Source: an uncultured Bacteroidia bacterium (GTDB lineage Bacteria > Bacteroidota > Bacteroidia > Bacteroidales > Prolixibacteraceae). Taken from it: 63,959 nucleotides of DNA. The stretch is from positions 1 to 63,959 of the forward strand of contig CAIUAN010000036.1 in the NCBI GenBank assembly GCA_903897145.1, given 5' to 3'. The position numbers were made by a program, and so were the translations under genes. How positions within the stretch are numbered: position 1 is the first letter of the stretch; every line of letters starts with the position of its first letter. The notes below the pieces were generated by a model that did not search any database, was not told where the DNA came from, and saw only the letters and a list, made by a program, of their open reading frames with translations. Positions 1 to 63,959 of this stretch are shown piece by piece.

Positions 1-224
1 CGGTCAACATGCTTGCGTGAGATCTTGGTGAAGACAAGTACAAAGAAAATAACCCCACTGCAAATACAGGTAATGATTTTTAACCACGAAAATCCGGATG
101 AGGCTTCAAGCATCGAACTTCCTCTAAATAATAACATTCCCCCGGCAAAAGTCCATACTAATGCAGCCTCAAAAAGGAGAACTCGTTTCGAAACGGTGAA
201 ACGTAATGTTTTCTGTATATTCAT
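1..224 (-). CDS. Membrane protein, N-terminal part (runs off window)
   Basis: An open minus-strand frame begins at the ATG at 222-224 and stays open to the window edge (74 codons). The product starts MNIQKTLRF and has two hydrophobic stretches, about residues 21-34 and 51-66, separated by a short polar loop, as in a small integral membrane protein. I do not recognise the family. A plus-strand frame also exists over the same bases, but it ends in a low-complexity tail and has no family features, so I prefer the minus-strand reading. Confidence 0.6.
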   Translation of the reverse strand, partial: MNIQKTLRFTVSKRVLLFEAALVWTFAGGMLLFRGSSMLEASSGFSWLKIITCICSGVIFFVLVFTKISRKHVD

Positions 225-325
225 ATTCTTTATTAATGTATTTATATATAGAATATAGCCAATAGTACTGGGTTTTTAATGAGTCAATTATTCCAAAGTC
301 GATTTTTTAAATCGTTTATTTCCAT

Positions 326-366
326 AAAAAAAGAGCCTCACAATTATTGTAAGGCCCTCTTTTTTA
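326..366 (-). terminator. Rho-independent terminator after the cold-shock gene
   Basis: An A-run, a GC-containing inverted repeat (AAGAGCCT / AAGGCCCTCTT with a short AT-rich loop) and a T-run lie 25 bp downstream of the cold-shock stop codon. A- and T-runs on both sides suit termination from either strand. Confidence 0.7.
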
Positions 367-390
367 ATTGCTTGATTTAGTTTGTAAAAA

Positions 391-582
391 CTATGCTAGT
401 TTTACATTTACCGCATTCAATCCTTTTCTTCCTTCGGTTACATCGAAGGTAACATCATCATTCTCTCTAACTTTGTCGATAAGACCAGTTACATGTACGA
501 AATACTCTTTTTCAGAGTCATTGTCTTTGATGAACCCAAAACCTTTAGATTCATTGAAAAATTTTACTTTACCTGATTGCAT
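391..582 (-). CDS. Cold-shock domain protein (CspA family)
   Basis: A 63-residue single-domain OB-fold protein that binds single-stranded RNA or DNA and acts as an RNA chaperone. The RNP1 motif is KGFGFI and the RNP2 region YFVHV, with the family N-terminus MQSGKVKFF. The frame is open upstream to 645, but the ATG at 582 matches the family N-terminus and lies about 15 nt downstream of the predicted transcription start, so the longer form is unlikely. It is monocistronic between its own promoter and terminator. Confidence 0.93.
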   Translation of the reverse strand: MQSGKVKFFNESKGFGFIKDNDSEKEYFVHVTGLIDKVRENDDVTFDVTEGRKGLNAVNVKLA

Positions 583-603
583 TTTATTTATTTTTAATCT
601 CGA

Positions 604-633
604 CAAATATAACTCAAAATGATGAATTTCAAA
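604..633 (-). promoter_or_regulatory. Bacteroidota-type promoter of the cold-shock gene
   Basis: On the minus strand TTTG (630-633) is followed after 18 nt by TATATTTG (604-611). This matches the Bacteroidota housekeeping consensus TTTG-N17-23-TAnnTTTG. The predicted start of transcription is near 597, leaving a short leader before the ATG at 582. Confidence 0.7.
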
Positions 634-666
634 GTTTTTTATCAATAATATTCACTTTGACTAAAT

Positions 667-691
667 CTTTTATTTGTTATTCAAATAAAAG
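667..691. other. Short perfect hairpin between DUF4337 and cold-shock genes
   Basis: CTTTTATTTG and its reverse complement are separated by a 5-nt loop. It lies about 180 bp beyond the DUF4337 stop and upstream of the cold-shock promoter. It could terminate minus-strand transcripts, but it is AT-only and lacks a clean T-run. The rest of 646-871 shows nothing. Confidence 0.3.
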
Positions 692-871
692 TCTTGATTT
701 TCTTTTATCACTTTGGGCTATGTATATAACCCTTATTCGTTTTAAACTCCAAGCGTTTTATGAGATTTTATTCTTAATTGTCTGTATTTAAGAATTTTGC
801 GATTCTGGTTTTGATATGTGTGATCTCAACCCCGCCCGTAATTTCTCAACTGCCTTTTGCAAAGTGATTGA

Positions 872-1414
872 TTACTTGATGAAAAGGAAAAAGCCATCTG
901 CAAAATAGAAAATGCCTATTAAACCTACGCCAATACTTAAAAACCAGACATATTTCTTCTTTGCTAACGCCGAAATAGACGATAATAAGATGGAAATCTG
1001 AAGGAATATTACCGCAATGCCAAATCCAGATCCATGTAATTTACACATATCTCGCTCAGCTTCATATGCTTTTGCTTTTTTCGTGATCTCCTCTTTCTCT
1101 GCTTCATATACCTTTAACTTTCCTGAATAATAATCAATTTTCTCTTGGTATTTAGCCATTAGCTCAGCAGAGGCTTGTAGCTTTCCATTCTGCTGGTTCT
1201 GCAGCACCAGATTGTCTCTTTGCATCTCAAAAATATAGCTTTTTAAGCTCTTTGATTGGTAAAAAGCCCACTGATCCGATGCCAATGTCTGGTTCATCAA
1301 CGAACGGGTACTGTAACCTCCACCTTTAAAAGTCGATAATGTGGCACATACCACAATGATTACGGTTGAAATGGCCATGTAAGTGGTCCATTTTTCTTTC
1401 TTCTCTTCTGCCAT
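872..1414 (-). CDS. DUF4337 family membrane protein
   Basis: 180 residues. A membrane helix lies near residues 12-28, then a long charged, coiled-coil-like segment (about 60-120, rich in E, K, A and Q), and two C-terminal hydrophobic helices (about 130-150 and 155-178). This layout, with the early STFKGGGYS and the SDQWAFYQ segment, matches DUF4337, a family of unknown function in many bacteria. The ATG at 1414 is the only good start. Monocistronic. Confidence 0.8.
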   Translation of the reverse strand: MAEEKKEKWTTYMAISTVIIVVCATLSTFKGGGYSTRSLMNQTLASDQWAFYQSKSLKSYIFEMQRDNLVLQNQQNGKLQASAELMAKYQEKIDYYSGKLKVYEAEKEEITKKAKAYEAERDMCKLHGSGFGIAVIFLQISILLSSISALAKKKYVWFLSIGVGLIGIFYFADGFFLFIK

Positions 1415-1550
1415 ATTGTTTACTATTTTAAAAATATTTCCTGCAAATTTATCGCTAAAATCAGCAATTTAGATTGGTTCTTAAAAAGTTTTATCAACCT
1501 ATTTAATTTGGATTAAATTATTGATTTTTAGTATTTTGTGTTTCTTGTGG

Positions 1551-3008
1551 TTAGTAAATTTCTATGTTAGATACCAATGGTGCCGCTTTTGAATCTGTTA
1601 TTGAGATTCGAACAGAAGTTGTTTTTGTCGGTTCGATTTTCACTATTTTCTTGTATCCAATCGTCGTTCCATTGGCAACTTTCACCCATTTGTTATCTTT
1701 TAAGACTGAAATTTCAAACCCTTTTACACGTTGACCAAGTTTAATAAACTCTTGCATTAACACGTATTTAACGGTATGTTTTCCCTTTAGGTCAAGTGTT
1801 AATTCACCTGTTAGCTTGTTGTCATCAGTAGCCCAATAGGTCTCTTTTTTGCCATCTAAAGTATTTGAAGGTGCATATTCTGCTGATTCTCTCCGATAAC
1901 TATCTGCCTTAATTTTTGCTCCTTTTGCAAGGTTCGTTTTGAAGGCTTCGTCGATTAATTTTTTCCATCCAATCAACGATTGAACATCGTTATCATGCAA
2001 CAAACCTCTGCGATCGGGTGGGATATTTAGGATTAAATTCGATCCTCTTCCTACCGATGAGAGGTAGATCTCAAAAAGTTTCTCTGGTGTTTTTACTTTA
2101 GAATCTTCTGCTTCATGGTAGAACCATCCTGGACGAATAGATACATCCACTTCCGCTGGTACATAGCTCGTTCCATCTGCAGAACCACTATTTAGTAATT
2201 GCTGAATGCCATCCTTGCCAGCATAAATAGAGTCTTTGGTGATATTACCCCAGTTCGTCTCACCAGCATATCCGCGCTCGTTGCCACACCAGCGGATGTC
2301 GGGACCAGCGTCGCTAAAGAAAATAATGTTAGGCTCCATCCCGCGTACCATGCTGGTTGTCTTAGGCCAATCGTAATAGGTGGCACCATTAATGCTTCGT
2401 TTTTCTCTTGCTCCACCATAATATCCATCCCCTCCATTGGCTCCATCAAACCACATTTCAAAGATCGGACTATAGAGCGAAAATAACTCCTTCAACTGAT
2501 TTCTATAATATTCAAGATAAGCGGGTGTGCCATAGTCTTTATTATTGCGATCCCATGGGGAGAGGTAGACGCCAAATTTAAGTCCATATTTCTTACAAGC
2601 TTCCGCCACTTCTTTGACTACATTGCCCTGTCCGTTTTTCCATTTGCTGTTTTTTACCGAATGCTCGGTGTATTTACTTGGCCATAAACAAAATCCATCG
2701 TGATGTTTACAGGTCAATACCACCGCTTTTAAACCTGATTCTTTAATCACCTTAACCCACTGGTTGACATCCATCGCTGTTGGGTTAAAGACTTCTGGAC
2801 TCTCGTCGCCAAAGCCCCACTCTTTCCCTGTGAAGGTGTTTGTTGTGAAGTGTATAAAGGCATACTGCTCCATCTCATGCCATGCTAGTTGCCTGTCGGT
2901 AGGAAGGGGAAAGACGGGCTGAGGCGGTGTAACTACTTTTGATTGATCGCTAGCTTTCGTCTGGGTAAAAGCGAATAGGATTAGAAGGATAAGAAAAGAT
3001 CTTTTCAT
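1551..3008 (-). CDS. Alpha-L-fucosidase, GH29, with C-terminal discoidin-like domain
   Basis: A 485-residue secreted or periplasmic glycosidase that removes alpha-L-fucose from glycans. A signal peptide (about residues 1-19, ending TKAS) is followed by a GH29 barrel. KHHDGFCLWPS (101-111) is the substrate-binding histidine region, and FEMWFDGANG carries the expected catalytic nucleophile Asp188. Residues about 360-485 look like an F5/8 type C sugar-binding domain. There are no SusC/D partners beside it, so its target glycan is not inferable. The neighbours are unrelated. Confidence 0.93.
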   Translation of the reverse strand: MKRSFLILLILFAFTQTKASDQSKVVTPPQPVFPLPTDRQLAWHEMEQYAFIHFTTNTFTGKEWGFGDESPEVFNPTAMDVNQWVKVIKESGLKAVVLTCKHHDGFCLWPSKYTEHSVKNSKWKNGQGNVVKEVAEACKKYGLKFGVYLSPWDRNNKDYGTPAYLEYYRNQLKELFSLYSPIFEMWFDGANGGDGYYGGAREKRSINGATYYDWPKTTSMVRGMEPNIIFFSDAGPDIRWCGNERGYAGETNWGNITKDSIYAGKDGIQQLLNSGSADGTSYVPAEVDVSIRPGWFYHEAEDSKVKTPEKLFEIYLSSVGRGSNLILNIPPDRRGLLHDNDVQSLIGWKKLIDEAFKTNLAKGAKIKADSYRRESAEYAPSNTLDGKKETYWATDDNKLTGELTLDLKGKHTVKYVLMQEFIKLGQRVKGFEISVLKDNKWVKVANGTTIGYKKIVKIEPTKTTSVRISITDSKAAPLVSNIEIY

Positions 3009-3092
3009 GGCTGCTGGGTTTCGTTAAGTTTAGTTGAAATAATTCTAGCAGGCCAAAGATAACTTTTCTTCCATTAACTGACGGAAGGAAAG

Positions 3093-3592
3093 AAGGAATT
3101 AGGAAAGAAGGAATTATGAATTAGGAATTATGAATTACGAATTAGGAATTATGAATTATGTCCGTCAGCTGATGGAAGGAAAGAAGGAATTATGAATTAC
3201 GAATTATGAATTAGGTCCGTAAGCAGGTAGAAATAATTGTTTCAACCTTTCATAATTCGTTCTTAGTGCCTTTTTGGTGTCTTGGAGTCTTGGTGGCGCT
3301 TTTTTTCTTTTTTTTATACTTAGGCTCGCCTTTCGGTTTATCCACCGGTTCTACCGGAGGTTATTGATGTTTAGGCCCTTCAGGCCAAAGGGTTTGCCGC
3401 TAAGGAATTATGAATTACGAATTATGAATTACGAATTATGAATTAGGTCCGTCAGCTGGTAGAAATAATTGTTTCAACCTTTCATAATTCGTTCTTAGTG
3501 CCTTTTTGGTGTCTTGGAGTCTTGGTGGCGCTTTTTTTCTTTTTTTCCTTCCGTCCGTCAGCTGGACCTAATTCATAATTCGTAATTTTTTT
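3093..3592. repeat. Intergenic repeat cluster with a 127-bp direct duplication
   Basis: The gap between the fucosidase and the NapC-like gene is made of short iterated units of GAATTATGAATTACGAATTA type and palindromic CCGTCAGCTGACGG-like cores. A segment of about 127 bp (3187-3313) recurs in direct orientation at 3419-3545, 232 bp away, with two differences. The spacer holds CCGGTTCTACCGG. Related units occur at 38054-38080 and 42411-42535. No coding potential is seen. Confidence 0.85.
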
Positions 3593-3593
3593 T

Positions 3594-5090
3594 TTAATAC
3601 AACTTAGAATGGCATTCGGAACATAATTTGGTTTTCCATTTATCCCCAATATCTACTGGATGTTTGAATTCAAGGGGCTTGAAAGAGCTGGCGATCTCCA
3701 TGGTGGAGTCGGCTCCTTGAGCGACAATATTATGACATAAATTACAATCGCGTGAGATCTTTTTCCCTCCAGTAGAGATATGCAAATCGTTATGACAGCG
3801 GTCGCAACCGACCGATTCAAGGTGACCTAAATGATTGGGATGAGCCGACCATTTAGCACCCATCTCTGGGAAGATATTCTGACTGAACCCCTCCTTGATA
3901 CCAGCAATGGTCTGATCGATCTCATTCTTTTTACTTGCTACAAGCTTCGGATACATCGAAGTGTAATATTCCTTCACCTGCTTCTCAATGGCGATCATGG
4001 CACTATCAGTTGTCGAGTAATCTTGATTTAGGATGTTCATCGCCACGATCTTCACATCTGGTAAAGAGCGAGGAATTTTGCCAGCTGTAATCAATTCATC
4101 GATAAAGCCTTGTGGATTTTTGTAGTTGTGAGATGGTCTGTTATGACAGTCGATACAATCCATTTTACGCATCTCCATAGAATCCAATTGAGCTGTGGTC
4201 TTTTTCTCTTTTGTATCTTCATAAATGGTGACCTCGCCACTCTTTAGATTCGTATACCTCACCCAGGGTATTTTTTCCCGACTTAAGGTTGTTGATTTAT
4301 ATTCAATTTTTACATCGGGGTTGATATGCCAATGGATTCCTTGTGTAATGCCTTGAGCGCTATGACTCGCGCTGGTTTTCATCTGCAACTGGATATTCCA
4401 GGCAGAGGTGGTCTCATCGGCCAAATAAGAAATCTTATTCTTCTGTTTCCGATCGTAAAATTTCTGAGGCCAATGGCAGTTCTCGCACGTCTCCATGGCT
4501 GGACGTAAATTGCTTATTGGGGTGGTAATAGGATGCGGTATTTTATTCATGATCACCGCATAAACCTGATAAAGACCGGTCATTTTACTTCGAACATACC
4601 ATCCTGCACCTGAGCCAACATGACATTCGACACAGTTTACCCTGGAGTGTGGTGAATTTTGATAGGCGGTGTATTCAGGCTTCATCGTCACGTGACATAG
4701 TTTCCCGCAAAACTCATTCGACTCGGTGATGTGAAAGGCTTGAAAGCTACCTATGGAGGTGAGGATCGCAAAGCAGATCGTCCCAACGAGAAAAATTGCA
4801 GCTGCATTCCGTGTTGACTTTTTGTTAAAATCCCAAAGTGGATAAACGGCTGTTTCTGCAGACTGAAGCTCGCTTAGTTTCTTCGCACGAGACATCCCAA
4901 TCGGTATCAAGACCAACCCGAAAAACAATAAGGCTGGTAAGACCATGTAGATTAAGATTCCTAGGTATGAGTTGCCAGGAAAAATAAATGTGGAGATTAG
5001 AAACAGTAATACGATTAGCAGTAAACTAGAGACGGCAATGCTTGCGCCTGCTATCGTAATTAGGTTTTTTGTTGACTTTGGAAGATGCAT
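3594..5090 (-). CDS. NapC/NirT-type multiheme quinol dehydrogenase, 7 heme motifs
   Basis: 498 residues. Three hydrophobic helices (about 10-38, 42-64, 96-118) anchor a periplasmic part with seven heme c attachment motifs: CGKLCH (C128, three-residue spacing), CVECH, CENCH, CIDCH, CDRCH, CNLCH and CSECH. The first motif followed by TMKPEY is the NapC/NrfH-type quinol-proximal site, so the likely role is to oxidise menaquinol and pass electrons to periplasmic cytochromes. It is larger than classic four-heme, single-helix NapC. It is the last gene of the minus-strand redox cluster. The terminal acceptor is not shown by the sequence. Confidence 0.88.
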   Translation of the reverse strand: MHLPKSTKNLITIAGASIAVSSLLLIVLLFLISTFIFPGNSYLGILIYMVLPALLFFGLVLIPIGMSRAKKLSELQSAETAVYPLWDFNKKSTRNAAAIFLVGTICFAILTSIGSFQAFHITESNEFCGKLCHVTMKPEYTAYQNSPHSRVNCVECHVGSGAGWYVRSKMTGLYQVYAVIMNKIPHPITTPISNLRPAMETCENCHWPQKFYDRKQKNKISYLADETTSAWNIQLQMKTSASHSAQGITQGIHWHINPDVKIEYKSTTLSREKIPWVRYTNLKSGEVTIYEDTKEKKTTAQLDSMEMRKMDCIDCHNRPSHNYKNPQGFIDELITAGKIPRSLPDVKIVAMNILNQDYSTTDSAMIAIEKQVKEYYTSMYPKLVASKKNEIDQTIAGIKEGFSQNIFPEMGAKWSAHPNHLGHLESVGCDRCHNDLHISTGGKKISRDCNLCHNIVAQGADSTMEIASSFKPLEFKHPVDIGDKWKTKLCSECHSKLY

Positions 5091-5231
5091 GGCAATTGAA
5101 ATTTGTATTGGGTGAAGATGCGTAGCCTTGAGAGCATTACCCTAACAAGAAATTTGAAGTGGAGCAAACTAGCTCATGCGACAAGGGGAAAAATAAAGTG
5201 CTGAGATTTTTCAACCTCAGCACTTCAGTAT

Positions 5232-5651
5232 TTACTTAAGTGTTCTAATGAAGTTGACCAACGCCCATCTGTCTTCTTCTTCGGCAATCTTTTTATCAAA
5301 TGCAGGCATCTCATCGCGGCCTATAACGAATTGATAGTAAATTACACCATCAGCTTGACCTTGGAATTTTGCATCCTTAAAAGAAATGATTTTGGTTTTT
5401 AAAGTCGATGATTTTGGTCCGTCAGCTAATCCTGTGCCACCATGACATGATTTGCAATGTTTAGTATACAGATTTTTACCAGCAGAAACAGATGCTGCAT
5501 CCCCTTTAACGGCGTTTTTCATCGCTTTGTATTTTGCCGGAACATTCCATGCACCACCCTCTTTCTGATCTTGAGCTGAAGCAAAAGATGAAAATGCAAA
5601 AAGACACACCATTAAACTGAACCCTTTTAAGATCATACTAAGATTTTTCAT
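5232..5651 (-). CDS. Periplasmic monoheme class I cytochrome c (copy 1)
   Basis: 139 residues: signal peptide (FSLMVCLFAFSSFASA), one heme site CKSCHGG, and a distal Met candidate in GRDEMPAFDKK. It is an electron shuttle of the cytochrome c6/c555 type. The frame opens further upstream (to 5687), but the ATG at 5651 begins directly before the signal peptide and gives exactly the length of the paralog at 7574-7993. The two paralogs share most of the mature sequence, including the WxVPAKYKAMK and DAKFQGQ segments. Confidence 0.92.
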   Translation of the reverse strand: MKNLSMILKGFSLMVCLFAFSSFASAQDQKEGGAWNVPAKYKAMKNAVKGDAASVSAGKNLYTKHCKSCHGGTGLADGPKSSTLKTKIISFKDAKFQGQADGVIYYQFVIGRDEMPAFDKKIAEEEDRWALVNFIRTLK

Positions 5652-5947
5652 TTGAGTTGTTTTAAAGATTAAACATTTGTCATTCAAATAATTAAATTCT
5701 TGATCAAATACCTCTTGAAATTCGACTTAAATTCGGCAGAAACAACCAATTCATTACCTCTGGATGACTACTCAAAAGTAGAAAGGATATCCTTTTTCAA
5801 AGACTAAAGCCGGTTGATATAACGACGCAGTTCAATTGATATAAAGCAGGATTTATATTGATTTTTATTGGTTCTAAATAGGAGATGATCGCTCTTGTTT
5901 TTGATTTTAGGAAATCAGGGTGACTTTTACTTTTGAATTGAACGGGC

Positions 5948-6580
5948 TCAGTGAGCATCTGTTTTGTGGTAGCCGTTGAGAATGCTTTTGAAGTTCTCTA
6001 GCGGGTGCTGACCAATGGAGGCAACATATAAATGAATAAGTAAGAATGTTGTGACTAAAAAGCCCAGACTAGCATGTAGTATGGCTGTCAGAAATATCCC
6101 ACTTAGGTGATATACATTTTCAATAATCAGTTCAGGGAGCAGCAAGCCTATTCCGGTTATGATAAGTCCAGGCATAAAAAGATACATGATAATGGAGTAG
6201 ATCAATTTTTGCAATGGATTGAATTTCCTCTTTTCAGATAAGGGGTAGGGTGGACGTTGCTTTTTAAACATCCCAATCAAATAATATTGACTTTGTATCT
6301 TAACCTTCTCAAACATGCCCACTCGCTTTATTTTATAGTGTTTGTGATTCGTTGTTCTTAGGTTGCCAATGGTGAAGATGAGATAACTAAGTCCAACCAT
6401 AATGCCAGCTATATTGTGCATGTTGATAGCTAACTGGAAATCCATTAATCGGAACCCCTGGTTCGAATAATACATGGTAATCCCCGTGTAGATCAAAATC
6501 AGAATGCCAATGGCATTTAAACTATGCCAGACGCGAATCCAAATCGGATAGAAATAGATCTTGTTTTCAGACTCTTTCAT
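5948..6580 (-). CDS. Cytochrome b561-type membrane subunit
   Basis: 210 residues with four to five transmembrane helices and His residues placed for heme b: RVWHSLNA (H19), NMHNIAG in helix 2, ILHASLGF and LLIHLYV near the C-terminus. It resembles the Ni-hydrogenase/thiosulfate-reductase cytochrome b family, which exchanges electrons with quinone. Its ATG overlaps the stop of the upstream 7-heme gene (ATGA, 6577-6580), so the two are translationally coupled and probably form one complex. Confidence 0.85.
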   Translation of the reverse strand: MKESENKIYFYPIWIRVWHSLNAIGILILIYTGITMYYSNQGFRLMDFQLAINMHNIAGIMVGLSYLIFTIGNLRTTNHKHYKIKRVGMFEKVKIQSQYYLIGMFKKQRPPYPLSEKRKFNPLQKLIYSIIMYLFMPGLIITGIGLLLPELIIENVYHLSGIFLTAILHASLGFLVTTFLLIHLYVASIGQHPLENFKSILNGYHKTDAH

Positions 6581-7518
6581 ATCAATTTTTTCAGTATTCG
6601 TGCAGTCACATGTGCTCCAATGCCTAGTACAACCAAGGCCAATATCACAAAGCTCGCTCGTTCAAGCCAACTATTTTGATATGCCCCAATCACATACGAT
6701 TTATTCGAGATGATCGTGTTTAGCTTCCCTTTCTGACTCCGTGATTGCAGGTTTTTGTATTTGTATAACGAAGCTTCTAACATCGAATTTTTCGAATGAC
6801 ACTCTTCGCAATTTTTTAAGGCTTTCTCTTTAGGCAGAATATTATGCGAGACCGCTAATGAGTCAACTACTTGGGTGTGGCATTCGATGCAACGGACATT
6901 TTTAAAGTGCAGCTCCTGGTTGGGTAACCACTCATGAATCTGAGCTAAGGCTGGTTTTAATTTGTCGGATAACAACTGAAATTTGTTGTTGTTACTATGG
7001 CACGACATACACATCTCATTGCTTAAAAGGACGATGTCGCTTACAATGGAGCTGTTCCTTGATTTTGCTTGGTAGTAGTGCTGATTGTGGCATTTGGAAC
7101 AGGTGAAACTCTCCCCAATCTTTTTAAAATGGATGCTTTTTTGAAACTCCTCATCAATCTTTTCAAATTTGTAGGAGGCATATTTAACATCCCCACCATG
7201 ACAGTCTAGGCAGGAGTTTAAAGGCTCAAGCTTCAGTTCTGCCTTATGCGGATAGTGATCATATTCTGCCGAATGACAATCGACACACTTAAACTTAGCA
7301 TGGACACCTTTTGCAAAATGATCCTTGTCAAGAATGTATAATGGGTTCATTAAACGCTTATCCTCATGCTTGGTTAGCGTGTTGGTAAACGTGATGGTTT
7401 GATGTGAATGGCATTTAAGACAGCCATTCACGTCTGGGATTTCATTTTTCTCCTCCGCTTGAAGCGTAACACAGTTTAGGGTTAAAGCAAATAGGAACAA
7501 AAGATACGAGATTCGCAT
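6577..7518 (-). CDS. Seven-heme periplasmic cytochrome c with C-terminal anchor
   Basis: 313 residues: signal peptide (1-21), then seven CxxCH motifs (CLKCH at 33, CVDCH, CLDCH, CSKCH, CMSCH, CIECH, CEECH) and a C-terminal membrane helix (about 285-305). This is the layout of a membrane-tethered cytochrome paired with a cytochrome b. It overlaps the cytochrome b start by 4 bp. No active-site lysine or other catalytic heme motif is evident, so electron transfer rather than catalysis is the likely role. Confidence 0.88.
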   Translation of the reverse strand: MRISYLLFLFALTLNCVTLQAEEKNEIPDVNGCLKCHSHQTITFTNTLTKHEDKRLMNPLYILDKDHFAKGVHAKFKCVDCHSAEYDHYPHKAELKLEPLNSCLDCHGGDVKYASYKFEKIDEEFQKSIHFKKIGESFTCSKCHNQHYYQAKSRNSSIVSDIVLLSNEMCMSCHSNNNKFQLLSDKLKPALAQIHEWLPNQELHFKNVRCIECHTQVVDSLAVSHNILPKEKALKNCEECHSKNSMLEASLYKYKNLQSRSQKGKLNTIISNKSYVIGAYQNSWLERASFVILALVVLGIGAHVTARILKKLI

Positions 7519-7573
7519 TTTGTGTCTGTGAAGTAGTAAAGTAGGATATTAGCCAGTCCGACTAATGGAGATA

Positions 7574-7993
7574 TTATTTTAAAGTCCGCACAAAACTGAC
7601 AATGGCCCAGCGTTCTTCTTCGTCTGCAATTTTTTTCTCGAAGTTTGGCATTTCATCGCGACCGACAAACGATTCAAAGTAGATCTCGCCATCTGTCTGA
7701 CCTTGGAATTTAGCATCCTTAAATTTATTCACCTTCGTTTTCATGCTGCTCGATTTTGGACCATCGCCTAGTCCACCACCACCATGGCACGATTTGCAAT
7801 GTTTCGTGTAAAGCATTTTCCCCGTGTTTAAAGTTGTCGCGTCAGCTTTTTGGGTGCTTTTCATGGCTTTGTACTTTGCAGGAACACTCCATGGAGCGCC
7901 AATTTTCTGATCCTGTGGAAGCATCGCTAGAAGTAGAAATGCTACTAGACTTAAAGAAAGAATTGCAATAGAAAACCGTAATGTCCGTTTCAT
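7574..7993 (-). CDS. Periplasmic monoheme class I cytochrome c (copy 2)
   Basis: 139 residues: N-terminal hydrophobic signal or anchor (about 7-25), heme site CKSCHGG and Met candidate GRDEMPNFEKK. It is a clear paralog of the protein at 5232-5651, with aligned segments such as VPAKYKAMK, CKSCHGG, DGPKSS, KDAKFQGQ and GRDEMP. The duplicates flank the 7-heme/cytochrome b pair. No cleavage motif as clear as in copy 1 is visible, so this copy may stay membrane-tethered. Confidence 0.9.
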   Translation of the reverse strand: MKRTLRFSIAILSLSLVAFLLLAMLPQDQKIGAPWSVPAKYKAMKSTQKADATTLNTGKMLYTKHCKSCHGGGGLGDGPKSSSMKTKVNKFKDAKFQGQTDGEIYFESFVGRDEMPNFEKKIADEEERWAIVSFVRTLK

Positions 7994-8058
7994 TTTGTTG
8001 TCTTTTTTAAAGTTTAAAAAATCGAAGTCAAAATACTGGAGCAGTCATCTGAATTAAG

Positions 8059-8988
8059 CTAGAATCCCCAGAGTCGCGTAATGACAAAGCCCATGACAAA
8101 CTGCTGTTTGGTTAAGTCATTTTGGTTCCACATGGTGTTGTCCTGTGGCAGAATACCGCTGTAGGTTCCCATGTAAATCTGGAATGAGTGCGCACTGGTT
8201 GCTACTTCATAGCCAAAAGATAGGTTTTGTTTAGGCGGATTGGTAAAGGTCCATTGTTCTGAAATATCTTTTATTTTAAGCGGGAAATCGTAATTAAACA
8301 TCAGAGAACCTTGAGGCGAGACTTTAAAGCGTCCACTGAGATGCAATGCCACGTTATCGTGGTCGTAGACTAAGCCAACCACATTGTAATGGGTGAAGCT
8401 GATGGCAGTCTGAAGGGTTAATTTTTCAGAAAATTTTCGACTCACGATCAGTTCAGAAAAATAACTTAGACGATCAGGCCATTTAAATAGGTTTGCTTGA
8501 CCAAGCTCATGCGCTACCTGGACATTTCCCGATTCAAATTCTTTAATATTCCGACCATCAACGGCCACATTCCCGAAGATTGTAATGGCAACTGGATAGG
8601 TATTCTTCCTTGTTTGTTGCATCAATGTCCACTTAACATCTAAGTCACTGGCCATATTCTTTTTTACAATCCCCGCACCAACTTGAAAATTCTTTGCAAA
8701 TACATAGTTTAAGCCTAAACGAATATTAGCTCCTGGTGCATAGATGCCCCAAAGATCGGAGTGGCCATTTTGAATGGTTCCAAACTTATGCTGAATAATG
8801 GCTTCAAGAGTATGTAATGGCTGGATAACGGTGGTCTGAGCATCAATTAAATAGCCACTTTCAAAGGGCGATTTAACGGGTTTGTCTTTTTCGACAACCA
8901 CCGCAGTGGTATCACTCGTTCCGTCCTGTGCATAGGTAAATGGTGCAATCAGGAAGAATAGGATTATAAATAGTATATTTTTTTTCAT
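8059..8988 (-). CDS. DUF5777 family outer-membrane beta-barrel protein
   Basis: 309 residues with a signal peptide ending APFTYAQ. Alternating amphipathic strands rich in aromatic residues (for example NIRLGLNYVF, QVGAGIVKKN, GSLMFNYDF) and a terminal aromatic (RLWGF) fit an outer-membrane barrel. The N-terminal QTTVIQPLHTLEAIIQHKFG stretch resembles DUF5777 proteins of Bacteroidota. Lying between the monoheme cytochrome and two lipoprotein cytochromes, it is a candidate barrel for an electron conduit, but that role is inference. Confidence 0.8.
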   Translation of the reverse strand: MKKNILFIILFFLIAPFTYAQDGTSDTTAVVVEKDKPVKSPFESGYLIDAQTTVIQPLHTLEAIIQHKFGTIQNGHSDLWGIYAPGANIRLGLNYVFAKNFQVGAGIVKKNMASDLDVKWTLMQQTRKNTYPVAITIFGNVAVDGRNIKEFESGNVQVAHELGQANLFKWPDRLSYFSELIVSRKFSEKLTLQTAISFTHYNVVGLVYDHDNVALHLSGRFKVSPQGSLMFNYDFPLKIKDISEQWTFTNPPKQNLSFGYEVATSAHSFQIYMGTYSGILPQDNTMWNQNDLTKQQFVMGFVITRLWGF

Positions 8989-9010
8989 GGTTACTGGTAT
9001 TTAAGTTCCT

Positions 9011-9388
9011 CTAGTTGTTTTTTGCACCCTCCGCGATCCACTGCAAGATCACAGCAGCCTCATTGGTGGTCAGTTTTTTCCAGCTGTGTGATGATGTTGT
9101 TGGATTTGGGTATGTGTAAATCTTACTTTGATTTGGAGTGCTTAGATTTACGAGGTTTGGCACGATGGAGCTATAGGCTTTTGATGGGGTATAGTCGGGT
9201 GACTGCCCACCTGATTTATGACATGATGTGCACTTGTCTCCGCTTGAAAATATAGGCGCTACTTGTGTTGCAAAGCTTACTCCTGCCGCAACTGGCGCTT
9301 CTGGGACTGGTAAGATGAAATCGTATTTGCAACTTGAAACCAGAATCGAGAATAGAACCAAGATTCCAATTATGATGGGATTTTTCAT
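9011..9388 (-). CDS. Monoheme cytochrome c lipoprotein
   Basis: 125 residues. A lipobox (SILVSSC, about residues 16-22) predicts lipid attachment. One heme site CTSCH sits in the VAPIFSSGDKCTSCH context typical of planctomycete-type cytochrome c domains, and the C-terminus ends ILQWIAEGAKNN. The frame opens earlier (9427), but that start overlaps the terminator hairpin, so the ATG at 9388 directly before the signal sequence is preferred. It is 22 bp upstream of the DUF5777 barrel gene, likely co-transcribed. Confidence 0.87.
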   Translation of the reverse strand: MKNPIIIGILVLFSILVSSCKYDFILPVPEAPVAAGVSFATQVAPIFSSGDKCTSCHKSGGQSPDYTPSKAYSSIVPNLVNLSTPNQSKIYTYPNPTTSSHSWKKLTTNEAAVILQWIAEGAKNN

Positions 9389-9412
9389 GGTGATCAACTT
9401 TAAGTTTAAAGT

Positions 9413-9451
9413 AAAAAAAGACTTCAATCTTTTAAAAAGAAGTCTTTTTTT
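9413..9451 (-). terminator. Strong hairpin between two cytochrome lipoprotein genes
   Basis: A perfect 13-bp stem (AAAAAAAGACTTC at 9413-9425 with its complement at 9439-9451) with T-runs in both orientations lies 20 bp after the 6-heme lipoprotein stop and 25 bp before the next start. It probably terminates part of the transcript inside the cluster, reducing expression of the downstream genes unless they have their own promoter. Confidence 0.8.
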
Positions 9452-9470
9452 ATCTTTTAAAGGGATTGAA

Positions 9471-10745
9471 TTAATACGATTTTAAATAGTCAATTGAGTT
9501 TTGCAATACCTGTAAGGCATAGGTTGGATTGTGAACGCCCAACGATAACTCACTGTTGATGTAACCAAAATTATACGCTGCACCCAATTCACCATATTTC
9601 CATTCACGTCCTATTCTAGAAGCATATTTGGTATCGGTTGCAAGTGTGACTGTATTTCCATAAATCACCAATCCAGTTGTTGGACTCACGGTGTTTGCAG
9701 AGGCTAACGCTGTTGCAAAGAGTGTGGTAGATGCTGTGGTTGGGAATAAAACACCATAGAAATCATGACTTGGTAAAGCACTGTATGAGGCTACTCCTGC
9801 AGTACTTACGGTCTTGGTAAATAGTTTCTTAGCCACTAACGCTTCTCCTAACTCCGCTATCTTAGCTGTGATCGCAGCTTGAGTCATGGCAATATGGTCT
9901 GTTGCACTAGTTAAAACATGGCACTCCACGCATTTTGCTTTGTTTACGATCAGCGAGTGACCTCCAGTTTTTGTCCCTGCATCATACGCATTCATATGAC
10001 AATCAATACAGGAATTAGTCGAGTGTTTCCAAGTCTTCGTGTAGGTCTTGCCTGCAAATTCATACGCGTTAATGCCGGCAAATAAGTTCGATTGATTCCC
10101 GTCGTGGACAGAGAAATTTGTGCCTACGGTGAATTTCACTGTGGTGCTCTCTTTTGCATTGTCAAGTGGGAAGAATGGTAATTGACTAAAGGTTTTAACC
10201 GCTCCTAATGCATCGGTATAATTAACCGATGTTACACCACGTATTTGGTGACATGTACTGCAAAGATTACCTATTTTGCCAAAGTCTTGAGTCTTGGTGT
10301 TGTTGTAATAATTAAGGGCTACTGGCGTTGTGGTCCTTAAGATATAACTAGCTGTATCACCAGTGAAGTTAAAGGCACTGTGGGCATGACAAGTGGAGCA
10401 GTTAATTCGAACCGCCGCAGGGATATCATTGTTGACAACAAATTTTCCATTTCCAGTAATCTCTTTAAATCCATCGTCCGTATGGCACCTTGCACAATAT
10501 TTCACATTCCTGCTCGTAGACGTCGTTCCTAAGAAATGTTTAGAGCTCTGATATTCTATTTTTTTCTGATCCATAACTGCAGTGGTGTGGCATTTCAGGC
10601 ACGCTGTATTGGCATCTTTGCCATTCGTGCCATCTTGACCAGGAGCACCAGTTAATCCCATCGGGCCTTCTTTAACACAGGATGTTATTGCAATTAGAAG
10701 AACAAAAACAAAAAATAAGATCGGGTAATGTCTCTTGAGTTTCAT
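9471..10745 (-). CDS. Six-heme cytochrome c lipoprotein with collagen-like linker
   Basis: 424 residues. The lipobox ITSC (Cys23) is followed by six Gly-X-Y triplets (residues 27-44) and then six heme sites: CLKCH, CARCH, CSTCH, CSTCH, CIDCH, CVECH. The C-terminal 150 residues have no heme motif and end in LQNSIDYLKSY. The protein should be lipid-anchored at the outer membrane with the hemes held off by the short linker. It is the first structural gene after the FNR-like regulator and carries a predicted promoter with an operator-like palindrome upstream. Confidence 0.9.
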   Translation of the reverse strand: MKLKRHYPILFFVFVLLIAITSCVKEGPMGLTGAPGQDGTNGKDANTACLKCHTTAVMDQKKIEYQSSKHFLGTTSTSRNVKYCARCHTDDGFKEITGNGKFVVNNDIPAAVRINCSTCHAHSAFNFTGDTASYILRTTTPVALNYYNNTKTQDFGKIGNLCSTCHQIRGVTSVNYTDALGAVKTFSQLPFFPLDNAKESTTVKFTVGTNFSVHDGNQSNLFAGINAYEFAGKTYTKTWKHSTNSCIDCHMNAYDAGTKTGGHSLIVNKAKCVECHVLTSATDHIAMTQAAITAKIAELGEALVAKKLFTKTVSTAGVASYSALPSHDFYGVLFPTTASTTLFATALASANTVSPTTGLVIYGNTVTLATDTKYASRIGREWKYGELGAAYNFGYINSELSLGVHNPTYALQVLQNSIDYLKSY

Positions 10746-10936
10746 AGATTTGTGAGTGAAAGGGTTGTGATTACTAGAAGTTTTTTCCGAAAACCAGTTA
10801 GCTAAAAGCTCGAAGGTTTAAGTTAAATGATTGAATTTGGAAGATTCATGATATTTGCTGTTTCTTGCAGAGAATAACCTCTTGCGAAACCAATCGTTAT
10901 TAAGTACTGATTACGGGAGTAAAAGTACCAAGACAG

Positions 10937-10944
10937 CAAATTTA
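10937..10944 (-). promoter_or_regulatory. -7 promoter element upstream of the 6-heme lipoprotein
   Basis: The minus strand reads TAAATTTG, an exact TAnnTTTG match. No -33 TTTG is seen at the right distance. Instead a palindrome is centred about 41 bp upstream of the predicted start (near 10933), as in activator-dependent promoters. The implied leader is about 188 nt. Confidence 0.5.
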
Positions 10945-10964
10945 TTCGGAAAAAAAACCATTGA

Positions 10965-10984
10965 CATGTTCACTCACGAACATG
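10965..10984. promoter_or_regulatory. Palindromic operator candidate for the FNR-like regulator
   Basis: CATGTTC-N6-GAACATG is a perfect 7-bp inverted repeat centred at 10974.5, about 41.5 bp upstream of the start predicted from TAAATTTG. That is the class II position for CRP/FNR activators. Confidence 0.45.
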
Positions 10985-11013
10985 GATTAATGCTAAGAAA
11001 TATGGGGGAATAG

Positions 11014-11039
11014 ATCAATAAAAGATTGATATATGTCAA
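11014..11039. promoter_or_regulatory. FNR-box-like inverted repeats after the regulator stop
   Basis: TTGAT-ATAT-GTCAA (11026-11039) differs from the enterobacterial FNR box TTGAT-N4-ATCAA at one base. It overlaps ATCAAT-N5-ATTGAT (11014-11030). Both lie between the FNR-like gene and the 6-heme gene. The rest of 10746-11039 shows nothing else. Confidence 0.4.
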
Positions 11040-11771
11040 TTAGCCGTTTCGACTAATCTCCATAAGCTCCTCTTCTTTAAGGATGTGGATGGAATTGCGA
11101 GAGTGATTGATAATTCCAGAATCTTCAAAATCTTTTAAGTTTCGGATAAAACTCTCCTTGGTCATGCCCGACATCTCGGCGAGCTCTTGCTTGGTCAAGA
11201 CAAATTGATACGGATTGGTGTCGTAGACATTGTTCTTTAAATAAAGTAACGTGTCCGCTACTCGACCTGGCATATACTTGTGAATAAGATTGATTAAGGT
11301 CTGGTGCATCTTGATATGCTGACCATTGTATAGCTTCATTAAATCAATCGCAAAAGAACTATTGACATTCAGGTAATTGAAAATCTTTGCAGTCTCAATA
11401 AAACAACACTCTATATCGGTCAGCGCCACAACGGTAAAATGATGCCAATCATCAATGACTGTGCCACCACCGGTGAAGATGTTGTTGTCTTTGATCAAAT
11501 CAAAAATGAGATTTTTCCCCTTCGGACCTTCAGAAACAACCTTGGCTAAACCACTTTTAATGCAGATAACATGTGTTAATGGGGTGTTTTGTTTGGTGAT
11601 CGTCTCTCCAGCACGAAACTTAATCTGGCGCTTGGTATCCATAATCGACCTAAGATCCTCTGGACTAAGACCAACGAAAACATTCGCAGCCCCACAATTA
11701 CCAGCAAGGCAGCAGTTGTATTGGCATCCTTCGCAGGAATCACAGCTATTTAAAGGCGTAGAGGCGTGCAT
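11040..11771 (-). CDS. Crp/Fnr family regulator with N-terminal cysteine cluster
   Basis: 243 residues. The N-terminus holds Cys 10, 13, 16, 20, 21 and 26, suggesting an oxygen- or redox-sensitive iron-sulfur cluster. A cyclic-nucleotide-binding-type beta roll follows (about 40-150), then a dimer helix and a C-terminal winged helix (TKQELAEMSGMTKESFIRNL, with the conserved E and R of the recognition helix). It is transcribed in the same direction as, and directly upstream of, the cytochrome cluster, its likely target. The ligand and DNA site are not proven by sequence. Confidence 0.88.
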   Translation of the reverse strand: MHASTPLNSCDSCEGCQYNCCLAGNCGAANVFVGLSPEDLRSIMDTKRQIKFRAGETITKQNTPLTHVICIKSGLAKVVSEGPKGKNLIFDLIKDNNIFTGGGTVIDDWHHFTVVALTDIECCFIETAKIFNYLNVNSSFAIDLMKLYNGQHIKMHQTLINLIHKYMPGRVADTLLYLKNNVYDTNPYQFVLTKQELAEMSGMTKESFIRNLKDFEDSGIINHSRNSIHILKEEELMEISRNG

Positions 11772-12204
11772 ATCAAAAAATCAAATCTTACGCGAATTTA
11801 GCATTAAATTTAGAATTCTCAGAACCCTTGATTTTAGCGCAAAGCAGTTTTCAAATTGATAAATTCTAAGTCTCTATAAGGAACTTTAAATCAGAGTATT
11901 AATCCAGTATAGATGCTTATTTAAAGTGTTTCTAAATAGAGCTATCTGTAATTTCACCGGCCAACCGCACTAATTGTTTTTTCTCCCATAAATGATCTGT
12001 TCTTGGTTTAATTTTAAAAGTCATAATTTGTAAAAATCAGTTATTCTAGTGATTCTAAGACTAGATTTTTAATCTATTGAAATGAAAGCCATTATTTTGC
12101 TTTTAGTTCTTAAGAATTAACTTATTTTTGAACAAACTAAACGCAGTCCGAATGGTGTTTAAAGTGACTGTATTGACAGACTTATAATCTCTTACTAGTT
12201 CCAT
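11772..12204. other. Divergent intergenic region, no features
   Basis: 433 bp between the divergent FNR-like regulator and the rhamnosidase. It must carry both promoters, but I find no exact TAnnTTTG element or coding potential. It is AT-rich. Confidence 0.4.
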
Positions 12205-14904
12205 ATGAAAACTCGAATTTGCTATCTTCTCCTGTGCTTAGGCTTTGCCTTACCGACTCAAAAGCTACTTGCTGAATCGATCCCCACAAATTTAAGATGT
12301 GAATATTTAATCAATCCAATCGGTATCGACGTCACCCATCCTCGCTTTTCGTGGTATGTCGATGATCGCAGCACTGATGCCACTCAAACGGCTTACCAAA
12401 TTATCGTTGGGACAGATTCAGTAAAGGTTCTTCAGGAAATTGGGGACACCTGGTATACCGGAAAAGTGAATTCAGACAAGATGTTGGTTAACTATCAAGG
12501 TCCGGTCTTAAATCCCTTCACCAAATACTTCTGGACGCTAAAAACATGGGATGCCAAAGGTCAGCCATCGACTAAATTGGCTGTGGCAAGTTTTGAGACT
12601 GGTATGATGGAGATGCAAAATTGGAAGGGTACCTGGATCACCGATACCCGCGATATTACCCTCAAAGCAGCGCCGATCTTTCGCAAGACATTTAATGTCA
12701 CCAAGCAGATTCGCTCTGCACGCGCTTATGTGGCTGCTGGCGGACTATTTGAACTTTATGTAAATGGCGAAAAGGTTGGAAACCATCGCCTCGACCCCAT
12801 GTATACTCGTTTCGACCGCCGGACACTTTATGTCACGCACGACATCACTAAATTACTGACTTCAGGTACGAATGCATTAGGGGTCCTATTGGGAAATGGA
12901 TGGTACAACCATCAATCTACAGCCGTATGGTATTTCGACCAAGCTCCATGGCGCGCTCGCCCTCGCTTTTGTATGGATGTTAAGGTGACTTATACCGATG
13001 GTTCGGAAGAGACTATCTCCTCAGGTGTGGACTGGAAAACATCGCTTAGCTCCATCATCTTTAATAGCATTTATACCGGTGAACACATCGATAATCGTCT
13101 GCAACAAGAGGGATGGAAGCTTAGAGCATATAACGATTCTGCTTGGAAAAATGCAATCCCCGTAAATGTCCCTTCTATGAATGTGGTTGCTCAATCTTTG
13201 CAGCCAATTCGTGATGTCGAAGTGATCAAAACGGCTAAACTGAATCGCATCAGCAACACCCATTATATTTTTGATTTAGGTCGTAACATCGCTGGTGTAA
13301 CTCAGTTGAAAGTGCGCGGTGAAAAGGGGACTATGATCCGATTGAAGCATGGTGAACGATTGGATGCTAATAAGTTAGTCGACATCTCGAACATCGACGC
13401 ACATTACCGTCCAACCAACGATCTTGATCCATTTGCCACCGATATCTATACCTTAAAAGGGGAAGGGGAGGAGAGCTTCAAACCAACATTTAACTATAAA
13501 GGTTTTCAGTATGTTGAAGTGACAAGCGATAAGCCTGTTGAGCTTACCAAAGAGAGTCTGACTGGCTATTTTATGCATAGCGATGTCCCTCCAGTGGGTC
13601 ATATCACCTCCTCAGATAGTGTTTTAAATAAGATTTGGAAAGCCACGAATAGTAGCTATTTATCCAACCTGTTCGGCTATCCGACCGATTGTCCGCATCG
13701 TGAAAAGAATGGGTGGACGGGCGATGCGCATACGGCTTCAGAGGTAGGTCTTTATAATTTTGATGGGATTACCGTATACGAGAAATGGTTAGCCGATCAT
13801 CGCGATGAGCAGCAACCCAATGGGGTCTTGCCTGCCATTATCCCAACGAGTGGATGGGGTTATACCTGGGCTAACGGACCAGACTGGACCAGTACCATCG
13901 CTATCATTCCTTGGAATGTTTATCTTTTTTATGGTGACTCTAAACTCTTATCAGATTGTTATCCAAACATTACACGTTATGTCGATCATATCACAGCAAT
14001 TAGTCCTTCTGGTTTGACCGATTGGGGATTAGGCGATTGGATACCGGTGAAGTCAAAAGCGCCGAGGGAATTAACCTCCTCGCTATTTTATTTTACCGAT
14101 GCTAAAATCTTGTCTAAAGCGGCTTTGGTGCTTGGTAAAAATGCCGATCATCTGAAATATGAGGCGTTGGCCGAGAAGATTAAAGATGCCATTAACGCGA
14201 AATATCTAAATCGGGAGACCGGGATCTATGGAAGTGGAATTCAAACTGAGTTAAGTGCACCGCTGCATTGGGGTGTCGTACCGGATGAATTGCGCAGTAA
14301 GGTGGCTGAAAACTTAGCGAAACGGGTGATTGCCGATGGGAAGCATCTCGATGTAGGTTTGCTAGGCACCAAAACCATCTTAAATGCCTTGAGCGCCAAT
14401 GGCTATGCTGATCTGGCCTATGAGTTAGCCCTTCAAAAGACCTTCCCTTCCTGGGGTTGGTGGATTGTGAATGGAGCCACCACACTGTATGAAAATTGGC
14501 CTATTGATGCCAAATCGGATATCTCTTTGAATCATATTATGTTTGGCGAGATTGGAGCTTGGTTCTATAAGTCGTTAGGTGGCATCTATCCCGACGAGAC
14601 ACAGCCAGGGTTTAAAAATATCCTCTTAAAACCCGATTTTGTGAAGGGATTAGGATCTTTCGAGGCCACTCATATTGGTCCTTACGGAGAGATTCGCTCT
14701 GCTTGGAAAAAATCGAAAGGTAAAACAGAATATCAGGTTACGGTACCTCCGAATAGCACCGCTAAACTAGTCCTTAAAGGAGCTAAAATTTTCCAAAATA
14801 GGATAGAGCTAAAAGAAAAGGGCTTGTTTCATTTTCAGAAACTCGCCCCTTCCGTTTTTCAGTTGACCCTTCCTGCAGGAAGTTATCTCTTTGTGATAAA
14901 ATAG
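12205..14904 (+). CDS. Alpha-L-rhamnosidase, GH78
   Basis: An 899-residue secreted enzyme that hydrolyses terminal alpha-L-rhamnose from plant or bacterial glycans. It has a signal peptide (about 1-23), an N-terminal Fn3-like domain, two beta domains, an (alpha/alpha)6 catalytic barrel and a C-terminal beta domain. The acidic catalytic motif is DCPHREKNGWTGDAH, and the downstream Glu in GATTLYENWP fits the second catalytic residue. It ends 12 bp from the convergent oxidoreductase stop. No SusC/D pair is nearby. Confidence 0.95.
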   Translation: MKTRICYLLLCLGFALPTQKLLAESIPTNLRCEYLINPIGIDVTHPRFSWYVDDRSTDATQTAYQIIVGTDSVKVLQEIGDTWYTGKVNSDKMLVNYQGPVLNPFTKYFWTLKTWDAKGQPSTKLAVASFETGMMEMQNWKGTWITDTRDITLKAAPIFRKTFNVTKQIRSARAYVAAGGLFELYVNGEKVGNHRLDPMYTRFDRRTLYVTHDITKLLTSGTNALGVLLGNGWYNHQSTAVWYFDQAPWRARPRFCMDVKVTYTDGSEETISSGVDWKTSLSSIIFNSIYTGEHIDNRLQQEGWKLRAYNDSAWKNAIPVNVPSMNVVAQSLQPIRDVEVIKTAKLNRISNTHYIFDLGRNIAGVTQLKVRGEKGTMIRLKHGERLDANKLVDISNIDAHYRPTNDLDPFATDIYTLKGEGEESFKPTFNYKGFQYVEVTSDKPVELTKESLTGYFMHSDVPPVGHITSSDSVLNKIWKATNSSYLSNLFGYPTDCPHREKNGWTGDAHTASEVGLYNFDGITVYEKWLADHRDEQQPNGVLPAIIPTSGWGYTWANGPDWTSTIAIIPWNVYLFYGDSKLLSDCYPNITRYVDHITAISPSGLTDWGLGDWIPVKSKAPRELTSSLFYFTDAKILSKAALVLGKNADHLKYEALAEKIKDAINAKYLNRETGIYGSGIQTELSAPLHWGVVPDELRSKVAENLAKRVIADGKHLDVGLLGTKTILNALSANGYADLAYELALQKTFPSWGWWIVNGATTLYENWPIDAKSDISLNHIMFGEIGAWFYKSLGGIYPDETQPGFKNILLKPDFVKGLGSFEATHIGPYGEIRSAWKKSKGKTEYQVTVPPNSTAKLVLKGAKIFQNRIELKEKGLFHFQKLAPSVFQLTLPAGSYLFVIK

Positions 14905-14916
14905 TTTAGATCTCGA

Positions 14917-16233
14917 CTAAAAGATTTGAAGTTTCCACGGATCGCGGTAGCTTAGCTTCGTAAGTTTCTGAGCATCCTCTTCGGCGAAGCTCATGGTCTT
15001 GCTATCCCAGTGGATCAGTTTGCCTGTGCGGTAGGCTATATTGCCCATTTCACATACCATGGCTGTCTGAGCACCAATTTGCACCGAAGCGCGTTGTTTA
15101 TCCCCTTTCCGGATGCCGTTAAGGAAGTTTTGCACGTGCTCTTTAAGTCCGCCGATGGCAGGTTGACTTGGCACATCGTCGATGTATTTCTTTTTGTCTT
15201 TGTTGCTCACTTCGGCGGTTACCTGCCATCCATTTCTCGAAACGATGAGTGTTCCTTTGGTACCGGTGAACGATACGCCATGTCCCATTCCATAAGGGCC
15301 CATGCGTGGTATTAATCCACATTCCCAGATCATGGTGTGTTTGGGATAGCTATAGATGGCTTGTTGGATATCTGGAGTATCGATAACGCCTTTGTTGAGG
15401 TAACATCCTCCTCCTGGTGAAACGGAGTCTGGAAATCCGACATTCATCCCGTGCATTGCAAAGTCAAGTAGGTGAACGCCCCAGTCGGTCATGGCACCAC
15501 CGGCATAATCCCAGAACCATCTGAAATCGTAATGGAACCTATTTTTATTGAATGGTCGCAATGGTGCCGGACCGAGCCACATGTTATAATCGACGGTATC
15601 TGGTGCTTGTGAGTTGGGTTGAGCTGGCACTGGTGTTCCCATCCCTTTGTAGATCCAGGCACGGACAAGGTTTACTTCACCAAGCTTGCCTGACCGCACA
15701 TATTCAGAGGCATCGAGCCAATGTTGACAGCTTCGTTGCCACATCCCAACTTGAATAACCTGTTTAGGATATTTCTCAGCAGCCTGAACCATCGTCATAC
15801 ACTCTTCGATGCTATGTCCCATTGGTTTCTCCACGTAGACATGTTTTCCTGCCGCTAAGGCCATTAAAAGGATCATGGCATGCCAATGATCGGGTGTGCC
15901 AATGATCACGGCATCGATCTCTTTATTCTCCAGCAGCTTTCTGAAATCAGCGTACAGGATTGGTTTTTTACCGGTTAGTTTCTCCACCTCAGATGCTCGA
16001 TCTTCGAGGATTGTTTTGTCGATATCGCAGAGCGCTAAACAGCTCACATTTGGTTCACCAAGAAAGGCTTTCAGATCGCTAAAGCCCATGTTTTTGCACC
16101 CGATGAGGCCAACGCGCACATGGTCGGATACCGATTTGCAGCTCACGCTTCCAGCTAACATTGTAGCGGCTAAGGTGGTTCCTGTCACCAGGCTCGACTG
16201 TTTTACAAATGATCTGCGATTGAGTGTGTTCAT
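14917..16233 (-). CDS. Tat-exported Gfo/Idh/MocA family oxidoreductase
   Basis: 438 residues. A twin-arginine signal (NRRSFVKQSS) runs into a hydrophobic stretch ending AGSVSC, so it may also be lipidated. The NAD(P)-binding fold starts VRVGLIGCKNMG, with GTPDHWHA and the family motif EKPMG. The substrate is probably a sugar or sugar derivative. It is convergent with the GH78 gene and so not in one operon with it. Periplasmic members use a tightly bound cofactor, which I assume here. Confidence 0.9.
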   Translation of the reverse strand: MNTLNRRSFVKQSSLVTGTTLAATMLAGSVSCKSVSDHVRVGLIGCKNMGFSDLKAFLGEPNVSCLALCDIDKTILEDRASEVEKLTGKKPILYADFRKLLENKEIDAVIIGTPDHWHAMILLMALAAGKHVYVEKPMGHSIEECMTMVQAAEKYPKQVIQVGMWQRSCQHWLDASEYVRSGKLGEVNLVRAWIYKGMGTPVPAQPNSQAPDTVDYNMWLGPAPLRPFNKNRFHYDFRWFWDYAGGAMTDWGVHLLDFAMHGMNVGFPDSVSPGGGCYLNKGVIDTPDIQQAIYSYPKHTMIWECGLIPRMGPYGMGHGVSFTGTKGTLIVSRNGWQVTAEVSNKDKKKYIDDVPSQPAIGGLKEHVQNFLNGIRKGDKQRASVQIGAQTAMVCEMGNIAYRTGKLIHWDSKTMSFAEEDAQKLTKLSYRDPWKLQIF

Positions 16234-16376
16234 GATTATTCTTTCATAAAGAAAATGAGAAATTAGATTTCGGCTGTTTAGGTCTCACAAACCTATGAAA
16301 AATATTGTAAAGATTACCACTATCTAGGATGATGTGATAGAGCATTTAGCGTGATGCAAATTTATAAATTAGGCAT

Positions 16377-16405
16377 AAAAAAAGCCCTCTATTTCGGAGG
16401 GCTTT
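16377..16405 (-). terminator. Terminator at the end of the polysaccharide locus
   Basis: A 9-bp stem AAAGCCCTC (16381-16389) / GAGGGCTTT (16397-16405) with a 7-nt loop. On the minus strand it is followed by a T-run. It lies about 100 bp beyond the stop of the WecA-like gene. Confidence 0.8.
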
Positions 16406-16501
16406 CTCATATATTTTAAGAATAATTAAACTGAGATCCAATCGGGCTAGACTTTTCGATTGACAAGCAAGATTCAGTTATAGGATTAAAGAGTCAATTA
16501 A

Positions 16502-17659
16502 TTACGAAGACGCTTGCTCATTTGCTCGGTTCGTTTCAGTATAAACAGCCTCTAAATCAGTGCCATCTTTCTGCTTGTATTCGACGTATAGTGATTGCGC
16601 CGATCTCTTTATCCCTGAATATTTATCAATGATAAATAGCAAGGTCAATATAGCAAAACCATTAATCGCAATTAGCAGGTATAGGTTAAGAGTGTTCAGG
16701 AGCAGGTTCATGATGATAAAGGCAAGATTGACGCCCAGAATGATCATGGTGGTCTTCTTGTGTGTTATATTTCGGTTTAGTAATTTATGATGTAGGTGGT
16801 TTCTATCTGCGTGAAAAGGGTGTTTGCCTATCATCAATCTACCCACAACCACTTGGGCTAAATCGACCAGTGGATAGATCAAGATCGAAAAGATCACGAT
16901 AGGGACTGTTTTTAGTGGCAGCAGATCGAAGTATTCTGGGTTTGGAATCTCATTGAATTGGATCACCAAAAGTGCAATCATTAATCCAGTAAAAAGTGAT
17001 CCGGTATCGCCCATCAGCAGTTTATTTTTTTTGCTGAAGACATTAAAATAGAAAAAGCTTATGAGTCCGCCTGTCAAGGAGAAGGAGATGAACGCTAGTT
17101 CGTAGATCTCATTGATATAAAATCCTATTCCCAAGGTGGTAGATGCTATGATCCCGATCCCAGATGCCAATCCGTCGATGCCGTCTGACAAGTTAAATGC
17201 ATTCATGATCAGGACCACGATAAAAATGGTGGAGATAATGGAAAGGCCTTGGGGGAGTTCATAGATTTGAAATAGTCCGTGAACATGGATGATTCGGGCA
17301 TATCCAAAAACACAAAGCAATAAAATTGTTAATGTTTCTATTAAAAGTTTGCGTCCGGGGCTCAAGCCAAAGATATCGTCTTTCAACCCCATGTGGATAA
17401 TAATGACACTCGCGATGATATAGACCCATAGGTTTGAGGCCTGAAAATATCCTCCTAGCAAGAGCACGCTCAGCATCATGCTTAAGGATATGGCCACGCC
17501 ACCCAGCAGTGGAATGGCTACTTGGCTAGCTGATCTCGGATTTACTTTTGAGGTGATATTTAGTTTCTTGGCTGTGAATACAAGTATGGGTATGCAGTAG
17601 AAGCTTGTCAGTGCCGATATAGCCAGCGGAAGTATTACTGCGAAGAAGAGGTTTAGCAT
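16502..17659 (-). CDS. WecA/TagO-like undecaprenyl-phosphate sugar-1-phosphate transferase
   Basis: 385 residues with about ten transmembrane helices. It carries the family signatures NLSDGIDGLASG and MGDTGSLFTG and the cytoplasmic HPFHADRNHLHHKLL loop seen in WecA/TagO enzymes. It transfers HexNAc-1-phosphate from a UDP-sugar to undecaprenyl phosphate. The frame opens at a TTG at 17677, but the ATG at 17659 is the better start. It is the last gene of the polysaccharide locus and lies next to a second, unrelated initiating transferase (23457-24137). Confidence 0.9.
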   Translation of the reverse strand: MLNLFFAVILPLAISALTSFYCIPILVFTAKKLNITSKVNPRSASQVAIPLLGGVAISLSMMLSVLLLGGYFQASNLWVYIIASVIIIHMGLKDDIFGLSPGRKLLIETLTILLLCVFGYARIIHVHGLFQIYELPQGLSIISTIFIVVLIMNAFNLSDGIDGLASGIGIIASTTLGIGFYINEIYELAFISFSLTGGLISFFYFNVFSKKNKLLMGDTGSLFTGLMIALLVIQFNEIPNPEYFDLLPLKTVPIVIFSILIYPLVDLAQVVVGRLMIGKHPFHADRNHLHHKLLNRNITHKKTTMIILGVNLAFIIMNLLLNTLNLYLLIAINGFAILTLLFIIDKYSGIKRSAQSLYVEYKQKDGTDLEAVYTETNRANEQASS

Positions 17660-17861
17660 ATTGAATAGGGTTAGCAATTAGTTTCAAAACTAGTTGCTGG
17701 AATTTGTATTCTATTTAGAAGAATTATAATTCTGTTAATTTGGGGGACAAATCCTGTCTATTTATATTAATTATAAATAGTATTGTGTTTATAACAATAC
17801 CTGCAAAGATAGTTGTTTTTCGTTTAGATGTGCGGTTCGTGATTTTTTTAATTAGTGGGTG

Positions 17862-18269
17862 TTAATTCGGGTTTTTGCTTGTCGATTTGTTATGGTTGAT
17901 AGAGATGAGCACATAGCTCAAGACTCCGATCAGGGTACCGATGGTATTTGAAAGTTCGTCGCTCCATTCGAAGGCGCGTCCGACACTCATCTCGAGTTGA
18001 GAGATCTCCATGAGCAGTCCCCATGTGATGCTAAACAGTGCCAGGATAATGAGTCGATTTGTTTTTGTTTCGCCTTGGAAGGTCCAGCAGGTGAGCAGGG
18101 TTAGTCCGAAGTACATGCTAGCGTGCACCACCTTATCGAATCCTTCGCACAGGGTGATTGAAGGGAGGTCGTTTGAAGGGGCGAGTGACAGTGCGGTTAT
18201 CACCCCCAGGCATGCGAGGCTCAGGGCTATCCGCCACCTTTGTGGTATTGAAAAAATAAATTTAAGCAT
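17862..18269 (-). CDS. VanZ-like family membrane protein
   Basis: 135 residues with four hydrophobic helices and the VanZ-like features FDKVVHASMYFGL and LMEISQLEMSVGRAFEWSDELSNTIG. The molecular role is unknown; related proteins often sit beside exopolysaccharide genes. The upstream part of the frame, to a GTG at 18305, runs into a palindromic repeat, so the ATG at 18269 is used. Confidence 0.85.
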   Translation of the reverse strand: MLKFIFSIPQRWRIALSLACLGVITALSLAPSNDLPSITLCEGFDKVVHASMYFGLTLLTCWTFQGETKTNRLIILALFSITWGLLMEISQLEMSVGRAFEWSDELSNTIGTLIGVLSYVLISINHNKSTSKNPN

Positions 18270-18299
18270 TTGTATTTTGAGATTGTTTTTGATAAAGAG

Positions 18300-18371
18300 G
18301 AACACAGATGACCCTGATGTTACGGATCCGCCAGTGGGCGGACAGATCTATTAATTGTTAGATCAGTGTTC
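18300..18371. repeat. Palindromic GAACACAG...GTGTTC repeat, degenerate copy
   Basis: It begins GAACACAGATGACC and ends CAGTGTTC, with the internal CCGCCAGTGGGCGGA core found in the larger copies at 18905-19005 and 19779-19869. It lies between the VanZ-like gene and the GxxExxY gene. Confidence 0.8.
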
Positions 18372-18373
18372 CT

Positions 18374-18766
18374 CTATTTATTGAAATCTTTCCTATCATT
18401 TGTAAAAATTTTCCTTTTAAATTCAGGTTTTTTCCCAAAGTTTAGCAGCAGTCCAACCTCAATATTCGTCGCCTTCAAATAATTGATTAGTTGAAACTCA
18501 TTTTCTTCTACAAGTCTTTCGGTAGCTTTATTCTCGATAATCACGCAATCGTCAACAATGATATCCGCATAATAATCGCCTACTGGAAAGGAGTCATAAA
18601 ATACCCTTATGGGATATTGACTTGCGCATTCAAATTTCATCCGTCTTAGCTCAATAAGCATTGAGTTATGATATACTTTCTCTAGGAACCCATAGCCTAA
18701 AGTGTTGTATACATTAAAAAAGGCTTCAATAATTTTTTCCGTCTTATCCCGATGAAGATATTCCAT
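18374..18766 (-). CDS. GxxExxY family protein (PD-(D/E)xK nuclease-like)
   Basis: 130 residues. It contains the name-giving motif GFLEKVY and a nuclease-fold signature: ADIIVDDCVIIENKA supplies Asp and the E-x-K pair. The fold predicts DNA or RNA cleavage, but no substrate is known. The frame continues upstream to 18829 inside the adjacent repeat, so the ATG at 18766 is chosen. The gene is bracketed by GAACACAG...GTGTTC palindromic repeats. Confidence 0.88.
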   Translation of the reverse strand: MEYLHRDKTEKIIEAFFNVYNTLGYGFLEKVYHNSMLIELRRMKFECASQYPIRVFYDSFPVGDYYADIIVDDCVIIENKATERLVEENEFQLINYLKATNIEVGLLLNFGKKPEFKRKIFTNDRKDFNK

Positions 18767-18795
18767 GGTATATCTATTAGAAACTATTTTTTTCC

Positions 18796-19125
18796 GAACA
18801 CAGATGACACAGATTTTACGGATGGTCACAGATTTGTCGATTGTCAGATCAGTGTTTATCTGTCTTTTTCAGTGTCATCCGTGTTCTTTTGTTTATTTTA
18901 TTCCGAACACAGATGACACAGATTTTACGGATCCGCCAGTGGGCGGACAGATTTGTCGATTGTCAGATCAGTGTTTATCTGTCTTTTTCAGTGTCATCCG
19001 TGTTCTTTTGTTTATTTTATTCCGAACACAGAAAACACAGATTTGTCGATTGTTAGATCAGTGTTTATCTGTCTTTTTCAGTGTCATCTGTGTTCCTTTG
19101 TCTTTTTCAGTGTCATCCGTGTTCC
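18796..19125. repeat. Array of three long palindromic repeats
   Basis: Three direct copies start with GAACACAG at 18796, 18905 and 19024 (period 109-119 bp) and end with GTGTTC at 18886, 19005 and 19095, followed by a partial fourth end to 19125. Within each unit the 5' arm GAACACAGATGACAC is complementary to the 3' arm GTGTCATCCGTGTTC, so each can fold back. Copy 2 carries an extra 16-bp CCGCCAGTGGGCGGAC core. Frames through the array are repeat-derived, not genes. Confidence 0.9.
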
Positions 19126-19205
19126 TTTTTTTCTTTTTCTTTTTTAAGAATTTACATTATTTTTGTATACCTGATGTATATAATGTATATTTATAAGAAA
19201 AAGCT

Positions 19206-19457
19206 ATGAGCACAATGACTGCATTAAATAAAAAGAGAAAGAACATTGATTTATCGGAAGAGACCTTTCGTGCATTGTCTGTTTTGGCTGCAGCCAATGG
19301 CAAAAATCTCAAGGTTTATATCGAAGCTATCTTAGATGATGAAGCCAAAATTCTTAAGGAAGAGTCTGTATATTATGAGTTTTTAAAAGACAAGGAATCT
19401 CAAGAGCTTATCTCTTCGGATGAAAAGGTCGCATTTGAAAACTGGTTAGGGGTATGA
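19206..19457 (+). CDS. Type II antitoxin, probable ribbon-helix-helix protein
   Basis: 83 residues. The N-terminal part (KNIDLSEETFRALSVLAAA) resembles a ribbon-helix-helix DNA-binding segment and the acidic C-terminus would bind the toxin. Its stop overlaps the toxin start by 4 bp (ATGA at 19454-19457), the usual antitoxin-first arrangement. The pair runs against the surrounding minus-strand locus and is bracketed by repeats. Confidence 0.75.
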   Translation: MSTMTALNKKRKNIDLSEETFRALSVLAAANGKNLKVYIEAILDDEAKILKEESVYYEFLKDKESQELISSDEKVAFENWLGV

Positions 19458-19753
19458 GAGTTGAGTATTCCAAACAATTTGTAAAAGCCGCCTATAAACT
19501 TACCGGTAAGTATAAACAATCTCTAAAAAGAACCATTGACCAGGTTATACTAGCGCAAGACATAAAGGAGTTGACTAACTGTATAAAGATGGTTGGTTTT
19601 GAAAACTCCTACCGTCTTAAGATGGGTGATTATCGATTGATTCTTATCGTTAAAATTATAGAAAACATGGCGATTTTCGAACTTCTTCTTTCCCGTGGAG
19701 AAATTTATCGGAAAGAGCACGAAATGAATTTAAGAAAGAAAGATAAAGAATAA
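19454..19753 (+). CDS. RelE/ParE superfamily toxin
   Basis: A 99-residue basic protein with the RelE/ParE pattern: an early helical KQFVKAAYKLTGKYKQSLKR segment, then YRLKMGDYRLILIVKI beta strands and a C-terminal RGEIYRK. Family members cleave mRNA on the ribosome or inhibit gyrase; which applies here cannot be read off. It is translationally coupled to the antitoxin. A palindromic repeat begins 26 bp downstream. Confidence 0.82.
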   Translation: MRVEYSKQFVKAAYKLTGKYKQSLKRTIDQVILAQDIKELTNCIKMVGFENSYRLKMGDYRLILIVKIIENMAIFELLLSRGEIYRKEHEMNLRKKDKE

Positions 19754-19778
19754 ATTTAAGCATTTGTATTTTTTTTTC

Positions 19779-19935
19779 GAACACAGATGACACAGCCTGT
19801 CCCGACTTGTCGGGAGATGTAACGGATCTGCCAGTGGGCGGACAGATTTGTCGATTGTCATCTGTGTTCCTTTGTTTATTTTTTCCCGAACACAGATGGC
19901 GCAGATATTGCAGATAATCAGTGATTTAACAATTG
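19779..19935. repeat. Palindromic repeat copy plus a half copy after the toxin gene
   Basis: A full unit (19779-19869) begins GAACACAGATGACACAG and ends CTGTGTTC. It contains the CCAGTGGGCGGACAG core and an extra CCCGACTTGTCGGG palindrome. A half unit starting GAACACAGATGGCGCAG follows from 19888. Confidence 0.85.
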
Positions 19936-19960
19936 ACAAATTGTTTTAATTAGAATTGGT

Positions 19961-22729
19961 TTATAATTGTTTACTTACTACAAGAATTGTTAGAATGGCT
20001 GTCATAGCCGACATAGTTTGTTGCCAGAAGGCCTGCCAATCCGTTTTTTTGCTCTGTACAACATCGGGGGTTGGTGGTTGCTCAAGATTAATTGTAATTA
20101 GCGATCCTGCCTCAACGGTTGGATAATGTCGAAAGAAAAATAATCTTTTAGTGCTTTTCATCTGTTTATTAGGCAATATTACCGAAACAGTATTTCGATC
20201 AGCATCTTTGTTGAAGCCTCCGGCATATTTACGAATGTACCATTTTGCAGATTTTCTTCCTTGGAAAATGACGTTAAGTTTGCCATTATCAGAGCCGTTA
20301 ATACTTGTAATCACTTTTGTGCCGATTTCTCGAATTGCAACAACATTTTCACGTCTATTAATGTTAATCACATCACCTTCAAATAAAATGGGATCGAACT
20401 TATTATTTAAAGATCTATTGTAACTCTCTTTTAGGTCAATGCCAATTAGTCCTCTAGATTTGAAAGTCCGAAATAGACTACTGCCAGTTAGGTCAGCATC
20501 AGGTAATAGTCCACCAGCTAAGTCAATAATTTCAGAGAGACTAAATTCTTTTGTCAGAGGATATACCCCAGGATAATTAACACTTCCATTTAATTCTATA
20601 GTTCGACCCAAGATGAAATTAGGTGTATTTCGGACACAAATTTGGTCATAGGGATGCAAGATAAAACCTGGATTATTAGTTATTTGATAAGTACTATCTA
20701 CTTTTAAGAATATTGTTTCGAATTTTACCTGATCAGTAGTCGAAATTAATGTACGATAGACTTCAATTCTGTTGTACGCAGCACCAATGGTGAAACCGCC
20801 CACATTCGTTAATATATCGCGTAAGGTTAATGAAGGATCATAGGTAAAGCCTTGCGAACTCTTTACTGCGCCATAGATTTTAACCTCGCCAATATTACTA
20901 TATCGACTGTTGTCATAGATGTTTAGTTGATCGCCTGGTTGCAGGTAAACTTCTTTCGCCTCCTCTAGCTTGATTCGGATATACTCAGTCTTAGCAGTAT
21001 TAAAAAGATTCTGTCTGTAGATATAGGCAACTGGGTAAACGCTGGTTTTTAATCCTCCTGCCATCTCAATTGCCCGACTAACGGTTAGTTTATCGTTTAG
21101 TGCAAACTCTTTTGAAAATGGAGCCCTAACATTTCCGTTTACTTGGATGGAATTTATATCACGATATGCTTGCTGGTCTAGAATCCGAATTTTATCAAGA
21201 GACTTTAATTCAAATTCATTTTTATTCGATCCTTGTAAAGATGGGAAGGGCACTGTGAGATACTCGGTTGTCTTATCTGATCGAATTCGCTCAATAAATA
21301 AAATATCTCTCCTCGCTTGCACGTTAGGTTTGGCTTTGTCTATTATTTTAGCAAGTGTTGTAGTGTTCTCTAGTTCGTATTTTCCAGGGTAATAAACACT
21401 ACCCTCTATCTCAACAAAGTTTAGCATTGGTTTATTGATTGACTTAATGGTTATTGAATCACCGTTAAGGAGGGGAACCTTGATTTTTCCTTGAATAACA
21501 TCCGCCAGATTCCACTCTTTTATCACCTCTTCACCATTTAAGAATCGATGTATTTGAACGTAGTCTGGTAATGCATCTGTTTTTACATTTCCAGCAAATT
21601 TAATTAAATCGAGCAACGACTCTTGTTCTAATATTTCATAAGTCATAGGTCTTTTAACTGCTCCATCAATTGTCACAAGGGTTTTAGCAATTGGCACAAA
21701 AATGATATCGTTTTGTTGTAAATCATATTTGTATTGCATCGTTGGATCAGTCATGAACGCATAGGTGTCTATGATCTTTGTAGTTCCTGCGCGAATATGC
21801 TGAATGGCACGAACCGAACCAATACTCGTAGGGCCTCCACTGGCGCTTAATGCATTTAAAGCTGAGTTAAGGGCTGACATTGTAAAGCCTCCAGTGATTT
21901 TTGTCTCTCCAAAGATGTTTACCAGTATGGTGCGTGTGGTCACAATTGTAACGGCAATTTGATCTTCCCGAAACGTGTATACTGATGACAATCTTTTTTT
22001 TATGATCTCACGTGCCATTGCTATCGTAAGTCCTTTGAGATATATTTTAGCAATTCCAACAGGTTGAACGAAACCACTCTCATTAATTTTCTGTTGGATG
22101 TCAGTTTGAGATGCTCCAAAGATAGTTATTCGAATCTCATCTCCTTCGCCTAAGATATAATTTTCAGGTACTTGAGCACCATCTGTAGTTCGAAAAGCAT
22201 CCAGAGATTGATTCGTATACATCGCATGTCCGTATATGGAGGCACCGTCGCCTTTTTTAGTTTCAGCGGTTTGATAAACTCTCTGTTTTGCTTCAGAGAC
22301 AGCTTCGGCTTGAGTTGTAATTGGAGCTGCATCAGGACTTGGTGCTACGCTTGCAACGGCACTCGCAGGTGGTAATGCTGGTGGTACTACACTTGATAAA
22401 CCACTATCGGCAGGAGCAGAAAGTGTAGCAGGATTTTGTGCGGTAGTCACAGCTTGTGTAGCCTTTTCTTGCTGCATCTTGTCTAAAATAGCCATCACAC
22501 GACCTTGATAGCTAGGAAGCTCTTTCATTGGGATGTTATTGGGATCAATACCCTCTCTGAGTAGACGGGCTTGCACTTCATCTTGAGTAAGACCGCGTTT
22601 GTTCAGCTCACTATTAACCATGGCCATAATGGCAGGAGTTGGGCTAATTTGAGCAAAAGCTGGAGCATAAGGGCAAAAGCAAAGCAGGAAGACCACGATC
22701 ATCGTGTTTTGAATAAATAATTTCATCAT
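19961..22729 (-). CDS. SLBB-rich polysaccharide export protein (Wza-like)
   Basis: 922 residues. A signal peptide (ending PAFAQ) is followed by a Pro/Ala/Gln-rich segment (about 70-150), a polysaccharide-export domain (NYILGEGDEIRITIFG) and a series of SLBB domains, each with the pattern VxGxVxxPGxYxL. A hydrophobic C-terminal helix is seen. It should form the outer-membrane/periplasmic export channel for the polymer. It is more than twice the size of E. coli Wza, as is common in Bacteroidota. Either of the two adjacent ATGs (22729, 22726) can start it. Confidence 0.9.
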   Translation of the reverse strand: MMKLFIQNTMIVVFLLCFCPYAPAFAQISPTPAIMAMVNSELNKRGLTQDEVQARLLREGIDPNNIPMKELPSYQGRVMAILDKMQQEKATQAVTTAQNPATLSAPADSGLSSVVPPALPPASAVASVAPSPDAAPITTQAEAVSEAKQRVYQTAETKKGDGASIYGHAMYTNQSLDAFRTTDGAQVPENYILGEGDEIRITIFGASQTDIQQKINESGFVQPVGIAKIYLKGLTIAMAREIIKKRLSSVYTFREDQIAVTIVTTRTILVNIFGETKITGGFTMSALNSALNALSASGGPTSIGSVRAIQHIRAGTTKIIDTYAFMTDPTMQYKYDLQQNDIIFVPIAKTLVTIDGAVKRPMTYEILEQESLLDLIKFAGNVKTDALPDYVQIHRFLNGEEVIKEWNLADVIQGKIKVPLLNGDSITIKSINKPMLNFVEIEGSVYYPGKYELENTTTLAKIIDKAKPNVQARRDILFIERIRSDKTTEYLTVPFPSLQGSNKNEFELKSLDKIRILDQQAYRDINSIQVNGNVRAPFSKEFALNDKLTVSRAIEMAGGLKTSVYPVAYIYRQNLFNTAKTEYIRIKLEEAKEVYLQPGDQLNIYDNSRYSNIGEVKIYGAVKSSQGFTYDPSLTLRDILTNVGGFTIGAAYNRIEVYRTLISTTDQVKFETIFLKVDSTYQITNNPGFILHPYDQICVRNTPNFILGRTIELNGSVNYPGVYPLTKEFSLSEIIDLAGGLLPDADLTGSSLFRTFKSRGLIGIDLKESYNRSLNNKFDPILFEGDVININRRENVVAIREIGTKVITSINGSDNGKLNVIFQGRKSAKWYIRKYAGGFNKDADRNTVSVILPNKQMKSTKRLFFFRHYPTVEAGSLITINLEQPPTPDVVQSKKTDWQAFWQQTMSAMTAILTILVVSKQL

Positions 22730-22764
22730 GTGAATTGATTCTTTAAGATAAGGATAAACTTGAA

Positions 22765-23061
22765 CTAACTATGGAGCATGGATCGCCTATGCCGATAAGG
22801 AAAGCGGTTATAGATTTCTTTTCGATGAGCGAAGGCAACAAATGTGACGATATTTTTTTCGATGATTACACCAATCCGATAATCACCAATTCTAATTCGG
22901 AATGCCGATTTATAGCCTGAAAGTTTTTTAGATTGATTTTTTCATTCGCGGATGTAGCTTTTGAAACAAGTTTTGCTACTTCCAGAATGAAGCTAGCAAG
23001 CTCTTTGTTTTTTTAGTTTTCTGAAATCTTTGACAAATGACTTTTCAAATTCAAAGTTCAT
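22765..23061 (-). pseudogene. RelE/ParE-type toxin, decayed by two frameshifts
   Basis: The minus-strand ATG at 23061 starts MNFEFEKSFVKDFRKLKK, then the frame hits TAG. A shifted frame continues with NKELASFILEVAKLVSKA, and a second shift gives FRIRIGDYRIGVIIEKN and FAHRKEIYNRF up to the TAG at 22765. Together these make one RelE/ParE-type toxin of about 97 residues. Two shifts within 300 bp argue for decay rather than a single sequencing error. Confidence 0.75.
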
Positions 23062-23278
23062 TTTGCAATTCTTCTAAGAAGTTGTCTTTTTCTGTCTTGG
23101 AGAGTATTTCATTCTTCTGGTTTCGTTTTATTTTCGAAGTTAGGATAGCATTTTCTTTGGTAATCTCAATCCCTACACTTTTCTGGGCCATAACATGAGC
23201 TGTTTCTAAAATGGCGTTTCCAGCTTTTGTTCGTTGATCTCGATTCTTATCATGGCATTCATTTATAGACTTCAGTAC
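23051..23278 (-). pseudogene. Antitoxin partner of the decayed toxin, 5' end lost
   Basis: The frame reads KAGNAILETAHVMAQKSVG and continues to FLEELQNEL, with its TGA overlapping the toxin start region (23051-23061). It is open upstream to a TAA at 23279-23281 and has no ATG before residue HVM, so its original start is gone or mutated. The order antitoxin-toxin matches an intact type II pair. I do not recognise the antitoxin fold. Confidence 0.6.
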
Positions 23279-23358
23279 TTAACTTTCAACAAAATTATGA
23301 CTAATTCTATTGAAAGCATAATTCGTGATTTTTAAATATTCCTTCTGTATTTATTTAG

Positions 23359-23456
23359 AACACATCCTGTCTCGAATTATCGAGAGATTTAACAATTGCA
23401 AAATCGGTGTTTATCTGTCTTTTTCAGTCCGTCCACTGGCTGATCAGTATTCTTCT
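23359..23456. repeat. Degenerate palindromic repeat beside the decayed toxin pair
   Basis: It starts GAACACATCCTGTC and shares GGTGTTTATCTGTCTTTTTCAG with the units at 18796-19095, ending near CAGTATTC. It is the most diverged member of the family in the window and abuts the stop of the sugar transferase. Confidence 0.7.
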
Positions 23457-24137
23457 TTATTTTATTTCGAAGATCTCCGGGCGCTTGGGTAGGTCTTTAA
23501 AAATGGTATAGACCAATTCGCTTTGGGGGAATAAGATCACCCATGCCGTTAGGAAAATTAGCATGAGATCGGTGTAAAAAGAGAGATGCTTTTGATACCA
23601 AAGTTCTACTTCTCCTTTGTAGGGAGCAATGTGGTCTCTATAAAATTCGTGTTTGTCACCAGGAGCATCTGAGATCCATTTTTCTTCATCACGAAAGATA
23701 ATGGAGCCAATTCCAGTGATGCCAGGGCTTGCGTTGTAAATAATATCCTGAACATGAATTGGAAATTTAAAAAAATCAACTTCCATTTGAGGGCGTGGTC
23801 CTACGATTGCCATATTTCCAAGCAGTACATTAATGATCTGTGGAATCTCATTAATTTTCGTTTTCCGTAGGAATCTGCCCACTGGTAAAACTCGTGGATC
23901 ATTTTTTACTGTTAGACTTCCCATTCCCATTTTTGGTGAGTTTTTCACCATCGTAGCAAATTTGTATATTTTGAATCTCGAATTTCTGTATCCAACTCTA
24001 TTCTGCAGATAAAATACTTCGTATTCTCCTGTCAACAACAAAATGGCACAGACTGGAATTAAAAAAGGCGACAGAACGGCAAGTGCTATAATGCTTAAGA
24101 TTATATCAAGTAGTCGCTTTAGGAAATGCTGATACAT
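23457..24137 (-). CDS. Initiating sugar transferase (PglC/WcaJ superfamily)
   Basis: A 226-residue bacterial sugar transferase (PF02397) that loads the first sugar phosphate onto undecaprenyl phosphate. An N-terminal membrane hairpin (about 5-33) is followed by the catalytic region with KIYKFATM and the KINEIPQIINVLLG and AIVGPRPQ motifs. A C-terminal hydrophobic segment (about 190-205) is also present. It sits next to the 4,6-dehydratase and LegC-type aminotransferase genes, suggesting the first sugar is an amino-dideoxy HexNAc, but that link is inference. Confidence 0.9.
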   Translation of the reverse strand: MYQHFLKRLLDIILSIIALAVLSPFLIPVCAILLLTGEYEVFYLQNRVGYRNSRFKIYKFATMVKNSPKMGMGSLTVKNDPRVLPVGRFLRKTKINEIPQIINVLLGNMAIVGPRPQMEVDFFKFPIHVQDIIYNASPGITGIGSIIFRDEEKWISDAPGDKHEFYRDHIAPYKGEVELWYQKHLSFYTDLMLIFLTAWVILFPQSELVYTIFKDLPKRPEIFEIK

Positions 24138-24198
24138 TGTTGATGTTAATTTTACTATTCTATTAGATTATGGGTGATCTTTTGTCAAGATTTATACT

Positions 24199-25437
24199 CT
24201 ACATCTTTGAATCGAGACCTTTCCCCGTTTCGATATGTTCAAAATTAGGAAGGTAATGCTTTAGTATATTCACAATGGCCGCTTTGGTAACATGGCCAGA
24301 TGCAAACAGCTGCTTTAGCTCATCAAAAATGGTGTCGATCTCTTGGATGCTCCGTTTTTTCGAATTCTTTACCACCCCTAGGTTAACAAACGAGTCGTTG
24401 TCGAGTACTTCATCATCGGTAAAGAACTCCTCAAAAGCTTTCTCTCCTGAAGTATTCGAGCCAAAGAAATAGATCGGATAAGTTAAAATTTCTCCACCCT
24501 TTGTTCTGATGTCTTGATTGACACTAGCTTTCTCTTTTGCTTCTTCTTCAGTCTTACAAATATCCGGAGTTAAGCCCATTTTTTTTATAAGATCCAATGC
24601 AATTTGGTCAAACGGAATCATATCCCGTTCTTCGTCCAGCTTAGGGAAGAATATATCACCTGATTCGCCCATGATGGAGGCCATTAAACACAATTCACCG
24701 GATTCTTTTGGTGAGACAAAGAACCGACGAATGCCTCTTGGGCACGACCAAGGTTGGTTTTTATTGAGTCTTTCCAAAAAGCCCAACGGGAGACTGCCGT
24801 TTGAAAAGGCGACATTGGCAAATCGTGCCGTTTTGATAGGCAACCGATCCGAATAAGCCATAATCAACTCCTCCATCAGTTTCTTGCTGGCTCCCATGAT
24901 GTTTACGGGGTTAGCCGCTTTGTCTGTTGAGACACAAAAGAAATGTTCCGGTTTATGCTGTAGTAATAAATCGAGCAATTTACGAGCGCGAAGCACATTA
25001 TTCTCGAGCATGGCTTCTATTGAGAAGATATCTTTCTCGCTTCGTACGTGTTTATGAGCTGCAAAGTTGGCGACTATTTCAAACGGACCATGTTTGTTAA
25101 AAATCTTTTCAAAAACAGGGTCTCCGAAGTTTACCGGATAGGTAATGAACTCATCTGGAATGTTATAATCATTTGAACTTCTCAATTCTCGCACTAGTTC
25201 AGTAAGTCCGTTTTCGTTGATGTCAACCACCACCAATTTAGCTACCTGAAACTTTAGGATTGCTTTGATGTATGATGATCCGATCGTCCCTGCACCACCA
25301 ATTACTAGAACCTTTTTGCCATTTATTCGCTTGTTTAGTTCTGCGGTGTATTTTAAAAAATCATCCGCCAATAAGCTTTTCGAGCGCTTGGTAACCTTGG
25401 TGGTTATGAAATTACCTAGATTGAAATTGGTTTGCAT
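24199..25437 (-). CDS. UDP-sugar 4,6-dehydratase (CapD/LegB-like, soluble form)
   Basis: 412 residues of the PF02719 group. NAD-binding GGAGTIGSS lies near residue 47; the catalytic segment STDKAANPVNIMGASK has Met where classical SDRs have Tyr, as in this subfamily. It lacks the N-terminal membrane helices of PglF/CapD. The likely reaction is UDP-GlcNAc to UDP-4-keto-6-deoxy-GlcNAc, feeding the aminotransferase encoded just upstream in the transcript. Confidence 0.88.
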   Translation of the reverse strand: MQTNFNLGNFITTKVTKRSKSLLADDFLKYTAELNKRINGKKVLVIGGAGTIGSSYIKAILKFQVAKLVVVDINENGLTELVRELRSSNDYNIPDEFITYPVNFGDPVFEKIFNKHGPFEIVANFAAHKHVRSEKDIFSIEAMLENNVLRARKLLDLLLQHKPEHFFCVSTDKAANPVNIMGASKKLMEELIMAYSDRLPIKTARFANVAFSNGSLPLGFLERLNKNQPWSCPRGIRRFFVSPKESGELCLMASIMGESGDIFFPKLDEERDMIPFDQIALDLIKKMGLTPDICKTEEEAKEKASVNQDIRTKGGEILTYPIYFFGSNTSGEKAFEEFFTDDEVLDNDSFVNLGVVKNSKKRSIQEIDTIFDELKQLFASGHVTKAAIVNILKHYLPNFEHIETGKGLDSKM

Positions 25438-25523
25438 TTGAGTTTGTTAAACCAAAAAAAGGAATATTATTTTACCTAATAGGTACTTGGGCTTACTGTT
25501 GAAATACTTCATGTTTAAGGAAT

Positions 25524-26729
25524 TCATCCCTGAGAAACAAGTTGTTTTCTATAACCTTCAATTATGGCAGTGCTGGGAATATTTACTACTCGATCTGCAA
25601 ACCAAATTGAGTTTTCAAGGGCATCTGTCTGGCAATCGGCAAACATGGGTAAACGGTTCATTAATTCCCATATTGGGCGCATCATTACACCATTGGCATT
25701 ACTAAATTGTAATAGTTCATCACGTTCAGTTTTGTCTTTGGTGATGATTGCATTCAACCAATAGTTAGATTGGCAATCTGTCGGTTCTTCAAAGAAGGTT
25801 AAATCTGAATTTTTGAAAAAAGATTTGTATTGATCTGCAAGGTTTCGTTTAAGGCTAAGTAAATAATCCAGACTTTCCATTTGTGCACATCCAATTGCTG
25901 CATTGACATTGGTAAGGCGGTAATTATATCCGATATGATCATGCATAAACTCATACGGATGCGGCACTTTAGCTTGTGTGGTAAGATGTTTGGCTTTTTT
26001 AGCCAATTCTTCATCGTCAGTTAAAATCATTCCGCCACCACCGGTAGTAATTAATTTATTCCCATTAAAACTTAAAATGCCCAGTTTCCCAAATGTTCCT
26101 GTATGTTTCCCTTTATAATAGCTCCCAATACTTTCGGCGGAATCTTCGATTAAAGGGATGTTATATCGGTCACAAATTACTTGTAATTCACTAAGTTTAA
26201 TAGGATGGCCGAAGGTATGCATTGGAACACATGCTGCGATGCGGCGATTGGTTTGCTTGTTATGAGGTACCTGACTTTGGGCTTCTGGCTTCTCTTGATC
26301 ACGCATTTCAACGTTTTCATTTAGCCATGCTTCTAAGGCTGTTGGAGAAAGGCCCATCGTATCTTTATCTACATCAATAAAGACTGGTTTCGCTCCTGTA
26401 TAGGATATTGCATTGGCTGTAGCAATAAATGTAAGCGCTTGAGTAATGACTTCATCATCGCGTTGTACTCCAGCTAAAAGAAGAGCAATATGTAAAGCAG
26501 AAGTACCGTTCATTGCTGCAACTGCATAGTTGGAGCCGGTAAATTCAGCGCACATTTGCTCAAACCGGCCTACGAACTCACCAACACTTGAAACAACGTT
26601 GGAGTCGATGCTCTCATTCAGGTATTTCTTTTCATTACCAATAAACCTTGGATCGTGAAGAGGAATGAATTCGGCCGGCTCATGAAAAGTAGAACGAATA
26701 AATTTTATAAGGTTATTTAAGTCTTTCAT
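25524..26729 (-). CDS. DegT/DnrJ aminotransferase, LegC-like
   Basis: A 401-residue PLP enzyme of sugar amination. It has the cofactor region GTSALHIALLLAG, EDSAESIGS, and the PLP lysine in SFNGNKLITTGGGG. The N-terminus (IKFIRSTF, then FIPLHDPRFIGNEK) is of LegC type, which aminates 4-keto-6-deoxy-UDP-GlcNAc. It follows the dehydratase pathway step. No matching N-acetyltransferase or NeuB-like synthase is in the window, so the final sugar is unclear. Confidence 0.88.
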   Translation of the reverse strand: MKDLNNLIKFIRSTFHEPAEFIPLHDPRFIGNEKKYLNESIDSNVVSSVGEFVGRFEQMCAEFTGSNYAVAAMNGTSALHIALLLAGVQRDDEVITQALTFIATANAISYTGAKPVFIDVDKDTMGLSPTALEAWLNENVEMRDQEKPEAQSQVPHNKQTNRRIAACVPMHTFGHPIKLSELQVICDRYNIPLIEDSAESIGSYYKGKHTGTFGKLGILSFNGNKLITTGGGGMILTDDEELAKKAKHLTTQAKVPHPYEFMHDHIGYNYRLTNVNAAIGCAQMESLDYLLSLKRNLADQYKSFFKNSDLTFFEEPTDCQSNYWLNAIITKDKTERDELLQFSNANGVMMRPIWELMNRLPMFADCQTDALENSIWFADRVVNIPSTAIIEGYRKQLVSQG

Positions 26730-26832
26730 GAGATTATGTTGTAAATATAATATTGTTTGATCAGATCAAGTTCGCGTTTTTTTTTACGATGTAAAAAATC
26801 ATGAACATTCAAAAAGGCTTTATTTATAATTC

Positions 26833-27435
26833 TTACAGCCTTTTCTTTAAAGCATTTATAGCATAACACATAAAATAGTAACTACTTTTAATCAAGTTAA
26901 TTCTTTCTATATTTCGAAAAACTCGCCATACATTTTTAGCCGCCTTCCATTTGTTCGCTGTATTTGAAGTTGGAACAATGCGATAGGAAGCCAAAATCTT
27001 GTTTAAGCCATAGGCTTTAAATCCCCTTTTCATTATCAAAAGCCACAAAGCCATGTCTTGGCTTGATCTTAAATTTGGCATTTCGAAATATCCTACCTTG
27101 CTTTTGTCAATAACAACAGTGAGGCAACCTATTATTGTATTGCCTAAAAAGCCATGATAGTCAATCACTTCTGGAGCTTGTATTGTTTTGTTAAGGGATT
27201 TACCTGTTATGTCGATTAAATCATACGATGAGAAGGAGAATGCGATTTCATTTAAAATCATAAATTGGATTTGATATTCTAATTTTTCCGGATACCAAAT
27301 ATCATCACTATCTAAAAATGCAATATATTGTTCTTTTGCTTCTCGTAAGGCAATGTTTCTGGCTTCTGCTGCTCCTACATTCTTATGAAGAACAATAGGT
27401 TTTATTTTTGGCTCTGAGATAGAAAGTTCTTGAAT
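26833..27435 (-). pseudogene. GT2 glycosyltransferase missing its N-terminal part
   Basis: The minus-strand frame from 27435 reads IQELSISEPKIKPI, then NVGAAEARNIALREAK and the metal-binding YIAFLDSDDIWYPEKL, followed by a C-terminal part to 26833. This is the GT2 pattern, but the start of the fold (about the first 45 residues, including the VSIIIPxYN strand) is absent and a TGA (27436-27438) closes the frame. An internal ATG at 27261 could make only a 142-residue piece without the DxD. Inactive in all likelihood. Confidence 0.75.
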
Positions 27436-27554
27436 TCATTTTCCAATTCCAAAACTTTGGGACCAGAAGTTAACCAACCCGTATTGGTTAAGGAATCGTT
27501 CATTTCTGCGATTACATCTGCGTCAATTAATGGAAGGGAAAAAGGGATATTCAA
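27402..27554 (-). pseudogene. 5' remnant of a second DegT-type aminotransferase gene
   Basis: A short minus-strand frame reads NIPFSLPLIDADVIAEMN, then SLTNTGWLTSGPKVLELE and NEFKNFL. This is the typical N-terminus of DegT/DnrJ aminotransferases (start TTG at 27554, where relatives have ATG). Homology stops at about 27430, exactly where the GT2 remnant begins in another frame. It is distinct from the intact LegC-like gene at 25524-26729. Confidence 0.7.
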
Positions 27555-27601
27555 TGTAAAAATTATTAATTGTGCAGGATTAAGGTAATAAGCAAAATGC
27601 T

Positions 27602-28837
27602 TTATGATTTCTCAATTGCTTCAATAAATTTTTTTGCTAATGAAGTATAATTTAATTCCGCTAAAGCATATTCTCTGCCTTTTAGCCCCATTTGAGTTCG
27701 CTGTTCTACTGAAAGTTCGGAAAAGAATTGAATCGTTTTTAACAGTTCGGGTTCATTCTCCGCCGGAATTTGAATTCCGCATCCCACCTTTTCTACTAGA
27801 CTGTTAGGCTCATCAACTGCAAATATTATTGGCTTTTCAGCCAGCATATAATCGGTTATTTTATTATACGAAGTGCCATACTTATGCAAAATACTACTCG
27901 TGCCACCTGCATAAAGCAGATCAAAATAACTTAATAAATTAGGAATAGATGTTTTAGAAACTGGGGGCAGGAAATAAACATTGTTTTGATTGTTTTCTTT
28001 GGCGATCTGTATTAATTCATTTTTTTGAGAGCCATTTCCTACCAAAACAAATGCAACGGTCTGATTTTGATTAAAATGGATTGAAGAAGAAACGAAGATT
28101 TTAAGAGCATTTGAAGGTGCATGGCCACCTGTATAACCAATTATTAGGTTTGATTCGGTTTTAAGTCTTTTTAATAATTCTTCATGTTCTTTTGGAATGG
28201 ATACTCCATCGAAATTCATTTCATGCAATGAGAAACCGTTTGGAATGTGATGAAATTTTCCTTCATTCAGACCATGCTCTACAAGGTAATGTTTTGTATT
28301 GCCAAGCAAGGAGATGTAATAATGACAATTTTTGCAAGCAAAATTCTCAGCCCGTTGCATGAGCCAAATAAAAGGATGATATTTCGAATATCCGCCAATG
28401 AGCATTGGAGATAATGGCCACATGTCGTGGAGTTCAAAAACAAGTTTTGCCTTATTTCTTTTAGCGATTGAATAAGCTGCATAAACATCCAATGGATAGG
28501 TTGATGAGGCAATTACAATATCAGGAGAAGATTGTTCTATAATTTTCTTTTGATATTTAAAAAGTTTAAAAACAAAGGTTAGCATATTTATAATCCTTTT
28601 TATACCAGAACCTTGATAGCTTGGTGTCTTTAACCAAAGATAAATAATACCACCGATGTTTTCGGATTCTAGATCTTCTTTTATTTGGGGTTGTTGATTT
28701 CTTAAATGTGAAAAATTAGCACCTATTATGGTAACCTTGTGCCCTTGCATTATCCATTCTTTTGCTAAATAATATGGTCTGAATTCCATCCCATATTGAG
28801 GTGATCCGGCGTAATGATTGACAATTAAGATATTCAT
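27602..28837 (-). CDS. Glycosyltransferase family 4 (WcaI-like)
   Basis: 411 residues, GT-B fold. The N-terminus MNILIVNHYAGSPQYGMEFR and the sites VFELHDMWP and GYTGGHAPSNALK are typical of GT4 enzymes of colanic-acid-type pathways. The C-terminal GLKGREYAL fits the nucleotide-binding domain. It adds a sugar to the lipid-linked repeat unit on the cytoplasmic side; donor and acceptor are not predictable. Confidence 0.88.
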   Translation of the reverse strand: MNILIVNHYAGSPQYGMEFRPYYLAKEWIMQGHKVTIIGANFSHLRNQQPQIKEDLESENIGGIIYLWLKTPSYQGSGIKRIINMLTFVFKLFKYQKKIIEQSSPDIVIASSTYPLDVYAAYSIAKRNKAKLVFELHDMWPLSPMLIGGYSKYHPFIWLMQRAENFACKNCHYYISLLGNTKHYLVEHGLNEGKFHHIPNGFSLHEMNFDGVSIPKEHEELLKRLKTESNLIIGYTGGHAPSNALKIFVSSSIHFNQNQTVAFVLVGNGSQKNELIQIAKENNQNNVYFLPPVSKTSIPNLLSYFDLLYAGGTSSILHKYGTSYNKITDYMLAEKPIIFAVDEPNSLVEKVGCGIQIPAENEPELLKTIQFFSELSVEQRTQMGLKGREYALAELNYTSLAKKFIEAIEKS

Positions 28838-28858
28838 TTTTAAATAGATAAATGCAGG

Positions 28859-30244
28859 TTAATTCAAGCTAAATACATTCTGGTTTTCAATCAACTTTTC
28901 AATCATATTTTGAGTAATAATTTTTATTTTATCACCGTCTTTTCCATTAAATCCCCTTTCAGAACACCAATCTGTTGAGGCTGTGTTTATGATTATTCCA
29001 GATTGAGGAGTCTTTTGGAACACCATAAATGTGCCACACGTTTTTGAGCCACGAAAGCCTAAATCAAATCCAATTATCTCACTCTTATTGAATTTAGTAG
29101 TTGAATTATCTTGGATTGGAAAGCCATTGGAATCAAATCCTTTTAAGTATGCCCCATCATATTCACTTGTTGGCAAGCTTATTATGTCGCCTTTTTTAAG
29201 ATTTGTCCCTTCTAATAATGGTGAATTATTAGTGCAGATTTTATACCCATCCCATCCTAAGTCAGTTTGTAGACCATATCCTCCATGGTTGAAGTCTGCC
29301 CCACTACTATTTGAAATAGGATACTTTAGCGAAATTTGATCCCAAGTAATTGTTTTTAATAGAGGATTTTGAATCGGATCTTCAGTAAGGACTTTATAGC
29401 AAATAAGTTGATCTTTAGCTTCAGAATATCGAACTTGCCACCACATTGTATTTCCCGAGAGTATTAAAAGATTATGCCCATTATCTACAAATTGATCTAC
29501 ACTCAACCTTGCTTTTCTGGTCCAATACTCACTATGACCAACAATTATAAGTAGTTTAGTCCCTGTTAGAATAGAATCATTTTCAAGATCTATATCTGAT
29601 ATATAGTTTATTTTTCTATGAAATTTATTTTTTTCAATCCATTGCAAAAATGACAGGGAATAGCTTGATAATGAAATGGGTCTTTGAAATGATACAATTC
29701 TTGCTGGTTGGGGAGTTGAATAAGTGCTTTTGCCGCCTGAGGTACTATAGGCATTTTCTGTATTTGAAGGATAAAGAATAGTTATATCTTTTGATTCGAC
29801 AGCTTTAATTAGCATCGGAATTTTATTTTCCCAAAGATAGACTCCACTTTTTAGTTTGTTTGGTGTATAATGAAAAGTTACATTATATTCATAGCCATTC
29901 TCATATAGATTTGTGTTTTGTATTCTTTGCGGTGAAATATCTGCTAATACACTATCTATTATTTCTCCATTAATCGAAAATAACTTTATAGATGCATTTT
30001 TAATTGTTTGTTTTGTATTGAGTTGTATTTTTACAGTGTCATTAATGGTGTACGAGCATCTATCAGCATATCCATCTAATATCACACTGGATTTAATCGG
30101 TACCCCATTCCAGGGTCTCTCTTGTGTTGGTGTATTAAAAGGTGCTTTATTGCAGCTGACTATGAATATCATACAAAAAATACTAAAAGCCAAACATCTG
30201 TTTTTTAAATAAATTTGATCAGAATTCCACTTGGAGTCTTTCAT
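28859..30244 (-). CDS. N,N-dimethylformamidase beta-subunit-like lipoprotein
   Basis: 461 residues. A membrane-targeting stretch ends IVSC, a plausible lipobox, though the N-region before it is unusually long. The remainder resembles the C-terminal domain of dimethylformamidase large subunits: LLIIVGHSEYWTRKARLSV, NLLILSGNTMWWQVRY, GADFNHGGYG and GIIINTASTDWC. In dimethylformamidase this fold hosts a mononuclear iron amidase. Within a polysaccharide locus the substrate is more likely an N-acyl sugar or unknown. It lies 21 bp from the next gene, so it is in the operon. Confidence 0.7.
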   Translation of the reverse strand: MKDSKWNSDQIYLKNRCLAFSIFCMIFIVSCNKAPFNTPTQERPWNGVPIKSSVILDGYADRCSYTINDTVKIQLNTKQTIKNASIKLFSINGEIIDSVLADISPQRIQNTNLYENGYEYNVTFHYTPNKLKSGVYLWENKIPMLIKAVESKDITILYPSNTENAYSTSGGKSTYSTPQPARIVSFQRPISLSSYSLSFLQWIEKNKFHRKINYISDIDLENDSILTGTKLLIIVGHSEYWTRKARLSVDQFVDNGHNLLILSGNTMWWQVRYSEAKDQLICYKVLTEDPIQNPLLKTITWDQISLKYPISNSSGADFNHGGYGLQTDLGWDGYKICTNNSPLLEGTNLKKGDIISLPTSEYDGAYLKGFDSNGFPIQDNSTTKFNKSEIIGFDLGFRGSKTCGTFMVFQKTPQSGIIINTASTDWCSERGFNGKDGDKIKIITQNMIEKLIENQNVFSLN

Positions 30245-30341
30245 TTTTTGTCAAGTAAGTTTGTTTAATTGGCTCGTTTCAATGGTTATTTAATAAAGTT
30301 TTAAAATAAAAGCTTCCTTTTAAAAATGAAGTAAATCTTTT

Positions 30342-31472
30342 TTAAGATAAGATTAAGTTGTATAATTTAATTAGTTTTTGCGATTCATAGTTCCAATTGA
30401 TAAATTTCTCAATGGCTTCTTTCCCTCTTTTCCCCATTTCCTCTGCTTCTGTTATATTGTTTTTTAAATAATTGATAGCCTCAGCAATTTCTTTAGGGTT
30501 AGCGGAATCAACACAAATTCCAAATTTATAAAGTTCGTTCATCTGTTTATTGAAAGGCGTATTTGATAATATTACAGGAATGCCCATCGCCATATATTCG
30601 TATACTTTAGTTGGTAACGCATCGATTTTATTGTATTGTCCTATGTTTAATAAGGTTGCAATTCCTGCTAATGATTGATTTAGGCAATTTATCACTTCTT
30701 GTTTGTCAAGGATGCCTAAATAAGCGATGGATTTAAATTCTGGTAGTAATTCAAGGTCAGTTTTATAGGGTTCCTCAATTGGACCTGCTAATGTAATCTG
30801 AACACTAGTGTAAGCACTGGCTTCTACTAAATTAGTAATACCTCTTGAATGCGTTAATCCTCCTAGATAAATTATCGAACTTCTTTTTGTAAACGGGATC
30901 CCATTGTTTGGTAAAAAAACCGATATGTCGGGAGCATTAGTTACGAAAATGGTTTGTTTAGATCTTTGATCAAAATAATCAACTCCATTAATGGTGCATA
31001 CTTGTACAACGGCATCAATTTTGCGACATACGTATGCTTCATATTTTAGATATAGTGAAGCAATTGCGTTACGAAGGACTTTTGGAAGGAATTCTTTTTC
31101 TCTTATTTGAAGCCCATAAAACTCATGACTATCAAAAATTACTTTTTTTCCTCTTCGTTTTAGTCTTAATGCGAAAATAAGTAATTCTGGGTCGTGCAGA
31201 TGGTAGAGGTCTGCATCTATTTCTAGCGCTTTTTTATAGACAGCTCTAGTCCTCTTTATGATCCGTTGTACCCTATTTTTTACAGGGATACCTAAAGAGA
31301 TTCGTTTAACCCCATTTTTAAAGTCTTCAAAGAATCTATCACTACAGGCAATAAGGGTAACCTCAAATTTATTTTTGGCTAAACTTGAACATTCTTTTGT
31401 GAAAATTCGTATGTCATTAATTGAATGGACTGAGGTCAGATGGCATACCTTGTAAGTTTTTAATTTCTTCAT
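30342..31472 (-). CDS. Glycosyltransferase family 4
   Basis: 376 residues, GT-B fold: the N-terminus KVCHLTSVHSINDIRIFTKE, the HDPELLIFAL and FDSHEFYG strand motifs, and C-terminal TKVYEYMAMGIPVILSN with the conserved E for nucleotide-sugar binding. Its start overlaps the Wzy-like stop by 4 bp (31469-31472). Donor sugar unknown. Confidence 0.88.
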   Translation of the reverse strand: MKKLKTYKVCHLTSVHSINDIRIFTKECSSLAKNKFEVTLIACSDRFFEDFKNGVKRISLGIPVKNRVQRIIKRTRAVYKKALEIDADLYHLHDPELLIFALRLKRRGKKVIFDSHEFYGLQIREKEFLPKVLRNAIASLYLKYEAYVCRKIDAVVQVCTINGVDYFDQRSKQTIFVTNAPDISVFLPNNGIPFTKRSSIIYLGGLTHSRGITNLVEASAYTSVQITLAGPIEEPYKTDLELLPEFKSIAYLGILDKQEVINCLNQSLAGIATLLNIGQYNKIDALPTKVYEYMAMGIPVILSNTPFNKQMNELYKFGICVDSANPKEIAEAINYLKNNITEAEEMGKRGKEAIEKFINWNYESQKLIKLYNLILS

Positions 31473-32749
31473 TGTATGAATGATATTTTCGAACGAGGCA
31501 TAAAATACAAGGTTATTAAAAGTAATAAAATTCCATTGGTAAGAAGAACAGTCGTAAATGGACTACTTCCAAATGATATTACAGCGGCAACAATAGGAAG
31601 AATCCATAGCTTAGGATCTAAGCCTTTTGAACAAAAGTCAAAGAGTTTAAAAATAACGATCAGAATTACTGGAAAAATTAAAACTCCTAAAACATTGAAA
31701 TTTAAATATGCATCAGAAAACAATCCATTATTTGCATTTGTATCAATGTTACCTGAATAGTCATATCCTATAATTTTTGCTATTGGAACCTTATAAGGTG
31801 AAGAAATACCTAGCCAGCCTATGATTCCTTGTCTGAAATAATCAGGTTCGTGAATTGTGAAGTAGTTATAATAATTGTAATTCAACAGAGCCGGAATATA
31901 AAAGACTCTTCGAATGGCGACATTTGCAATAAAAAATGTGCCTGTAAAATAAAATTCAATTAATGATAAGAACGATATGAGCGATAACCCCCATGAGAAC
32001 AATACAATTCTATTCCTGTTGTAAAGCCAATAACCAATAAAACATAGAACTAATTTGAATATTACATCTTTGTGTCCACCAATTGAAAAATTTAGAAGTA
32101 TCACAAATGAGATCAGTATTGCAATTAAAATTTTGCGCTTAAAAAGGAAATAGACTAATAACACTGGCAAGATATTCGCTGCTGCTGGTAGTAAATATTT
32201 TAATATTATAGGTAAGTTAAGAGATCTTTCTTCATTCCTTAAATCGTAAACATCCATTAATCCAAAGTGAATTCGAAATCCAAAATATCGACCTGAAACA
32301 TATATTACGCTTACACTTAGAATTAAGAGCACAAACCATAATGCAAATGAATTTCTTTTAGCCTCTTTTGAAAGTTTAAATGACGGAATTAAAATATAAG
32401 CTGTTAATAAGATTATCCAATATATCATAAATAGAGCTTGAAATTTTGTATCCATTGGGATAAACCTCATGATTGAGGTCATTGGAACATAGAACACTAA
32501 AAAGAGTAGTACGATAATGTTAGCTGAAAGTTTAGGGGTTTTATAAATAGAAATAATAAAAGGTGCTAATATCAATAGGGTAATCCAGGATAAAACCATG
32601 CTAAAGGCATTAGATTCATCCACAAATCCGGTTGATATAAATAAAGGTGAAATTATGGTTGCATAATTAAGGTCTAGAACTATTCTGAATAAGATAATTC
32701 CTGTTATATTAACTATGGTATTTTTAATAATGAAGAAATTAGAAACCAT
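31469..32749 (-). CDS. Wzy-like oligosaccharide repeat-unit polymerase
   Basis: A 426-residue polytopic membrane protein with about ten to twelve helices and a larger loop between residues about 165 and 345. No primary sequence motif is diagnostic for Wzy. The call rests on topology, size, and position between the Wzx flippase and a glycosyltransferase in a locus that has Wzz. It would link repeat units in the periplasm. Confidence 0.7.
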   Translation of the reverse strand: MVSNFFIIKNTIVNITGIILFRIVLDLNYATIISPLFISTGFVDESNAFSMVLSWITLLILAPFIISIYKTPKLSANIIVLLFLVFYVPMTSIMRFIPMDTKFQALFMIYWIILLTAYILIPSFKLSKEAKRNSFALWFVLLILSVSVIYVSGRYFGFRIHFGLMDVYDLRNEERSLNLPIILKYLLPAAANILPVLLVYFLFKRKILIAILISFVILLNFSIGGHKDVIFKLVLCFIGYWLYNRNRIVLFSWGLSLISFLSLIEFYFTGTFFIANVAIRRVFYIPALLNYNYYNYFTIHEPDYFRQGIIGWLGISSPYKVPIAKIIGYDYSGNIDTNANNGLFSDAYLNFNVLGVLIFPVILIVIFKLFDFCSKGLDPKLWILPIVAAVISFGSSPFTTVLLTNGILLLLITLYFMPRSKISFIQ

Positions 32750-32794
32750 TTTATTTCTTTTTACCTTGCGAATTAAGAAAATAATTAATCAATT

Positions 32795-34072
32795 TCATAT
32801 TTGTGCTTTGGAAAAGTGAAAAGACAACAGAATATACATCAAGTAGGCACTACTTCGTCCGATCGCAAAGCAAATTAGGACCATTTTTAAATTGTTAAAT
32901 ACTAAAAATCCAATAATTAGTGACAGAAGAGTCGAAAGCACATAATAAATCTGCCAAAACATGGATATATTCATTTTCTTTCGGATTATTAAAACTCCAC
33001 TTAACGACATGCTAATAAAGCTTAAGGTAATCATCGGAAGTAAAATCCGAGAATATTCACCTGAAATCTGCCATTCCTTACCCAGAACAAATGAAAATAG
33101 AGTTGGTAGAATAAAGAATAATCCAATAGATCCAAGTATTCCTAAAATTGATATATTCTTTAATAATTTAACAAAAAGTGATTTGCAACTTCCTGTTTTA
33201 AGGTAATCTTCGTTTGCCTTTTGTCTGAAAACATCCCTTATAGCTATACTAACAACACTTACTGGCACTGAGAGTATGTTCATCGTCATACCATAATAAC
33301 CAACTTCAGTGCTATTGTAAAAAGTCCCTATAAAAAGAATAGGCAACGTACCACCAATCTGACTAAGGAGTTGGTCAGGCAAGGTGTATTTTGGGAATTC
33401 TTTGAACTTGATCGCTAAAGGTTTAAATTTTAAAATTGAAATTTTAGTAAAGGTTTCCTTGTCTATTTTTATTGCACGGTAAAGACAGATTCCGGCAGAA
33501 ACTAATCGACCCAAGAGATCACCCAGCGCTAATCCATTTCCAGAAATTTTAATTAGACCTAAAAATAATTTACTCAGCGTTGTTGAGGAAGCATTAGTTA
33601 CTTTATTTACTGCAAGTGTGCTGAAATATTTATTGCGAACGCACCATTCATTGTAACAATTAAATATGATAATTGCAAAAGCTGAAATCGGACAAATAAA
33701 TAACCAATATGCAAGACCTGGTTCATTTAACCAATTTTCTAGGTGACGGTAACCTAATTGCAAAACAATTATTGAAACTATTAAAAAAAAGAAGCTTAAG
33801 GCAAGGGTTAGCCCTATCAAATTTGCAGCTTCTTCTTTAGAATCAGCAATTAAAATGGCACTTTCGTATTTACCAGAAGCCAAAACCGCAAGAATTCCTG
33901 TGATTGCAGTAAGGGTAGCCAATAATCCAAATTCAGCAGGCGAAAATAGTCTACTTAGTATAGGATAAAACAACATGGGAAAGAGTTGTGCAATGCTTGT
34001 TCCAATTCCAATTATCATTGTGTTTCTCACAAATTCGCTCTGCGTCAAAACCCATTTTGAAATCTTTTTCAT
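32795..34072 (-). CDS. Wzx-type oligosaccharide flippase (MATE/MVF fold)
   Basis: 425 residues with about twelve helices. The N-terminal FVRNTMIIGIGTSIAQLFPMLF, YPILSRLFSPAEFGLLATL and the following AVLASGKYESAILIAD are typical of polysaccharide flippases. It would move lipid-linked repeat units across the inner membrane. It lies between the Wzy-like gene and the nucleotide-sugar dehydrogenase. Confidence 0.88.
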   Translation of the reverse strand: MKKISKWVLTQSEFVRNTMIIGIGTSIAQLFPMLFYPILSRLFSPAEFGLLATLTAITGILAVLASGKYESAILIADSKEEAANLIGLTLALSFFFLIVSIIVLQLGYRHLENWLNEPGLAYWLFICPISAFAIIIFNCYNEWCVRNKYFSTLAVNKVTNASSTTLSKLFLGLIKISGNGLALGDLLGRLVSAGICLYRAIKIDKETFTKISILKFKPLAIKFKEFPKYTLPDQLLSQIGGTLPILFIGTFYNSTEVGYYGMTMNILSVPVSVVSIAIRDVFRQKANEDYLKTGSCKSLFVKLLKNISILGILGSIGLFFILPTLFSFVLGKEWQISGEYSRILLPMITLSFISMSLSGVLIIRKKMNISMFWQIYYVLSTLLSLIIGFLVFNNLKMVLICFAIGRSSAYLMYILLSFHFSKAQI

Positions 34073-34132
34073 TAAAAATTTAATTGTTTATAATGTGAAT
34101 CTAATTGAGAGAAGCCGAATGAATATTAACAG

Positions 34133-35440
34133 CTACAATTTGTGAACCTTATTGCCCCTCCTCTGAGTCGCATTCCTCAAATCAACAATCAAATTCGATT
34201 CTTTCACAATAAAATCAATATCAAAATCAGCATGGTTGGTTGTTATGACAATGCAATCGGCCTCCTGAAGAACCTCGCTGGTTAAATGGACTGAGTGATA
34301 GGTTTTGCCGGCTGTAGTTAACGTTGGAATATATGGATCGTGGTAAGTTACCTGACCATTCTTTTTTAAAATTAAATCGATAATCTGAAGAGCAGGCGAT
34401 TCACGCGCATCATCAATATTGGGCTTGTAAGCCACACCCAGGAAGAGAATATTACTTCCATTGACCGATTTCTTGTGACTGTTTAATGCCGAGGTGATCT
34501 TGTTGGTCATGTAATTCGGCATCCTCATGTTAATATGACCCGCTGCATGTATCATGCTTAAATCAAAATCATACTTCTTGGCAATGTGCTCAAGATAAAA
34601 TGGATCCAGCGGAATGCAATGCCCTCCAATGCCTGGACCAGGATAAAAAGCTTGAAAACCAAATGGCTTGGTCTTCGCTGCTTCAATAACTTCCCAAATG
34701 TCGATGCCCATCTTGCCTGATAATAAGGCCAACTCATTAATCAGACTTATATTCACTAACCGATAGGTGTTCTCTAAGATCTTAACCATTTCGGCAACTT
34801 TAGGTGAGCTAACCAAATGTAGCTTGTCGATAGCCTTGGAATATATTTTTTCACCGATTTCCAACCCCTCTTTCGATATGGCGCCTAATACTTTAGGGGT
34901 GTTCTTCGTATGAAAAGTTACATTCCCTGGATCGACACGTTCGGGTGAATAAGCAAGCCAGAAATCTACCTCGCTCTTTAACCCAGAAGTCTTCTCAATA
35001 ATCGGTAGCATCAACTCTTCGGTGGTTGTTGGGTAGGTGGTACTCTCGAGACTAATAAAAGTTCCTGCCTTCATGTGTTGCCCAATAGTCTTGCAGGCCG
35101 ACTCGATATAACTCATCTCGGGCTTACGGAATTTATCTAATGGTGTTGGTACACAGATTAGTAAAGCATCACACTCTTTTATCCGCGTGAAATCAGTGGT
35201 GGTAGTAAGCTTTATGCTATCAACAACCTCGCGCAAGACAGCGTCGCGGATATCTTTGATGTAGTTATCACCTTGATTTATCTTGTTAACCTTATCGGTT
35301 GACTTATCAAATCCAATTACTTTAAGTCCTGCCTGCGCAAATCCCACCGCCAAGGGTAACCCCACATAGCCAAGACCAATAATACCAATAACTTCCATGT
35401 TTTGGCTTATTTTATCTAGTAGAATTTCTTTATAGTTCAT
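34133..35440 (-). CDS. UDP-N-acetyl-hexosamine 6-dehydrogenase (WbpA/WecC family)
   Basis: A 435-residue nucleotide-sugar dehydrogenase: NAD site GIIGLGYVGLPLAVGF at residues about 18-33, the ESTTYPTTTEE segment, and PGPGIGGHCIPLDPFYL carrying the catalytic Cys. It oxidises a UDP-HexNAc to the uronic acid, so the polymer likely contains an acidic amino sugar. WbpA type (UDP-GlcNAc) is favoured over UDP-Glc dehydrogenase by overall layout. Confidence 0.9.
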   Translation of the reverse strand: MNYKEILLDKISQNMEVIGIIGLGYVGLPLAVGFAQAGLKVIGFDKSTDKVNKINQGDNYIKDIRDAVLREVVDSIKLTTTTDFTRIKECDALLICVPTPLDKFRKPEMSYIESACKTIGQHMKAGTFISLESTTYPTTTEELMLPIIEKTSGLKSEVDFWLAYSPERVDPGNVTFHTKNTPKVLGAISKEGLEIGEKIYSKAIDKLHLVSSPKVAEMVKILENTYRLVNISLINELALLSGKMGIDIWEVIEAAKTKPFGFQAFYPGPGIGGHCIPLDPFYLEHIAKKYDFDLSMIHAAGHINMRMPNYMTNKITSALNSHKKSVNGSNILFLGVAYKPNIDDARESPALQIIDLILKKNGQVTYHDPYIPTLTTAGKTYHSVHLTSEVLQEADCIVITTNHADFDIDFIVKESNLIVDLRNATQRRGNKVHKL

Positions 35441-35451
35441 AGAAAAAATTT

Positions 35452-36570
35452 TTAGTTCTCATTTAGTTTAGTCCTGAAGTCTTTCAGCGTTTCTTTTCCT
35501 AAAAGCATAGTTAGACTGATTATTATCCCAAGAAATATAAAAAGTGAAACGATTAAGAGTCTGCTGTTTGATCGCTTAAATGGTACTGCAGAAGGCTCTA
35601 TAATCGTAAAGATTGGTGTCTGCTTCTTGACATCAATTTTAGCTTGTTCTAGCTGTGCTGCTATGGTGTTATAGACGCTAAAGGTAATGTTGTAGTGTGA
35701 TTGAAGTCGGTCGAGGTCCACCTTTTGAAGCCCGGTTGTAAATGCATTGCCTCTGTCGTTTCCCGTTGCTAACTTGACCTGTGCTTTCTCAAATTCTTCT
35801 TTAGCCATACGATAGCTCTCTTCTACAAATTTTAGATTTTCTTTTACCTTTTCAGTCTTAAATTCGATAATGTATTTTTCCAGTAAATTTTGAGCTTTTA
35901 AAGTCATCTGGGCTGCGGCTAAGGGTTCGGGTAATTTCGAGGTAATGGAGAGGTAGCCATCCTTTGGCATTACAGTTAGTATTACAATGTCGTCTAATAA
36001 GGTCTCAATTAAGTGCTGATCTTCTGTTAGGGTGAGTGGAGCAAGATCTTTAATGGAAGAACTGGGTTCAGTCTGCTGTTTTCCACGAAGAAGTTTTACG
36101 ATAAGTCCAGGTAATCCAATGGTGTATTTCTTTAGCATTCCAACTATTGTTGGTTTTTTAAGCTTCGTCAGGTAATCGAATAGAGTAACTGGGTTATTGA
36201 AATCTTGAAAGTTTAGAGGGGTATTCATTAGCTCAAGCTGAAACGGAGTGCTGCTTAAAATTAAGGGGTAGACAATAGGGGAGAGATCAGCTCCATTGGC
36301 CCCTTGTTTGTCTAAACTTATCCCGGCTAATTCGGCTAACCCACTTAGCCCTCCAAGTTTTGAGTTAGGATCGTTAAGTTGGGGAACTATCGTGCTGGTA
36401 GCGGTATATTCTGCAGGTACAATAAGTGCTATAATAACACCCAGTATGGCACTTATTGCTATTGTTCGGATCAAGAATACACGTCCTTTCCAGATCTTTT
36501 GAGCTAAAGCTACAAGATCGATTTCGTCCTCCATGGAAGGTGGAGTTGTTTGAAGTGATGGCTGTTTCAT
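35452..36570 (-). CDS. Wzz-type chain-length determinant
   Basis: 372 residues: cytoplasmic start, helix 1 (about 33-52), a long periplasmic part with coiled coil (about 235-310) and helix 2 (about 342-360) after the proline-containing PSAVPFKRSNS. This is a PCP-1 co-polymerase without a C-terminal kinase domain. It is 11 bp before the dehydrogenase gene and is the first structural gene after the UpxY-like gene. Confidence 0.88.
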   Translation of the reverse strand: MKQPSLQTTPPSMEDEIDLVALAQKIWKGRVFLIRTIAISAILGVIIALIVPAEYTATSTIVPQLNDPNSKLGGLSGLAELAGISLDKQGANGADLSPIVYPLILSSTPFQLELMNTPLNFQDFNNPVTLFDYLTKLKKPTIVGMLKKYTIGLPGLIVKLLRGKQQTEPSSSIKDLAPLTLTEDQHLIETLLDDIVILTVMPKDGYLSITSKLPEPLAAAQMTLKAQNLLEKYIIEFKTEKVKENLKFVEESYRMAKEEFEKAQVKLATGNDRGNAFTTGLQKVDLDRLQSHYNITFSVYNTIAAQLEQAKIDVKKQTPIFTIIEPSAVPFKRSNSRLLIVSLFIFLGIIISLTMLLGKETLKDFRTKLNEN

Positions 36571-37010
36571 GGTGAATTTTTTTGGCTATTTTGTCGCCTT
36601 GGATTTACAGCTTTTTACAGCTTCGCCCTTTCAGTCACATGATCGTGACCTGCCATAAGGGTTACCGGAGTCTATTTTTAGAACTAAAACAGACTTCTCA
36701 AGAAATTAATATTACGGTAGACCTTACTTAAATAGAGCGTATATTTAGGTAATATTCATTGGCTAAAGTACACAAAAATTCTGATTACTTAATAAAATAA
36801 ATTACAAATAAAGTAGAATTAATAGCGTGAATTATTCTGGCAAGTTTGAGTAGTTATTTTGTTTTTGCAAAGGTGATTTATCTAAATAGCTATTTTTGAA
36901 TAGCTTATATAGGTTTTTGCTTCTTAAGTTGGCGAAAAAGGAATATTTTTTGCACGAAATTCTCTTATTTAGTCTAAATAAGTGCTTAAGCTGAATATTT
37001 TTTTATTGTT
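36571..37010. other. Long gap between the UpxY-like and Wzz genes
   Basis: 440 bp without coding potential inside the polysaccharide operon. A GTCACATGATCGTGAC imperfect palindrome is at about 36634-36649. Otherwise AT-rich; no terminator with a T-run or exact promoter element was found. Confidence 0.4.
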
Positions 37011-37544
37011 CTATTTAACAATATATGTAATTAAGCTTTTTCTTGGAGTTTCAACAAGTAGGGTATATCCAAGTGGTGGAATCCGAAGCGCTACTTTATT
37101 CTTTCCTTGGAAATCGATCAGCTCGCCAATCACACCGGTCATAGGACCGGAAATGATCTCTACCAATTGTCCTGGTTTGAGTTGTTCGATTGTTACGTCA
37201 AGCTCAACTTCGTGTTGACCAAGCAGTCTTTTTAGCAGATTAATATCCTCATCTTTTATGATCGCGGCCTTCCCTTCGAAAAACACGTAGCAGACCACAT
37301 TATAAACCTGAAGGACCTTTTCATAATCTTTTTTGATAATGTAAACAAAGACATAACCCGAAATCAAGGGCATCTCGACCCATTTTTTCCGATCGCTCCA
37401 TTGTCTTAGCTTACGTTGTAGCGGCACGTAGGCCTCGATATTCTGATGTTGCAAGTCGTCCAGGACTTTCTTCTCTGATCTTGATTTCACCCGTATGGCA
37501 AACCAGTGAGAAGGCAATTTGTTGATTTCTGTCTTTTCAGTCAC
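37011..37544 (-). CDS. UpxY/NusG-like transcription antiterminator
   Basis: 177 residues. The NusG N-terminal domain (HWFAIRVKSRSEKKVLDDL, then ISGYVFVYI) is followed by a C-terminal KOW-like part (KPGQLVEIISGPMTGVIGEL). UpxY-type NusG paralogs are encoded first in Bacteroides capsule operons, where they prevent premature termination in the leader. The position here, first in a 20-kb polysaccharide locus, fits. The start codon is GTG at 37544. No UpxZ partner is seen. Confidence 0.9.
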   Translation of the reverse strand: MTEKTEINKLPSHWFAIRVKSRSEKKVLDDLQHQNIEAYVPLQRKLRQWSDRKKWVEMPLISGYVFVYIIKKDYEKVLQVYNVVCYVFFEGKAAIIKDEDINLLKRLLGQHEVELDVTIEQLKPGQLVEIISGPMTGVIGELIDFQGKNKVALRIPPLGYTLLVETPRKSLITYIVK

Positions 37545-38053
37545 GAGTAAAAAATTGGTGTTAATCTAACTTTATAAATAGTTTGTTAAAGAAACCTGTT
37601 CCAAGTTTCTTTTGGTAATTTTTATTTTTTACGATTGCCAGTCAACTATCTTTGGTTTCTCTTTTTGCATCTTCTAGCAAACGGCGAATGTTCTTGGTTT
37701 ACTACTAAAACTTTACATTCTTAGTCCAAGTTAATGTGGCTAAGATCTCCCTCATCTGGGGATTGATTTAGACATATTCTAAAGATTTAAAGCTTCTTAA
37801 TTCGTCGTTTTTAACCTGATCGCAGGTTTTTTAATAATTGATTTTAAATCTCTATTTCATACTGCTACGATATTGTATTTGAAATGATTAGGGTCCAAAT
37901 GTAAGCATATGATTGAAAAAGACAAAAACAAATGTGTGCTCAGCCCATTAAGTATGAGCGAATGTAATTCTTTTTCACTCGTAATTGGTTGCTGCGTGTT
38001 AAATAATAGCAGTATTGCATTTCATCTATTTTGGGACGAATGGGGGAGGGAAA
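37545..38053. other. Upstream region of the polysaccharide locus
   Basis: 509 bp that must contain the locus promoter and leader on the minus strand. No exact TAnnTTTG element, invertible-promoter inverted repeats or coding potential were recognised. Confidence 0.35.
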
Positions 38054-38285
38054 GATAATTATGAATTACGAATTCGTAAAACTCTTAAGTAACCCCGAAG
38101 GGGTGCTATTTTAATAACTACCGGTATAGCCAGTAGGACCCGGTATAGCCGGTAGGACCCGGTAGGACCCAGTAGAGCTGGTAGAATCGGTGAAGCCGAT
38201 AGAGTGAAGTGATAGAAACAACGATGCCAAGGGAGCCCTGAAAGGGTTCAATAGCTCATCACCCCCTTCTAAATCGCTACAAGAG
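38054..38285. repeat. Degenerate repeats downstream of the surface-protein gene
   Basis: An ATTATGAATTACGAATT unit, a CCCCGAAGGGG palindrome, about five imperfect tandem copies of a CCGGTAnnnCCnGTAGGAC-type unit (38119-38175) and a GAGCCCTGAAAGGGTTCA palindrome. The same classes recur at 3093-3592 and 42411-43175. Confidence 0.75.
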
Positions 38286-38311
38286 CAGACTTTAGAAATG
38301 AGTTAATCTTG

Positions 38312-40387
38312 TTAAAACGACCGCACCGCCCTGACACGATAAAGAGTGCCTTTGTCAGAACTGGAGTTGTAATCTGGAACGCCTAGGTTAATGTCAAAAG
38401 TTTGCTTGTAGGCTGGAGTTGCACTTCTTTCAGAAGAACTCCAATAGGTGCCAGTAGAAAAGCCGCCAATTAAAGCTTGATTGATATACAATTTGTTCAA
38501 CTCGTCCCGACTAGGTAAATACCAGTCTGTAAAACCACCTCCTGTATAAGCACGCGCTAATCCTGCGGCATAGGTTGAAGCAGTTTGACCATATGTTGTT
38601 ATGATTGTAGTCGTATTGGCTAATCCGCCACCGATAATAACGGCGACTGCGCTAGTGGACGTATTAGACCCTTTATTCCATCTGATTCCGGTACTTTGAT
38701 CTGCTGTTGCTGCAATTAAACCGTGCACTTGACCATCCACATAGCCAACATCACCTGAGGCGAAAATATAGGCTACTTTACCCCCTTGGTAGGTGTCGCC
38801 AACGTTTAATGTTTGATCCGTCTTACCGCTCATATTGGTCCAAAATGAACCATTGAAGACCTCTAATTGAACAGTCGTGGTATTCCAAATCATTAAACCT
38901 GCAACCCCTGTAATTAAATTTCTTTGCGTAGAGGTCATCCTTGGCGGCAAAAATCCTTGCGTGGTGGACGCCACATCTAATGCAGCTGAGCTTGCTGGAC
39001 TATTTGTCCCCACTCCAACACTTCCAGTTCCACTTGGTATCAATGCAACATTTTGATTGGTCCCTCCGGCAGTGAATGTCAAGGCCGAAGTTCCTGTGAT
39101 CGAACCATTATTTGTTCCTGTTCCTCCATTATCGACGGGTAAGGTACCGGTCACCTTGGTTGTAAGGTCGATTGATCCTGCCAGCTGAGCATTGGTCACC
39201 TTGCCTGAACCAATGGTGGTTACTCCAGTACTGTCGATGGTCACATCGCCTGTCGGGGTTACTGCGATAGCCCGATTTATTGCGTTACCCACGATTATTT
39301 TTCCTGAGTTCAGCGCAGAGCCAATCGGTGAAACTCCAGTAATGGTGGTATTGGTTGCACCAGTCACACGACCTTTGGCATCAACTGTTACAACCGGTAC
39401 TGAGGTTGCACTTCCGTAGGTATTAGCAGTCACACCTGTTGATGCTAAGGTTGTTGAATTACCTACTGAAGTCACATCACCCGTTAGATCCGCATTGGTA
39501 GTTACTGTAGCAGCATTTCCTGTTACACTTCCCACGATTGGATTGGTAACAGTTAGATCTGTTAATGTGCCAACGCTTGTTAAACTGGAATTAACCACAT
39601 TGGATGCGAGTGTCGTACCGGTTAAAGTTCCGGCAACGGCGGTTACCGTTATATTCGCACTGCCATCAAATGCTACCCCATTGATATTTCGTGCTGTAGC
39701 TAATGTTGTTGCAGTTGCTGCATTTCCTGTGGTATTTTGATCCCAGATTGGAACATTTCCTGTTAATAAAGAATAGTTAATCGATCCAGCCACTAAAGTT
39801 CCAACTGAAGTAATAGTTGATTGCGTAGTGGGTGATAATTGAGAGGTTATATTTGATAAATTTAAATTGGATAGACTCGTAATCGAAGAGCTTATCGCAT
39901 TGACTAAATCGGTTGGCGAGACCCAGGTTGGGATCGGAAGGTATGGATAGCTGGTAGAAGGGATTAATGTTAAGAAACTGCCGGTTGATTTCGAGGCTAA
40001 TTTAATGGCATCTGATCCATCAAAATAAATCATATCTCCTTGTCTACTCATGGGAGACAAGGAATTAAATGCAGCTTTTAAAGTCGTTTTACCAGTCCCA
40101 CCGTTTGCAACAGGCAAGGTACCTGTGACACCTGTCGTTAAGGGCAGCCCGGTCAGGTTCGTGGCAACTCCCGATGCAGGGGTTCCCAATGCTGGGGTCA
40201 CTAAGATCGGACTCGTTAAGGTTTTTTGTCCTCCAACGGTCTGATCAGAAGAAAGGTCCACAAAATTTAGATCCACCTTGGCTCCATTGGCATTCACCAC
40301 CTTTTGTTGAGCATAGAGGTTATGAAGGGTTAGAAGACAAAATATGGTCAGTGTTGTCGAGATAAAAAATTTATTCCTGAAATTCAT
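38312..40387 (-). CDS. Repetitive surface protein with C-terminal DUF1566-like domain
   Basis: 691 residues: signal peptide (ending NLYAQQ), then a Ser/Thr/Gly/Val-rich region to about residue 480 with repeated motifs such as [27 protein letters not shown] and [16 protein letters not shown] that recall phage tail-fibre proteins. The C-terminal 170 residues ([44 protein letters not shown]) are a DUF1566/Lcl-type lectin-like domain. A cell-surface adhesin-like role is inferred. No type IX sorting tail is evident. Confidence 0.85.
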
Positions 40388-41137
40388 AGGTAATTATCTG
40401 TAATCTTAAAAATGAAAACTGCTGATTAACTTCATCCTTCCTGTAATTTAGTAAACCCACTTTAAGATGAATTCTTTAGAAATTTCTTACATGATCGGGA
40501 GGCTATTTTTAACCCGATTGTCAGAATAGAGTGGTATTATTCCAAACTCATGCAATCAAATTCAAAAATATATTCTTGTTACAAAACATTTAGAAAAGCA
40601 GTGCTGAACTTTGACCACTTTTAGAAAACACTTTGCGTCATTTGGTAAAAATGGACAATGGATTATTTTAAAATTTACACTAACAAGTTGATTTGTAGAT
40701 ATATGATAAGAAAAAAGAGTAGCACTCTGTAGATAAATGGTTTTTAGTTTGCTTTAGGAGAATGGTTTGTATAAAGCATTTATTGGTCTGGGGAGGAGCA
40801 ATAAGCAACCTGAAATAAGTTAATTTACGTATCCATAGTCGATTTAATTTAGCACCAAATGTTCTTGGATATGCAGATTTATTCAGATTAAATAAGAATA
40901 ATGCAAAAATAAATTGTAGTAGGCCAGCTCTAAGAGCTTTGAATAGGCTTCGAAGCAAGGATCTCTTGATCGAAGCGTTTGACAAAATGAGCTTGCCTTA
41001 GAAGATTAAGCTCATTTTGATTTATAGGATCTTGGGATTTGTGATTTAGAGAGGCGGTTCGGGATGTATGCAGGAGCCTTTACTTTTCAAATCTCCTAAG
41101 TTAACTGAAGTGTAAGCAGGAAATAAAAAATGGAGAA
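40388..41137. other. Non-coding stretch upstream of the surface-protein gene
   Basis: 750 bp. The minus strand has one TATTTTTG (40563-40570), an exact TAnnTTTG match without a well-spaced -33 box. A 101-codon frame at 40680-40985 lacks family features and is not annotated. Confidence 0.4.
40984..41018. terminator. Weak hairpin downstream of the AraC-type gene
   Basis: An 11-bp perfect inverted repeat AAAATGAGCTT / AAGCTCATTTT with a 13-nt loop, about 120 bp past the AraC-type stop. The T-run is only four bases on either side. Confidence 0.4.
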
Positions 41138-42301
41138 CTAGTCTTCCGGTGGTAGGTTGAAATATTCAGTTGGGGATTTACCTTTCTCCTTTTTGAAGGC
41201 TTTGTTAAACGTGCTGCGGTATTGATAACCAGAATCCATTGCCAAGTTTTCAATTGTGTAGATGCCAGGTTTTTGGGTATAACAATCTATGAAGTGGCCA
41301 ATACGGTAACCATTCAAATATTCTCTAAAGCTTTTCTCAATGATTTGGTTGACTAAAAATGAACAGTGATGAACGGGGACATTCATCAGTCCAGCTAAGG
41401 CCACTAAACTAAATTCGGGATTTAGAAATGGTTTTTTCTCCGCCATTAGATTTTCCAAAACCTTCGCCTGCTCAACCCATTTTGATACGGTCTCTGTATC
41501 AAACGTGTGATCTATCCTTATTTTGGCATGAGGGAAATCCTGTTTTAAATCTTTCTTTTGCAATGGGCGATTGACTGAATTTGATTTGATCTTCAAATTC
41601 CCATAAAGAATAACCGGATGACGAAAGGTCCAAAATATGAAGATGAAAATACCTGCACTAAGTATCATGGAATATGGTCCGCTTCGGAATAATGATTCTA
41701 ATGTGGAACCTGTTCTCGCTAAGTTGAATGTGTAAATGATTGCAAAAAAGAATTGTATGGTTAAGATCCCTAAAAATATTTCTAAATGATAGCGACCCGT
41801 TGAATAGATTTTGTTCCTCTTATTCAATAGATATAGAATCAATAAGCGCCATGATAAGCTCAGATATACAATTTCAATCGCTGATCGTAAAAAAATAAGT
41901 GTGTTGACCGGAATAATAGTTACCAAATAGCGACTACTAGATTCAGCCTCTAAGAAATTATGATTAAGAAGCTCAACTTTTCCCGAAAATAAGGCGACTA
42001 ATAATGGGATTATATTTATGCAACCCAGGGAAAAAGGTAGGAGATGCCATAGATCTTTACGATTCAATTTCGACGAGTCGTTGAGAAAAGAATGAATATA
42101 CAGGTAAATAACTGGACCGCTTATGATTGCAAGTGTGGCTGTCGGAATAAAAAGGATATTGCTGTAATAGTCGCTGCCTAGCGAAACGGAAAGAATAAAT
42201 AGGTAAATAATGACTCGAATAGTGAAAAATATTCCTAGAAGTTTATTCAGTAGTAAGTTTCCCGAAGAATAAAAGAATAGCTGTATCGCAAAAATTAGCA
42301 A
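41138..42301 (-). CDS. Membrane-anchored AraC-family transcriptional regulator
   Basis: 387 residues: seven predicted helices in the first 230 residues and a C-terminal AraC HTH domain (IYTIENLAMDSGYQYRSTFN, then FKKEKGKSPTEYF). Such 7TM-AraC proteins are common in Bacteroidota and presumably sense an envelope or external signal. The start is uncertain: 42301 is TTG, and a plausible hydrophobic frame (FELSLGIGTVVL) continues upstream to a TAG without an ATG, so the true start may be a rare codon slightly upstream. The target is unknown. Confidence 0.85.
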   Translation of the reverse strand: MLIFAIQLFFYSSGNLLLNKLLGIFFTIRVIIYLFILSVSLGSDYYSNILFIPTATLAIISGPVIYLYIHSFLNDSSKLNRKDLWHLLPFSLGCINIIPLLVALFSGKVELLNHNFLEAESSSRYLVTIIPVNTLIFLRSAIEIVYLSLSWRLLILYLLNKRNKIYSTGRYHLEIFLGILTIQFFFAIIYTFNLARTGSTLESLFRSGPYSMILSAGIFIFIFWTFRHPVILYGNLKIKSNSVNRPLQKKDLKQDFPHAKIRIDHTFDTETVSKWVEQAKVLENLMAEKKPFLNPEFSLVALAGLMNVPVHHCSFLVNQIIEKSFREYLNGYRIGHFIDCYTQKPGIYTIENLAMDSGYQYRSTFNKAFKKEKGKSPTEYFNLPPED

Positions 42302-42410
42302 AACAACTGTCCCAATACCAAGCGATAGTTCGAAAAAATTGATTCTTGAATGCGAATATATATGTATCTAAATAATCCAATTTAAGCTGCAGAAACCAAA
42401 CTTTCAAAGA

Positions 42411-42535
42411 TATGAAATTACGAATTAGGAATTACGAATTACGAAAAAAAGGAATTACGAATTACGAAAAAAAGAAATTACGTCCGTCAGCTGACGGAAG
42501 GAATTATGAATTACGTTCGTCGGTTGACGTGTGGA
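42411..42535. repeat. GAATTACGAATTA-type repeats
   Basis: Iterated GAAATTACGAATTAGGAATTACG units with GTCCGTCAGCTGACGGAAGG palindromes, the same class as at 3093-3592. No coding potential. Confidence 0.8.
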
Positions 42536-42561
42536 CACCAAAGAATAACCAATTAAAATGA

Positions 42562-42599
42562 AACTAGCCTAAGCAAATCTAGATTTGCTTAGGCTAGTT
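42562..42599 (-). terminator. Perfect 38-bp palindrome terminating tRNA-Pro
   Basis: Two 19-bp arms (AACTAGCCTAAGCAAATCT and its exact complement) without a spacer, starting 10 bp after the tRNA 3' end and followed on the minus strand by TTTCATTTT. It probably serves as the intrinsic terminator of the tRNA transcript. Confidence 0.7.
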
Positions 42600-42608
42600 A
42601 AAAATCTG

Positions 42609-42682
42609 TCGGGGTGACAAGATTTGAACTTGCGACCCCTCGCCCCCCAGACGAGTACGCTACCAGGCTGCGCTACACCCCG
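42609..42682 (-). tRNA. tRNA-Pro, anticodon GGG
   Basis: 74 nt. Acceptor stem CGGGGTG/CACCCCG, D-loop AGCGCAGCCTGGTAGC, anticodon stem CTCGT/GCGAG with loop CTGGGGG (anticodon GGG), and T-arm ending with GTTCAAATC. CCA is not encoded. It reads proline codons CCC and CCU. Confidence 0.97.
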
Positions 42683-42769
42683 AAATTCATGTTGAGAACA
42701 ACATGGCTGTAAAAATACGATCTTTTTCTTAATCCATGAATGGCCGAAATAAGCCTTGAATAGAATCTA

Positions 42770-43175
42770 TAGCAACCCCGTAGGGGTGTTATTATCATAA
42801 AACCTGAAGTCTTTGGTAATCAGCAACCCCGTAGGGGTGGTATTATTCTAAAACATGCGGTCAGCGGTAATCTGGAGCCCTGCAAGGGTTCAACCCCTTC
42901 GGGGCTGACGGCTTTCACTTGTACTAATTAGCCATGAGTTATCACTCATGGCTATTAAAATAAAACCCTTTCAGGGTTAAGAACTCAATTGCATCCTGAG
43001 CCAATCCTCTTTTTTTATTTTTTATCTTGGTGTTTCTTTGGTGTCCGTCCGTCCGTATGTCAATTGACGGACGGACGGGACGGACGGTTATCATATTGTC
43101 ACCCCTACGGGGTTTTAGTTATCATGCTAGCTTTTTTAGTTACCATAATGTCACCCCTACGGGGTTATGACTTGG
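42770..43175. repeat. Composite inverted cluster of CCCCGTAGGGG and CCGTCCGT repeats
   Basis: Two direct copies of AACCCCGTAGGGGTG (about 42774 and 42832) are mirrored by two reverse copies CACCCCTACGGGGTT (about 43096 and 43150). Between them are GAGCCCTGCAAGGGTTCA, CCCCTTCGGGG, a CCATGAGTTATCACTCATGG hairpin, and a GTCCGTCCGTCCGT...ACGGACGGACGG inverted tetranucleotide repeat (43039-43087). No gene is apparent. Confidence 0.8.
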
Positions 43176-43260
43176 GCTGTAATTCGTCGTAACTAACTTT
43201 ATGTTTAAAACTTTTAGAGGTTATTTAACTTTATCTTTCCATTACTTCTGAAATTTGCCT

Positions 43261-43268
43261 TAACTTTG
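43261..43268 (+). promoter_or_regulatory. -7 promoter element of trxB
   Basis: TAACTTTG matches TAnnTTTG exactly, 24 bp before the ATG at 43293. No good -33 box is seen. Confidence 0.5.
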
Positions 43269-43292
43269 AAAAAGATCATAAAAAGTAAGTAA

Positions 43293-44294
43293 ATGGAATT
43301 GTTCAAACCTATGAATACAACAGAAAATCAACCGGTAAAAGAGGTTGTGGCATCTGAAATAGAGCATGTTAAATGCTTAATTATTGGATCAGGACCTGCT
43401 GGATTTACAGCAGCTATCTACGCAGCCCGCGCGAACCTCTATCCGGTTATGTACGAAGGACTACAGCCAGGTGGCCAGTTAACCACCACCACTGAAGTGG
43501 AGAATTTTCCAGGTTACCCTGAAGGGATCACAGGACCTGAGATGATGGAAGATCTCAAAAAACAAGCAGCTCGCTTTGGTACTGATATCCGCTGGGGTAT
43601 CGCGACAGCGTCCGATTTCTCTGGATCTATTCATAAAGTAACAATCGATGAAAAGAAAATCATTGAAGCTGAAACCGTGATTATCGCAACCGGAGCTACT
43701 GCACTTTATCTTGGTATTCCTGATGAGACAAAATATGCGGGCTCAGGCGTCTCAGCTTGCGCGACTTGCGATGGATTCTTCTATCGCAATAAGGATGTGG
43801 CTGTCGTTGGTGGCGGTGATACCGCTTGTGAAGAGGCTATTTACTTGGCTGGATTGTGTCGTAAGGTCTATCTGATCGTTCGTCGGGATGAGCTTCGCGC
43901 CTCTAAGGTGATGCAAGATCGAGCGATTAAAACACCTAACATTGAAATTCTTTGGAAACATCAAACCAAAGGGTTGTTTGGTAATGGTGTGGTCGAAGGG
44001 GTAAATCTAATCAAAAATAAAGGGGAAGCCGATGAGGCAGAGGTGAGTATTAGCGTAGATGGATTTTTCTTAGCCATTGGCCATAAGCCAAACTCAGCAA
44101 TCTTTAAAGACTACCTCAATACCGATGAGATAGGATATATTAAAACCATTGGCGACTCTTCTAAGACGAACGTAGAAGGTGTATTTGCTTGTGGTGATGT
44201 GATGGACCATATCTACCGTCAGGCGGTTACAGCTGCTGGATCTGGCTGTAAGGCTGCGATCGACGCTGAACGTTATCTTTCAGAAAAACATTAA
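43293..44294 (+). CDS. trxB: Thioredoxin reductase
   Basis: A 333-residue FAD/NADPH enzyme reducing thioredoxin. FAD-binding GSGPAGFTAAIYAARA, the redox-active CATC (in SACATCDGFF), NADPH-binding GGGDTACEEA and the C-terminal FAD motif GVFACGDV are all present. It has an N-terminal extension of about 25 residues before the first strand; translation could also begin at the second Met (43311). Monocistronic with its own promoter and terminator. Confidence 0.95.
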   Translation: MELFKPMNTTENQPVKEVVASEIEHVKCLIIGSGPAGFTAAIYAARANLYPVMYEGLQPGGQLTTTTEVENFPGYPEGITGPEMMEDLKKQAARFGTDIRWGIATASDFSGSIHKVTIDEKKIIEAETVIIATGATALYLGIPDETKYAGSGVSACATCDGFFYRNKDVAVVGGGDTACEEAIYLAGLCRKVYLIVRRDELRASKVMQDRAIKTPNIEILWKHQTKGLFGNGVVEGVNLIKNKGEADEAEVSISVDGFFLAIGHKPNSAIFKDYLNTDEIGYIKTIGDSSKTNVEGVFACGDVMDHIYRQAVTAAGSGCKAAIDAERYLSEKH

Positions 44295-44334
44295 GAACTC
44301 AGAACCTTAAGGTCGAGTTTTGAGTTTACGACAT

Positions 44335-44369
44335 AAAAAAAGCCCCTTCAGATTGAAGGGGCTTTTTTT
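44335..44369. terminator. Bidirectional terminator between trxB and the oxoamine synthase gene
   Basis: A perfect 15-bp stem (AAAAAAAGCCCCTTC / GAAGGGGCTTTTTTT) with a 5-nt loop lies between two convergent genes and suits both strands. Confidence 0.93.
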
Positions 44370-44386
44370 ATAACTTATCTTGAATA

Positions 44387-45631
44387 TTATTGAATCTGAG
44401 CAAATTTTGAATTCGCATATTTACCTGCTTCGAGGTTTGCGCGAACAGCTGAGAACGCTTGGATCGTATACTCTACATCTTCAAGAGTATGAATGGCTGT
44501 AGGAATCAAACGAAGCAATAACTGTCCTTTTGGAATCACAGGATACACCACGATGGAGCAGAAAATATTATAATTCTCACGAAGATCCATCACCACATTC
44601 GTTCCTTCAGGAACACTTCCCGAAAGGTAGACCGGGGTAACAGGTGAATTAGTAACGCCCAAGTCGAAGTTTTGAGCTTTTAAGCCTGCTTGAAGCGCAT
44701 TCACAACAGTCCATAACTGCTCTCTGAGCTGCGGTTGTGTGCGAATTAATTCAAGTCGTTTTAACAGGCCAATAACCATCGCCATAGGTAATGATTTTGC
44801 AAACGTCTGAGAACGCATGTTGTATCGCAGGAAGTCACATACCTCTTCGCTACTTGCTATAAAGGCTCCAATGCCTGCCATCGCTTTCGCAAAGGTGCCA
44901 AAATACATATCGATCTGATCTTGCACGCCAAAATGCTCACCGGCGCCTGCTCCGGTAGCACCCATGGTGCCAAATCCGTGTGCATCGTCTACAAGTAGGC
45001 GGAAATCGAACTCTTTTTTCAAGGCTACAACCTCGTCTAATTTGCCAAGATCTCCAGCCATTCCGAAGACTCCTTCAGTAATCACTAAAATACCTCCACC
45101 TGTCTTTTCTGCTAAAGCAGTAGCATGTGACAGTTGTTTGCGAAGGCTATCCATATCGTTGTGTAGGAAAACAAAACGCTTCCCCATGTGTAAGCGCACT
45201 CCATCTAAAATACAGGCATGAGCCTCTGCGTCATAGACAATAATATCATGTCGACCACAGACAGCATCAATGATTGAGATCATCCCTTGATAGCCAAAGT
45301 TTAGCAAGAAAGCATCTTGTTTACCAGTGAAACTCGCAAGTTGCTTCTCTAGCTCTTCGTGCATGCTAGTCTGTCCCGACATCATGCGAGCACCCATCGG
45401 GTAAGCTAGTCCATACTGAGCAGTAGCTGCTGCGTCCGCTTCCCGTACATCGGGATGATTGGCAAGACCGCAGTAGTTGTTTAGACTCCAGTTTAAGACC
45501 TCTTTACCACGAAATTTCATTCGTGACCCAATTTCTCCTTCTAATTTAGGAAATGAAAAATATCCATGAGCCTCTTTCTGATATTGGCCTAGATTGCCTT
45601 TGTCAGTTTTAAATTTTTCAAAAATATCCAC
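44387..45631 (-). CDS. PLP-dependent alpha-oxoamine synthase (serine palmitoyltransferase/KBL/BioF family)
   Basis: 414 residues. NYCGLANHPDV and YPMGARMMSGQTSMHEELE belong to the family core; DDAHGFGTMG and TFAKAMAGIGAF hold the PLP-binding Asp/His and Lys. The family condenses an amino acid with an acyl-CoA: serine palmitoyltransferase, 2-amino-3-ketobutyrate ligase or AONS. Lying 73 bp after pssA in a phospholipid gene group, a sphingolipid or sulfonolipid base synthesis role is attractive but unproven. The start codon is GTG. Confidence 0.85.
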   Translation of the reverse strand: MDIFEKFKTDKGNLGQYQKEAHGYFSFPKLEGEIGSRMKFRGKEVLNWSLNNYCGLANHPDVREADAAATAQYGLAYPMGARMMSGQTSMHEELEKQLASFTGKQDAFLLNFGYQGMISIIDAVCGRHDIIVYDAEAHACILDGVRLHMGKRFVFLHNDMDSLRKQLSHATALAEKTGGGILVITEGVFGMAGDLGKLDEVVALKKEFDFRLLVDDAHGFGTMGATGAGAGEHFGVQDQIDMYFGTFAKAMAGIGAFIASSEEVCDFLRYNMRSQTFAKSLPMAMVIGLLKRLELIRTQPQLREQLWTVVNALQAGLKAQNFDLGVTNSPVTPVYLSGSVPEGTNVVMDLRENYNIFCSIVVYPVIPKGQLLLRLIPTAIHTLEDVEYTIQAFSAVRANLEAGKYANSKFAQIQ

Positions 45632-45661
45632 TATTGTTTGATTTTATTTTTTTAGACTATG

Positions 45662-45689
45662 CAAAAGTATACTTTTTTCTTTTGCCAAA
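45662..45689 (-). promoter_or_regulatory. Promoter of the oxoamine synthase gene
   Basis: Minus strand TTTG (45686-45689), 16 nt, then TACTTTTG (45662-45669), an exact TAnnTTTG. The spacer is one base below the usual range. It separates this gene from the pssA-psd-cdsA transcript. Confidence 0.5.
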
Positions 45690-45704
45690 AAAACAGAATG
45701 TTAA

Positions 45705-46439
45705 TTACTTTTTCGGCTGGAAGAAGATTGAAATCAAAAGATATAAAATGATCGCTGCAGCTATTCCATACTGATAAAACAATAGAATCAGAATCGCTGA
45801 AAGGAAGAGAAAAATATATTGAATTTGATTCGTTTTCCAACTCAGTGTTTTCAGTTTAAGCGAAAATAGGTGAACCTCCGAGATCAGTAAGTACGACATC
45901 ACGATGGTTAGAATGATCAAGGTTAATGGTTGGCTCAAAACGGAGTCAATCAGTTGATATTTTCCATTCTCAATGATCAGCGCTAATGCGGAAATGAAAA
46001 GGGCATTGGCTGGAGTCGGAAGCCCTATAAAAGACTCTGTTTGTCGTGTATCGATATTGAACTTGGCTAGCCGAAGTCCAGATGCAACAGGGATCAATAA
46101 GGCAATCGATAAGGTTAATTGTTGGGCTAGGGAAAGAGCGGCTAGATTTTCAACTTTAACATGCAATCCAAAGATTGAATATTCGAGTAATGTCATCATG
46201 ATCACGCCTGGAGCAAGTCCGAAAGAGATCATATCTGCTAAGGAGTCAAGCTCTTTGCCGATGGGAGAGTAGGCGTGCAATAATCGAGCCGCCATCCCAT
46301 CAAAGAAATCAAATAGTGCCCCAAGAAAAATAAATAGCACCGCATGGGGTAAGTCTCCCTGAACGGCTAAGATGATAGCAATACTTCCTGCACAGATGTT
46401 CAGACAGGTGATAAAATTAGGGATGTGTTTTTTGAGCAT
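45705..46439 (-). CDS. pssA: CDP-diacylglycerol-serine O-phosphatidyltransferase
   Basis: A 244-residue integral membrane enzyme making phosphatidylserine. The CDP-alcohol phosphotransferase signature is complete in the segment DGMAARLLHAYSPIGKELD followed by SLAD. Several hydrophobic helices follow. It is directly downstream of psd (15 bp), so both steps of phosphatidylethanolamine synthesis are in one operon. Confidence 0.95.
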   Translation of the reverse strand: MLKKHIPNFITCLNICAGSIAIILAVQGDLPHAVLFIFLGALFDFFDGMAARLLHAYSPIGKELDSLADMISFGLAPGVIMMTLLEYSIFGLHVKVENLAALSLAQQLTLSIALLIPVASGLRLAKFNIDTRQTESFIGLPTPANALFISALALIIENGKYQLIDSVLSQPLTLIILTIVMSYLLISEVHLFSLKLKTLSWKTNQIQYIFLFLSAILILLFYQYGIAAAIILYLLISIFFQPKK

Positions 46440-46454
46440 GCTTTAGCGAATGAA

Positions 46455-47105
46455 TTACAATTCAGCTAAAATCGTTTGACTGCCGGTAACGGTTTGGCAA
46501 AGTTCAACATTAACCTTAGTTCCTAAAGGGAGAAATAGATCAACACGAGAGCCAAAACGGATAAACCCAAGTTCATCTTTCTGAGTCACGTGAGTATTTT
46601 CTTTTGGATAGGAGATAATTCTCTTCGCTACTGCTCCAGCAATCTGACGTACCAGCACTTCAGTGCCATCAGCCATTTGAATAACGGTTGTGGCACGTTC
46701 GTTTTCTGTAGACGATTTAGGCAAGTAAGCTGCCATGAAATTACCACTGTGATGTTTAAAATATTTTACAACTCCTGGCACAGGAATCCAGTTGATATGT
46801 ACGTTATAGACCGACATAAACACCGATATCTGAAGCCGTTTGTCGTTGAAGTACTCTGGTTCGAAAGCCTCTTCAATGACAACAATCTGTCCGTCGCAAG
46901 GCGAGATAAGATGAGCTGGATTTTCAACAATGGTGCGGTTTGGATAGCGAAAAAAACGCATCACAAATATTAAGGCATAGGTCGTTAATAGAAAGGTAAA
47001 ACATCTGAAGAATAGCTCTTCCGATAGTCCAACTAAAATATTAAGCGTTAGCCAGATGATAAACGTGACCGCGATGACCAGGAATCCTTCTTTATGTATT
47101 CTCAT
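46455..47105 (-). CDS. psd: Phosphatidylserine decarboxylase, short bacterial form
   Basis: 216 residues. N-terminal helices (about 8-50) anchor it; the self-cleavage site is the Gly-Ser in GFIRFGSRVD, creating the pyruvoyl group. HISPCDG-like LISPCDGQIVVIEE and FMSVYNVHINWIP are conserved blocks. It converts phosphatidylserine to phosphatidylethanolamine. Confidence 0.95.
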   Translation of the reverse strand: MRIHKEGFLVIAVTFIIWLTLNILVGLSEELFFRCFTFLLTTYALIFVMRFFRYPNRTIVENPAHLISPCDGQIVVIEEAFEPEYFNDKRLQISVFMSVYNVHINWIPVPGVVKYFKHHSGNFMAAYLPKSSTENERATTVIQMADGTEVLVRQIAGAVAKRIISYPKENTHVTQKDELGFIRFGSRVDLFLPLGTKVNVELCQTVTGSQTILAEL

Positions 47106-47145
47106 AAGTTTAAACTATATATCCACAAATCTAAGAAAATTATAC

Positions 47146-47967
47146 TCAGACAAAAAACTGAATGGCAAAATAAATTATTGGGGAAGCAAGTAGAATGCTG
47201 TCAAAACGATCGAGCACGCCGCCATGTCCTGGCATAAAACTGCCTGAATCTTTAACGCCTATCTCCCGTTTAATCATCGACTCGACAAGATCACCCAAGG
47301 TGCTTGAGACCGAAACAATCAGCCCCATGACCGCCAAGAAATTAAACTTATAAGTTGTAAAAAGATGCGAAAGAAGCCATGCGGCAAGAAGTGTAGTCAA
47401 GATTCCACCAAAAAAGCCTTCCCAGGACTTCTTCGGTGATATGCGTTCAAATAATCGATGTTTTCCCAGGCTTACCCCGAACACATAAGCGCCCGAATCG
47501 TTCGACCAGACGAACAAAAATAACGTGATCAAAAGCTCGAAGGTATATTTCGGTGCTCCATCGATTGGCCTAAACGCCAGGAAGTTCAAGAGTGCAAATG
47601 GAATTGAGACATACAGAATTCCAAATACTGTTAAAGCAATGTTTATTAATGGATTTGTTTTTTTGCGATAAAGTTCATACACGGAGAAGGCAAAGATTAG
47701 TGATCCAACAAGCAAGAAATAGTTTGAATCAAGGGCTTTTTGAGCATTTAAAAAGGCGGCAACAAATACCAACGTGCCAGTAATTATTCCGGGAACAAAC
47801 TGAGGTGAATAACCGGCTGTTTTACAAAGGATGTAAAATTCCTGCAAGGCTAGCAGTGAAAGCAGCAAGAAAAGGAATCCGAAAGTAAACGCACCAAGTA
47901 AGATAGCCCCGGTTAAGACCACAACAAATAGGAATCCCCAGATTGTGCGTTGGTGCAGCTCTTTCAA
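47146..47967 (-). CDS. cdsA: Phosphatidate cytidylyltransferase
   Basis: A 273-residue enzyme with about eight helices that makes CDP-diacylglycerol from phosphatidic acid and CTP. The signature runs from SPKKSWEGFFGG through GDLVESMIKREIGVKDSG to PGHGGVLDRFDS. The start is a TTG three bases after the DUF2007 stop, implying translational coupling. It supplies the substrate of PssA encoded in the same operon. Confidence 0.95.
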   Translation of the reverse strand: MKELHQRTIWGFLFVVVLTGAILLGAFTFGFLFLLLSLLALQEFYILCKTAGYSPQFVPGIITGTLVFVAAFLNAQKALDSNYFLLVGSLIFAFSVYELYRKKTNPLINIALTVFGILYVSIPFALLNFLAFRPIDGAPKYTFELLITLFLFVWSNDSGAYVFGVSLGKHRLFERISPKKSWEGFFGGILTTLLAAWLLSHLFTTYKFNFLAVMGLIVSVSSTLGDLVESMIKREIGVKDSGSFMPGHGGVLDRFDSILLASPIIYFAIQFFV

Positions 47968-47969
47968 GA

Positions 47970-48173
47970 TCAGTTAAGTTGGTTTAAAATTTCTTTTGCG
48001 TTTTCGACATCTGATTCGTTCACATAAAGCTCTACTTCGCCCATGTAAACATAGGCTGAATCTTTATGGTTTAGCACAACGGAGTCGATCTCACTGTTTA
48101 AAAGTAAGTCTTTAGCGATCGAAACAAGATATTGATCACCTGAACTAAAGATCTTAACCCAGCCGTTTTCCAT
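47970..48173 (-). CDS. DUF2007 family small protein
   Basis: 67 residues: WVKIFSSGDQYLVSIAKDLL, then a YVYMGEVELYVNESDVENAKEIL segment, the compact ferredoxin-like fold of DUF2007 (putative signal-transducing protein). Function unknown. It sits 10 bp after ftsH and couples to cdsA. Confidence 0.85.
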   Translation of the reverse strand: MENGWVKIFSSGDQYLVSIAKDLLLNSEIDSVVLNHKDSAYVYMGEVELYVNESDVENAKEILNQLN

Positions 48174-48183
48174 CGCTCACTAA

Positions 48184-50235
48184 TTAGGCTTCTGGTGCAA
48201 TCTCGGTATCCTCTTTTGTAGTTTTTTTACGAGAAGATTTTACCTTTTCAATAGGCTGTTCTTCCTCCTCTTTCTTCTTTCCCCACGGACGGACACCAAA
48301 TATTTTTTCTAGGTCTTCGGTGAAGATGACTTCGCGTTCAAGAAGCAGTTCAGCTAGCTCCTTATGACCTTTCTTGTTTTTGCGTAAGATATCTTTTGCA
48401 CGAACAAAAGCCACTGAGATAAGATCTTTGATCTCAGCATCAATTAGTTCAGCGGTCTTTTCGCTATACGGTTTGCTAAAGCTGTAGTCGCTTTGGCCTG
48501 ATGAATCGTAGTAGCTGACGTTACCCACTTTTTCGCTCATGCCATAGACACAAACCATCGAATAAGCTGTCTTAGTTACTTTCTCTAAATCGTTTTGTGC
48601 ACCTGAAGAGATCTTGTTAAAGATTAGCTCTTCTGCAGCTCTTCCACCCAAGGTTGCGCAAACCTCGTCAAGCATCTGATCTTTGGTGGTGATCTGACGT
48701 TCTTCAGGCAGATACCAAGCGGCGCCTAAGGCTTTTCCACGCGGCACAATAGTCACCTTAACCAATGGATGGGCGTGCTCAAGAAGCCAGCTCACTGTCG
48801 CATGACCAGCTTCGTGATAAGCAATGATCGCTTTCTCTTCGGCTGTAATGATTTTATTCTTCTTCTCTAGTCCGCCAACGATCCGGTCGACAGCATCTAA
48901 GAAGTCTTGTTTTTCAACCTTTGTCTTTTTCTTCCGTGCTGCAATTAAAGCAGCTTCGTTGCATACGTTAGCGATATCGGCTCCAGAGAAACCAGGTGTT
49001 TGCTTCGCTAGGAAGCCAACATTTACGTCTTCTGATAAGATTAATGGACGAAGATGAACCATGAAGATCTCTTTACGATCGACCACGTCTGGCAGTTCTA
49101 CATGAATCTGACGATCGAAACGACCCGCACGCATGAGGGCTCTGTCGAGGATGTCGGCTCTATTGGTCGCACCAAGAATGATCACTCCCGAATTGGTATC
49201 GAATCCATCCATCTCGGTTAAAAGTTGATTTAAGGTGTTTTCACGCTCGTCGTTTGAGCCCATGTTCGGGTTTCTGCCACGAGCACGACCTATTGCATCG
49301 ATCTCATCGATAAATACAATACAGGGTGATTTTTCTTTCGCTTGCTTGAATAAGTCACGAACACGTGAAGCACCTACTCCAACAAACATCTCCACGAAGT
49401 CGGATCCTGACATGGAGAAAAATGGTACATCAGCTTCGCCTGCTACGGCTTTGGCAAGTAATGTTTTTCCGGTTCCAGGAGGACCTACCAGCAAGGCGCC
49501 TTTTGGTATTTTACCACCTAATTTGGTATATCTTTCTGGGTTTTTCAAGAACTCGACAATCTCTTCGATCTCTTGTTTTGCCTCTGCTAGTCCTGCAACT
49601 TCTTTAAATGTCGTGCTCACCCTCGATTCCTTGTCGAAGATCTTCGCTTGCGATTTACCAACATTGAAAATATTTCCACCTGAACCGCCACCTTTGCTCA
49701 TCCGACGGAAGATATAGAACCAAACGCCAAGCAATAAGAGTGGGAAAAATAGCCAGCTTAAGATCTCACTGAAATAGTCATGTCTAATCTCATAGGTTAA
49801 AGCTACCTTCGCATTTTCTCCAAATTCTGCTTGAGCACTTTCGAGATTTTTCTCAAAAACATCGATCGAGCCAATGGTAAAGAAAAAGTGAGGCCCAATT
49901 TTCGCTGGAGCACTAAAGCCTTGTGTAAATTTGCTTTTGTATTTCTCGTAGGATGCCTCTTTGAGGTAGATATCGGACTGTGATTTATTGACAACCACGA
50001 TCTTTTCTACGTCACCATTTTTAAGCATTGTATTTTTGACCTCCTGCCAGCTAGTTTCTACGGGTGATCCACCTGAGGTGAAATATTGAATCGCAAAAAT
50101 TGCAATCAACAAGATCCCATAAACATACATAGGATTAAAGCGGGATGCAGGTTTTTGCCCCATTGCGGAAGGTTTTTTCGGATCAGTAGGTTTGTTGTTT
50201 CCTACATTGTTCGTCGGTGTATTTTTTTTTGCCAT
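48184..50235 (-). CDS. ftsH: ATP-dependent zinc metalloprotease FtsH
   Basis: A 683-residue membrane protease for quality control. There are two helices (about 28-45 and 155-172) around a periplasmic domain, then an AAA module ([45 protein letters not shown]) and the zinc site [11 protein letters not shown] charged C-terminal tail ends it. The frame is open to 50259 inside rsfS; the ATG at 50235, 8 bp after the rsfS stop, gives the normal start MAKKN. Confidence 0.97.
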
Positions 50236-50242
50236 AATTGTA

Positions 50243-50620
50243 TTAAATATCAGCTTCAATTGTATTAATTATTCCGTCAGCCCACAGATTTTCAAGGTCG
50301 TATAACTTTCGAATTGGTTCTTGAAAAACATGAACCATAATATTTGAATAGTCTAGTAAGATCCACTCTGCTTGAGTATAACCATCATGACGCCAAACTG
50401 GTTCATTTTGCAACTCTTCAACAGTCTCCTCAACCGAATGGGCGATGGCATCAACATGGGTGTTTGATGTGCCATGACAAATAATATAATGATCGCACTC
50501 GGAGTTGTTAATTTCTTGAAGATCAATGTCTATAATGTCTAGTCCTTTCTTTCGCTTGATCCCCTCAACAATAGCTTGAACTAAATCTAAAGAACCATCC
50601 TTAATGGCAGTTTTTACCAT
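50243..50620 (-). CDS. rsfS: Ribosomal silencing factor RsfS
   Basis: A 125-residue Iojap-family protein that binds uL14 and blocks subunit joining under starvation. Conserved segments: VQAIVEGIKRKKGLDIIDID, DHYIICHGTSNTHVDAIA, WILLDYSNIMVHVFQEPIRK and YDLENLWAD. It is just upstream of ftsH in the same transcript and divergent from birA. Confidence 0.95.
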   Translation of the reverse strand: MVKTAIKDGSLDLVQAIVEGIKRKKGLDIIDIDLQEINNSECDHYIICHGTSNTHVDAIAHSVEETVEELQNEPVWRHDGYTQAEWILLDYSNIMVHVFQEPIRKLYDLENLWADGIINTIEADI

Positions 50621-50740
50621 GTAAATATTTTAAAGTACAAAGATAATTTAATTGTTCGATTGATAAATAAAACATGCAGGAGGTTATCTTAATTAAAATA
50701 ATATATTTTACTTTGACCTTCTTAACATTTGTCGCCTCTT

Positions 50741-51484
50741 ATGAATAGAATAATTGGATCAGCCATTCAGCACATTTCTAGTATCGATTCAACCAATAAT
50801 TATGCCGCAACACAATTGCTGACAAAAAGTCTGTCTGATGGTCTAGTAATCGTTGCATATAGTCAGAATGTCGGTCGGGGACAAGGTCAGAATAAGTGGG
50901 AGAGCGAGCCGGGCAAGAACCTCACCTTTAGCATCGTGCTCTATCCTGAGTTTTTAGAGATTCCCAACCAATTTAAGCTTTCAAAGGTTATTTCATTGGG
51001 TGTTTTAGATTTTTTAAACTCGCTTCCTATTAAAGCTTGCGTGAAATGGCCCAATGATATTTACCTTGGTACGGGCAAGGTGGCTGGTATTTTGATTGAA
51101 AATTCAATTCGAGGATCCAAATTATGTTCAGCTGTGGTGGGTATTGGTTTAAACATCAATCAGCAAATTTTTACCAGCAATGCGCCCAATCCAGTATCTA
51201 TCAGTCAGGTTACTGGGATCATATATCCTTTGGAAGAAGCTTTGGCTCAGCTATGTGGATTTTTAGATGCTCGCTATCAGCAGCTAATTCAGAAAGATTT
51301 TGGTTCCATCGATATCGATTATTTAGCGAATCTTTATCGGTGCGGTATTTGGAGTGATTATTCTGATCAGGAGGGCGATTTTGAAGGTCGAATCATGGGC
51401 GTTGATGCAATCGGACAATTGGAAATTGAGAAGCGAAATGGGGAGATCGTAAAATACCAATTTAAGGAGGTTGTTTTTAAATAG
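50741..51484 (+). CDS. birA: Biotin-[acetyl-CoA-carboxylase] ligase
   Basis: 247 residues. The biotinyl-AMP site GRGQGQNKWESEPGKN and the KWPNDIYLG motif are clear. There is no N-terminal HTH, so it is a ligase without repressor function. A C-terminal SH3-like cap follows. The ATG at 50741 (MNRIIG) is preferred to the earlier non-ATG opening at 50729. Confidence 0.95.
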   Translation: MNRIIGSAIQHISSIDSTNNYAATQLLTKSLSDGLVIVAYSQNVGRGQGQNKWESEPGKNLTFSIVLYPEFLEIPNQFKLSKVISLGVLDFLNSLPIKACVKWPNDIYLGTGKVAGILIENSIRGSKLCSAVVGIGLNINQQIFTSNAPNPVSISQVTGIIYPLEEALAQLCGFLDARYQQLIQKDFGSIDIDYLANLYRCGIWSDYSDQEGDFEGRIMGVDAIGQLEIEKRNGEIVKYQFKEVVFK

Positions 51485-51518
51485 GTATTAGAGCGGCTGC
51501 TGCGTTGAAGCTGCTTTT

Positions 51519-51998
51519 TCACTGAATAGACAAGGGCTCTTCTGGATAGTTTATTCTTGTCAGCGCCTCCGCAATTTGATCTACTCCTGATTTTAAATGT
51601 TTACCAATGATCATTTTAATCATTTGATTCAATTCGGCATGAAGCGTGATCTTTATTTTGCAGGTATTCTCAGCCAATGGTAAGATTTGTATCCAGCAGT
51701 GTACCTCAAAAGGTAAGGCTTTACTTCCAGCTAATTTGATGAGTTTTGAGGGTTCTCGCTCAATAATCTCTACTCCAACTTGACCTATTAGGCTAATCGA
51801 AAAGCTGCATTCATCCTCCGTTGCACTAAAGTTATCAAGTTTGACATCTGGGGTATTGGGGTATTGTTTTTTGAGCTCTTCTAAACGATTGCCATCGAAC
51901 AAGGGTTCAAGATTTCTTAAATTGGAGAGGTGATTGTAGACAGACTCTTGCGAGCTTGCGATGACCTTGACCTCACTATCATATTTTTCAATACTCAT
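51519..51998 (-). CDS. SRPBCC (START-like) family protein
   Basis: A 159-residue polyketide-cyclase/START-like fold: an early KVIASSQESVYNHLSNLRNL, alternating beta strands in the middle, and a long C-terminal helix (MIKMIIGKHLKSGVDQIAEAL). It may bind a hydrophobic ligand; none can be named. Confidence 0.85.
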   Translation of the reverse strand: MSIEKYDSEVKVIASSQESVYNHLSNLRNLEPLFDGNRLEELKKQYPNTPDVKLDNFSATEDECSFSISLIGQVGVEIIEREPSKLIKLAGSKALPFEVHCWIQILPLAENTCKIKITLHAELNQMIKMIIGKHLKSGVDQIAEALTRINYPEEPLSIQ

Positions 51999-52105
51999 TT
52001 AGTATATTTCAAAGGTTATGCTCAATGTGCGATGCCATTTGAGCTGGAAATAGTCATTAAGCATAGGTTTTCTATACCTGATGACGGTTTAAGGTTGGTT
52101 CGGAA

Positions 52106-52741
52106 TTAGGATCTACCCCAGGTATCAGGGCTTTTTCTCCAGTTGTTCAGACTTTCAAGTTGAGTATCGCTTATCTCACCTGTGTTATGCGCAAGCTCAA
52201 GTAAGACGTTGTAATTACTTAGTGTTGTCAGCTCAATATCGGCATCTTTGAAATTTTGAGCGGCTAAAGGAAAATTGTAGGTGAAGATCGCAAGCATTCC
52301 TAAAACTTCGGCACCAAAATTGCGAATTGCTTCTGCTGCATTTATGGAACTTCCTCCCGTGGAGATTAAGTCTTCAATGATCACAACTTTTGTCCCTGGT
52401 TGAATGTCACCTTCGATAAGATTTTCTAATCCATGTCCTTTGGGTGACGAACGGACATAGATAAATGGCAATCCCAATGCCTCTGCAACCAAAGCTCCAT
52501 GAGCAATTGCACCTGTCGCCACTCCAGCTACAGCTTCCGCATGTGGGTATTTTTCACGAACTAATTTAACAAATTCACTACAGATAAAAGTCCGTGTTTC
52601 TGGGAAAGATAACACTTTGCGATTGTCGCAATAAATCGGAGATTTCCATCCTGAAGCCCATGTAAATGGTATGTCTGGCTGAATTTTAATCGTATTAATA
52701 GCTAATAAACGCCTGGCAACCTCGACTTGTGAATTTTCCAT
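52106..52741 (-). CDS. pyrE: Orotate phosphoribosyltransferase
   Basis: A 211-residue enzyme making OMP from orotate and PRPP. The PRPP motif is VVIIEDLISTGGSS, with YVRSSPKGHG and SGWKSPIYCDNRK as further conserved blocks. The frame runs upstream to 52792, but the ATG at 52741 gives the normal N-terminus. Confidence 0.95.
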   Translation of the reverse strand: MENSQVEVARRLLAINTIKIQPDIPFTWASGWKSPIYCDNRKVLSFPETRTFICSEFVKLVREKYPHAEAVAGVATGAIAHGALVAEALGLPFIYVRSSPKGHGLENLIEGDIQPGTKVVIIEDLISTGGSSINAAEAIRNFGAEVLGMLAIFTYNFPLAAQNFKDADIELTTLSNYNVLLELAHNTGEISDTQLESLNNWRKSPDTWGRS

Positions 52742-52879
52742 GATTTTGATTTTTAGTGTTGATGCAAAAGTAAGAAGAATTTTCTGTTTCATCTTATCCG
52801 GAAATTGATAATTCAGGATTAAAATGGAAAAATTTAGCTGTGGGACCTCAAAATTTAAAATGTTAGATTCTGACTGCGC

Positions 52880-54313
52880 TTATTTAAATTGCTTTGCTTT
52901 TTGCGATGCTGGCTGACTAAATCTGAAATGCGAATCGCGCAGAATTTTTAAAAATAGAGGTTCAAATCCATGCGATGGGGAGGGTGCTTGCGATAGAAGA
53001 AGCGTTTGATCAGGAGAGATAAGAAAGAAGGCGGGGGTTAAAGAAGCACTATAATCCAGATTAACTTGTTGTTTTAATCCATTTAGCAATTCCCATTTAT
53101 ACCCTTTTTTCTTCCATAGATTAATGGATGAATCGAAATTCTCGTCCAATGAGATCGCCAATACGGTTAAGGCTTGGTTTAATTTTCGGTGTATCGAAAC
53201 AATAGAATCAAGCTCCATCTGGCAGTCATGACTTTTGCTATTGAAGAATACGAGGTAAACAAATTTACCCTTAAATTGCTCTAGGCTTGTTGGTTTATTC
53301 TCAATGTTAGGTAGCTTAAACGATGGTGCTTTTGCTCCAACAGCTAGTTTGGTAAGTTTGGTGTAAATCTGCTCAGCAAGTTTGCGCGTAGTAGGCTCTG
53401 ATGCACTTATCTTGGCCGCTTCGATAGCCTTTAAAAGACTGGTCTTCTTAAAACTTCCGGTGTAATAGCCATCGTAAAGCCCTTTGAGAATAGCTAATTC
53501 AGAAAGGACTTGCGAGTAACCTTTGAGTTTGTAAAATGCAACCAGTTGATCGAAATTTCCGCTATTTACTAAAGCAATAATCGAACTATTTTTTTGGTTT
53601 TGCGACTGCTTGCGAAGGTAGTCGGTAAAAATAGTCTCGAAGACTTTTTGAAAGGTTGGATGTACAAGGTCAATCGACTTTTGTTGGAAATATTTCGAAA
53701 TAAGAACATATGTATTTTCTTGATTTACAGAGTTTTCTAATTCGAGATAGGTGTATCTTTTTACATCCTTAAAATAGGAGTTTGAAGGTGATTCATATTT
53801 TTTCTCAAGTCGACTGATGATTTGCTCAACAGTTGTTTTTGATTTGAATTGATAAATCTGAGCCGAGTTTTTACTAAATTCTGTATTGTAGTCGGAGAGA
53901 AAAGCTCGCACCGAAAAATTTAAATCTTGAGGGTCTTTATTGAGTATTCCGAACCAAAATAGGGTAGGTTTGAAATAGATGCTTTTCGCCTCTTCATTTG
54001 ATTTTTCGGAATAGGGAGGGAGCTTGATGGTATAGCTTTTTCCAGGCTCAAGAATCATTGTTCCACAGTATTTTTCAAGGTCGCAACGGATCTCTACCGT
54101 CTTTTGAAGTGAAACTTCTAAGGTAAATGTGCCATCATTTCCAACAGTAGTGGTGGCGAGTTCTTGTTTCTGATTTAATATTGGGTCTGCAATGGCATAA
54201 AACGTGATCTTTCTTTTTGCATAATCCGCCGCAGTACCAGTTATTTTTGTCGGTTGCGCTATAGCTGTGGCTAGCTCAAATAAGACAACTAACGTGAAAA
54301 GGAAAAAACGCAT
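52880..54313 (-). CDS. TlpA-like thioredoxin-fold protein with a degenerate active site
   Basis: 477 residues: signal peptide (ending ATAIAQ), a DUF4369-like N-terminal beta domain, a helical middle and a C-terminal AhpC/TlpA domain (GAKAPSFKLPNIENKPTSL). In place of CxxC it has SHDC, with only the second Cys kept. A disulfide-handling role is therefore doubtful. The opening at 54337 is TTG overlapping coaD; the ATG at 54313 places the signal peptide correctly. It is downstream of coaD. Confidence 0.85.
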   Translation of the reverse strand: MRFFLFTLVVLFELATAIAQPTKITGTAADYAKRKITFYAIADPILNQKQELATTTVGNDGTFTLEVSLQKTVEIRCDLEKYCGTMILEPGKSYTIKLPPYSEKSNEEAKSIYFKPTLFWFGILNKDPQDLNFSVRAFLSDYNTEFSKNSAQIYQFKSKTTVEQIISRLEKKYESPSNSYFKDVKRYTYLELENSVNQENTYVLISKYFQQKSIDLVHPTFQKVFETIFTDYLRKQSQNQKNSSIIALVNSGNFDQLVAFYKLKGYSQVLSELAILKGLYDGYYTGSFKKTSLLKAIEAAKISASEPTTRKLAEQIYTKLTKLAVGAKAPSFKLPNIENKPTSLEQFKGKFVYLVFFNSKSHDCQMELDSIVSIHRKLNQALTVLAISLDENFDSSINLWKKKGYKWELLNGLKQQVNLDYSASLTPAFFLISPDQTLLLSQAPSPSHGFEPLFLKILRDSHFRFSQPASQKAKQFK

Positions 54314-54333
54314 GGCTAAAGCGAAATAAGTAC

Positions 54334-54810
54334 TCAATCTTCGTAAAACTCTGAAATGTCAATGCAGGAAGGTAGAAACTGACTTGCATCACCTTTGTGA
54401 AGTAGAATATCACGAACAATGGTAGAGGAAATAGCAGTCGTTTCAGGCGTGGTTAAGAGAAATATAGTCTCGATCTCAGGGCGCATATCCTTGTTTATTT
54501 GTGCGATGGCGCGCTCATATTCAAAGTCTGCCGATGTTCTAAGTCCTCGCAAGATATATTGGGCATTGACTAATTTGCAAAAATCAATCGTTAATCCTTC
54601 AAATTTTGCTACCGTAATCTTAGGGTCATTTTTAAAAACACGATTGATCCATTCTTCTCTTTTCTCTAATGGATAATAAGGTTTCTTGTTTGAATTGTAG
54701 CCAATCATCACGATGATCTGATCAAACATTGGAAGAGCCCTCCTGATGATTGATTCATGACCACGTGTAAATGGATCAAATGAGCCTGGGAATATGGCAA
54801 CTCTATTCAT
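54334..54810 (-). CDS. coaD: Phosphopantetheine adenylyltransferase
   Basis: A 158-residue enzyme for the penultimate step of CoA synthesis. The nucleotidyltransferase motif is FPGSFDPFTRGHESII (TxGH) and the second signature is ISSTIVRD. A minus-strand TATTTTTG (54829-54836), an exact -7 element, lies 18 bp upstream of the ATG. Confidence 0.96.
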   Translation of the reverse strand: MNRVAIFPGSFDPFTRGHESIIRRALPMFDQIIVMIGYNSNKKPYYPLEKREEWINRVFKNDPKITVAKFEGLTIDFCKLVNAQYILRGLRTSADFEYERAIAQINKDMRPEIETIFLLTTPETTAISSTIVRDILLHKGDASQFLPSCIDISEFYED

Positions 54811-54828
54811 AACGAAAGATTTATCCTA

Positions 54829-54854
54829 CAAAAATAAGAAGAATTATCTGACAA
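54829..54854 (-). promoter_or_regulatory. Promoter candidate of coaD
   Basis: Minus strand TTG (54852-54854), 15 nt, TATTTTTG (54829-54836). The -7 element is exact, the spacer short. Confidence 0.4.
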
Positions 54855-54955
54855 TTTATCCTTTTGGAGTCGTTGACCAATTTGACCTTGATTTTTAGGC
54901 TATATACTTTCTTTAACTGCTCAGATTTTCGTAAATTAAGGGATATACTTTAAGG

Positions 54956-56209
54956 ATGATCGAACGCGATATCATTGGGATTTTTGGGAAGATGAATGCG
55001 GGTAAGAGTTCATTGATAAATTTGTTGACACAACAAGAGACCTCCATTGTCGACTCTGCGCCTGGGACAACAGCTGATAGTAAAATAGCTATGATCGAAT
55101 TGCATGGCTTAGGTCCAGTGAAGCTAATAGATACCGCAGGCTTTGACGAACCGAGCGTACTTGGCGATAAAAAACGGAACAAGATTCATGCTGCACTTAA
55201 GGAGTGCGATCTGGCCTTGCTCGTTATTGACCCTTCGACAAGTGATTTCAAAGATGAACTAAACCTTGTTAAACAAGCCCACGAACTAGATAAACAACTA
55301 ATCCTTGTATTTAATTTATTTGCTGATAAAGATAGAGCTCTGATTGACCAAATTCAGCTGTTTTTGAGCTCAATAGGGCCTTGCCCCGCGACCATTCTTC
55401 ATGCGATCAATCATGAGGCTCGTCAGCCAGTCATCGCTTCAATTATTCAAAATTACATCCCTCGAAATCTATCGGTTGATTTATTGCCTTTTGTAGAGAG
55501 CGGAGAGTTTTATATTTTAAATATCCCGATGGATCAAGAAACGCCTCTTGAGCGCTATCTAAAGCCGCAGGCTATGGCAGAAGCGTATATCACTCGGAAA
55601 TGGGCTTATCCCGTTTCGTATCGAATGGATCTTCAAAAGGCGAGGGCTGGTGATCGATTTGAGAAGGCTCGATGGGAAGTTTTCTTGGCTAATTTTACTA
55701 AGAAACCGAAAGCAATCATCACCGATTCTCAAGCGATTGATATTATATCACAGTGGGTGCCCAATGATATTTTGGTAACCACTTTCTCTGTTATGATGAT
55801 TAATTACACGAGTCTGGCACGATTGCATGACTTTGTAAATGGGGTCGAGGCTTTAAAAACGATTGCTTCTGGTGAGGAAGTTTTAATTGCGGAAGCCTGC
55901 AATCACTCTCGAATCAATGAAGATATAGGTACCGTTCAGATTCCTAAACTAATTGAAAAGTTATATCCAGGTGTTGTTGTCAAGCATGTTTTTGGTCGTG
56001 AGATGTTTGATATCATTGATTTTGCTCGTGTTAAGCTTGTAATTCATTGTGGAGGATGCATGATCTCGAATCAGCGCATGGCTGCTAGGCTGCGAGATCT
56101 AGATCGTCTTGGTATTCCAATTACGAACTATGGAATCTTTTTGGCACTGATGCAGGGTGAAGAGGTGCTGCATCGAGTTGTAGCACCATGGATTGATCCA
56201 AATGGATAA
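54956..56209 (+). CDS. hydF: [FeFe]-hydrogenase maturation GTPase HydF
   Basis: 417 residues. The N-terminal GTPase domain has GKMNAGKSSLI (G1), a DTAGFDE (G3) and LVFN-type region. The C-terminal part has the iron-sulfur motif EACNHSRINEDIG...IHCGGCMIS, that is CxH and HCxxC. HydF carries and inserts the di-iron subcluster of the H-cluster. HydE, HydG and the hydrogenase itself are not in the window, so anaerobic hydrogen metabolism is implied elsewhere in the genome. Confidence 0.96.
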   Translation: MIERDIIGIFGKMNAGKSSLINLLTQQETSIVDSAPGTTADSKIAMIELHGLGPVKLIDTAGFDEPSVLGDKKRNKIHAALKECDLALLVIDPSTSDFKDELNLVKQAHELDKQLILVFNLFADKDRALIDQIQLFLSSIGPCPATILHAINHEARQPVIASIIQNYIPRNLSVDLLPFVESGEFYILNIPMDQETPLERYLKPQAMAEAYITRKWAYPVSYRMDLQKARAGDRFEKARWEVFLANFTKKPKAIITDSQAIDIISQWVPNDILVTTFSVMMINYTSLARLHDFVNGVEALKTIASGEEVLIAEACNHSRINEDIGTVQIPKLIEKLYPGVVVKHVFGREMFDIIDFARVKLVIHCGGCMISNQRMAARLRDLDRLGIPITNYGIFLALMQGEEVLHRVVAPWIDPNG

Positions 56210-56265
56210 GTTCGTTGGTTCGAATTTGAAATTTAATTTACTTTGCAAGGTAATAGATTTCAAAA

Positions 56266-56829
56266 ATGACAACCATTTTAACTAAACAGACAGCTTTAAT
56301 CTTAATTGATATCCAAAAGGGATTCGATGATATTGACTATTGGGGCGACCATCGCAATAACCCTGAAGCTGAGATTAATGCTGCTCGCTTGTTGGCGCTC
56401 TGGAGAGAAAATGGCTTACCTATCTTTCATATCAAACACTGCTCATCACATCCTGAATCAATCTTAGCAGAAGGTCATCCGGGAAACGATTTCAAAGAGA
56501 TTACAGCTCCAATAGCGGATGAAACGATCATTAAGAAAAATGTGAACAGTGCATTTATCGATACAGATCTTAAGCAGCAACTCGATCAGTTGCAGATTCA
56601 TACATTAGTGCTCGTTGGATTAACCACTGATCACTGTGTGTCAACGACCGCTCGGATGGCGGGCAATTATGGCTATGAGGTTTTTGTGGTGGGTGATGCT
56701 ACCGCGACTTTTGATCGCAAAGGCCTGGATGGAAATCATTTTTCAGCTCAAACGATGCACGATACTGCCTTGGCCAGTCTGAATGGGGAGTTTGCAACAG
56801 TCCTAAATACGGCTGATTTAGCTTTGTAG
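56266..56829 (+). CDS. Isochorismatase-like cysteine hydrolase
   Basis: 187 residues with the catalytic triad positions: Asp in LILIDIQKGFDD, Lys in the IIKKNVNSAF region and Cys in TTDHCVSTTARMAGN. Nicotinamidases and related amidases share this fold; the substrate is not determined. Its 3' end overlaps the convergent DUF1186 gene by 12 bp. Confidence 0.92.
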   Translation: MTTILTKQTALILIDIQKGFDDIDYWGDHRNNPEAEINAARLLALWRENGLPIFHIKHCSSHPESILAEGHPGNDFKEITAPIADETIIKKNVNSAFIDTDLKQQLDQLQIHTLVLVGLTTDHCVSTTARMAGNYGYEVFVVGDATATFDRKGLDGNHFSAQTMHDTALASLNGEFATVLNTADLAL

Positions 56830-57663
56830 ACAGCAGCTTTTATATTTCTTGCCCGATCCGCAAGGGCATGCATCATTGCGACCCACGTTATTGAATAAAT
56901 TGGCAAGCATAGGATTTTCCTCCTCAAACAATTGTACAACCTTCTTATAGTGCATTTTCCAGTCGCTGCGTTGCTGGTAAAAACAATTGGGCTTACTCTC
57001 GCTTGTGTCGAATAGTTCCAATGCATAGTTCAGCTCTTCACGGATGAGATTTTCATTCGTCCCTTTTTCAGTAAAGGTTTGAAAAGATTCGTGCAGTGCA
57101 ATCACCTCGTTTTTACAAGAGTTAAGCTTGGCCTCAGCGGCATGAACGGCCAATAATGGTTTCCAGCCTGTATCGGGATGATGTAGCATTCGCGAAACTT
57201 GAGCGCCATGCACCTCGTCGTTGGCAAAGTAGATCGAATCGTATAGGAACAGATAAGGCGCATTGCTCCGTTTTGCTACCTGCTTCTCAATGGCATCTAA
57301 GAAATTCACGATCATTTCAGGATATCTTTCAGAAAGCATACCAACAAGATATAACCCTTGCTCGTCTAATAAATCCCAGTCGGGTGAGTCGGGAGTAGTA
57401 AAAAGATTGATTACTGAAGGGATGACTTTCTCTGTTGAATGGACTTCGGCTAAGATAGCATACCACAAAGGCAGATTCGGCAAGCTCTTGTTAAGCGCCA
57501 GTATACGCTCGTTATAAGCATTGTCTAAATGAAAAATTATCTTGTTCTCTAGATCTTCATCGTAGGGCAGGGAGCATAAAACTTCCAAGGCCTCAAAAGG
57601 AATCCCGTCAACATCGGAATGTAATACGGCTAATGCATCTGCTTTTGTCATTGTCTCATTCAT
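56818..57663 (-). CDS. DUF1186 protein with C-terminal SEC-C zinc motif
   Basis: 281 residues. A helical HEAT-like DUF1186 region (FEALEVLCSLPYDEDLENKI) precedes the SEC-C motif GRNDACPCGSGKKYKSCC at the end, which binds zinc. Function unknown. The frame extends to 57762, but TATCTTTG at 57671-57678 is an exact -7 element just before the ATG at 57663, making the shorter form likely. Confidence 0.85.
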   Translation of the reverse strand: MNETMTKADALAVLHSDVDGIPFEALEVLCSLPYDEDLENKIIFHLDNAYNERILALNKSLPNLPLWYAILAEVHSTEKVIPSVINLFTTPDSPDWDLLDEQGLYLVGMLSERYPEMIVNFLDAIEKQVAKRSNAPYLFLYDSIYFANDEVHGAQVSRMLHHPDTGWKPLLAVHAAEAKLNSCKNEVIALHESFQTFTEKGTNENLIREELNYALELFDTSESKPNCFYQQRSDWKMHYKKVVQLFEEENPMLANLFNNVGRNDACPCGSGKKYKSCCLQS

Positions 57664-57670
57664 AAGGTCA

Positions 57671-57678
57671 CAAAGATA
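57671..57678 (-). promoter_or_regulatory. -7 promoter element for the DUF1186 gene
   Basis: Minus strand TATCTTTG matches TAnnTTTG. It sits 7 bp before the ATG at 57663, implying a nearly leaderless mRNA if used. Confidence 0.4.
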
Positions 57679-57860
57679 AAGGATATCTTTAGGTAAAACT
57701 GGAAAGATGAAATTTTTCCAGCTGTCAGATAATATAGTATTTAAAGGGTTTAACACTAGCAATTTGGTGAAATGTTATTTTTTTTGATAATGATCTAATT
57801 TGTGTTATTTTTTTATGATCTTTGTTGTAGAATTTGATTTGCCAGGATTCTAATTCGTTT

Positions 57861-58280
57861 ATGAAGAAACTTTTATCTATTACCTTTGCACTTCTTATTC
57901 TGCTCTCTGGGCTGCACATCACGGTGGCTACCCATTTTTGTGGAGAAGAGTTGTTAGTTGCGAAAGTCTCTGTTTCGGGAGAGCTCGCAAATTGTGGTAT
58001 GGAGAATGGATCATTACCTTGCTCAGCGCCGGTTAAGATTGGTGCTACTTCATGCTGTAAAGACAAAGTTTCTGCGTTACTTGTCGACTCTAATTATGCC
58101 CCTTCGTATACCTTATCGGCGAAAATCAAACCTTTGTTGGTTAAGGATTATTACTTTCAAGCCCCTCTTGAAAGTAATTTTAAGCAATCAGTAAACCTTA
58201 CTTCTTCAAACAATAGTCCGCCAAGGCATTGTTGTGTTAGTGCTGTGAGTTTACCGACTATTTGTGTTTTCCTTATTTGA
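57861..58280 (+). CDS. HYC_CC_PP family protein
   Basis: 139 residues: signal peptide (MKKLLSITFALLILLSG), then ATHFCGEEL (H-x-C variant of the HYC motif), SCCKDK (CC motif), and a late HCC and TIC. This Cys/His pattern matches the HYC_CC_PP group of Bacteroidota, found near metal-handling genes. An HMA protein gene follows 119 bp downstream, suggesting periplasmic copper or other soft-metal handling. The ATG at 57861 is chosen over an earlier non-ATG opening. Confidence 0.7.
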   Translation: MKKLLSITFALLILLSGLHITVATHFCGEELLVAKVSVSGELANCGMENGSLPCSAPVKIGATSCCKDKVSALLVDSNYAPSYTLSAKIKPLLVKDYYFQAPLESNFKQSVNLTSSNNSPPRHCCVSAVSLPTICVFLI

Positions 58281-58399
58281 TTCTCCAATTTTACCTCTTT
58301 TTGTAGCATGCTGAACCTCAGTGTGCTCAATTATTATTATCATTATTACCATTATTATCCTAAAATTTCATTTTTTTTTAATTTAAAATTCAAATCGTT

Positions 58400-58753
58400 A
58401 TGAAAACTATTAAAATTATCGCTGTTGCCTTATTCGTAATCGCTTTAGGCTTCACTTCAAATGCAAACACTCCTGGTACTACTCAAGCTGGTGCTGCTAA
58501 AACAGAAACCTTGAAGGTTTCAGGTAAATGTGGAAATTGCAAAGCTAGAATCGAAAAAGCTGCAAAAATTGATGGAGTTACGAAAGCAGAATGGAGTGCA
58601 GATTCTCAATTACTTGCTGTGACTTATGACGCTTCAAAAGCTAATCTTGATAAGATTGGAAAGAGCGTTGCTGCTGTTGGTCATGATAATGCGAAAGCAA
58701 AATCTGATGACAAAGTATATGGCGCACTTCCTGGTTGCTGCAAATACAAATAA
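58400..58753 (+). CDS. Secreted heavy-metal-associated (HMA) domain protein
   Basis: 117 residues: signal peptide (ending SNAN), linker, and an HMA domain with the metal site GKCGNCKARIEKAA (CxxC). A second Cys pair CC is at the C-terminus (GALPGCCKYK). It is a periplasmic metallochaperone candidate for Cu or a similar ion, next to the HYC_CC_PP gene and closed by a strong terminator. Confidence 0.9.
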   Translation: MKTIKIIAVALFVIALGFTSNANTPGTTQAGAAKTETLKVSGKCGNCKARIEKAAKIDGVTKAEWSADSQLLAVTYDASKANLDKIGKSVAAVGHDNAKAKSDDKVYGALPGCCKYK

Positions 58754-58770
58754 TTAAGTCGTTCCTTTTT

Positions 58771-58821
58771 AAGATGGACTTTGAAGACAATATACTAGTC
58801 TTCGAAGTCCATCTTTTTTTT
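58771..58821 (+). terminator. Rho-independent terminator after the HMA gene
   Basis: An 18-bp stem (AAGATGGACTTTGAAGAC / GTCTTCGAAGTCCATCTT, one wobble pair) with a 9-nt loop and an eight-T tail. It reaches to within a few bases of the convergent transporter stop. Confidence 0.93.
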
Positions 58822-58824
58822 ATC

Positions 58825-60609
58825 CTAATTCGTCACTTTCTCTAATCGCTTAATCATCGAGAACATAAAGGTGGCAGAGAGTAGGCAGCAGAGGATAAAG
58901 ATGGCCCAGAGTTGCCATAACTCAATCTTACCCCAGAAGAAGCTACCAACAATAAGCAGTTTATTCCCTACTGCAGCAGCCAATAGCCATCCTCCTTGCA
59001 TCAATCCTTGGAAGCGAGCAGGTGCAACCTTCGAGACAAAAGATAATCCCATAGGACTTAAGAACAGCTCGGCAAAGGTTAAGATCAGATAACTGTTGAT
59101 CAGCCAATATGGAGATACTCGTGATGAGTCTGGTACTGGAGCACCATTTAATTCGTGGGGCGAAACGAGATTTAGCGATGCAATCAGCACCACTAAAAAT
59201 CCAAGTGCCGCTATGATCATCCCAAACCCAATTTTCTTTGGCGTTGAAGGCTCAATCCCTGCCTTGTTTAATAGTGCAAAGATGGCCATGACTAAAGTTG
59301 TCAGTGCCACAATAAAGAGTGGATTGAATGATTGGAACACCTCAGGTGCAATAGCATTCTGCGCATTGTTATGACTGATGAAATAATACGATAAACCACC
59401 TCCAATAACCGTAAGTGCTGATCCTAATATTCTAGTGGTTGATTTTTTGTCTTTCCCGATCGCAATAAATATACCTGCAATTGTTGTGATAACAGCCAAT
59501 AACGACCACATATCAAAGAACAGGTAGGTAAATGCGCTTACCTCTTTGGCGATGTAATCGCGAGCAAAGAAGGTGAGTGTTAATCCATTTTGATGAAATG
59601 ACATCCAGAAGAAAATAACCACTATAAACACCAAGATTAAGGCAATAATTCTGGGCTTCTCTTCTTTGGTTGATACCGTGATGATCCAAGCCGCAAATAT
59701 TCCAAATAAACCTACTGCCAAGGCAATATCTCGAACTCCTAATCCAAAATTAATGATCGAGAAAAGGATAACTCCTACCGCTAAGGCAAAGGCGAATGCC
59801 CATGGTTTCTTTTCGACTTGTGCTTTCTTTTCTGTTTTCGAAACTTCTTTATTTGGTAGGTGCTTATTGAAAATGACATAGACCAGCATTGAAAGGAGCA
59901 TAGCCCCTGCAGCTATCCCAAAAGCATAGTTGTACCCAGTAGAGAAAACATTGATATAGCTGTTGGCGAATTTAGAGAGGTCGGTGATTGGTCCTGTAAG
60001 ACTTACCTTGTTGGCTAGTTCTTGAAATTTCGCTACGTCACCTAGCGTGCCGTTGATGTATTGGTGACATAAAGCTGGGAGACTGCCGTCATGCAAAAAT
60101 CCATTTGTTTTTAAAAACCAGTTTCTCGCTCCAGTGGCCGCAAATGGGGCAAAAAATGCTCCGATGTTAATCCCCATATAGAAAACCATAAAGGCAGAAT
60201 CTCGAAGTTTCTCATATTTCGGATCGTCGTAAAGTTGACCCACGACAGCTTGCAGGTTTCCTTTGAAGAGGCCATTGCCAAAAGCGATAATAAATAGACT
60301 CGCAAGTGTTAGGTTCAAGGAAACTCCAGGTATGGCCATCAAAACATAGCCCGAGAACATAATGAATATCCCTCCAAAAATGACCATCTTGTATTTCTTC
60401 GTAGCATCAGCTAAGATTCCGCCAATTAGGGCAAGGGCATAAATCCCAAAATAAAACCAACTGTAATACCCACCTGCTTCCTGTTCGGTTAAGCCAAACT
60501 TAACCTGTAGAAATAAAACTAAAATGGCCATCATGGTATAGAAACCAAAGCGTTCACCCATGTTGGCAAAAAAGGCTACTAAGAGTCCTCTGGGATGTCC
60601 TTTAAGCAT
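58825..60609 (-). CDS. POT family peptide transporter (proton-coupled)
   Basis: 594 residues, about fourteen helices. Typical features: GERFGFYTMMAILVLF (ExxER-like start of helix 1), an FKGNLQAVVGQLY segment, and FAELFLSPMGLSFVSKVAP. It imports di- and tripeptides with protons. A loop of about 60 residues lies between helices 5 and 6. Monocistronic. Confidence 0.92.
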   Translation of the reverse strand: MLKGHPRGLLVAFFANMGERFGFYTMMAILVLFLQVKFGLTEQEAGGYYSWFYFGIYALALIGGILADATKKYKMVIFGGIFIMFSGYVLMAIPGVSLNLTLASLFIIAFGNGLFKGNLQAVVGQLYDDPKYEKLRDSAFMVFYMGINIGAFFAPFAATGARNWFLKTNGFLHDGSLPALCHQYINGTLGDVAKFQELANKVSLTGPITDLSKFANSYINVFSTGYNYAFGIAAGAMLLSMLVYVIFNKHLPNKEVSKTEKKAQVEKKPWAFAFALAVGVILFSIINFGLGVRDIALAVGLFGIFAAWIITVSTKEEKPRIIALILVFIVVIFFWMSFHQNGLTLTFFARDYIAKEVSAFTYLFFDMWSLLAVITTIAGIFIAIGKDKKSTTRILGSALTVIGGGLSYYFISHNNAQNAIAPEVFQSFNPLFIVALTTLVMAIFALLNKAGIEPSTPKKIGFGMIIAALGFLVVLIASLNLVSPHELNGAPVPDSSRVSPYWLINSYLILTFAELFLSPMGLSFVSKVAPARFQGLMQGGWLLAAAVGNKLLIVGSFFWGKIELWQLWAIFILCCLLSATFMFSMIKRLEKVTN

Positions 60610-60739
60610 AAGAGAATAGTTTAAAGTGATTGAATCGGTCTAATTGCAACAAATATAGTAAAGTTTTCTTCTGACTTTTACTTTGTGAAGTGTTCATATC
60701 TTACAATTTAGCTTCCTTCCTTAGCTCTTTATAGGACTA

Positions 60740-60770
60740 TTGGCTTCCATTCAATTTCTTTGTAGCTTTG
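60740..60770 (+). promoter_or_regulatory. Promoter of the NAD(P)HX repair gene
   Basis: TTG (60740-60742), 20 nt, TAGCTTTG (60763-60770): a match to both boxes of the Bacteroidota consensus. It overlaps the first possible start codon (TTG 60768), which is therefore untranslated; the ATG at 60792 is the start. Confidence 0.7.
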
Positions 60771-60791
60771 AGTGATGTCAATCTTGCCAAA

Positions 60792-62303
60792 ATGAAAATC
60801 TTTAAGGCTGATCAAGTTCCGTTTTTGGATCGTTATACCATAGAAAGTGAGGGTATTAAAACTGTTGATTTAATGGAGCGCGCTTCTGGTTGCGTTGCCG
60901 ATTGGATTGTGAATCACTACCAACCCTTGGAGGTGGCTGTCTTTGCAGGTCCTGGCAACAATGGTGGTGATGCACTGGCTATTGCTCGATTGTTGATTGT
61001 AAAAGATTTTAAGACAACCGTTTTTATTCCATCCTCGGATCAGAAATTTTCGGATTGTTTTCAAATTAATCTTGATCGACTTGCCAGTCATACCAAGGTG
61101 AAGGTTTTAGATTGGAAGGTGAGCGGCCCATTGCCAGACTTATCTAAATGCCAGTTGATCATTGATGGTTTGTTTGGATCTGGCTTATCCCGACCATTGT
61201 CAGGCTATCCTTCCGAATTGGTTCAGCACCTCAATCAATCGAATATTCCAATCATCTCTATTGATATTCCATCCGGCTTAATGAGTGAGCCTGATGATTC
61301 TAATGCAATAGAATCTATTGTCAAGGCTACCCATACCCTGACCTTTGAATTTCCCAAGCTGAGCTTCTTTTTTGAAACCAATGCTCCCTATCTAGGTCAC
61401 TGGGAGATACTTTCAATAGGAATAGCATCAAAGGCTAAAGAGCTTTCTGAGTCGACTTGGAACTTTTCTGATCGCAATTCTATTTCGTACATTGTTCATC
61501 CTCGACCAAAGTTTTCACACAAAGGAACTTTTGGTCATGCTCTATTAGTTGCTGGTGGCAAAGGGAAGATGGGAGCCGCTATTTTAGCCGCTCGAGCTAC
61601 CCTTCGTTCAGGTGTTGGCTTGCTAACTGTTCATGTACCTTCTTGTGGAAATGAAATTATGCACGTTTCCGTTCCTGAGGCGATGGTTAGTGACGATGTG
61701 GGTGAAATAGCAGTCACGAATATACCCGTTTCTGAAGCCATAAAAGGCATTGCAGTGGGACCAGGAATCGGAACAGCAAAAGAAACAGGAAAGGCTTTAA
61801 AGGAGCTTTTATTGACTTGCAATGTGCCGCTGGTGCTCGATGCCGATGCGTTAAATATTCTTTCCGAGAATCGCGAACTGCTTTCTACAGTGCCTAGAAA
61901 CACTATTTTGACTCCCCATCCAAAGGAGTTAGAAAGACTGGTTGGAAAATCTTCATCTGCTTTTGAACGGTTGAATTTGGCTCTTGATTTTGCGAAAAAG
62001 CACCAAGTTTATGTCATTCTTAAAGGTGCTCATACGGCCATTCTCTTGCCTGATGGTCAGTGTTGGTTTAATAGTACTGGAAATCCAGGAATGGCAACAG
62101 CAGGAAGTGGTGATGTTTTAACGGGTATTTTGTTAGGTCTCGTTACGCAGGGTTATACTTCGCAAGAGGCTTGTCTGTTAGGTGTTTATCTGCATGGACT
62201 ATCGGGTGATCTTGCACTTGAAAATGGATCAGAAGAATCGTTGGTAGCTGGCGATCTAATTGAAAATCTTGGCAAGGCATTTATGACACTTAAAAATGGT
62301 TAG
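60792..62303 (+). CDS. nnrD: Bifunctional NAD(P)HX epimerase/dehydratase
   Basis: 503 residues repairing hydrated NADH/NADPH. The N-terminal YjeF_N epimerase has GPGNNGGDALAIARLL; the C-terminal ribokinase-like ADP-dependent dehydratase has the GTFGHALLVAGGKGKMGAA, GPGIG, LDADALNIL and GSGDVLTGI motifs. The ATG at 60792 is preferred because the promoter covers the upstream part of the frame. Confidence 0.95.
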   Translation: MKIFKADQVPFLDRYTIESEGIKTVDLMERASGCVADWIVNHYQPLEVAVFAGPGNNGGDALAIARLLIVKDFKTTVFIPSSDQKFSDCFQINLDRLASHTKVKVLDWKVSGPLPDLSKCQLIIDGLFGSGLSRPLSGYPSELVQHLNQSNIPIISIDIPSGLMSEPDDSNAIESIVKATHTLTFEFPKLSFFFETNAPYLGHWEILSIGIASKAKELSESTWNFSDRNSISYIVHPRPKFSHKGTFGHALLVAGGKGKMGAAILAARATLRSGVGLLTVHVPSCGNEIMHVSVPEAMVSDDVGEIAVTNIPVSEAIKGIAVGPGIGTAKETGKALKELLLTCNVPLVLDADALNILSENRELLSTVPRNTILTPHPKELERLVGKSSSAFERLNLALDFAKKHQVYVILKGAHTAILLPDGQCWFNSTGNPGMATAGSGDVLTGILLGLVTQGYTSQEACLLGVYLHGLSGDLALENGSEESLVAGDLIENLGKAFMTLKNG

Positions 62304-62376
62304 ATTTTTGGGGAAGCCAAAAAAAATAATCACTTTTGATCTATCAAAAAATAGGGTTTAACTAAAAAGACTAAAA

Positions 62377-63486
62377 ATGAATAATTTCTTAAAATTGTCT
62401 CTTGCTGTTTTGTTTGTTTGGACAAGTTTCCCTTTGCTTGCTAAGGATGATAAGAAGAAAGGTGCAGTAGAATTGGGAACATTTCAAGGAGGTATCGTTT
62501 ACTCACTGCCTCGGACAGGAATACGCATCTTCGCAGATGTTGCGCAGGAGAAATTTTTCCACGGACCATATTATGAGTTCGCACAAAAATATATTGGGAT
62601 AAAAAATGCACCATCTGCCGATGGTGAACAGTGGCGTATAACAAACCTAAGGCTGGAAACGTTTGGTACTCCTGATCCATCGGAAGTTCATCGGGCAAAT
62701 GGAGCTGTCGCTTCGATGTTAAGCTTGTCGGATGATGGTGTATTGTTGGGAATCAATAGTCCGGCAAAAGCTGAGCCATCAAAGGTGGCAACCACCGTTT
62801 TTACCCCTTCTGTTGTGTTGCCAAAAGAGATATGGCCTGAATTATCGATGCATTCATTTTTCGAAGAGAAAGATTCGACCAAGCAGTCGAGTGGTAAAAT
62901 AAAATCTTTTGAAGAGAAAGCTGCTGAAGCTGCTTCTGACATTTTAAGACTCCGCAAACAAAAATCACTTCTTCTTGACGCCGATTATGATAATCTTCCT
63001 CCTGATGGTAAATCTTATGAGGTGGTTGTTGAGGAGCTGAATAAAGTTATCAGCGACTATGAAGCTTTATTTATTGGCAAGAGCTTTAAAACTACTCATA
63101 CCTATGTCTTTGAAGTTGTTCCAGAAGCAAAAGGGGCTAAAGCTCTGGTGGCATTCCGTTTTTCGCCGACTTCTGGCGTGATGTCAGATAGTAATGTTGC
63201 TGGTAAACCAATCATGCTTGACTTAGATTCGAGTGCCGATCTGACGCGCAGTATAGAAGCAAAATCAATTCCAGTCGCTGGCGAAACATCTGCAAATGGG
63301 TTGTTCTATCGAACTCCTGGCACAGTGGTGGCTCGCTTGCTAAGTGGTGGTGATGTGTTGGCTCAGGCGAGATTGTCGATGGCTCAATTTGGCGTTGTTT
63401 CGGCATTTCCAGATGGGTTGATAAACGGTGATTATTCAATCGAAATTCATCCAGCTACCGGTGCAATCCGTCGTGTCGGTAATTGA
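62377..63486 (+). CDS. DUF4831 family protein
   Basis: 369 residues: signal peptide (ending PLLAKD), then the DUF4831 pattern with GGIVYSLPRTGIRIFADV and FFHGPYYEFAQKYIGI, and VHRANGAVASMLSLSDDG. A family of unknown function restricted to Bacteroidota. Probably in its own transcript or with the NAD(P)HX gene 73 bp upstream. Confidence 0.85.
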   Translation: MNNFLKLSLAVLFVWTSFPLLAKDDKKKGAVELGTFQGGIVYSLPRTGIRIFADVAQEKFFHGPYYEFAQKYIGIKNAPSADGEQWRITNLRLETFGTPDPSEVHRANGAVASMLSLSDDGVLLGINSPAKAEPSKVATTVFTPSVVLPKEIWPELSMHSFFEEKDSTKQSSGKIKSFEEKAAEAASDILRLRKQKSLLLDADYDNLPPDGKSYEVVVEELNKVISDYEALFIGKSFKTTHTYVFEVVPEAKGAKALVAFRFSPTSGVMSDSNVAGKPIMLDLDSSADLTRSIEAKSIPVAGETSANGLFYRTPGTVVARLLSGGDVLAQARLSMAQFGVVSAFPDGLINGDYSIEIHPATGAIRRVGN

Positions 63487-63702
63487 TGATTTGATCCTAA
63501 ATCAAGTTTAAAAGCTTTTTACCCTTACCGTTGAAATTTTTCAGAGTTTATCTTTTAGGATAGCTCTGAATTTGCTACTGTATTATTGAAAAATGTGCTC
63601 TTAGATAATTGTGGTTTTTGAGCTTTTTTTTGTGTTTGTGTGGTTTTTAAACACAAAATTCTATTGAATTAAAGGTAATTTATTCATACGAACCTAGATA
63701 AA

Positions 63703-63959
63703 ATGCAAGAACTGAAAAAATCTCTTCGCGATTCGAAATCTGCACGTTGGTTGATGCTTGGACTGGTGTCATTTACCATGATGTGTATGTACTATCTGAC
63801 AGATGCCATGGCTCCATTGCAAGAGCGATTGCAAGCTAACTTATCTTGGTCGGCCTCTGACTAGGGATTGGTTACCAGTGGATATGGATGGTTTAACGGC
63901 TTCCTGCTGATGCTTGTCTTTAGTGGCATGATCCTCGATAAACCGGGTGTTCGATTTAC
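63703..63959 (+). pseudogene. MFS transporter start with in-frame stop (runs off window)
   Basis: The ATG at 63703 opens MQELKKSLRDS, a first helix (WLMLGLVSFTMMCMYYL) and LSWSASD, then TAG at 63862-63864, and the same frame continues GLVTSGYGWFNGFLLMLV and FSGMILDKPGV to the edge. The layout matches the N-terminus of MFS nitrate/hexuronate-type carriers. A single Tyr codon to TAG change would explain the stop. Whether this is a pseudogene or a sequence error cannot be judged here. Confidence 0.6.

Follow-up and report, generated by a model that had tools for sequence, protein, structure and literature searches.

Like the porin–cytochrome systems MtrCAB, OmbB/OmcB and ExtABCD, the locus studied here encodes in one cluster inner-membrane quinol dehydrogenases, periplasmic carriers, a barrel and outer-membrane lipoprotein cytochromes. 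In the Mtr system the barrel, MtrB, is described as having 26 strands and sheathing a multihaem cytochrome (PMC8406198). Concerning the cytochromes of the cell surface, OcwA is a demonstrated cell-surface reductase of Thermincola, for which slow reduction of nitrite and hydroxylamine is also reported (PMC6703420). Among the Bacteroidota, the reduction of Fe(III) and Mn(IV) oxides has been measured in Marinifilaceae isolates, where it takes a few per cent of the electrons, and Labilibaculum is reported to reduce metals and not nitrite; the authors left the responsible genes still to be found, one guess being a cytochrome annotated as NrfHA (PMC5760507). One Prolixibacteraceae genome has already been credited with several possible extracellular electron transfer pathways (PMC10504345). 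A search of the open-access literature returned no match for DUF5777, and none of its titles and abstract openings describes the present cluster.

The window (the whole stretch of DNA analysed, 63,959 nucleotides) contains the cluster at 3594-11771, on the minus strand. All nine open reading frames listed by the first-pass annotation are present and together they hold 23 haem c motifs, as it had stated. By motif count these are distributed as follows: NapC7 seven (six CXXCH and one CXXXCH), mono1 one, cytochrome b none, MHC7 seven, mono2 one, the DUF5777 barrel none, monoLP one, HexLP six and the regulator none. The DNA pattern for CXXCH has 27 matches in the whole window, compared with 3.3 expected from shuffling; 22 of them are minus-strand matches inside the cluster genes, and the CXXXCH site supplies the 23rd haem.

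Two quinol-dehydrogenase-like modules are found. NapC7 (3594-5090, minus strand, 498 amino acids) is a NapC/NrfH-like heptahaem protein (PF03264, 1.8e-11; TIGR03153, 1.2e-13, under that model's cut-off) with three membrane helices by hydropathy, two of them ahead of the NapC domain. The second module consists of a b561/PhsC-like cytochrome b (5948-6580, minus strand; PF01292, 8.5e-22; PRK15006, 9.7e-43, under its cut-off) and the heptahaem cytochrome MHC7 (6577-7518, minus strand; seven CXXCH; Cytochrome_C7, 5e-16). The genes of this pair overlap by 4 bp, and MHC7 has a C-terminal membrane helix at residues 291-309 by hydropathy. A quinol dehydrogenase inside the cluster, as in Mtr and Pcc systems, is represented by the NapC/NirT domain and by cytochrome b with MHC7, for both of which quinol oxidation is predicted. 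For MHC7 and NapC7 the solved relatives are weak matches only. There are two small monohaem cytochromes c (both PF13442/PF00034): mono1 (5232-5687, minus strand), which probably starts at the internal ATG at 5651, and mono2 (7574-7993, minus strand, 139 amino acids).

The outer-membrane barrel (8059-8988, minus strand, 309 amino acids) belongs to DUF5777 (PF19089, 1.5e-62; 211.5 bits against a cut-off of 23.1). Its predicted structure is a narrow, porin-like barrel with 12 long strands (pLDDT 83.7), and its fold matches include OmpG, FapF, COG4313 and NanC. Because the predicted barrel has 12 strands, a multihaem plug could not fit, and an MtrA-in-barrel arrangement was rejected from the strand count of the model. 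A haem held in the lumen by an invariant histidine was also rejected, since by sequence pattern H66, H199 and H266 alternate onto the predicted hydrophobic face. The barrel has no profile similarity to the haem-porin linked to HexLP elsewhere (hhalign probability 3%), so it was not taken as a homologue of it.

The gene that immediately precedes DUF5777 in all 73 loci encodes monoLP (9011-9427, minus strand, in the window), a lipoprotein with one CXXCH, a lipobox of the C-K-Y-D-F type and no Pfam match above cut-off, for which the internal ATG at 9388 is the probable start. Among 228 DUF5777 reading frames only one (L189) carries a haem motif; it is a natural fusion of a haem domain and the barrel. 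The monoLP profile does not match the fused haem domain directly; the two are linked through a neighbouring lipoprotein (43% identity, 2e-27), which is matched by the monoLP profile. The arrangement is like that of Cyc2, with one haem c domain and a small barrel, but the genes are separate in the window and the barrel has 12 strands instead of the 16 of the Cyc2 cytochrome–porin.

Across the phylum DUF5777 is widespread without an adjoining quinol chain. None of 64 sampled loci has a reading frame with at least three haem motifs within 1.5 kb (both strands, any length), whereas 47 have a same-strand reading frame with one or two motifs and 48 have a YceI gene. This DUF5777–YceI–monohaem lipoprotein module of other Bacteroidota shares the barrel family and the adjacent c-type lipoprotein with the window; it differs in the presence of YceI and the lack of a multihaem chain nearby. 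The first-pass annotation had proposed a quinol-to-outer-membrane conduit for extracellular electron transfer, with Mtr and Pcc as the known examples, or else a new respiratory reductase. The chain is supported by the co-conservation of the two quinol-dehydrogenase-like modules with the outer-membrane lipoprotein cytochromes and the barrel. A conduit of the Mtr/Pcc type is not supported: the predicted barrel is too narrow for a cytochrome, the window lacks an MtrA-like periplasmic plug (the only candidate is MHC7, with its C-terminal membrane helix and overlapping cytochrome b gene), and DUF5777 lies mostly away from multihaem, though not from monohaem, cytochromes.

HexLP (9471-10745, minus strand, 424 amino acids) is a lipoprotein with six CXXCH motifs, whose N-terminus has a lipobox and reads C-V-K-E-G-P followed by a collagen-like repeat. 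Unlike MtrC, its nearest relatives are in the superfamily of OcwA, NrfA, MccA and HAO. Its profile matches OcwA best among solved structures (6i5b, E 2.6e-18; then 6v0a, 1.1e-15). Foldseek with the predicted model also places 6i5b at the top (E 1.3e-3, TM 0.41), with NrfA next; no match falls below E 1e-3, so the fold match is weak, and with one HexLP sequence (L109) as the query no solved structure was matched at 1e-3; only the profile gave such a match. On its profile and predicted fold, HexLP is a member of the NrfA/OcwA superfamily with OcwA as its best solved relative, and it shares the C-terminal helices and a conserved histidine in an HNP motif (H404), which may be a distal ligand. It differs from the other members in having six haems, a lipid anchor, a Gram-negative host and no CXXCK. 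In Pfam it matches Cytochrom_C552 weakly.

The NrfA-type CXXCK is found in none of 72 HexLPs. The position taken as that of the E. coli NrfA catalytic histidine aligns to a column with glycine in 48 of the 72. HexLP was consequently rejected as an NrfA nitrite reductase, the catalytic lysine and histidine being absent. Six conserved histidines outside the motifs are candidates for the second histidine of each of the six haems. At positions 213-214 a histidine (72 of 72) is followed by histidine (39), tyrosine (28) or aspartate (5, among them the HexLP of the window); the pair loosely recalls the distal HH pairs of OcwA.

The published surface-export signal is given as C-X-K-(D/E)2, one acidic residue being insufficient; the C-X-K-E-G of HexLP fits it in part, the second acidic residue being missing. 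In some near relatives HexLP has been swapped for a divergent allele (window and L055: MHC7 96%, HexLP 40% identical; L105 and L107: 94% and 48%). Such replacement fits an exposed protein and suggests, at the level of sequence, that HexLP may lie at the surface. In five of seven pairs of relatives the divergence of HexLP does not exceed that of the neighbouring genes, or is just modestly above it.

A CRP/FNR-type regulator (11040-11771, minus strand, 243 amino acids; PF00027 and PF13545) with a Cys-rich N-terminus completes the cluster. It has the CRP fold by Pfam, and its N-terminal and C122/C123 cysteines are largely conserved among homologues (C123 in 59 of 59, C21 in 56 of 59) and are candidate iron-sulphur ligands. 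The palindromic FNR-type site TTGACATATATCAA (11026-11039, minus strand) lies 280 bp upstream of the HexLP reading frame. The pattern TTGA-N6-TCAA occurs twice in the entire window and in 61 of 73 HexLP upstream regions, compared with a mean of 1.53 and a maximum of 6 after shuffling. The cluster is probably under oxygen control.

Taken together, we read the locus, with a probability of about one half, as an anaerobically induced quinol-to-outer-membrane electron chain whose acceptors are probably extracellular or bulky. The operon would be switched on without oxygen; cytochrome b with MHC7, and NapC7, would oxidise quinol in the inner membrane, and the small monohaem cytochromes would carry electrons over the periplasm. 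The lipoprotein monoLP, docked on the 12-stranded barrel, may hand them to HexLP at or on the outer membrane, from which they would pass to Fe(III)/Mn(IV), humics or other such acceptors. For a bacterium that lives mainly by fermentation, the chain would provide a sink for electrons. No classical terminal reductase gene lies within the cluster, as first annotated, and one candidate for the terminal electron-transfer protein is HexLP. This reading is supported by co-conservation, the FNR-type site and the closeness of HexLP to OcwA in profile and fold; by its allele swaps, its tandem modules with monoLP and DUF5777 (L048 and L129, with signs of them where contigs of L061 and L069 end) and its setting in other classes; and by the lack of a molybdopterin oxidoreductase or cytochrome bd in the searched genome of the host, together with the metal-oxide reducers in a family that bears the cluster. 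It is weakened by the narrow barrel, the lack of an evident haem site in the lumen, the incomplete export signal, the frequent occurrence of DUF5777 without a quinol chain, the little excess HexLP divergence in five of seven pairs, the weak fold match and the COX1-family alternatives in the genome.

The main rival is a periplasmic reductase for a soluble acceptor, in which DUF5777 would be a substrate porin, the lipoproteins would sit on the inner leaflet and electrons would stay inside the outer membrane. We regard it as possible but somewhat unlikely: the porin-like barrel, the NrfA superfamily and the partial export signal favour it, whereas the candidate second histidines for all six haems, the missing NrfA catalytic residues, the divergent alleles and the multihaem cytochromes and putative larger barrels beside HexLP in other classes do not. 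A reductase of the NrfHA kind, for nitrite, hydroxylamine or NO or for detoxification, is improbable. The Cytochrom_C552 and NrfH-like matches, the slow side activities of OcwA (PMC6703420) and the 213-214 pair, with its loose resemblance to OcwA, would suit it; the absence of CXXCK, the mostly glycine column, a lipoprotein with additional N-terminal haems and the Labilibaculum result (PMC5760507) argue against it.

Two further explanations are given very little weight. An inward chain, taking electrons from Fe(II), Fe(0) or partners to the quinone pool, draws on the resemblance of a monohaem unit with a small barrel to the published layout of the Cyc2 iron oxidase (PMC8406198), but the FNR-type control and the polysaccharide-degradation genes that adjoin the cluster (alpha-L-fucosidase) point to the electron sink of a heterotroph. 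Redox-linked outer-membrane maintenance, e.g. cofactor or thiol chemistry instead of respiration, might be suggested by the wide DUF5777–YceI–monohaem form and by the sampled loci, most of which have no respiratory partners nearby; the two quinol-dehydrogenase-like modules and the FNR-type site attached here speak against it.

Returning to the quinol-to-outer-membrane chain, a more specific and doubtful proposal is that of a new outer-membrane gate. Here the 12-stranded barrel with docked monoLP (fused once) would replace the multihaem-in-barrel wire and feed a surface cytochrome derived from the OcwA/NrfA superfamily, in an FNR-controlled metal respiration of Bacteroidota. The cluster is a concrete candidate for the reduction of iron or manganese minerals in this phylum; it narrows an open physiological question to a short gene list and raises that of how electrons could get past a barrel whose predicted width leaves no room for a haem wire. 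A published search for conduits in bioanodes used MtrB, OmbB, ExtB/E and ExtI porin profiles (PMC7399161), and a DUF5777 system would probably escape such profiles.

A first scan of genome contigs with a single-protein query gave no match. A PF02335 search of the host genome returned nothing; this is of limited worth, since HexLP, a weak PF02335 match, escaped the same search. The host genome has three full-length COX1-family matches, so the bacterium is not solely reliant on this chain.

The cluster is conserved in Prolixibacteraceae, Marinifilaceae and kin, with HexLP, monoLP, MHC7 and cytochrome b each found in 45 of 45 long loci. Among ten hand-picked HexLP loci from other classes of the phylum, three are near a haem-bearing putative porin, five are near a putative barrel of about 430 amino acids with 12-14-haem and 7-9-haem cytochromes, and two have neither. 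The five loci of the second kind carry relatives of Cyt4 (five), Cyt19b (four) and NapC7 (three). A close HexLP (E < 1e-90) is encoded in 20 of the 56 genomes that are grouped in one family with Ancylomarina, and nine of the ten loci examined there also carry DUF5777, MHC7 and cytochrome b.

The nine minus-strand genes with 23 haem c motifs at 3594-11771, described in the first-pass annotation, were confirmed by ORF and motif counts; the source genome (contig C36 being the window) is 2.8 Mb long and 97% complete. Based on the coordinates, the genes of the hexahaem lipoprotein HexLP, the monohaem lipoprotein monoLP, the predicted outer-membrane barrel DUF5777, the small monohaem cytochrome mono2, the heptahaem cytochrome MHC7 and cytochrome b lie close together, with gaps of 43, 22, 65 and 55 bp and then a 4-bp overlap. 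Those of a second small cytochrome, mono1, and of the NapC/NrfH-like heptahaem quinol dehydrogenase NapC7 come next after gaps of 260 and 141 bp, and may therefore have their own promoter. The electron-transfer operon is real and widely conserved, and ends at the outer membrane. The reading favoured most, with a probability of about 0.5, is extracellular transfer, because of the kinship of HexLP with the cell-surface reductase OcwA, the exchange of modules and the turnover of alleles.

The best 80 of 233 matches to a DUF5777 alignment yielded 79 named loci; they are mutually related, some near-identically (L104/L105), and their counts are not independent cases. The closest come from metagenome genomes that, to judge by their names, are from Lac Pavin and Loclat, and named hosts include Draconibacterium, Mariniphaga, Maribellus, Tangfeifania, Sunxiuqinia and Ancylomarina. 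Where the sequence extends far enough, monoLP is found directly upstream of DUF5777 in 73/73 loci, HexLP upstream in 68/69 (the sole miss, L122, is rearranged) and MHC7 downstream in 67/70, the exceptions being L057, L122 and L096, where there are two DUF5777 copies and the script probably used the first. The 45 loci flanked by at least 3 kb on the upstream and 7 kb on the downstream side all carry HexLP, monoLP, MHC7 and cytochrome b, at whatever position in the locus; the CRP/FNR-type regulator is present in 35, NapC7 in 34, a mono cytochrome in 29 and a c554-like tetrahaem protein in 16. Some of the loci (15/45) have, as an alternative inner-membrane module, a 19-haem cytochrome that is fused to cytochrome b; L036 (10538-13354) and L037 (3731-6532) carry such proteins with the cytochrome b domain C-terminal. 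Haem counts are invariant in full-length members: seven in MHC7 (72/72), 6+1 in NapC7 (45/45) and one in monoLP (78/78).

The operon is probably under anaerobic control. In 61/73 loci, including the window (11026-11039), the 320 bp before HexLP contain the motif TTGA-N6-TCAA, and in 32/73 the longer TTGAT-N4-ATCAA, the window having the shorter form only; we take this consensus to be the FNR box. Dinucleotide shuffles of the same regions, uncorrected for kinship, averaged 1.53 regions with the motif out of 73 and never exceeded 6. The motif occurs 0-2 times ahead of each of eight other structural genes tested and in 6/58 regions upstream of the regulator gene. The regulator adjoins HexLP, has a CRP fold and largely conserves its cysteines.

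Among 72 HexLP homologues, the window included, 71 have six haems (54 with six CXXCH, 17 with five and one CX4CH) and one has five. Six further histidines are conserved: 69, 213, 262 and 404 in 72/72, 240 in 71 and 121 in 67. The best solved relative by profile is OcwA (6i5b, E 2.6e-18), then NrfA and 6qvm. The HexLP model (pLDDT 75.8) also retrieved 6i5b first in Foldseek (E 1.3e-3, TM 0.41), followed by NrfA structures, with no match under E 1e-3. E. coli NrfA aligns with HexLP haems 3-6, the alignment beginning after its Lys-ligated haem. HexLP is a member of the NrfA/OcwA superfamily, given these profile and fold matches, and assignment as an NrfA-type enzyme was rejected by signature, because CXXCK is found in 0/72 and the catalytic His aligns with a mostly Gly column.

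HexLP of the window is only 40% identical to that of L055, against 96% for MHC7 and 98% for the regulator; L054 and L055 share 96% in HexLP. A similar gap is seen in L054/L056 (HexLP 36% and MHC7 77%) and L105/L107 (48% and 94%); in the other five of seven locus pairs compared, HexLP is on par with its neighbours or modestly lower. Such divergent alleles between near relatives may fit an exposed protein, which is not proof.

HexLP relatives are present in 46/296 phylum genomes at 1e-10, many within far longer proteins; in other classes, L248-L255 encode HexLP-like proteins of 659-915 aa with nine haem motifs. Ten other-class loci from nine genomes (L266-L275) were picked by hand. Five combine HexLP with a putative barrel of 423-458 aa, a 12-14-haem and a 7-9-haem cytochrome; the barrel nature is inferred, a Pfam scan of two giving no match. 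Three have HexLP with a putative monohaem porin of 408-431 aa, and two have neither. These monohaem proteins (L266 8008-9234, L267 8065-9360, L270 11614-12873 and 15309-16556) adjoin HexLP and have an F-Y end; three were scanned without a Pfam match. Their layout resembles that of Cyc2, a fused cytochrome-porin, and they are possibly an unnamed haem-porin family. In the family around Ancylomarina, a close HexLP is found in 20/56 genomes, and 9/10 fetched loci have DUF5777, MHC7 and cytochrome b nearby, the tenth lying at a contig end.

DUF5777 itself is present in 115/296 genomes of the phylum sample. We read 64 loci, namely the 30 best-scoring (flanks of only ~1.5 kb) and 34 hand-picked lower down the list. 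A haem-motif ORF of 80-600 aa lies within 1.5 kb on the same strand in 47/64 (either strand, 51/64) and a YceI gene is found in 48/64; no ORF with at least three haem motifs occurs within 1.5 kb on either strand (0/64). The proposed co-conservation with cytochromes thus holds for monoLP and MHC7 in the related loci and for a haem-motif ORF in the phylum sample, but not for multihaem partners there. The window's genome has a second DUF5777, of the YceI type, split across two ORFs (L004, 8895-9404 and 9502-9789, on G000:C34) by frameshift, error or decay. In four DUF5777-monoLP loci (L176, L192, L196, L198), an EB_dh protein (ethylbenzene-dehydrogenase type) with a single haem motif is encoded upstream of monoLP; L198 also has a HexLP relative.

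The DUF5777 model has 12 long strands (pLDDT 83.7, pTM 0.79) and fold neighbours including OmpG, FapF, COG4313 and NanC; a sequence search found no solved relative below E 0.5. From general barrel geometry we estimate a backbone diameter of ~23 Å, versus ~49 Å for 26 strands, and a multihaem plug would therefore not fit inside the predicted barrel. In a distant genome (L189, 5572-6837), a haem c domain is fused to the N-terminus of DUF5777 (160-407, E 1.4e-44) and is 43% identical to a separate adjacent lipoprotein. This natural fusion supports the idea of a haem-barrel unit; no other of 228 DUF5777 ORFs (overlapping loci counted twice) has a haem motif. In a published model of Cyc2, a 16-stranded barrel is plugged at its periplasmic mouth by the single haem (PMC8406198). 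The narrow DUF5777 barrel, together with the incomplete export signal of HexLP, keeps alive the rival reading of a periplasmic reductase fed by a porin, which we consider the less likely of the two.

Concerning the host, neither a molybdopterin oxidoreductase (11/14 controls positive) nor cytochrome bd (10/14) was found in the window's genome, which has three full-length and one partial COX1-family match. A HydF-like GTPase gene in the window (54956-56209; scoring 296 bits against a cut-off of 325.55) suggests [FeFe] hydrogenase maturation nearby, and would fit hydrogen-evolving fermentation.
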